The notes below the pieces were generated by a model that ran no database searches, was not told where the DNA came from, and was given only the letters and a program-made list of their open reading frames with translations. A stretch of 23,304 bases of DNA, taken from positions 1 through 23,304 of the IMG/VR virus record IMGVR_UViG_3300021425_000198; one strand, written 5' to 3'. The position numbers were made by a program, and so were the translations under genes. Position 1 is the first letter of the stretch. Every line of letters begins with the position of its first letter. This document shows positions 1 through 23,304 of the stretch, piece after piece. Origin of the DNA: a virus.

Positions 1-417
1 GTAGGCATACTTTTTATCGCCGGTGATATTTGCACCTTTAATTTCATATGCCTTAGATCCAATGTGCATGTCCACACCAGCTGATGTACCACCACCTAGT
101 CTTGCACTATCGATAATAAAATACAATAATGCTTCGCCCGGCCCAACACCCTTTGGTTGAAAATCATAAAGGTCATTAAAGCCTTGACGGTTAATAGATT
201 TGAGCTCGTTAATGATGTTGTTTGCTTTTGTAACATCCATCGTGTTGACTGTTTTACTTAGATCAAATCCTTTAAATACATACGTTGAGTACAAATGCTG
301 AATCTCAGCCTTGTACTTTAGACTACCCATGTCCTCACCTCTTAAATTAAAAGATGTGACACGTGTAGCACGCTGTATAAAATCAGCATCTAGGTCTGAT
401 ACTCTTGCGTCTGTCAT
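1..417 (-). CDS. PD-(D/E)XK nuclease-like phage protein, partial
   Basis: The first 139 residues of a protein that runs off the left edge of the window, so its C-terminus is not seen. It starts with ATG at 417, with GGAG about 7 bases upstream. The segment at residues 96-131 contains a run ALLYFIIDSARLGGG, then GVDMHIG and YEIKG. An acidic residue followed after a short beta turn by E-x-K is the layout of the PD-(D/E)XK nuclease core, and the glycine-rich lead-in also fits. This is a motif-level match only, because the remaining core helices lie outside the window. Similar proteins occur in T4-like marine phages as conserved proteins without a firm function. It is the last gene seen of the leftward operon and is separated from the next gene by only about 40 bases. 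Confidence 0.75.
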   Translation of the reverse strand, partial: MTDARVSDLDADFIQRATRVTSFNLRGEDMGSLKYKAEIQHLYSTYVFKGFDLSKTVNTMDVTKANNIINELKSINRQGFNDLYDFQPKGVGPGEALLYFIIDSARLGGGTSAGVDMHIGSKAYEIKGANITGDKKYAY

Positions 418-455
418 AGCAGCTCCGACAAATTAATTCGTAACAAATCTATTTA

Positions 456-1046
456 TCATGCAGCAAATTGGAACCACTCCGGAACAGGACGTTTTGACCA
501 GACCATGTTGAATCGATGCTGCTTAGTTTGGTAGAACTTACGATACGAACCAATGACATCACTATGATCAATACACTCGGGATTAGCACCCATGGCAAGT
601 GGCATAGGTGTAATCTCTTCAGAAGGATTGATGTTGTGAGGTAATTCACATAACCAACCGTCAAGCGAATCAGTCTTGTGTGGTTTACCGTAACGATAGC
701 CGTACTCGATGCCAAGATACAGAAAAAACTGATATGCATACTTGTAATTGCCAGCCGTTTCCATTGCCCATACAGTACAAGGATGTTTCATATGTGCAGC
801 CTTGTACAGTACATCTTCACGATGATCAGGTAAGCGCCAATGTTTCTTCATTCGCGGCTCGCCTGATTTGAGATAGACTTGATTGCCTTTCTTATCGAGA
901 GCTGGCACATATGTCAGCTCACCATCGAGAAGACGATGAACAGTACAAAGCATCTGTGCTTCTTCAACATACATCTTAGGTACGTGCTTATCACAGTGTG
1001 ATTGTGCACATGCTTGAGGTGTATTTTCAATAATAAATCTATTCAT
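456..1046 (-). CDS. conserved phage protein with HCDKHV motif
   Basis: A 196-residue protein. I take ATG at 1046 (MNRFIIENTP) as the start because GGTGGA lies about 7 bases upstream and the family normally begins with a short M-N-x-F strand; an in-frame ATG at 1061 would add five residues. Features are HCDKHVPKM followed by EEAQMLCTVHR near the N-terminus, then HPCTVWAMETAGNY, and a C-terminal tail ending in PVPEWF. This pattern is recognisable from many T4-like and cyanophage genomes, where it is annotated as hypothetical. The arrangement of a conserved D-K-H segment, a Gln-Met-Leu helix and a later His-Pro-x-x-x-W block is loosely like the pyrimidine-dimer glycosylase-type (Pyr_excise) family, but I would not assign that activity. 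The start overlaps the end of the upstream 74-residue gene by 8 bases, which suggests coupled translation. Confidence 0.8.
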   Translation of the reverse strand: MNRFIIENTPQACAQSHCDKHVPKMYVEEAQMLCTVHRLLDGELTYVPALDKKGNQVYLKSGEPRMKKHWRLPDHREDVLYKAAHMKHPCTVWAMETAGNYKYAYQFFLYLGIEYGYRYGKPHKTDSLDGWLCELPHNINPSEEITPMPLAMGANPECIDHSDVIGSYRKFYQTKQHRFNMVWSKRPVPEWFQFAA

Positions 1047-1263
1047 ATTCAGGTCCACCATAATATCTAAGAGCTAATCTAAATGCATATAAATGCCGTT
1101 CGATTTCAATTATATCATGTTTTTGATTGGTTGAAAATATGGATATGCCTCCACCTTCTCTACGATGTTTTAGATCAGCTTCGAGATCGGCGATTGTCTG
1201 CTTTAAATTTTCTACGATCAGAAGATCAGCAAAATCAGAATTAATGTCAATTTCAACCTTCAT
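1039..1263 (-). CDS. small conserved T4-like phage protein (74 aa)
   Basis: A 74-residue protein with an N-terminal strand (MKVEIDIN) followed by a charged helical region, an ISIFS segment and a helical end (ALRYYGG). This type of short protein, with a strand followed by a helical hairpin, is common in marine T4-like phages next to other operon genes. No catalytic motif is visible and the function is unknown. The preceding bases contain a GGGA-like ribosome binding site. It lies between isocitrate lyase and the HCDKHV protein and overlaps the latter by 8 bases. Confidence 0.75.
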   Translation of the reverse strand: MKVEIDINSDFADLLIVENLKQTIADLEADLKHRREGGGISIFSTNQKHDIIEIERHLYAFRLALRYYGGPEYE

Positions 1264-1286
1264 TTTCTAAGTCCCAAATACAAATA

Positions 1287-2525
1287 TTAGAATTGGTCCG
1301 TTTCTGTTGATCCTGCCATTGCAGCAGTGGAAGTGGAACCACACGCTTGAGTAATTGCATCAAAGTAACTAACTCCGACTTCTCGTTGGTGTCTTGTGCT
1401 TGTGTATCCATAACGTTCACTATCAAATTCAGCTTCTTGCAGCTGTGAGTAAGCTAGCATACCTTCATCTTTATACCGCCTAGCAAAATCAAATATCGCG
1501 TGATTTGTCTGATGAAAACCAGCCAATGTAATAAATTGAAATTTAAATCCAAGATCTGCCAATCCACGTTGGAAGTCAGCCAGTTCTTGATCACCGGGTA
1601 TAGAAGATCTCCAATTGAATGATGGCGAACAATTGTATGCCAACATCTGATCTGGAAATGCACCGCGTACACCATCTGCGAATCGCTTTGCTTCTTTCAA
1701 ACATGGCTTTGAAGTCTCGCACCAAATAAGATCAGCATACTCAGCATATACTTGACCACGATCGATACACAGATCCATACCACCTTCGATTTGATAGAAG
1801 CCTTCTGAAGTGCGCATCTTCATCGATGCACTACCTTGGCCGGCTGCTCGCTTGATATACTTTTTGTCTACATCACTTACATCAGATGAAAGTAACTTAG
1901 CAGACTCGGCATCAGTTCGTGCGATAACCACTGTATCAGTACCACAAACATCACTAGCGAGACGGGCAGCAGTAAGATTACGCACAGCTTGAGATACAGG
2001 GATAAGAACTTTTCCTCCCAAGTGACCGCACTTCTTTTCAGATGCGAGTTGATCTTCAAAGTGGACAGCAGCTGCGCCGGCCTCAATAAGATTTCTTGCC
2101 AATTCATAACTATTTAAAACTCCTCCAAATCCCGCTTCGGCATCTGCGATAATTGGTGCATATACGAAGCCTTCTCCGGATTCAAGATATTCGATTTGAT
2201 CTTGTCTCCGAAATGCATTATTAATATTGCGTACCACATTAGGCACAGAATTAACTGAGTAGAGTGACTGGTCTGGATAAACCTCATCAGCACTGTTAGC
2301 GGCGGCTGCCACTTGCCATCCTGATACATAAATGGCTTTAAGACCTGCTTTGACATGTTGAACGGCTTGCTGTCCATTGTAAGCTCCAAACGTGTTGATA
2401 TAATCGTTATCGTTTAACAACCTTCTTAGTTCAGCTGCTTGCTCGCGAGCAAACGTGTAATCGTGTACACGGCTACCCTGTAGACTGCGAACAGTCTCAG
2501 GCGTGTAAGTCCTTTTATTGCCCAT
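1287..2525 (-). CDS. aceA: isocitrate lyase
   Basis: A 412-residue isocitrate lyase, the glyoxylate-shunt enzyme that splits isocitrate into succinate and glyoxylate in the cytoplasm. The full signature set is visible: SGWQVA (residues 68-73), the metal-binding IADAEAGFGG (126-135), FEDQLASEKKCGHLGG (156-171) with the catalytic Cys at about 166, IARTDAE (201-207), RTSEGF (238-243), NCSPSFNW (298-305), ITLAGFH (332-338) and the C-terminal GSTETDQF. It appears intact and active-site complete. Compared with bacterial enzymes of about 430 residues, it lacks roughly 20 N-terminal residues and carries an insertion of about 10 residues (around 224-236) where other family members have a short F-I-T-G-E-R turn. 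ATG at 2525 has a GGA-type site upstream. Phage genes flank it closely on both sides, so it is part of the phage operon and not a host fragment. No malate synthase is seen in the window, so glyoxylate would need host enzymes. Confidence 0.96.
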   Translation of the reverse strand: MGNKRTYTPETVRSLQGSRVHDYTFAREQAAELRRLLNDNDYINTFGAYNGQQAVQHVKAGLKAIYVSGWQVAAAANSADEVYPDQSLYSVNSVPNVVRNINNAFRRQDQIEYLESGEGFVYAPIIADAEAGFGGVLNSYELARNLIEAGAAAVHFEDQLASEKKCGHLGGKVLIPVSQAVRNLTAARLASDVCGTDTVVIARTDAESAKLLSSDVSDVDKKYIKRAAGQGSASMKMRTSEGFYQIEGGMDLCIDRGQVYAEYADLIWCETSKPCLKEAKRFADGVRGAFPDQMLAYNCSPSFNWRSSIPGDQELADFQRGLADLGFKFQFITLAGFHQTNHAIFDFARRYKDEGMLAYSQLQEAEFDSERYGYTSTRHQREVGVSYFDAITQACGSTSTAAMAGSTETDQF

Positions 2526-2528
2526 AAT

Positions 2529-2693
2529 CTATTCCGTAGCTTCTTCTTCGTCTACGGTCTCCTCAACTTGAATGACTTTTGAATTTTCTTTGAGGTCTGC
2601 AACGAGACCTGCGACTTGATTATAAGGCATTGATCCTAGCAAATCCAAAACTCGATTCATTGCGTCGATCTCAACCTGTACAATTGTTTTCAT
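2529..2693 (-). CDS. small conserved phage protein (54 aa)
   Basis: A 54-residue protein beginning MKTIVQVEIDAMNRVLDLLG and ending in a very acidic tail (VDEEEATE). The start has a strong GGGAGA site six to seven bases upstream, and the ATG directly follows the stop of the upstream membrane-protein gene (TAA then ATG). The beta strand plus amphipathic helix plus acidic tail recalls short proteins seen in marine T4-like phage operons. The function is unknown. It immediately precedes isocitrate lyase in the same transcript. Confidence 0.75.
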   Translation of the reverse strand: MKTIVQVEIDAMNRVLDLLGSMPYNQVAGLVADLKENSKVIQVEETVDEEEATE

Positions 2694-2861
2694 TTAATTC
2701 TCCCATAATAAAATGCGAATGCGCTCTAGATAATTACCACCAACCTCATCGATGGTAGTTGATATATCATACAGCACTTTTACGAGTAAGTAAACCATAT
2801 CCCAAATGAATGCAAGTGGGACAAACACACATAAAAATAAGGCGCGCTTGAACCACAACAT
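2694..2861 (-). CDS. small single-span membrane protein (55 aa)
   Basis: A 55-residue protein. Residues 1-32 form a hydrophobic segment (LFLCVFVPLAFIWDMVYLLV) with positive residues (K5, R6) before it, and a short polar tail follows. It is best read as a single-span inner-membrane protein with the N-terminus inside. The start codon shares one base with the stop of the upstream exported-protein gene (TAATG), with GAGAGGAAA as the ribosome binding site. Its own stop is directly followed by the next ATG. Function unknown. Confidence 0.7.
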   Translation of the reverse strand: MLWFKRALFLCVFVPLAFIWDMVYLLVKVLYDISTTIDEVGGNYLERIRILLWEN

Positions 2862-3151
2862 TATAGTTTCCTCTCGAGCTTTCGTAAAAACTTGTCAACA
2901 TTACGTTGAATTTTACGATCAACAGTATAGCGTGTGTTAACTGACGCCTTACGAACATTGCGATCGATAACATTACACCAAGGACCAGTGAGTGGATCAC
3001 GATAGTTACATGGCTTACGATCAGCTTTCTTCGCTTGAGACTCAAGATGTTGAGCTACAGTCGGCTGCTGTGTCTGCTGTGTAGTTTGTGGATTGGCATT
3101 TGCTTCGAAGGCGAATGCCGTGAGTACCGCTGCTATTACTAATTTCTTCAT
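2861..3151 (-). CDS. small exported basic protein with signal peptide
   Basis: A 96-residue protein. I place the start at ATG 3151, which has an ideal GGAGGA about 6 bases upstream; an in-frame TTG at 3166 overlaps that site and is rejected. Residues 1-19 (MKKLVIAAVLTAFAFEANA) are a classic Sec signal peptide with an A-x-A cleavage site. The mature part begins NPQTTQQTQQ (a Gln/Thr-rich linker), has two cysteines (in KPCNY and PWCNV) and ends in a strongly basic helix (FLRKLERKL). It is predicted to be periplasmic or outer-membrane associated in a Gram-negative host. It has no recognisable family. A role in the cell envelope, for example superinfection exclusion or lysis control, is only a guess. 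Confidence 0.75.
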   Translation of the reverse strand: MKKLVIAAVLTAFAFEANANPQTTQQTQQPTVAQHLESQAKKADRKPCNYRDPLTGPWCNVIDRNVRKASVNTRYTVDRKIQRNVDKFLRKLERKL

Positions 3152-3172
3152 ATCAATTTCCTCCAAAAGTAT

Positions 3173-3517
3173 TTATGCTACAGAAATCGCTTCGAAACCG
3201 AAGTCTGCGCAAATGTAATATTCATGATCACCGGTGTGACACTCGATGATGTCGCCAACACTCATTGAGTGCATAGGCATGAAACGACGAAGCTTTTGAT
3301 TGAGCTCGTCACGAATAGCCTCATCGGTTACGAAGCCGAGGCGGTTGCTGATGTCAAACACTTCTTCCATATCGTTAGCTTCAACACGAGCAACAGGATT
3401 GAAGAATTGAAAGTCTTCAGGCTGAAAGCGATCTGAGTTGAAAGACAAACGATAGAACGCGTCAAGATTTGTATCTGGAAGGTCGCGATCTAGCTGGTGG
3501 ATAGTGAATGTTGCCAT
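3173..3517 (-). CDS. YodL-like domain phage protein (114 aa)
   Basis: A 114-residue protein. Its C-terminal half carries the pattern MHSMSVGDIIEC, a short turn, YYICADFGFEAI, which resembles the YodL-like domain (H-S-x-S-V-G-D followed by Y-x-x-x-x-x-G-F). The N-terminal half resembles the two-domain proteins seen in phages and plasmids that pair this element with a numeric or residue-range strand. The molecular function of this family is not established. It is the first gene downstream of promoter cassette A and is therefore probably expressed early and strongly. Confidence 0.75.
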   Translation of the reverse strand: MATFTIHQLDRDLPDTNLDAFYRLSFNSDRFQPEDFQFFNPVARVEANDMEEVFDISNRLGFVTDEAIRDELNQKLRRFMPMHSMSVGDIIECHTGDHEYYICADFGFEAISVA

Positions 3518-3552
3518 AGTTTTTTACCTGTTTTCTTTGATTTGATGGATCT

Positions 3553-3646
3553 ATTATACTACACTGAGTGTAGATGTACATCTCTAAGTTATTGATTTAT
3601 AAAGACTTTCTGAGCACTTGCAAGTCGTTGATTTGTAAAGACTTTT
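3553..3646 (-). promoter_or_regulatory. promoter cassette A with two 36-nt spaced upstream units
   Basis: On the minus strand a perfect TATAAT -10 (plus 3553-3558) sits 17 bases from an ATGTAC -35-like hexamer (3576-3581). Directly upstream lie two copies of a unit centred on AAATCA (3593-3598 and 3629-3634), exactly 36 bases apart. Each copy is preceded by AAAGTCTTTA and followed by an ACTT block. The cassette drives the 114-residue YodL-like gene leftward. The same arrangement recurs at 4402-4496 and 22493-22590. Confidence 0.75.
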
Positions 3647-3679
3647 TCAATAACTTTTTTCACTTTTTCTTAGACTTTT

Positions 3680-3699
3680 TTGTTATAAGCATATAACAA
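3680..3699. repeat. perfect 8-bp inverted repeat
   Basis: TTGTTATA, a 4-base AGCA loop, then TATAACAA form a perfect inverted repeat just downstream of the stop codon of the coiled-coil gene. A second short GC-rich inverted repeat (CCGCG at 3700-3704 with CGCGG at 3712-3716) spans that stop codon. Neither is followed by a T run on the minus strand, so they are not classical terminators. They may be RNA 3' end structures or protein sites. Confidence 0.4.
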
Positions 3700-3705
3700 C
3701 CGCGA

Positions 3706-4365
3706 CTATGCCGCGGCCTGCTCTTTAGTTTCAACAACCTCAGCCATCTTCGCGATCTTAGCGATCAGTGCTGAGCGACGAATACGTGTGAATCGACGGA
3801 ACTTGCCACGCTCAGAGAATGCAACGATTGAGCCAGTGAACTGAGCATGGAAAACTTCGTTAACATCTTCACCACGTCGACGAATATTGACATGATCGTG
3901 ATCGTTTTTCTTAGCATTCTCAAACAAAGTCTGAACGATTTGCTTTGCTCGTTGAGTACCGATTGTGGTGTCAGCGTTGATCTTAGCTTGAGCTGCAGCT
4001 TCAGCCTGACGATCAGCTTCGAGGCGTGCTTCCATCTGTGCACGATATTCAGCGATGATAACATCTTTGTTAGCGCGAAGTTCTTCGACCAACATCACAG
4101 CTTCGTGCAATAGAGTCATCATAGCTTCAGCAGTTTCGACACAGTCAAGACCGTTGGTGCCACCAGATGAGTTAGTGAGATCAAGCTCGAGAGTATCTTC
4201 GAAGCCTAGGCTGCGGTCTGAAGTGTCGATAGCCTTGTAGCCGATACGAGCACTAACTCGAACAGGTGCTGACCAGAAGTACTTTTCGTTTGCGAACTCA
4301 AAAACATTGTAACCACCAGCTGCGATTTCTGAGACCATTTCTGCGTTGAAAGTTGGATTTGACAT
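3706..4365 (-). CDS. unknown coiled-coil protein (219 aa)
   Basis: A 219-residue protein starting at ATG 4365 (MSNPTFNAEM), with CAGGAA about 8 bases upstream. An in-frame ATG at 4389 lies almost at the expected transcription start of promoter cassette B, leaving no room for a ribosome binding site, and is rejected. The N-terminal third looks globular; residues about 90-135 are a charged, Ala/Glu-rich helix of coiled-coil character (EARLEADRQAEAAAQAKI). The C-terminal third is basic (NIRRRGEDV, GKFRRFTRIRR), which could suit nucleic-acid binding. The family is not recognised. Its position directly behind a strong promoter suggests early, high-level expression. Confidence 0.75.
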   Translation of the reverse strand: MSNPTFNAEMVSEIAAGGYNVFEFANEKYFWSAPVRVSARIGYKAIDTSDRSLGFEDTLELDLTNSSGGTNGLDCVETAEAMMTLLHEAVMLVEELRANKDVIIAEYRAQMEARLEADRQAEAAAQAKINADTTIGTQRAKQIVQTLFENAKKNDHDHVNIRRRGEDVNEVFHAQFTGSIVAFSERGKFRRFTRIRRSALIAKIAKMAEVVETKEQAAA

Positions 4366-4401
4366 GTGTTTTTTCCTGTGTTTTTCCATTTGACAAGAAG
4401 A

Positions 4402-4496
4402 ATTATATCAAGTGGTTGCAGGAAAGTACAACTCTAAGTTATTGATTTCATTAGAGTTTTTAAAGAGTTGCAAGTCTATGATTTATAAAGACTTTT
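4402..4496 (-). promoter_or_regulatory. promoter cassette B with two 36-nt spaced upstream units
   Basis: The minus-strand -10 TATAAT (plus 4402-4407) is 18 bases from a TTGTAC -35-like hexamer (4426-4431). Two upstream AAATCA-centred units (4443-4448 and 4479-4484) are again exactly 36 bases apart, with the proximal one flanked by CTCTAA and TTAGAG as an inverted repeat. It drives the 219-residue coiled-coil gene. The 10-base stretch between -35 and spacer (TTTCCTG) is shared with cassette C. Confidence 0.75.
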
Positions 4497-4527
4497 ATTT
4501 AAACTTTTTTATGTAAATAATTACATT

Positions 4528-5214
4528 TTAGTATATTTTTTCCCACTGACTAATGTTGCCAGTGTAATCAGAATATGCTGCATAAAAGTTTAGATTGCAT
4601 GCTGCGGTGATACGTACACCATCAGAATCAATAGGTGATACCGAATGTTCTAACCAGCCGGGAAAGAGGACGATCGTGCCGTCTTCTGGCTTGTGTTCGT
4701 ATACTTTAGACTCATCATCCATGTAGAAGAATGTGCTGGCTAGCTGTGTATTCTCTACGTAGAGCACTGATGTGAGACTGGTAGGATGGTTGTGTCGTTC
4801 GTTAATACTTGTTTTGTCTGACCAATTAAGCCACCACGAAGACTCCTGATTCTGTGGATGACTTGACATGAGTAGTTGACCTTTACTCCATGCATCCTGA
4901 AAATCACAGAAGCCAAACTCAGCTAAGAAGTGAGATGCGAGTGCAGTAATATAATGCAAGGAAAAGCCATCATTCAGACGATGCTTTGGAATAGATGCTT
5001 GGCCAAGATTCTGACCAACATTAAGATGATACTTTAGTTTGCCTAAGTCAGGATGAAACATCTGCTTTTCGAGTCTGCGTGCCTCATCAATAAATTCCTG
5101 ATGCACAACAGGATGCAGCTTTCCTTTTAGTATTGGAAAGCCATCAATCCATTCGTATTCTGAGAAAAGCTGTCGAATAGATCCTTCAACAGTCGGTATC
5201 ATTTTAAGTTGCAT
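4528..5214 (-). CDS. 2OG-Fe(II) oxygenase family protein (first copy)
   Basis: A 228-residue protein started at ATG 5214 (MQLKMIP), chosen because GAGGA lies five bases upstream; longer in-frame starts up to 5253 lie inside the upstream gene. Likely Fe(II)-binding residues are H141 and H143 in ERHNHP and H190 in WLEHSV; R201 in VRITAACN would bind 2-oxoglutarate. The block GTIVLFPGWLEHSV is typical of the phage/bacterial putative 2OG-Fe(II) oxygenase family (TIGR02466-like). Such enzymes use O2 and 2-oxoglutarate to hydroxylate a substrate, giving succinate and CO2. The substrate is unknown. It overlaps the upstream DUF3310-like gene by 11 bases. Confidence 0.85.
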   Translation of the reverse strand: MQLKMIPTVEGSIRQLFSEYEWIDGFPILKGKLHPVVHQEFIDEARRLEKQMFHPDLGKLKYHLNVGQNLGQASIPKHRLNDGFSLHYITALASHFLAEFGFCDFQDAWSKGQLLMSSHPQNQESSWWLNWSDKTSINERHNHPTSLTSVLYVENTQLASTFFYMDDESKVYEHKPEDGTIVLFPGWLEHSVSPIDSDGVRITAACNLNFYAAYSDYTGNISQWEKIY

Positions 5215-5488
5215 TATGTTCCTCGTCATGGATATAAAGTTGAAACAATGCATAGTGCATTACTTTAATGAGGTCCTTACGCCACTCGTCAGGCGTATCG
5301 CCTTTCTCACCATATCTGTCTTTGTACTTTTGTAGATTACCCATGCAGAAACCTGTACCATGACCATCACGAATGATCGATTCCAATGTTTGCTTACCAT
5401 TCTTGGAATAGTGTTGATCATATGTCGAGTCAATGTATGCCATGAACTCACTGAGTAATTCATTCTCTCTAAATTTGTATTCAATCAT
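5204..5488 (-). CDS. DUF3310-like nucleotide kinase/SaV-type protein
   Basis: A 94-residue protein with the pattern YYSKNG-like (HYSKNGKQTLESI), GFCMGNLQKYKDRYGEKG and a final helix (DLIKVMHYALFQLYIHDEE). That order, a substrate-like H-Y, then G-N-x-x-K-Y, a basic glycine turn and a D-L-x-K helix, matches the DUF3310 family of short phage proteins. Its biochemical role is not settled. ATG 5488 overlaps the end of the upstream oxygenase gene by 8 bases, so translation is probably coupled. Confidence 0.75.
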   Translation of the reverse strand: MIEYKFRENELLSEFMAYIDSTYDQHYSKNGKQTLESIIRDGHGTGFCMGNLQKYKDRYGEKGDTPDEWRKDLIKVMHYALFQLYIHDEEHNAT

Positions 5489-6068
5489 TTGCGATACCCA
5501 CTATATTATATAAATTTTCTGGATCGTCATAACATCTTTGTATGTCATCGACTGCAGGATACGAGTTACCACTCACAGAGATTCTTGCTTTATCACTGTT
5601 GTTTTTGTAAGTGAAGTGTGGTATCCAATCTGGAAATACGACTAGCATACCAGTCTCTGGTGTGATATCTCGATGCACTGACTTCTTACCAACATTCAAA
5701 ACAAATCCAAGATCACCTGAATTTTCTGGCACGTCGACATAATATACCCATGATAGCTGTGTGATTGGCAGCTCTCGATTGGTATGAGTATGCATCATTG
5801 TCTGCTCACGTGGTTCAATGATATGCGACCACTTTGTCCATGTAATAAACTTCGAATGCACATTCTCTTGTATGTAATGATCGATGAGATCTACTAATGC
5901 TTCACACTCAGGTGTGTCTGGATAATCGCTGTCTTCATTGAATGTGTGTTTCTCATCAGTGTATTGCTTCTTATCTTTGAGCGCATAAATCTGTTCAGCC
6001 AACACCTTATTGTCGACATCAGGTATCATTGTTGTGAGTGTACTACACAGGAAAATTGGTTCTAGCAT
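5481..6068 (-). CDS. 2OG-Fe(II) oxygenase family protein (second copy)
   Basis: A 195-residue protein. H93 and H95 in MMHTHTN, H151 in DWIPHFTY and R162 in KARISVSGN are the expected Fe(II) and 2-oxoglutarate ligands on a double-stranded beta-helix (SWVYYVDVP, GMLVVFPDW). Here the usual H-x-D is H-x-H, as in the other two copies of this window. Start ATG 6068 has GAGGTAAG upstream. It is only distantly similar to the copy at 4528-5214, sharing the core pattern but not the flanks, so they are separate family members and not a recent duplication. Substrate unknown. Confidence 0.85.
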   Translation of the reverse strand: MLEPIFLCSTLTTMIPDVDNKVLAEQIYALKDKKQYTDEKHTFNEDSDYPDTPECEALVDLIDHYIQENVHSKFITWTKWSHIIEPREQTMMHTHTNRELPITQLSWVYYVDVPENSGDLGFVLNVGKKSVHRDITPETGMLVVFPDWIPHFTYKNNSDKARISVSGNSYPAVDDIQRCYDDPENLYNIVGIAND

Positions 6069-6240
6069 TATACGGTCTTACCTCAATAATAGTCTTCTTA
6101 ATAATGTCTTCGAAAGCATCACCTGTCTTCACAATCAGTCTGTCTGATGCATCATTGTTATACTTAGGCACTATTTCGCCAACACAACTTAGCTGCTGTC
6201 CTGACTTCCAGTGCTTATAGATTACTTCTACTATTTCCAC
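6043..6240 (-). CDS. small conserved T4-like phage protein (65 aa)
   Basis: A 65-residue protein read from a GTG codon at 6240, with AAGGACG upstream; GTG is supported because the reading frame begins inside the last codons of the helicase gene. The sequence (IYKHWKSGQQLS, PKYNNDASDRLIVK, DAFEDIIKKTIIEV) resembles a short protein found after gp41 in marine T4-like phages. No function is known. Overlaps the neighbours by 10 and 26 bases. Confidence 0.7.
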   Translation of the reverse strand: MEIVEVIYKHWKSGQQLSCVGEIVPKYNNDASDRLIVKTGDAFEDIIKKTIIEVRPYNARTNFPV

Positions 6241-7640
6241 GAGTCAAATACGTCCTTATTAAATTTCTCTGCTTTTAAACCTCGACCGAAGTCTGTGTTA
6301 TCCATGACTGGTTTGTCATCAATGTCTTTGCCAACATTATCTTGAGCACCTTGTTCAACATCATAGATTTTCATACGAGCTCGATCAACACCGACTACGA
6401 ATCGACGGTGCATACCGGGATCATTGTAACGGTTTTTGAGCTGTTTGATGAGGAGTTGGTTGAGTGATTCAAGTTCTTCCGAAGAGATCGCGGCAAACAT
6501 AAAGTCTGCAGTAGCGGGCAATCCGAAGGATTCACTGGTGTCTTCGAGACCCACATCCGACGACGAGAAGCCTGTTCGATTTGTCTGCGTTGCCGTAAAA
6601 ATCGGTAAGTTGTATTCAACTGCGAGTCCTCTCAATTCTTCTGCTATCGCCTTCACAAGCGTGTAGCTGTTTACATTAGCACCACCTTTAATACGAGATG
6701 ATGTACACAGATTCAGATAATCGATATAGATAATATCAGGGGTAAACTTTTTCTTCAACTTCAATTCATTTAAGAGGTGCCTAAAGTGGCCAGATCCAAC
6801 CGACGCAGTCGGATATTCTTTGACGATAAGTTTACCAGTCGTCTTATTACTTATACGTTGTATTTTAGTCTCATAGGTCTCGCGTGGGTATGTCTCGAGA
6901 TCATTCAATGGTACTGACATCAAGTTAGCATCGATACGTTCAGAGATACGTTCTTCGGCCATCTCTAAAGTAATGTACAACACATTCTTACCAGCCATCA
7001 TATTAGCAGCGGCGAAGTGACACATCAACAATGTTTTACCAACACCGGTGCCAGCTAAGATGACGTTTAATGTTTTACGAGGTATGCCACCACGAGTGAT
7101 ACGATTGAGATAGTCGATATCAAATGGAATGCGTTCTACCGTTTTATGATAGAAGTCGTATCGATCATTGTAATCTTCGAGAAAGTCATGACCGATATTG
7201 GTATCGAACGAGACACCAAGAGCATCAGCAAGTAGATTAGGTAATGCACCTTTATCTTGATCAGACTTACCATCAATAATCTGAATCGATTCCATGATGG
7301 CGTTGTAGATTGCTTTATCTTGACAATATTTCTCGGTATTCTCAATCAACCAATCATAGTCAGTTTCAACTTTATCTTGCGATATGTTGATAAGAAACTC
7401 GAGAGTGTCTCGATATAGTCCATCTGCAATTTGTAGTTCATCAAGTTCAATCTTGAGTGCAGAAGCTGGTGCACACTTGTTATACTTTGCGAAGTACTCG
7501 GCAATCAATTTATAAACAATTCGATACTCCTGTTGAGGGAAGTATTCTTCTTTTATAAATGGAAGTGTTGCTCGAATATAGCCTTCGTTAGACAGCAAGT
7601 TTGCAAATATAATTCTTTCAATTGAAGCATCACTAGTCAT
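6231..7640 (-). CDS. 41: replicative DNA helicase gp41 (DnaB-like)
   Basis: A 469-residue DnaB-family hexameric helicase that unwinds DNA ahead of the phage polymerase, normally loaded with gp59 and coupled to primase gp61. The N-terminal helical domain covers about 1-150, followed by the RecA-like motor: Walker A AGTGVGKT (196-203), YITLEMAEERI (H1a, about 222-232), Walker B IIYIDYLN (303-310), and TATQTNRTG (motif H3). Among three consecutive ATG codons I choose 7640, because GGAG ends six bases upstream; the others are too close. The upstream 30-residue peptide gene overlaps it by 8 bases. Length is close to T4 gp41 (475). Confidence 0.95.
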   Translation of the reverse strand: MTSDASIERIIFANLLSNEGYIRATLPFIKEEYFPQQEYRIVYKLIAEYFAKYNKCAPASALKIELDELQIADGLYRDTLEFLINISQDKVETDYDWLIENTEKYCQDKAIYNAIMESIQIIDGKSDQDKGALPNLLADALGVSFDTNIGHDFLEDYNDRYDFYHKTVERIPFDIDYLNRITRGGIPRKTLNVILAGTGVGKTLLMCHFAAANMMAGKNVLYITLEMAEERISERIDANLMSVPLNDLETYPRETYETKIQRISNKTTGKLIVKEYPTASVGSGHFRHLLNELKLKKKFTPDIIYIDYLNLCTSSRIKGGANVNSYTLVKAIAEELRGLAVEYNLPIFTATQTNRTGFSSSDVGLEDTSESFGLPATADFMFAAISSEELESLNQLLIKQLKNRYNDPGMHRRFVVGVDRARMKIYDVEQGAQDNVGKDIDDKPVMDNTDFGRGLKAEKFNKDVFDSWK

Positions 7641-7725
7641 CATCATCTCCGCCTTTGATCAACCACCATATTACACTGATTGGCAGAAAAAGTACAAGCA
7701 ATGCTATTGTAGATTCATCAAGCAC
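7633..7725 (-). CDS. 30-residue membrane peptide in the gp40 position
   Basis: A 30-residue peptide from GTG 7725 to TAG 7633, with AGAGGA about 8 bases upstream. Residues 5-22 (STIALLVLFLPISVIWWL) are a hydrophobic span, followed by K-G-G and four aspartates. It overlaps uvsX by 8 bases and helicase gp41 by 8 bases, so it fills the gap between them exactly. In T4 the order is uvsX-40-41, where gp40 is a larger membrane protein that affects head assembly; a homology claim is not possible here, but the position and the membrane span correspond. Confidence is limited by its short length and non-ATG start. Confidence 0.55.
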   Translation of the reverse strand: MLDESTIALLVLFLPISVIWWLIKGGDDDD

Positions 7726-8773
7726 TTAGGAAATCCTCTACTTCGTCATCTTTAATAATCGAATCGTGTGCTACTGAATATGTATTCTTTACGTACTCTG
7801 AGAAGTTTGATTGAGTAAGAATAGGCATCCAAAAATCTGATGAGTCAGTATCATTGAGTCTGAACTTTTTGTCTTCGACTTCACCTGTTTCTGCATTTAC
7901 CCTCGCGTACCAGCCATTACTTGGTTTGACGACGAATCCACCTTGGAGGGCCATCTCAAGGAGTCCACTCCACCTAGAAAGACCACCGTTGTGAGTAACA
8001 GTAACAGGTATCTTAGATTTCTCTCGAACATGTCGTGATTTCTCCACGTTAATAATAAAGTTGTAACCAACCACATCCTTGCCTTGCTTTTCTTGCTGAC
8101 GACCGATGATGTAGATATTGTCAGCTGAGTAGTAAGAACCTGTACCACCACCAACAATGTCTTTCGGAAAGAGACTCATCTCTTTGTATGTGTGATTGAC
8201 TACAACCATAGGAATGTCTTTGAGTGTAAGATGTGGTGTGACCATACGGAACAATGACTTGATCTGTTTAGCGCGTGACATATCAGCCACAGCTTTCTCG
8301 TTCAATGCATCCTCAACTTCTTTCTTCGAAGCCAAGTTACCGATGGAATCAACAATAATAATCACTTTATCGCCACGATCAACTTGATCAAGCTGCTTCA
8401 TAATATCGAATTTTAGTTGTTCGACATCAGTAATAGGAGTATGTAGAACACGATCAGAGTCAATACCGAAGGAATCAAAATAGGATTGAGGAGTACCAAA
8501 CTCCGAATCATAGAATAAAAGCGCTGCATCATTATATTTGTCCATGTATGCTTTAGCCATGAGTAGACTAAATGCCGTTTTAAAGTGTTTAGAAGGGCCG
8601 GCCCACATTGTTAAGCCGGGTGTAAGACCGCCATCAAGTCGTCCACTTAATGCAACGTTGATGACAGGAATAGATGTTGGAATCATGTCTTTTTGTGTAA
8701 AGAACTTTGATTCAGTGAGGATAGCTGTATCCTTGATTGTTGAATTTTTCTTTAGTTTTGCCAATACAGACAT
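7718..8773 (-). CDS. uvsX: UvsX RecA-like recombinase
   Basis: A 351-residue strand-exchange protein of the T4 UvsX type that forms presynaptic filaments on ssDNA for recombination-dependent replication and repair. Walker A is GPSKHFKT (59-66), the usual UvsX form with a Phe before the K-T; Walker B is IIIVDS (137-142). The motif MVVVNHTYKEM and the DNA-binding loop region GGGTGSYYSADNI fit. T4 UvsX is 391 residues, so this copy is shorter at the C-terminus, which ends acidic (DDEVEDFLSA). ATG 8773 has GGAGAG upstream and shares one base with the stop of the FkbM gene. Confidence 0.95.
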   Translation of the reverse strand: MSVLAKLKKNSTIKDTAILTESKFFTQKDMIPTSIPVINVALSGRLDGGLTPGLTMWAGPSKHFKTAFSLLMAKAYMDKYNDAALLFYDSEFGTPQSYFDSFGIDSDRVLHTPITDVEQLKFDIMKQLDQVDRGDKVIIIVDSIGNLASKKEVEDALNEKAVADMSRAKQIKSLFRMVTPHLTLKDIPMVVVNHTYKEMSLFPKDIVGGGTGSYYSADNIYIIGRQQEKQGKDVVGYNFIINVEKSRHVREKSKIPVTVTHNGGLSRWSGLLEMALQGGFVVKPSNGWYARVNAETGEVEDKKFRLNDTDSSDFWMPILTQSNFSEYVKNTYSVAHDSIIKDDEVEDFLSA

Positions 8774-9432
8774 TAAGTCTCTCCATTATTTAATGTTCGT
8801 TTCCATACAGTATTTAGATGTATGTGTTTGATTAATTTGTACTCAAGTTGTTGTAGTATGTCGAATGCATTTTTGCCTTCAACAATAATAATAGGATTAT
8901 TTTCTTCGATGATACGTAAAGCACCTTCGATGGCCAATGCTTCGTGTCCTTCGACATCGAGTTGCAGAATACTGATAGGTTCGTCTGGTATAACATCATC
9001 GAGTCTAACCTGTTTGACTCTTTCAGTTTTGTCTGAAGCAAATGATACGACTTTACTAATGCCGCCGGCAGATCTACCATGAGATGTGACTTCTAAGTTG
9101 ACCATCGTTTCATCATTGCCTAACGCATAGTGATGAAGGTCCACATTCCAACAATCATTCATGTCACATGTCGCTCTAGCATGCTCATAATTTTCTGTGT
9201 TAGGTTCGAATGCATAGACTGTGTTTTGACAGTGCCGTGAAAGGGCAGGTAAGAAGTCACCAAAATATGTGCCGGCATGTATGATACTACCATCACCACA
9301 ATTTTCGATCATATAAGAGATTGTATCAGGCTCGTATACTTTACCGGCAAGTATTTGCTGCGCGCAAACACGCCAAGAAGAACTCTCAGGTACCGAATAC
9401 GAACCATATTTATTTTTACCAATCATCTGCAT
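8773..9432 (-). CDS. FkbM family methyltransferase
   Basis: A 219-residue SAM-dependent methyltransferase. SAM-binding motif I is at 49-60 (SIIHAGTYFGDF), the acidic end of beta 2 is E76 in YAFEPN, and the FkbM signature LQLDVEGHE is at 156-164. FkbM enzymes usually O-methylate sugars or small hydroxylated molecules. The gene abuts uvsX by a one-base overlap and starts near a glycan block, which suggests a role in modifying a surface or virion sugar; that is inference. An alternative ATG lies at 9426; neither has a strong ribosome binding site. Confidence 0.85.
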   Translation of the reverse strand: MQMIGKNKYGSYSVPESSSWRVCAQQILAGKVYEPDTISYMIENCGDGSIIHAGTYFGDFLPALSRHCQNTVYAFEPNTENYEHARATCDMNDCWNVDLHHYALGNDETMVNLEVTSHGRSAGGISKVVSFASDKTERVKQVRLDDVIPDEPISILQLDVEGHEALAIEGALRIIEENNPIIIVEGKNAFDILQQLEYKLIKHIHLNTVWKRTLNNGET

Positions 9433-9461
9433 ATTCTACAGCATAATGATGATTTTGTACA

Positions 9462-9782
9462 CTAGTCTTCGAGCCACTTCTTAGACAGATCGATCTTACC
9501 TGTCTTATACCATTCTTCTTCTCGAGATGTAAGGGCATCGTATTCTACTTGACGTGCTTCTCTCTCGTACGGGTGATGCCAATATCCTTTTAGCAGATAT
9601 TTTCCAATGTAACTCAGATAAAATTTCCAGACACCCATGCGTTCAATTTGATAGCAATGTTCTAGTTCATGTCGAAAGAGACGTTTACTGAGAACACGAC
9701 CTTTTATAATAACGAAAGGATAGATGACCATGCCACCTGCCCAGAACAACCACTTTTGATTTGTTACCACAGTAAACTTCAT
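9462..9782 (-). CDS. zincin-like HExxH protein with N-terminal membrane span
   Basis: A 106-residue protein. A hydrophobic segment (about 10-27) includes KWLFWAGGMVIYPFVII. It is followed by RHELEHCYQ with HELEH at 38-42, and a distant glutamate in HPYEREA (E72 or E74). HExxH plus a downstream Glu is a gluzincin-type Zn-peptidase layout, and a Gln after the second His resembles small bacterial zincins. The protein is very short for a peptidase, so it may be a minimal enzyme or only metal-binding. ATG 9782 has AGGAG upstream and overlaps the stop of the preceding gene as ATGA. Confidence 0.7.
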   Translation of the reverse strand: MKFTVVTNQKWLFWAGGMVIYPFVIIKGRVLSKRLFRHELEHCYQIERMGVWKFYLSYIGKYLLKGYWHHPYEREARQVEYDALTSREEEWYKTGKIDLSKKWLED

Positions 9783-10732
9783 AAGTTTGCTCCTACGTTT
9801 CCTACCACAGCTTTCATTTTTTCTTGATACGAATTCTTATATGATTCAGACGGTTGTTTTCTGTACCAATCAAACCATTTCTGTTCATCTACATGCTGAG
9901 CATGGAGCTTGACAAGACCGAGTGTCTCCCAACTAAAACAGTCGTATGGCAAACACAGTGCTTGATACCATCCTGTTTCAGCGATACACATTTTCTTCTC
10001 TTGGTATAAGTAGTTGATATAGTTAACGTCAATCTGATCTGCTCTATGAATAATCATAAAGTCATGTAGATCTTCGGTCGGATGATACTTTAACTCGAAT
10101 CTGCCCGGATACATATTCGTCATACCCCAGTAATTAAGGTAGTTGAATCCTATAGGCATCTTAGTATCATAACAAAGATCTAGGAGTGTGGACATGTTGT
10201 CTCTGAGTCCACGCATTGCAACAGTATCGTATCGTACTCTTACAATCAAATCGTATTTTCTGCGATCAATCAAATGATCGACAGCCCATGCATGTGCAAG
10301 TGTTTGTTTGTGTTGATGTCTCATCATCCTAAAATTACGTGCTGGGTTGATGAGATCGTCTTTTACTTGCTCAACAGTTTTCTTACCGGAGTTAGTAATA
10401 ATGCGAGGTAGTTTGCTGATGTCCCAGTTATATTCTTCTTCCATTTTCCTATATGCTCGAATATATTCACGAACAGATAAGAGATCGTATTGAAAGTTTT
10501 GCTCTGGTTCATCGAAATAATGATTGATGAGTGCACTACGAGGTGGATGTTTAAGACGTGTTTTCCATCCATCAGTTTTATTATCCCACTCACTCTGACC
10601 ATACTTTCGTTTCCATGTTGTATAGAAAAAGTCAGTGTATTCAGGATCGAAACATTGTGTTATTTGTTCAGCATACTTTTCAAATGGTCCACGTAATAGA
10701 CCGGAGAAAAATACTGCTACTTTCTTTGGCAT
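9779..10732 (-). CDS. glycosyltransferase-like protein (317 aa)
   Basis: A 317-residue protein from ATG 10732, with GGAG upstream. The extension to a TTG at 10735 is rejected. It opens with a strand (KKVAVFFSGLLRG) and has a long central region with MMRHQHKQTLAHAWAVDHLI and then YDLIVRVRYDTVAMRG, like the R-x-R-x-D centre of capsule-locus proteins with GT-A-like folds. Later segments include MYPGRFELKYH. It is best described as a putative glycosyltransferase of unknown specificity. The ATG shares a base with the stop of the upstream HAD-nucleotidyltransferase gene, so the two proteins are probably made together. Confidence 0.6.
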   Translation of the reverse strand: MPKKVAVFFSGLLRGPFEKYAEQITQCFDPEYTDFFYTTWKRKYGQSEWDNKTDGWKTRLKHPPRSALINHYFDEPEQNFQYDLLSVREYIRAYRKMEEEYNWDISKLPRIITNSGKKTVEQVKDDLINPARNFRMMRHQHKQTLAHAWAVDHLIDRRKYDLIVRVRYDTVAMRGLRDNMSTLLDLCYDTKMPIGFNYLNYWGMTNMYPGRFELKYHPTEDLHDFMIIHRADQIDVNYINYLYQEKKMCIAETGWYQALCLPYDCFSWETLGLVKLHAQHVDEQKWFDWYRKQPSESYKNSYQEKMKAVVGNVGANL

Positions 10733-12072
10733 CAATTCTTCTCCAAATAATATTCCAAATCTTCAGGAGTACCAAGACCCCACATCTTCTCAGCTCGGTA
10801 TGTTCTTATCTTCTTATCATCGCCGATGGCCTCATTAAAGACTGGACACACATAGAATTCATTATTGACACGTACATCTTTCTCAATCATCTGCTCTGCA
10901 TATTTTACAAAGTCAGATCCATATTTCCAATAGTAGAATCCTACCGTAGCCTCATCACTAATTGGATCCTTCTCAGCAACACGTGTCACATATCCGTCTA
11001 CAACTTCAGCGAATGACCACTTTGGATGTGTTGCTTTAAATGTTACAATGCCACCATCTGCCTGTCTTTCTTGCATTTCATACATGAATTCAACAGGATT
11101 CCATTCAACATATTGATCACTATTGGCAAAGAATAATGGTTCATCGTTGTCAATAAATTCTTTTGCTAAAAGTGCAGTACATGCTGCGCCTTCGGTAATG
11201 CCATCTACTTCGACAATCTGACAGCGAGGTGCAATCAATGATAGCATTGTGTCGAGATTGAATTTGATGCGATGTTCTTTTTGAACAACGAAAATATAGT
11301 TAGCTTCGATGCCAATATTATTGACAACAAGTTCGATCATCGGCCTGTCATTGACCTGAATAAGAGGCTTAGGAAAAGTATAACCAGCTTCGGCGAATCT
11401 CGAACCAGCGCCGGCCATGGGAATCAATACATTCATCTTATCATTCTTCCATTTATGTACAATTGGATCACCGTTTATTTGCGGCAGTATATTATCTATC
11501 GTCACATCACGAGGAGATGTTACTCTTATATATTGTGCGCGTGAACGTTCAGCTGCCAATAGACCTGGCGGTGAATCTTCAATAATGATTGTCTCTTCAG
11601 GTAGCACACTCATGATTGACATTGCCTTCCAATACATTTCTGGATGAGGCTTACTATTCTTTACGTCTTCGTTGGATATGATAACAGAACAGAATTCTAT
11701 TAGCTGTGATTTTGCGAGAGCAGTCAACACCGTTTGTCGAATACTATTCGAGCACACACCGATCTTATATCCATCATCTGTCAATCGACGAAAGAGTTTG
11801 ACTATCTTATTGCTAGGTTTTAGATTACCTATTTCTACCTGTGTAATAGCTTGCTTTCGATTGTATATTTCATCATGCAATTCGAGTGGTAGACCTTTCG
11901 CCTCAGTCAGCATCTGTAATTTTTTACGAGTCTTATGACCATCATATATGTTTAAGTGTTCGTCATGAGAGATATTAAAATGTTTGCCGAGTGCACTATT
12001 CAAGGCTCGATAATGAATATCTTTTGCATCGATGAGTACACCATCTAAATCAAATAATATAAGTTTTATCAC
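10732..12072 (-). CDS. HAD hydrolase - sugar nucleotidyltransferase fusion
   Basis: A 446-residue bifunctional protein. Residues 1-205 are a HAD-superfamily domain: DxDG in FDLDGVLID (7-11 onward), CSNS at about 107, lysine in NSKPHPEMYW and IEDSPPG. Residues 213-446 are a GT-A nucleotidyltransferase of the glucose-1-phosphate thymidylyltransferase/NTP_transferase type: MNVLIPMAGAGSRF with FPKP, then FANSDQY and EKMWGLGTPEDL. The first domain would dephosphorylate or isomerise a sugar phosphate and the second would activate a sugar with a nucleotide. GTG 12072 is preferred because GGAG lies upstream and the HAD domain starts there; a GTG at 12099 is possible. It overlaps the GDPD-like gene by 4 bases. 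Confidence 0.85.
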   Translation of the reverse strand: MIKLILFDLDGVLIDAKDIHYRALNSALGKHFNISHDEHLNIYDGHKTRKKLQMLTEAKGLPLELHDEIYNRKQAITQVEIGNLKPSNKIVKLFRRLTDDGYKIGVCSNSIRQTVLTALAKSQLIEFCSVIISNEDVKNSKPHPEMYWKAMSIMSVLPEETIIIEDSPPGLLAAERSRAQYIRVTSPRDVTIDNILPQINGDPIVHKWKNDKMNVLIPMAGAGSRFAEAGYTFPKPLIQVNDRPMIELVVNNIGIEANYIFVVQKEHRIKFNLDTMLSLIAPRCQIVEVDGITEGAACTALLAKEFIDNDEPLFFANSDQYVEWNPVEFMYEMQERQADGGIVTFKATHPKWSFAEVVDGYVTRVAEKDPISDEATVGFYYWKYGSDFVKYAEQMIEKDVRVNNEFYVCPVFNEAIGDDKKIRTYRAEKMWGLGTPEDLEYYLEKN

Positions 12073-12530
12073 AGGTAGTTGACTCCATAATCTGTGCACA
12101 CACCATGAAAGTTACACAAATCTTTATGCAGCATACCAGTAATTTCAGGCATAACAGCAATGGCTTTACACGTGTCTGGTACTTTCTTGCCCGGGTATGC
12201 CCATATCCATCCATGTGACGTCATTGTATATGCGTCTTCCTCATGCCAAAAGTAATTGAACTTCTCGCGATATGGATGATTCTGAAACATGGCAAATGCT
12301 TCAATGTTTTTACAATGAATCCACAATATATTGCTACGCATCTTCAACCACGCAGAATCTATCTTATAATCAGGCGTGTCATGTCCAAGATAGAGTTGCT
12401 CATTGATTCGCCACAAATCGATTTCACTATGAAAACCATATTGATGATAGACACGGTCAATTTGTTCTGGATTATTCTCGATATCTTTATCTGATCCTGC
12501 TGTATTTCCACGATGTGCAATAATTACCAA
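12069..12530 (-). CDS. GDPD/PI-PLC-like phosphodiesterase fold protein
   Basis: A 153-residue protein read from TTG 12530, because no ATG is available in frame and AGAGG precedes it. It starts VIIAHRGNTAG with later SEIDLW and YLGHDTPDY: H-R-G, E-x-D and H-D are the three active-site pieces of the glycerophosphodiester phosphodiesterase/PI-PLC-like TIM barrel. It is short compared with true GDPD enzymes (usually over 220 residues), so it may be a trimmed member of the capsule-locus PI-PLC-like family. In context it is likely part of the sugar-handling set, with the actual substrate unknown. Confidence 0.7.
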   Translation of the reverse strand: MVIIAHRGNTAGSDKDIENNPEQIDRVYHQYGFHSEIDLWRINEQLYLGHDTPDYKIDSAWLKMRSNILWIHCKNIEAFAMFQNHPYREKFNYFWHEEDAYTMTSHGWIWAYPGKKVPDTCKAIAVMPEITGMLHKDLCNFHGVCTDYGVNYL

Positions 12531-13480
12531 GGTCGTTCGCCTCTATCATATTTTGGATGCGGTTGTAACATAGCTTGCTTTAGTATACACAATATGCCAT
12601 GATTATGTGTCGTACTAAAATTGTATCCTTCATTCTCAAATATATCAATGCATGCATACCAATAATTTTCTATCTCAACGAGATAATCTAATAATCTCTG
12701 ATCGGTATCTCGAGTGACATTATCTTCTTTCCGAAACTGAATGCCGAATAGATCATACTTAGAACATATTTCAAGCTTTCGTTTTTCAGATAATTTGTGT
12801 GTATGATGAGGTTGTAGTTGTATGTGTGGAGCGCTAACAAACAAACGTAAGAGACGCTGTACAGCCTCGTAAGTGCCTCCCCACATATAGTCGAAGTCTT
12901 TATTATTGAAGAACAGTCCGCCCCAATTTTCTGATGGCGTAAAGATACTCGCAGTATTCTCAAATTTGTCAAGATATAAAGAACTTTTGATAAATGAATC
13001 AGGTCTGGCATATACGAAGTAATCATAGCCCATGTTCTTTGTCTGCTGAAATACTCGAAACATACGAACAAAGGGCATGATATTAGGACTATAGATTTTT
13101 TGATCGGACAATTCTGTTGGTAGTTCCCATTTGCCATTGCCTACGATAGGCAGGTCATTGACGACGATATCATTGTAGCCATTGCGGCCCATGCAGTTTT
13201 CACATATCCATTTAATGGTTTCGTCGTGATCGATATATCTTTTCTTGAGTCCCATATGTTTTTTAAGGTACTCACCGGATGGAGAAACGAATGTAGTATC
13301 CCACGACAGTCTAAGATCAAACTGAACGTCTGGATTTTTTTCTATTAACCACTTTCTCCATCGATGATGTACATGCTTAAATCTAATAGACTCAACGATC
13401 GAATCTGGCCAACCATCTTCACCGGGTTTTATCAAATCCCATTCTGGTATGCCAGCTAATAATACTAAACATTTCTTCAC
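12524..13480 (-). CDS. glycosyltransferase-like protein (318 aa)
   Basis: A 318-residue protein started at GTG 13480 (M-K-K-C-L-V-L-L-A-G). It shares its length and design with the 317-residue protein at 9779-10732: a first strand with K-K-x-x-V/L, and a central NMGYDYFVYARPDSF like YDLIVRVRYD of the other. It is therefore a second probable glycosyltransferase of the same broad type, although the similarity is too low to claim paralogy. The stop lies 7 bases inside the next gene's start and the GTG follows the upstream gene's stop (13483) by 2 bases. Alternatives such as a sugar sensor or receptor are not excluded. Confidence 0.55.
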   Translation of the reverse strand: MKKCLVLLAGIPEWDLIKPGEDGWPDSIVESIRFKHVHHRWRKWLIEKNPDVQFDLRLSWDTTFVSPSGEYLKKHMGLKKRYIDHDETIKWICENCMGRNGYNDIVVNDLPIVGNGKWELPTELSDQKIYSPNIMPFVRMFRVFQQTKNMGYDYFVYARPDSFIKSSLYLDKFENTASIFTPSENWGGLFFNNKDFDYMWGGTYEAVQRLLRLFVSAPHIQLQPHHTHKLSEKRKLEICSKYDLFGIQFRKEDNVTRDTDQRLLDYLVEIENYWYACIDIFENEGYNFSTTHNHGILCILKQAMLQPHPKYDRGERPW

Positions 13481-13482
13481 AT

Positions 13483-14325
13483 CTACCCGCTTAGGCCATG
13501 GCCCTCTCTCGATCTTCTTTTTATATCTATATTAACGTCTTTCATGATTTCTTCTTCTGTCATTGGTATCACCATTGTTTTTCGTGATAGTCCAACGTTA
13601 CCTGCAATAATCATTGTTACTGCGAGAGGATCAAATACAGAGACGAGTAATATAATAATCCAACGAACAGCAGTATCGAAATAAGACTGGGCTTCGTCTC
13701 CGTAAATTAACTCCGCAATATATTTAAGCGGGCCAATTTCCGCTTCAAGCGCAAGTGACTGTTTTTGTAGCGGTGCGAGGTCCGTTTGGAGTTCTTCAAT
13801 TCGAACGTACGCAGCATCGATCTTCTGGTTGAGTGCTTTCCTTTCTTCTGATTGACTTTCGCGTACCGCAATCGAACCTGAAGGGCCACGAATTCTGTCA
13901 TACTGAATGAGTACAGAGACTTGTTGATCCAATTGCGAGAGTACCGTCTCTGAATCCACAATGATTGATTGCTGCCTTGCAATCTTTCTTTCCAAGCTGT
14001 CGATTTGAAGTTCATTATTTCCACCTTGATTGATTGTCTGCTCGACATGCGCCTTTGATAAGTAACCAAAGATACCCATCGATGTGATGAACACCAGTAC
14101 GACTACTGCAATAATCATATACAGACGTATAAGAAACGGTGCTATACTCCAGCTTCTGTAAATCCAAGAAGCTGCTACTACTTTAGATAATTCGAGCGTA
14201 GTCGCCATGACTACTACCGACCAAAATGCTCCAGCAAAAATTGTTGCGAGACCAATAACCGAAAAATACCCACCAACTGCCGTCAACAACAATCCCATCA
14301 CTAAGACGAGATGATTGATGTTCAT
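13483..14325 (-). CDS. conserved T4-like phage membrane protein with coiled coil
   Basis: A 280-residue membrane protein. Hydrophobic segments lie at about 5-27, 28-46, 65-88 and 218-240; between the last two is a long charged helical region (about 105-200) typical of a coiled coil, with QYDRIRGPSGSIAVRESQ in its middle. FITSMGIFGYLSKAHVEQ, the R-G-P-x-G-x-I-A-V-R element and ...FDPLAV are conserved in a membrane protein family that T4-like marine phages carry near gp43. The function is unknown; the fold suggests an oligomeric inner-membrane scaffold. ATG follows the upstream stop directly, with GGAGGA upstream. Confidence 0.85.
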   Translation of the reverse strand: MNINHLVLVMGLLLTAVGGYFSVIGLATIFAGAFWSVVVMATTLELSKVVAASWIYRSWSIAPFLIRLYMIIAVVVLVFITSMGIFGYLSKAHVEQTINQGGNNELQIDSLERKIARQQSIIVDSETVLSQLDQQVSVLIQYDRIRGPSGSIAVRESQSEERKALNQKIDAAYVRIEELQTDLAPLQKQSLALEAEIGPLKYIAELIYGDEAQSYFDTAVRWIIILLVSVFDPLAVTMIIAGNVGLSRKTMVIPMTEEEIMKDVNIDIKRRSREGHGLSG

Positions 14326-14631
14326 TTAGTCCTCCAGTATTTGCATTAACTTTAGTTTGAATGCATTGATTTTATTTACGCGATCTTCACCCGGCCATAA
14401 AATATATTCCTTCTCAGGTGATTGCGATAGGTTTTCAAGCAAAGGTATAATTGCACTGTATATGGTATTTGCTTTCAATCGCCATTGCTCGGCGTTTGCT
14501 TCCCACTCTTCTGCCGTTGAAGAGATATTAGTGGTCTCTGTTTTGAGTTGCTGTACGACGTCTAACTCGTCTGCATCTACAAGCGAAAAACCAAAGTCAA
14601 AGTCTTGTAAGTCTACTGCTGATTTAGTCAC
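14326..14631 (-). CDS. conserved T4-like protein next to gp43 (101 aa)
   Basis: A 101-residue protein started at GTG 14631 (M-T-K-S-A-V), because GGAGG lies nine bases upstream; the start codon lies inside the last codons of gp43. Features are DFDFGFSLVDADEL, a central helix and the ending SPEKEYILWPGEDRVNKI. This N-terminus and the P-E-K-E-Y-I/W-P block recur in a small conserved protein of marine T4-like phages adjacent to gp43. It may act at the replisome, which is inference from context only. Confidence 0.8.
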   Translation of the reverse strand: MTKSAVDLQDFDFGFSLVDADELDVVQQLKTETTNISSTAEEWEANAEQWRLKANTIYSAIIPLLENLSQSPEKEYILWPGEDRVNKINAFKLKLMQILED

Positions 14632-17176
14632 TGAAAAAGTCCTCCAATGTAGAAATCTTTTCAGACTTCCAACCGATTGCATGTAGTATGATTTCAATTG
14701 GATCGAGATAACCTTTTACGAATTGTGTATCGTAATCGATATACTGTTCCAAGCCAAACTCCGATGGCAAAATATCAGGACACGAAACAACCGAATCTCG
14801 AAATGAGTTTGGTTTTCGTAGATAACAAAACTTAATTTTCTCGCCTGATTTTATGAGTTCATACTTCTTTGTCAAGTTATATTTATGTAAGTACCAGTTG
14901 TATAGTAGAGCACCTTTGACTTGAATAGGTGTTGCTTTCTTGTAGATTGTCTTATCATCAGCATATGTAGATGGATATCGCTGACCTGTATGTGAGTTTG
15001 TTTGCCACTTTACGAAGTTACATGATCGAGGGAATGCAACTTTTTCGAATGGTAATGTGCGGAACTCTTCGCGAATGTGAGCAATATATTTTTGCACATC
15101 AGCTTCACTGGTTGACATGATAAGCTGCAACGTATTCTTAATGTAATCACGACATACCGCTGGTGTACTTGATCGAATGGCCTCGATACCCATCATCTTG
15201 AGATCTGGCTTTTCGTATCGTACACCTTCAGAGTCCCATACGTTCATGATGTATCGCTTCTTGGCAGTCCAGATTGCCTTATCAGCGATGTTTTCTCGTT
15301 TCATAATCATCTTCTGATCATATGCATTGAGATAATCGGCTAGCTCACGATAAGACTTATCGATGAATGGTTCGACTTGTTGCTGTGCCACCTTGTCAAG
15401 AAATTCAACAGGATTCTTTGGATTGGTAAGTTCGATCATCTTATCGAATGACACATATACTGAATCGGTATCGATCGCTATGACGTAGTCACGACCTTTG
15501 GTTTTGAGTATGTCATTCAACCATATGTTGATCTTCTTTTCGATCCAACGAATAGACAACTGACCAGCCATGGTGATAGCCTCGGCATTCTCGTTATCGA
15601 ACCATCTGAAGTATTTGTTGGCAAGTGCACCATAAGCTGAGTTTAGCTGAATCTTTTTGGCGTGTTGTAAGTTGTGATAGCGAGAGATGTCAATCTCAAG
15701 TTGTCGGCTTGGATTCTTGATTGCTTCTTGTTTGCATTCCAACATCTTCTTCTTGTACAATACACGATCATCATACATCTTCTTCATCAATGCAGGTAAG
15801 AAGCCTTGACGATCACGTCGATAGATCTTGCCATTCGGTGTCATGGTTACGTTGTAAGATTTTAATTCGCTAAAGTCAATTTCTTCTGATAAGATATTGT
15901 CGACTGATGCACGCGAAGTAATATGAAAGAGGTCGTCAAACTTATTGAGACCTGTATCAGGTGATATGTTGTATTGTTGAATTAAGTGAGGATACAGCGA
16001 GTTGAGGTCAAATGACATCACCCACTTGTGCATGCCAACGATTGGTTCTTTGACGTAACCACCTTCGATCTGTCTATCTGATATGGCGTTGACTTTGTCT
16101 GACACCGCAATGTTTTGGTCCATGAGATAGTTGTGAATAATCACATCCCATATGCCTACCGAACCGAGCGTGTCTTCATAGTTGACGCCAGCATCATATG
16201 CGACAGTAAATACTTGTTCGATGAAACCTAGCTTTTCTTCGAGATCAAAGATCAGATCAATATCTCGAATGTTGTATTCGATAAACTTTTGATAGTTGTT
16301 TTTGTACAACTCGTGTAGATTGCCATACTCGCTATAGTCAATCTTTTTGGTACCAAGTTCTGTCTCGGCAATGAAATCGAGCTTGTATGATTCACGCGGT
16401 TGCAATCTAAACTTTTTGTAGATTGACAGATAATCAAGACTTGCTACACCGATGATGCGATATGTCGTTGAAGCTTTGTCGCTGCCAGGCCGAAACACAC
16501 TACCTTTACGTAGTGGCAGATTCCATGGAGAAAATCTTTTAAGTGCTTCTTCGCCAAGTGCACCACACTTTGCAATGCGATGGACAAGATATGGAATATC
16601 AAAGAATTCTGTGTTCCAACCTGTGACTACGTCAGGATTCATATGCTGCCATATGTTCAAGAACTTATCGAGTAGCTCAATCTCGTTCTTACACTTTACG
16701 TAGTAGGTATTAGGATCGTCATGTTTAAATTCACCACAACCAAGCACAACTGTTTTAGTACGATCTCGTAAGCCAATGGCTGTTACTTCTTTGTCGGCAT
16801 CTTCAGGTTCTGGAAAACCATCATCGGATGCAACCTCGATATCTATGTTGACAATGTTGATACGTGATGTATCAGGTACTTGATTTCGAAAGTTGTCATA
16901 AATATAGACACACTTATATCGTTCAAGACCGTAGATGTCTACACCTTCAACGTCTTCGTATTTCTTGCGAAACTGCTTGGCTTCGCCGATGTTAGGAAAG
17001 TCCATGCGTTTGACATGATTACCATAAATATCTGTGTAACCGGTCTCAACCTGAGATCGCATAAACAAATAAGGTTCGTATCTCTCTTTATGTTGAAAAG
17101 GTGTGCCATCTTCATTATAGCCACGTACGAGTATCTGCGAACCGTGCTGATCGATATTAGTATAAAATTTAGTCAT
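14624..17176 (-). CDS. 43: DNA polymerase, family B (gp43)
   Basis: An 850-residue family B DNA polymerase with a proofreading exonuclease; it is the phage replicase. Exonuclease motif I is DIE at 112-114, exo II is NTEFFDIP (D193) and exo III is YNIRD (301-305). Polymerase motif A is SFDLNSLYP (388-396), motif B contains NSAYG (512-516) and motif C is AIDTDSVYV with DTD at 569-571. All catalytic acids are present and the gene is intact and uninterrupted. It is slightly shorter than T4 gp43 (898). It starts at ATG 17176, divergent from the lysozyme gene; the ribosome binding site is weak. Confidence 0.97.
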   Translation of the reverse strand: MTKFYTNIDQHGSQILVRGYNEDGTPFQHKERYEPYLFMRSQVETGYTDIYGNHVKRMDFPNIGEAKQFRKKYEDVEGVDIYGLERYKCVYIYDNFRNQVPDTSRINIVNIDIEVASDDGFPEPEDADKEVTAIGLRDRTKTVVLGCGEFKHDDPNTYYVKCKNEIELLDKFLNIWQHMNPDVVTGWNTEFFDIPYLVHRIAKCGALGEEALKRFSPWNLPLRKGSVFRPGSDKASTTYRIIGVASLDYLSIYKKFRLQPRESYKLDFIAETELGTKKIDYSEYGNLHELYKNNYQKFIEYNIRDIDLIFDLEEKLGFIEQVFTVAYDAGVNYEDTLGSVGIWDVIIHNYLMDQNIAVSDKVNAISDRQIEGGYVKEPIVGMHKWVMSFDLNSLYPHLIQQYNISPDTGLNKFDDLFHITSRASVDNILSEEIDFSELKSYNVTMTPNGKIYRRDRQGFLPALMKKMYDDRVLYKKKMLECKQEAIKNPSRQLEIDISRYHNLQHAKKIQLNSAYGALANKYFRWFDNENAEAITMAGQLSIRWIEKKINIWLNDILKTKGRDYVIAIDTDSVYVSFDKMIELTNPKNPVEFLDKVAQQQVEPFIDKSYRELADYLNAYDQKMIMKRENIADKAIWTAKKRYIMNVWDSEGVRYEKPDLKMMGIEAIRSSTPAVCRDYIKNTLQLIMSTSEADVQKYIAHIREEFRTLPFEKVAFPRSCNFVKWQTNSHTGQRYPSTYADDKTIYKKATPIQVKGALLYNWYLHKYNLTKKYELIKSGEKIKFCYLRKPNSFRDSVVSCPDILPSEFGLEQYIDYDTQFVKGYLDPIEIILHAIGWKSEKISTLEDFFSD

Positions 17177-17215
17177 AAGGCTATTCTACCAAAAAAACAT
17201 AGGAAAGTAAACATA

Positions 17216-17662
17216 ATGGACAGAAACAATGTATATCAACAACTCAAGATCGATGAAGGCGTCGAGTATGAAATCTACCTTGATCACCTCGGCTATCCAA
17301 CCCTTGGAGTCGGCCACCTCATTAAAGAAGGAGAGCCAGAACACGGAGCCGATGTGGGAACAAAAGTATCGGAAGAAAGAGTCTTCGAACTCTTCGAAGC
17401 GGATCTCGATTTGGCTATAAGTGAATGTGTTGCATTATATGGACCTGATATTTGGGAAGGATATCCCGGTGAAGTACAAGAAATTCTTGTCAATATGATG
17501 TTCAATATGGGTCGTACTCGCTTATCAAAATTTAAGAAGATGAATGCCCACCTCGAATGTGGTGAGTGGAGTTCTGCTGCTGTGGAAGGTCGTGATTCAT
17601 TGTGGTATCGTCAAGTAACTAATCGCGCTGAAAGGTTAATGGGCCGTTTAGAGGTTGTCTAA
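17216..17662 (+). CDS. e: T4-type lysozyme (endolysin)
   Basis: A 148-residue lysozyme that cuts the peptidoglycan glycan chain at lysis. The catalytic triad of the T4 type is visible as E14 (KIDEG), D23 (IYLDHLGY) and T29 in PTLGVGHLI. The later NMMFNMGRTRLSKF and SLWYRQVTNRAERL match the C-terminal lobe. There is no signal peptide or SAR segment, so it needs a holin, which I do not see in this window. AGGAAAG lies upstream of ATG 17216, and an upstream TATAAAAT (17161-17168) could be a late-like promoter but is a weak match. It is the only long plus-strand gene here. Confidence 0.97.
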   Translation: MDRNNVYQQLKIDEGVEYEIYLDHLGYPTLGVGHLIKEGEPEHGADVGTKVSEERVFELFEADLDLAISECVALYGPDIWEGYPGEVQEILVNMMFNMGRTRLSKFKKMNAHLECGEWSSAAVEGRDSLWYRQVTNRAERLMGRLEVV

Positions 17663-17663
17663 G

Positions 17664-17686
17664 AAAAGGGGCCGAAGCCCCTTTTT
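17664..17686 (+). terminator. Rho-independent terminator after lysozyme
   Basis: AAAAGGGGC, a CGAA loop and GCCCC followed by TTTTT form a strong hairpin two bases after the lysozyme stop codon. The stem is 9 bp and the T run is complete on the plus strand. The mirrored A run also makes it possible for the opposite strand, where it would sit behind the 75-residue gene that ends at 17688. Confidence 0.9.
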
Positions 17687-17687
17687 G

Positions 17688-17915
17688 TTAGGCGGCTTTT
17701 TTGTCTTCAATATCTGCAAGCTTCTTAGCCATCGCTGCCTTTTCTTTAGCGGCATCGTATATCCAAGAGCGTGTAAACGCATCGTACCGGTGAGTCTCGT
17801 TGATAGACAGCAATACAATTCGTACTTGCCGTGCTACTACAACCATCTCTTCCATGTCAGATGCTTGCGATAATGAAGAAAAAAAACATAGAGCCGTAAT
17901 GGCCAGTTTTTTCAT
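17688..17915 (-). CDS. small exported protein (75 aa)
   Basis: A 75-residue protein with a Sec signal peptide (MKKLAITALCFFSSLSQA), cleaved probably after A-S-Q-A. The mature part is a short helical stretch with a Lys/Ala-rich end (EKAAMAKKLADIEDKKAA). ATG 17915 has GAGGA about 6 bases upstream. The start overlaps the end of hsp20, and the gene ends against the lysozyme terminator. Its closeness to lysozyme is suggestive of an envelope role, but no spanin or lipobox signature is present. The family is not recognised. Confidence 0.75.
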   Translation of the reverse strand: MKKLAITALCFFSSLSQASDMEEMVVVARQVRIVLLSINETHRYDAFTRSWIYDAAKEKAAMAKKLADIEDKKAA

Positions 17916-17916
17916 C

Positions 17917-18348
17917 TCAGTCCTCTGTTAGCAATTGTTTTCCAATGGGAATTTTGCGAGGACGCTTTTCTTCTGGAATTTCTACTCTCAAATCTATGAC
18001 TAGTAGTCCATTCTTGAAGTCAGCTCCATCCACTACAACGTGTTCGGACAGACGGAACGTTCGTGTGAATCTCTTAGTAGAGACTCCTTTATGCAGGTAC
18101 TCTACGTCATCTTTGGACGGTTCGCCTTTGATGACGAGTATCCCTTCCTTCAACTCTACTTCAATCTCGTCCTTCCCGTAGCCAGCTAAAGCCAGTTCGA
18201 TACTGTACTCCGTCTCACTGTGCTTGACTACATTGTGTCTCGGGTATGTGTTATCGCCAACTTGTTGCAGCTTGGTGATCTCATCCCAGAGGTGGTCGAA
18301 TCCGATAAAGCTAGAGGTAGGGAACGTAAAATGTTTAGTCGTAACCAT
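17917..18348 (-). CDS. hsp20: Hsp20/small heat-shock protein (IbpA-like)
   Basis: A 143-residue alpha-crystallin family chaperone. The core has NVVKHSETEYSIELALAGY, EIEVELKEGILVIKGE (about 62-85) and GLLVIDL near the C-terminus, with an I-P-I tail motif (KIPIGKQ) that would dock between subunits. Such proteins hold unfolded proteins in the cytoplasm; in marine T4-like phages they are thought to help capsid or tail assembly. ATG 18348 is set by AAGGAGA eight bases upstream; longer in-frame extensions lack such a site. A TATAAATA late promoter lies about 60 bases upstream (18409-18416), so late expression is likely. Confidence 0.95.
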   Translation of the reverse strand: MVTTKHFTFPTSSFIGFDHLWDEITKLQQVGDNTYPRHNVVKHSETEYSIELALAGYGKDEIEVELKEGILVIKGEPSKDDVEYLHKGVSTKRFTRTFRLSEHVVVDGADFKNGLLVIDLRVEIPEEKRPRKIPIGKQLLTED

Positions 18349-18398
18349 AGTGGTTTTCTCCTTTTTTATTAAGCAAGAATTATGTGACCCATTAGGCA

Positions 18399-19115
18399 TC
18401 ACGGCATATATTTATACCACAGTACATCAAAATTTAACAACTTTGAAAAATTAACAATATTAATATTACTGATATTGTTGAAGAACTCTGTATGTCCTCC
18501 ATGTGCATTGATAGTACGGGTATAAACATGTTGATAGTATTGATTGTGATAACTCTGATCACACAAAAATAAAGCACCATCAACATTAAAAAACGGAACG
18601 AGGTTTCCTTCATAGGCAAACAACGCTTCCGTAGGTCCTGCATATTGCGATGAAAAGAAATCATCGAGAATGACAACGCCATCCTTTGTAATACACTTTT
18701 CAGCAATATACAGATCGTTGAGTGCATGATGTTTCGTATGAGAACCATCTACACTGAACATTTTTACTTTCTTCTTTACAAAATCTTCAGTGATAAGCTT
18801 CGTCGAATATAGCGTATCGCACTTCATGATATGTACATTTTTTCCGGACCAACGATCATGCTTACGTAAGTTTTCGGTAAACATATCCATTGTCAAATCA
18901 ATTGTGCCCGATCTCGGCCAGTTAAATTGTTGATCTTCGAAGATATCAAATGCGTATGATTCTTTTCCATTCGAATAGTGATTCAACATGCAAAAGCTCT
19001 TACCTTTATATGCGCCTATTTCGGCGATACCTGCATCACTCTTAATCGCGTCATTGATCATACCAACACATTCGAAAAAAGCAGAAGTGGCGTAACCTTC
19101 TATGTCATCATACAT
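18399..19115 (-). CDS. class I SAM methyltransferase (Methyltransf_24-like)
   Basis: A 238-residue methyltransferase. Motif I is AEIGAYKGKS (31-40); FSVDGSHTKHH (120-130) and VVILDDFF (147-154) complete the Methyltransf_24 layout, where the Asp residues bind metal and SAM. These enzymes often methylate sugars or catechols. The sequence ahead of ATG 19115 has only a weak site; the ATG overlaps the stop of the GT25 gene by 8 bases. The 3' end carries the hsp20 late promoter. With GT25 upstream, a glycan substrate is likely but not shown. Confidence 0.85.
   Translation of the reverse strand: MYDDIEGYATSAFFECVGMINDAIKSDAGIAEIGAYKGKSFCMLNHYSNGKESYAFDIFEDQQFNWPRSGTIDLTMDMFTENLRKHDRWSGKNVHIMKCDTLYSTKLITEDFVKKKVKMFSVDGSHTKHHALNDLYIAEKCITKDGVVILDDFFSSQYAGPTEALFAYEGNLVPFFNVDGALFLCDQSYHNQYYQHVYTRTINAHGGHTEFFNNISNINIVNFSKLLNFDVLWYKYMP
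18409..18416 (-). promoter_or_regulatory. T4-like late promoter for hsp20
   Basis: The minus strand reads TATAAATA, the T4 late consensus. It lies about 60 bases before the hsp20 ATG and inside the last codons of the methyltransferase gene. Late transcription would need the phage late sigma factor (gp55) and sliding clamp, which are not in this window. Confidence 0.7.
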
Positions 19116-19806
19116 TATAATCTTTCACTATGTTTGAAAAGTATTCTCCAATATATGTTGATTGATTTGCAATGAGTGGAAACAAATCATATATGGTGAC
19201 TATCTCTTGTCGAATGAAAACATCAGCTGGTCTAATACCATTTTTTACATCAGCTAATAATAATTTTGCACCTGCTGGCGACAGAATATATGCATGTGCA
19301 CCGAATAAATTAATGTTGTCACAATCACATTTATCATTTGTAATATTCATAACGTTATGATCATAGTTGCAGTCGAGCCGGCGCTTTAACTCTCTGCGTT
19401 TTATGATTGACTTTTTCTGTCTACCATTTGGTGTGCCCCAATTTGGTATGCCAAGATTAAGAACATGACCGTGAAACATCTCAATAGCTGTCATATCCGG
19501 ATCGTTTAAGAATGCAGCATCATCCTCGAGAATGAGCATATTCTCAAAACCTTTGGCACACTCTTCCCAGCATTGTTTATGAGAAAGAAAGGTTGCCACT
19601 TCAGCAGCTATATCTAGTCGACCTTCACTGCCGTGTTGTCCACCAAAATACGGTAGCAACTTGTGTTTAGAAATATCGACGTCATCTTTCCATACACCAG
19701 CAGACAATTCTACATTCTTAAAATAATCCAACATCTTTTCTTTTAATGCTGTTGCTGCTTTTACACTTTTTTCAGATTGTTCTACGTATATAATTCTAGT
19801 CTGCAC
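19108..19806 (-). CDS. GT25 family glycosyltransferase
   Basis: A 232-residue protein. GTG 19806 is chosen (start MQTRIIYVEQSEKSV) with GGAAG eight bases upstream; longer in-frame readings have no ribosome binding site and lie inside the upstream oxygenase gene. It has the N-terminal strand RIIYVEQSE, ILEDDAAF (92-99) with the expected acidic metal-binding pair, and YILSPAGAKLLL near the C-terminal third. This is the glycosyltransferase family 25 (LPS biosynthesis type) pattern. It overlaps the upstream oxygenase by 11 bases and the downstream methyltransferase by 8. Probable role: building or decorating a surface or virion glycan. Confidence 0.85.
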   Translation of the reverse strand: MQTRIIYVEQSEKSVKAATALKEKMLDYFKNVELSAGVWKDDVDISKHKLLPYFGGQHGSEGRLDIAAEVATFLSHKQCWEECAKGFENMLILEDDAAFLNDPDMTAIEMFHGHVLNLGIPNWGTPNGRQKKSIIKRRELKRRLDCNYDHNVMNITNDKCDCDNINLFGAHAYILSPAGAKLLLADVKNGIRPADVFIRQEIVTIYDLFPLIANQSTYIGEYFSNIVKDYNV

Positions 19807-20347
19807 GTATAAAGCTTCCGTTGAATGGTAATGTGTAACGGCTATTACCGTCGTATTGTTCTGCTCTGTATTGATGAGGTACGATAGAAGGAAAGAATAC
19901 AATCTTACCCATCTTCGATGGTACGCTATACATATATTGGTCAGCTGAATAGCTCATGTTAAAGAAATCAGTAAAACCAATATCAGACAAATATAGAATG
20001 GCTGACATCATGATTCTACCATTGTATTTCTCTTGGTGATTATGCATAGGATGTGAACCAGCTGGTCCAGTATAGCATGACACCCAATAATTTTCTAACT
20101 GAAATTTGTATCCAATTGAGCTAGCTGATGCCTCTACAGCTGGAATGACATGCTCATGAAATAATGGTATGTGTATGGGATGAGCAAAATCTGTTGCATA
20201 GTCAGTAATAGGATGAGGCTGTGATGCCTCTGATATCGATCTTATTCTTGGTTCTTGTTCTTTAATGTATGCAATGATATCGATCGCAAGATTCGGATCA
20301 ATATTCATCTCATAAAACATCGTTGGAAAAACTGGAGTTTCAATCAT
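19796..20347 (-). CDS. 2OG-Fe(II) oxygenase family protein (third copy)
   Basis: A 183-residue protein with metal-ligand candidates H102 and H104 in HPMHNHQEK and H158 in SIVPHQYRA, and R170 in GNSRYTLPFN for 2-oxoglutarate. The strand pair ILYLSDIGF and GKIVFFPS is typical of the DSBH core. It starts at ATG 20347, overlapping the upstream stop as ATGA-type coupling. It heads the small GT25-methyltransferase group, so a glycan or related small-molecule substrate is possible, but no substrate can be read from sequence. Confidence 0.85.
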   Translation of the reverse strand: MIETPVFPTMFYEMNIDPNLAIDIIAYIKEQEPRIRSISEASQPHPITDYATDFAHPIHIPLFHEHVIPAVEASASSIGYKFQLENYWVSCYTGPAGSHPMHNHQEKYNGRIMMSAILYLSDIGFTDFFNMSYSADQYMYSVPSKMGKIVFFPSIVPHQYRAEQYDGNSRYTLPFNGSFIRAD

Positions 20348-20664
20348 TTCTTCGTACGTCGCTTGCGCTTAGGCTTCTGTGGTTTTGTAGATTTAATCAT
20401 CACTAGCTTCGTACCATTATAAAAGAAGAACTTACCATATGGTGCTTGATCACCTGTTACAACGAACTGCGAGGCGAGAACAGAAGTCAGCTGACCTTCT
20501 ATCGCCTCATCACCTACACCAGCCAAGATTGTATCACCAACATTAAATGTGATACCACCTTTTCGAAAGCTTGTTTTATAGCCGGGTATCTTATTAGTCG
20601 GTGTCGAAACGAATCCCGCTATTGGTTTTAATTCCTTCTCTACTGATTTTTTTCTTCGCGCCAT
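20344..20664 (-). CDS. conserved basic phage protein with SH3-like core (106 aa)
   Basis: A 106-residue protein with ATG 20664 and GAGGAAG upstream. Residues 1-10 (MARRKKSVEK) and 90-106 (a K/R-rich tail) are strongly basic, and the middle has ITFNVGDTILAG, IEGQLTSVLASQFVV and YGKFFFYNGTK. This looks like a small beta-barrel (SH3-like) with basic ends, similar to small proteins in marine T4-like phages. The function is unknown; nucleic-acid binding is plausible. It overlaps the upstream gene by 71 bases, in another frame. Confidence 0.7.
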   Translation of the reverse strand: MARRKKSVEKELKPIAGFVSTPTNKIPGYKTSFRKGGITFNVGDTILAGVGDEAIEGQLTSVLASQFVVTGDQAPYGKFFFYNGTKLVMIKSTKPQKPKRKRRTKK

Positions 20665-20908
20665 TACCTTCCTCTTCAATCACTGCGATGACTGCTTTGT
20701 TTACAATCATCATATCATAGTCGCCCATGTGATATTGATTTTCTTTATACACTGGGAGGAACTGTCGTTCATCATTCATCAAATCGCTAAGACGTTGATC
20801 TTCGGGCAGATAAACATATGACTTAGGAAACTTACGTGATACTAACGCAGCTCCCTCAATCAATGTTAACGATACCTGTCTGTATTTGTATGTTTTTTCT
20901 GACATCAT
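20594..20908 (-). CDS. unknown phage protein (104 aa)
   Basis: A 104-residue protein read from ATG 20908 (M-M-S-E-K-T-Y-K-Y-R). A longer TTG at 20971 is possible, but it lacks a site. It has a stretch EGAALVSRKFPKSYVYLPEDQ and DYDMMIVNKAVIAV, then a basic tail (KKKISREGIK). The tail is encoded by a run of seven A residues where this frame and the downstream gene's frame overlap over 71 bases. It may be a real separate protein or the first half of a frameshifted joint protein. Family not recognised. Confidence 0.6.
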   Translation of the reverse strand: MMSEKTYKYRQVSLTLIEGAALVSRKFPKSYVYLPEDQRLSDLMNDERQFLPVYKENQYHMGDYDMMIVNKAVIAVIEEEGNGAKKKISREGIKTNSGIRFDTD

Positions 20909-20987
20909 ATCATACTTCGGTTGACTAATAATTGAAATGCTATTAAGAGAGTAATGTCTATAATAGTACAAGCTATACTAATATCTA

Positions 20988-21530
20988 TCAATCTCTCCAT
21001 GTCAGTTCAATCCTTGAATCGCCGGAACCGTTCCAATGTATTTTGATGCCACACTCCTCAATGATTGGCATAACGGCTTTGAAGTTCTCGACACCTTCTT
21101 TGCTGCCATCGAAACAGAAATTTGATCCATTCGATGCTTCAGGTGTAAGACATAGAAAGCCGTCAACCGAACGATCGAATTCGTCATCGTCATACATCGT
21201 TTCGAGTAAGGCTTGATTGTATCCGCTTCCGCCACATTTAGGACATTCATCGTCATCATCTTCGCCTTGATCTTCGTTGAGATCTTCTTCGTAATAGTAG
21301 CCTTCACCATCACACATCTCACATTCCATTTCATCCATGTACATATCGACTTCACAATCTTGTGAGTGATTGAAGAGTACCTTGGAAAAGTCGACGTCGA
21401 TCTCTTTCTCTTCGTCAAGATAGTCAGGTAGACAAGACCATGCACATGACTGACAGCATGGTTCGTTCCAACCAACATACCAGCCTTCTTGACGCAGGCG
21501 TTCCTGCATCTTTCTAAATGGATGTGTCAT
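20988..21530 (-). CDS. acidic zinc-ribbon protein with DUF6891-like ends
   Basis: A 180-residue protein. The N-terminal part (EGWYVGWNEPCCQSCAW, LFNHSQDCE) and the C-terminal part (FDGSKEGVENF, GIKIHWNGSGDSRIELTW) resemble the DUF6891 family. Between them is an inserted DnaJ-like zinc element: CEMCDGEG about 71-78 and CPKCGGSGY about 96-104, separated by a very acidic run (EDLNEDQGEDDDDE). Thus it has a two-half CxxCxGxG zinc ribbon in the middle of a DUF fold. Function unknown; a protein-binding role fits. The ATG overlaps the upstream 41-residue gene as ATGA. Confidence 0.75.
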   Translation of the reverse strand: MTHPFRKMQERLRQEGWYVGWNEPCCQSCAWSCLPDYLDEEKEIDVDFSKVLFNHSQDCEVDMYMDEMECEMCDGEGYYYEEDLNEDQGEDDDDECPKCGGSGYNQALLETMYDDDEFDRSVDGFLCLTPEASNGSNFCFDGSKEGVENFKAVMPIIEECGIKIHWNGSGDSRIELTWRD

Positions 21531-21652
21531 AACTCAATACCATATGACTTAGCGAGACGAATAAGCTCTTCTGTTTCAAGAGCCATAAGTCGGTAGACTT
21601 TTATGTCTTCCATTGATAGTTGATGTATCAACCAGTTTCTTTGTTCATTCAT
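21527..21652 (-). CDS. small conserved-context protein (41 aa)
   Basis: A 41-residue helical protein (MNEQRNWLIHQLSMEDIKV followed by YRLMALETEEL and a C-terminal YGIEL). Start and stop overlap neighbours exactly: TAATG with the upstream gene and ATGA with the zinc-ribbon gene. That double fit is the main evidence that it is real. No family recognised. Confidence 0.65.
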   Translation of the reverse strand: MNEQRNWLIHQLSMEDIKVYRLMALETEELIRLAKSYGIEL

Positions 21653-22002
21653 TATGCATACTCCCAATTTCGTCGATCTTGATGAATGTAGATGTCATAC
21701 TCACCAGCATTGGCAAGACCACCTACGATGTCGCCGAAAGAATTGTGACCTCTCCAAGCGAGTTTTGGTTTACCGTAATAACCGCCAACGTTAACGAGTT
21801 GCTTTTGAATAGGCTTACGACCTTTGACAGTCACACGCTGCTTAGCAATGTAGCTCGAACCGTACTTCGTGTACACGCGTTCTGCGGTACGATTTGCTGC
21901 AGCAATTGCTGCGCGCATGTGATCAAGGTGTTGCATATCACCAACTGACATTGGATCTAAAGTGCAAACGTATGCTGGGGTACGACCTGACTTAACTTCC
22001 AT
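21652..22002 (-). CDS. unknown phage protein (116 aa)
   Basis: A 116-residue protein from ATG 22002, with AGGAAGG upstream. It has a helix AAIAAANRTAERVYTKYG, a basic loop (VTVKGRKPIQKQ), and a tail LANAGEYDIYIHQDRRNWEY. The pattern is a small alpha/beta protein of unknown function. It overlaps the downstream gene by one base and is 2 bases from the upstream 60-residue gene. Confidence 0.7.
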   Translation of the reverse strand: MEVKSGRTPAYVCTLDPMSVGDMQHLDHMRAAIAAANRTAERVYTKYGSSYIAKQRVTVKGRKPIQKQLVNVGGYYGKPKLAWRGHNSFGDIVGGLANAGEYDIYIHQDRRNWEYA

Positions 22003-22004
22003 GA

Positions 22005-22187
22005 TTAACCTTCCTCTCTTACATTCTGCAAAAATTCAAACGTCTCTGAGTAAGACAAGCCTGCACGCTTAGCGTCTTGCTCGAGCTCACCCCACTCAGG
22101 GTTGGGCGCATTATAAATGCGATGCTCAACACAATCGCGAAGATACTCGCCCATCTCACCTCTCATCCACCATTCAGTTACTGGCAT
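22005..22187 (-). CDS. unknown small acidic protein (60 aa)
   Basis: A 60-residue protein with ATG 22187 overlapping the upstream stop by one base (TAATG) and a strong GGAGG upstream. It is mostly acidic and helical (EMGEYLRDCVEH, AGLSYSETFEFLQNV). Function unknown. Part of the early-type operon behind promoter cassette C. Confidence 0.7.
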   Translation of the reverse strand: MPVTEWWMRGEMGEYLRDCVEHRIYNAPNPEWGELEQDAKRAGLSYSETFEFLQNVREEG

Positions 22188-22465
22188 TACGCTACCTCCT
22201 TTGGAGCAAACAATTTAGAAAAACCTTCGACCAGAAGGTTGTAAGAGTAAACCTCGTACCGCCATTCGTGGTCGAAATCGTAGTCGTCAGTCTCGAGAGC
22301 ATCAACCTCAGCTTTCGAATAACGACGCTCGAAACCTTGAAGGGCGTCAAGAGTATCGTCTGTACCCATGAAACCCTTGATGATACGAAGGGCTTGGTTG
22401 AAGTCGATACCGCTGTCCTTCATCTCTGCGATTTCACATTCTGTTTGGTAGATGATTCGTGCCAT
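22187..22465 (-). CDS. unknown small protein behind promoter cassette C (92 aa)
   Basis: A 92-residue protein with ATG 22465 and AGAGGAA upstream. It is acidic, with a Glu/Asp-rich middle (EVDALETDDYDFDHEW) and a C-terminal helix (YSYNLLVEGFSKLFAP). Family not recognised. It is the first gene driven by cassette C and so is probably transcribed early. Confidence 0.7.
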   Translation of the reverse strand: MARIIYQTECEIAEMKDSGIDFNQALRIIKGFMGTDDTLDALQGFERRYSKAEVDALETDDYDFDHEWRYEVYSYNLLVEGFSKLFAPKEVA

Positions 22466-22492
22466 GTCTGCTTTCCTCTATTTGATGGTACC

Positions 22493-22590
22493 ATTATACT
22501 ACAATGGTCAGGAAAGTACATCTCTAAGTTATTGATTTGATTAGAGTTTTTTGAGACTTGTAACTTATTGATTTCATTAGACTTTTTTGA
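22493..22590 (-). promoter_or_regulatory. promoter cassette C with two 36-nt spaced upstream units
   Basis: The minus-strand -10 TATAAT (plus 22493-22498) lies 17 bases from ATGTAC (22516-22521). AAATCA units lie at 22533-22538 and 22569-22574, again exactly 36 apart. The proximal unit is flanked by CTCTAA and TTAGAG, an inverted repeat. It drives the 92-residue gene and those behind it. Confidence 0.75.
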
Positions 22591-22649
22591 GAAAAAAGTG
22601 CGATTATTTTCAATTATTTTTGTTAATTTTTCACATTTATATAAAAAAA

Positions 22650-22726
22650 TGGCTCCCGAGGTAGGACTCGAACCTACGACCCATTGATTAACAGTCAATT
22701 GCTACTACCAACTGAGCTACTCGGGA
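22650..22726 (-). tRNA. tRNA-Asn (GTT anticodon)
   Basis: A complete cloverleaf is visible on the minus strand. The acceptor stem is TCCCGAG/CTCGGGA and the discriminator is G with CCA encoded (77 nt including CCA). The anticodon stem ATTGA/TCAAT encloses the loop CTGTTAA, with GTT at positions 34-36, so it reads Asn codons. The T arm GTAGG...CCTAC is standard. Its 5' end overlaps the endonuclease gene. Confidence 0.95.
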
Positions 22727-23049
22727 ATATATTTTTCGACGTTAGATAAGAATTTTTGTTGGCCAACAATATCTATTCGTCCTAAAACTGTATTGCATGG
22801 TCCACATAATATCCCTCTAACGTTTCCTGTTTCGTGACAATGATCAATTACTCCTGCCTGATTATTATTCACGAATAATTCTACTTCTTGTTCACAAATA
22901 CCACATTTATGATTCTGTGATTCTAACAACTCCTGTTGTTGTTTGCGATTTAAACCATATCTTGCCAATCCATTACGACAAGTTTTACACTGTCTACCTT
23001 CATGTTTGACAGTAGATAGATCTATACCACAATGTTTACATGTTTTCAT
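22717..23049 (-). CDS. endonuclease VII-type HNH protein overlapping tRNA-Asn
   Basis: A 110-residue protein. ATG 23049 is chosen with GGAGG six bases upstream; an in-frame GTG two codons earlier would overlap that site. The N-terminal zinc ribbon has CKHCG (4-8) and CKTC (21-24), followed by the HNH fold: CGIC (49-52), IDHCHETGNVRGILCGPCN (68-86). This is the recombination endonuclease VII (T4 gp49-type) core, without the C-terminal dimer region of gp49. The stop codon falls inside tRNA-Asn. It might be a homing endonuclease or a Holliday-junction enzyme; because of the tRNA placement I favour homing or mobile origin. Confidence 0.85.
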   Translation of the reverse strand: MKTCKHCGIDLSTVKHEGRQCKTCRNGLARYGLNRKQQQELLESQNHKCGICEQEVELFVNNNQAGVIDHCHETGNVRGILCGPCNTVLGRIDIVGQQKFLSNVEKYIPE

Positions 23050-23066
23050 AAGCACCTCCGTATTTT

Positions 23067-23074
23067 TATTTATA
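23067..23074 (-). promoter_or_regulatory. T4-like late promoter for HNH gene
   Basis: The minus strand reads TATAAATA about 18 bases before the ATG. It is followed by AAAATAC and the GGAGG site. This would give a very short untranslated leader. Confidence 0.65.
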
Positions 23075-23080
23075 CAAAGT

Positions 23081-23092
23081 TGCTCTTTAACA
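23081..23092 (+). promoter_or_regulatory. boxA-like antitermination sequence
   Basis: The plus strand reads TGCTCTTTAACA, an exact match to the bacterial rRNA-operon boxA core where NusB/NusE bind. No plus-strand promoter is obvious upstream. It precedes the late promoter at 23241. A chance match is possible. Confidence 0.4.
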
Positions 23093-23113
23093 TGAGCTAA
23101 CAGGGAATTAAAA

Positions 23114-23189
23114 TGGTGCCGCTACTTGGACTCAAACCAAGAACCTTTCGCTTACAAGGCGAATGCACTATCAATTGTGCTATAGCGGC
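23114..23189 (-). tRNA. tRNA-Thr (TGT anticodon)
   Basis: A full cloverleaf on the minus strand: acceptor GCCGCTA/TAGCGGC, discriminator A and encoded CCA. The anticodon stem TTCGC/GCGAA encloses CTTGTAA, giving TGT at 34-36, which reads ACA. The T arm (CTTGG...CCAAG) is present. Total 76 nt. It lies upstream of the HNH gene and the tRNA-Asn gene, in the same direction. Confidence 0.93.
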
Positions 23190-23240
23190 TAAATTGTTAA
23201 TTTTTTGTTAAGTCTATGTTAAGGTTGTATTACAATTTTG

Positions 23241-23304
23241 TATAAATAAAACTATGCCGTGAGGCAATTAACTCGTCGTGATGACGAAAAAAGGAGACAA
23301 AAAT
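23241..23304 (+). promoter_or_regulatory. T4-like late promoter and leader of a plus-strand gene
   Basis: TATAAATA at 23241-23248 on the plus strand is the T4 late consensus. It leads into a leader with a short GCC-GTGA-GGC hairpin and CGTC...GACG pairing, then AAGGAGA about 6 bases before the final A-T of the window, which would be the first two bases of an ATG. The gene itself lies outside the window. Confidence 0.7.

Follow-up and report, generated by a model that had tools for sequence, protein, structure and literature searches.

The window, by which we mean the whole stretch of DNA that was analysed, is an entire IMG/VR contig of 23,304 bases, and the gp41 helicase, UvsX, family-B DNA polymerase and endonuclease VII that it encodes assign it to a T4-like phage. 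Three promoter cassettes, here called A, B and C, lie on its minus strand at 3553-3646, 4402-4496 and 22493-22590, just where an earlier note made from the sequence had placed them. The features in question are as follows, with IHF standing for integration host factor:

3173-3517, minus strand: gene A, 114 aa, with a YodL-like domain (PF14191), the first gene downstream of cassette A
3553-3558, minus strand: cassette A -10, TATAAT
3575-3580, minus strand: cassette A -35, TGTACA, with a 16 bp spacer
3585-3597, minus strand: cassette A proximal IHF-consensus unit, AATCAATAACTTA
3621-3633, minus strand: cassette A distal IHF-consensus unit, AATCAACGACTTG, 36 bp upstream
3643-3647, minus strand: A-rich run of the cassette A distal unit, AAAAA
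3706-4389, minus strand: gene B, up to 227 aa, no assigned function, the first gene downstream of cassette B
4402-4407, minus strand: cassette B -10, TATAAT
4425-4430, minus strand: cassette B -35, TGTACT, with a 17 bp spacer
4435-4447, minus strand: cassette B proximal IHF-consensus unit, AATCAATAACTTA
4471-4483, minus strand: cassette B distal unit, AATCATAGACTTG, one mismatch from WATCAANNNNTTR
22187-22465, minus strand: gene C, 92 aa, no assigned function, downstream of cassette C
22493-22498, minus strand: cassette C -10, TATAAT
22515-22520, minus strand: cassette C -35, TGTACT, with a 16 bp spacer
22525-22537, minus strand: cassette C proximal IHF-consensus unit, AATCAATAACTTA
22561-22573, minus strand: cassette C distal IHF-consensus unit, AATCAATAAGTTA
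22583-22587, minus strand: A-rich run of the cassette C distal unit

Small-gene operons follow the cassettes, and several of their first genes (gene A, gene C) are orthologous across phages: relatives of gene A in other phages are likewise found downstream of a cassette, and gene C has an 89% identical orthologue in L151 that is itself placed directly behind a tandem-unit promoter. Elsewhere in these 23 kb, three genes resemble 2OG-Fe(II) oxygenases (4528-5253, 5481-6068 and 19796-20347, minus strand), the last of which scores below the Pfam cut-off.

Read along the minus strand from the -10, each cassette comprises TATAAT, a spacer of 16-17 bp, TGTAC(A/T), four bases, a 13-base unit and, 36 bp upstream, a second unit. 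The AAATCA sequences on which the earlier note had centred its units start at 3598/3634 (A), 4448/4484 (B) and 22538/22574 (C), such that the members of each pair are exactly 36 bp apart, and the proximal unit stands at an identical distance from TGTAC in all three; both the spacing and the fixed distance to the -35 were thus correctly described. The -35 itself had been given as A/TTGTAC, with a spacer of 17-18 bases. This element is present, but its register moves one base downstream, to TGTAC(A/T) with 16-17 bp, because these phages abound in unit-less promoters that read T(G/T)TACA-N17-GTAGAAT/GTATAAT. The resulting promoters combine a good -10 with a weak -35 (TGTACW, 4/6).

What the earlier note did not contain is the identity of the units. 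Five of the six are perfect matches to WATCAANNNNTTR, the IHF consensus (PMC10380432), and the sixth departs from it by one mismatch; across the window there are 8 perfect matches to this consensus, against 2.75 +/- 1.6 expected, whilst the form AATCAANNASTTR is matched five times, every one inside the cassettes. Among 17 cassettes less than 85% identical to one another, the consensus positions of the proximal unit are invariant, with variation at the first two N positions, and the sole departure in the distal unit falls at one A position (2/17). These diverged cassettes also share an A-rich run at -14 to -10 from the W, and a run in matching register accompanies 256 other units from many phages, though it formed part of no search pattern. 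The likeness extends to the attP region of lambda, where H' carries the consensus WATCAANNNNTTR with an A-run at -14 to -9, in the same register as in the cassettes, and a second site reads AATCAACTACTTA, like the cassette units; the lambda sites (H', H1/H2), however, serve recombination rather than a promoter, and lack the 36-bp tandem spacing. Some conservation goes beyond the IHF consensus, namely the AC of NNAC, a C at -7, and TTAGAG beside the -35. These bases exceed what IHF alone would require, which is a point against an IHF-only reading.

The CTCTAA/TTAGAG arms that had been reported for B and C are indeed there, in the proximal units, yet they do not amount to a conserved inverted repeat. 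Arm pairing in the 17 diverged cassettes averages 4.12/6 against 4.01 +/- 0.08 for shuffled arms, a value reached in 138 of 1000 shuffles; since the arms do not covary, an inverted-repeat operator is unsupported, and we set this candidate aside.

Conservation in related phages bears directly on the suggestion that a spacing kept through diverged sequence marks selection, as for a bound dimer, and it speaks in its favour. An exact-pattern scan of related viral contigs returned 24 stretches, all 24 with a second unit 36 bp upstream. In a second collection, we asked only for the proximal unit and promoter, which gave 37 distinct cassettes from related IMG/VR phages: the second unit lies exactly 36 bp upstream in 36 of these, as a perfect match in 34 and with a single mismatch in 2, and at other distances from 12 to 94 none of the 37 has a perfect direct unit. 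The exception, L115, has its distal unit inverted and 37 bp away. When the spacing was left free (21-51) in a scan of the collection, 56 of 60 stretches fell at 36, the remaining four resembling one coding family. An apparent 42-bp spacing class was discarded as apparently coding sequence, as was an inverted-unit match in L630, leaving L115 as the only cassette among the inverted-unit matches.

The earlier note had proposed a position-matrix search for further copies, and relatives carry many. Our cassette profile gives 88-108 bits on nearly all copies and 84.6 on one promoter-less copy, with a maximum of -10 on shuffled contigs; as it was trained on 16 of the scored copies, these scores demonstrate coherence, not independent discovery. 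Near-complete relatives hold three to four cassettes each (three in G002, four in G007). Many cassettes share descent, so that tallies of cassettes are not independent. Bacterial genome contigs gave no match to the cassette. Blastn matches to cultured phages extend over only 22-24 bases, and we rejected these, including one to Vibrio phage 11895-B1 that is a chance half-unit. In one relative (L071, G006:20036), a two-unit array lies 290 bp upstream of an intact cassette, and its proximal unit is followed at once, without an intervening promoter, by a ribosome-binding site and an ATG (TTAGAGGAGAATACTATG).

The cassettes make up only part of the promoter repertoire of these genomes. A noncoding scan yielded 13 sigma70-like promoter candidates in G007 and 20 in G002, figures which include some cassettes, and 14 of 26 matches to the T4-type late promoter motif TATAAATA in G007 are noncoding, against 1.2 expected. 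In the window cassettes and their relatives alike, an IHF-consensus unit stands upstream of a sigma70-type promoter at a fixed 4 bp from the -35.

Does this layout extend beyond close kin? In a complementary scan, near-consensus promoters were held fixed whilst the gap to the -35 and the upstream unit were left free. Among the matches listed, a unit placed 4 bp from the -35 has a direct partner at 35-36 in 8 of 16 representatives and an inverted one at 34-36 in 2 of 16; for units at 10-24 bp, no partner distance is favoured. The phages with the layout, again among the matches listed, include distant T4-like ones such as L196 (46% polymerase identity) and L182 (55% helicase identity), as well as L132 and L260, which keep it in stretches with no detectable homologue of the six window proteins compared. 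At these distant loci, the 35-36 bp pair and the 4-bp gap persist among the matches listed, whilst the -35 and linker sequences differ. The same contrast is seen when the promoter of gene C is compared with that of the L151 orthologue: 17 of 18 consensus positions agree, against 21 of 49 others. A length fixed despite altered linkers and -35s is not readily explained by inheritance alone, so far as these comparisons go. We do not, however, regard 36 bp as a general rule for IHF-like pairs: away from promoters they take spacings from 22 to 54 bp, and the 36-bp distance is therefore specific to pairs abutting a -35. Several phages, L246, L295, L135 and L163 among others, carry at least three AAATCAANNACTTR units at 25-38 bp spacings in noncoding DNA off promoters.

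A bound IHF dimer occupies about 35 bp of DNA, which it bends by about 160 degrees. With this in mind, we think it reasonably likely that each cassette is a sigma70-type promoter on which two host IHF dimers would sit side by side, raising the use of the promoter by polymerase at a few pre-late operons. The recurrence of the paired-site layout in so many relatives suggests that the phage probably borrows the protein with which its host packages the chromosome, and does so for the control of a few genes. Two host IHF heterodimers would occupy neighbouring stretches head to tail, with cores from about -52 to -40 and from about -88 to -76, and the A-runs of the paired sites at about -66 and -102. 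As each IHF bends DNA sharply, the pair would create two adjacent sharp bends, and hence a compact bent complex ending beside the -35. Such a complex, built from a protein that the infected cell would already contain, would most likely raise or stabilise RNA polymerase at a few pre-late operons, either by touching its alpha or sigma subunit or through folding of the upstream DNA back against the enzyme. We infer the binder, the bends, the activation and the timing alike; the word 'pre-late' derives solely from the difference between the sigma70-type promoter and the TATAAATA late motif.

Could the protein be something other than IHF? An early DNA-binding protein encoded by the phage might recognise the unit pair, activating or repressing, in which case the likeness to IHF sites would be convergence. 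The bases conserved beyond the IHF consensus would suit such a protein, as would the restriction of the units to only 3-4 promoters per genome, which is what one expects of a dedicated regulator, and the phage genes include many small uncharacterised proteins. We nevertheless consider this unlikely, given that like units with the same A-run register recur in many phages with no detected relation, other spacings included, that the lambda attP site AATCAACTACTTA has the same form, and that the distal unit can be inverted with its spacing kept. The last of these fits a pseudo-symmetric bending protein, which could be placed either way round at the same centre distance. Promoters with an inverted distal IHF-like unit, its centre 34-37 bp from that of the proximal one, were seen in L115, L433, L508 and L580, among the matches listed.

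If IHF is the binder, its effect need not be activation, and repression or anti-silencing stands as the main functional alternative: IHF would bind, but repress, time the promoter, or exclude H-NS-like silencers. The proximal site overlies the region usually taken by the alpha-CTD, and an IHF dimer this near the -35 could hinder that domain, a point against activation; the pair is also confined to a subset of promoters. On the other hand, a good -10 joined to a weak -35 fits a promoter that needs help, and we hold this alternative to be a rather improbable one.

A third possibility dispenses with any additional protein. The earlier note had offered an extended UP element, in which alpha-CTDs would read phased A/T tracts, and the A-runs upstream of the -35, spaced 36 bp apart, do invite this comparison, as do the UP elements of T4 early promoters (PMC2988021). 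Here the earlier suggestion finds no support in the details. The sequence abutting the -35 (about -46 to -38) is the nearly invariant AACTTAGAG, with no A-tract; neither the invariant C of ATCAA, at an IHF-consensus position, nor the conserved C at +9 is a feature of UP elements; and the distal unit is invertible with its spacing retained, all of which makes this explanation highly improbable. Least credible of all is a recent duplication of one promoter module, with functionless units and a merely inherited spacing, for although the cassettes of one genome are clearly related and G006:20036 has units without a promoter, linkers and -35s have diverged where length and consensus bases have not, more distant phages retain the layout, and none of the 37 cassettes pairs an intact promoter with randomly spaced or decayed units.

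Returning to the IHF pair, where would the protein come from? No HU/IHF gene (PF00216) was detected in 16 phage records, which argues against a phage-coded IHF/HU and for a protein derived from the host. One clue to that host is an isocitrate lyase gene (aceA) at 1287-2525 on the minus strand of this T4-like phage; viral aceA has been reported from ocean viromes (PMC4053976). Its product is 69-70% identical to the enzymes of two marine gammaproteobacterial genomes, the next-closest being 58%, and in one of the two an apparent malate synthase gene adjoins aceA. Both genomes carry IHF alpha, and in one of them a gene resembling IHF beta scores slightly below the curated cut-off. We infer a gammaproteobacterial host, the link through aceA being indirect; IHF is mainly proteobacterial (PMC10380432). 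The unit is not clearly enriched in the candidate host genomes. Polymerase matches had pointed to a cyanophage, but we rejected this origin, as no psbA was found and the phage aceA is gammaproteobacterial-like.

Amongst known systems, T4 middle promoters, which have a MotA box (TGCTT, centre at -30) in place of a -35, resemble the cassettes in being a promoter subset with a -10 and an added upstream-type element. Unlike them, the cassettes have TGTACW at the -35, and the TGCTT box at -30 is absent from all three in the window. The lambda pL promoter is an IHF-assisted phage promoter. Host IHF also influences transcription from the Pe promoter of phage Mu (PMC3820752). Like the cassettes, both are sigma70 phage promoters with a site for host IHF on their upstream side. 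In contrast to these, the cassettes have two sites in tandem at a distance of 36 bp, with just 4 bp between the nearer site and the -35, in a module that occurs 3-4 times per T4-like phage genome and is known here from sequence alone. T4 early promoters, which use UP elements with strong -35, TGn and -10 elements (PMC2988021), are similar in being host sigma70 promoters with additional conserved upstream sequence; integration host factor has 0 occurrences in that review. IHF effects on phage promoters are thus already known, and what appears new is a double site abutting the -35, repeated and conserved across T4-like phages, of which we found no description in the literature searched, a search of limited coverage.

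These cassettes would represent a compact promoter class, recognisable by sequence in uncultured T4-like phages and dependent on a host nucleoid protein. If this is true, the availability of IHF becomes a host condition for the expression of particular phage genes, and the cassettes offer a natural test case for the effect on RNA polymerase of two neighbouring sharp bends beside a -35. It is tempting to go further and see paired IHF dimers against the -35, at 34-37 and with the distal one in either orientation, as a general architecture of environmental phages, a built-in activator that couples expression to the host nucleoid, but we put this forward only tentatively and rather doubt it. Another recurrent arrangement of IHF beside a promoter, AATCAATNACTTA..aaaacgcTTGACA, is found in many phages among the matches listed (L400-L629): there, a single IHF-consensus site with its A-run lies 8-9 bp upstream of TTGACA-N16/17-TATAAT.
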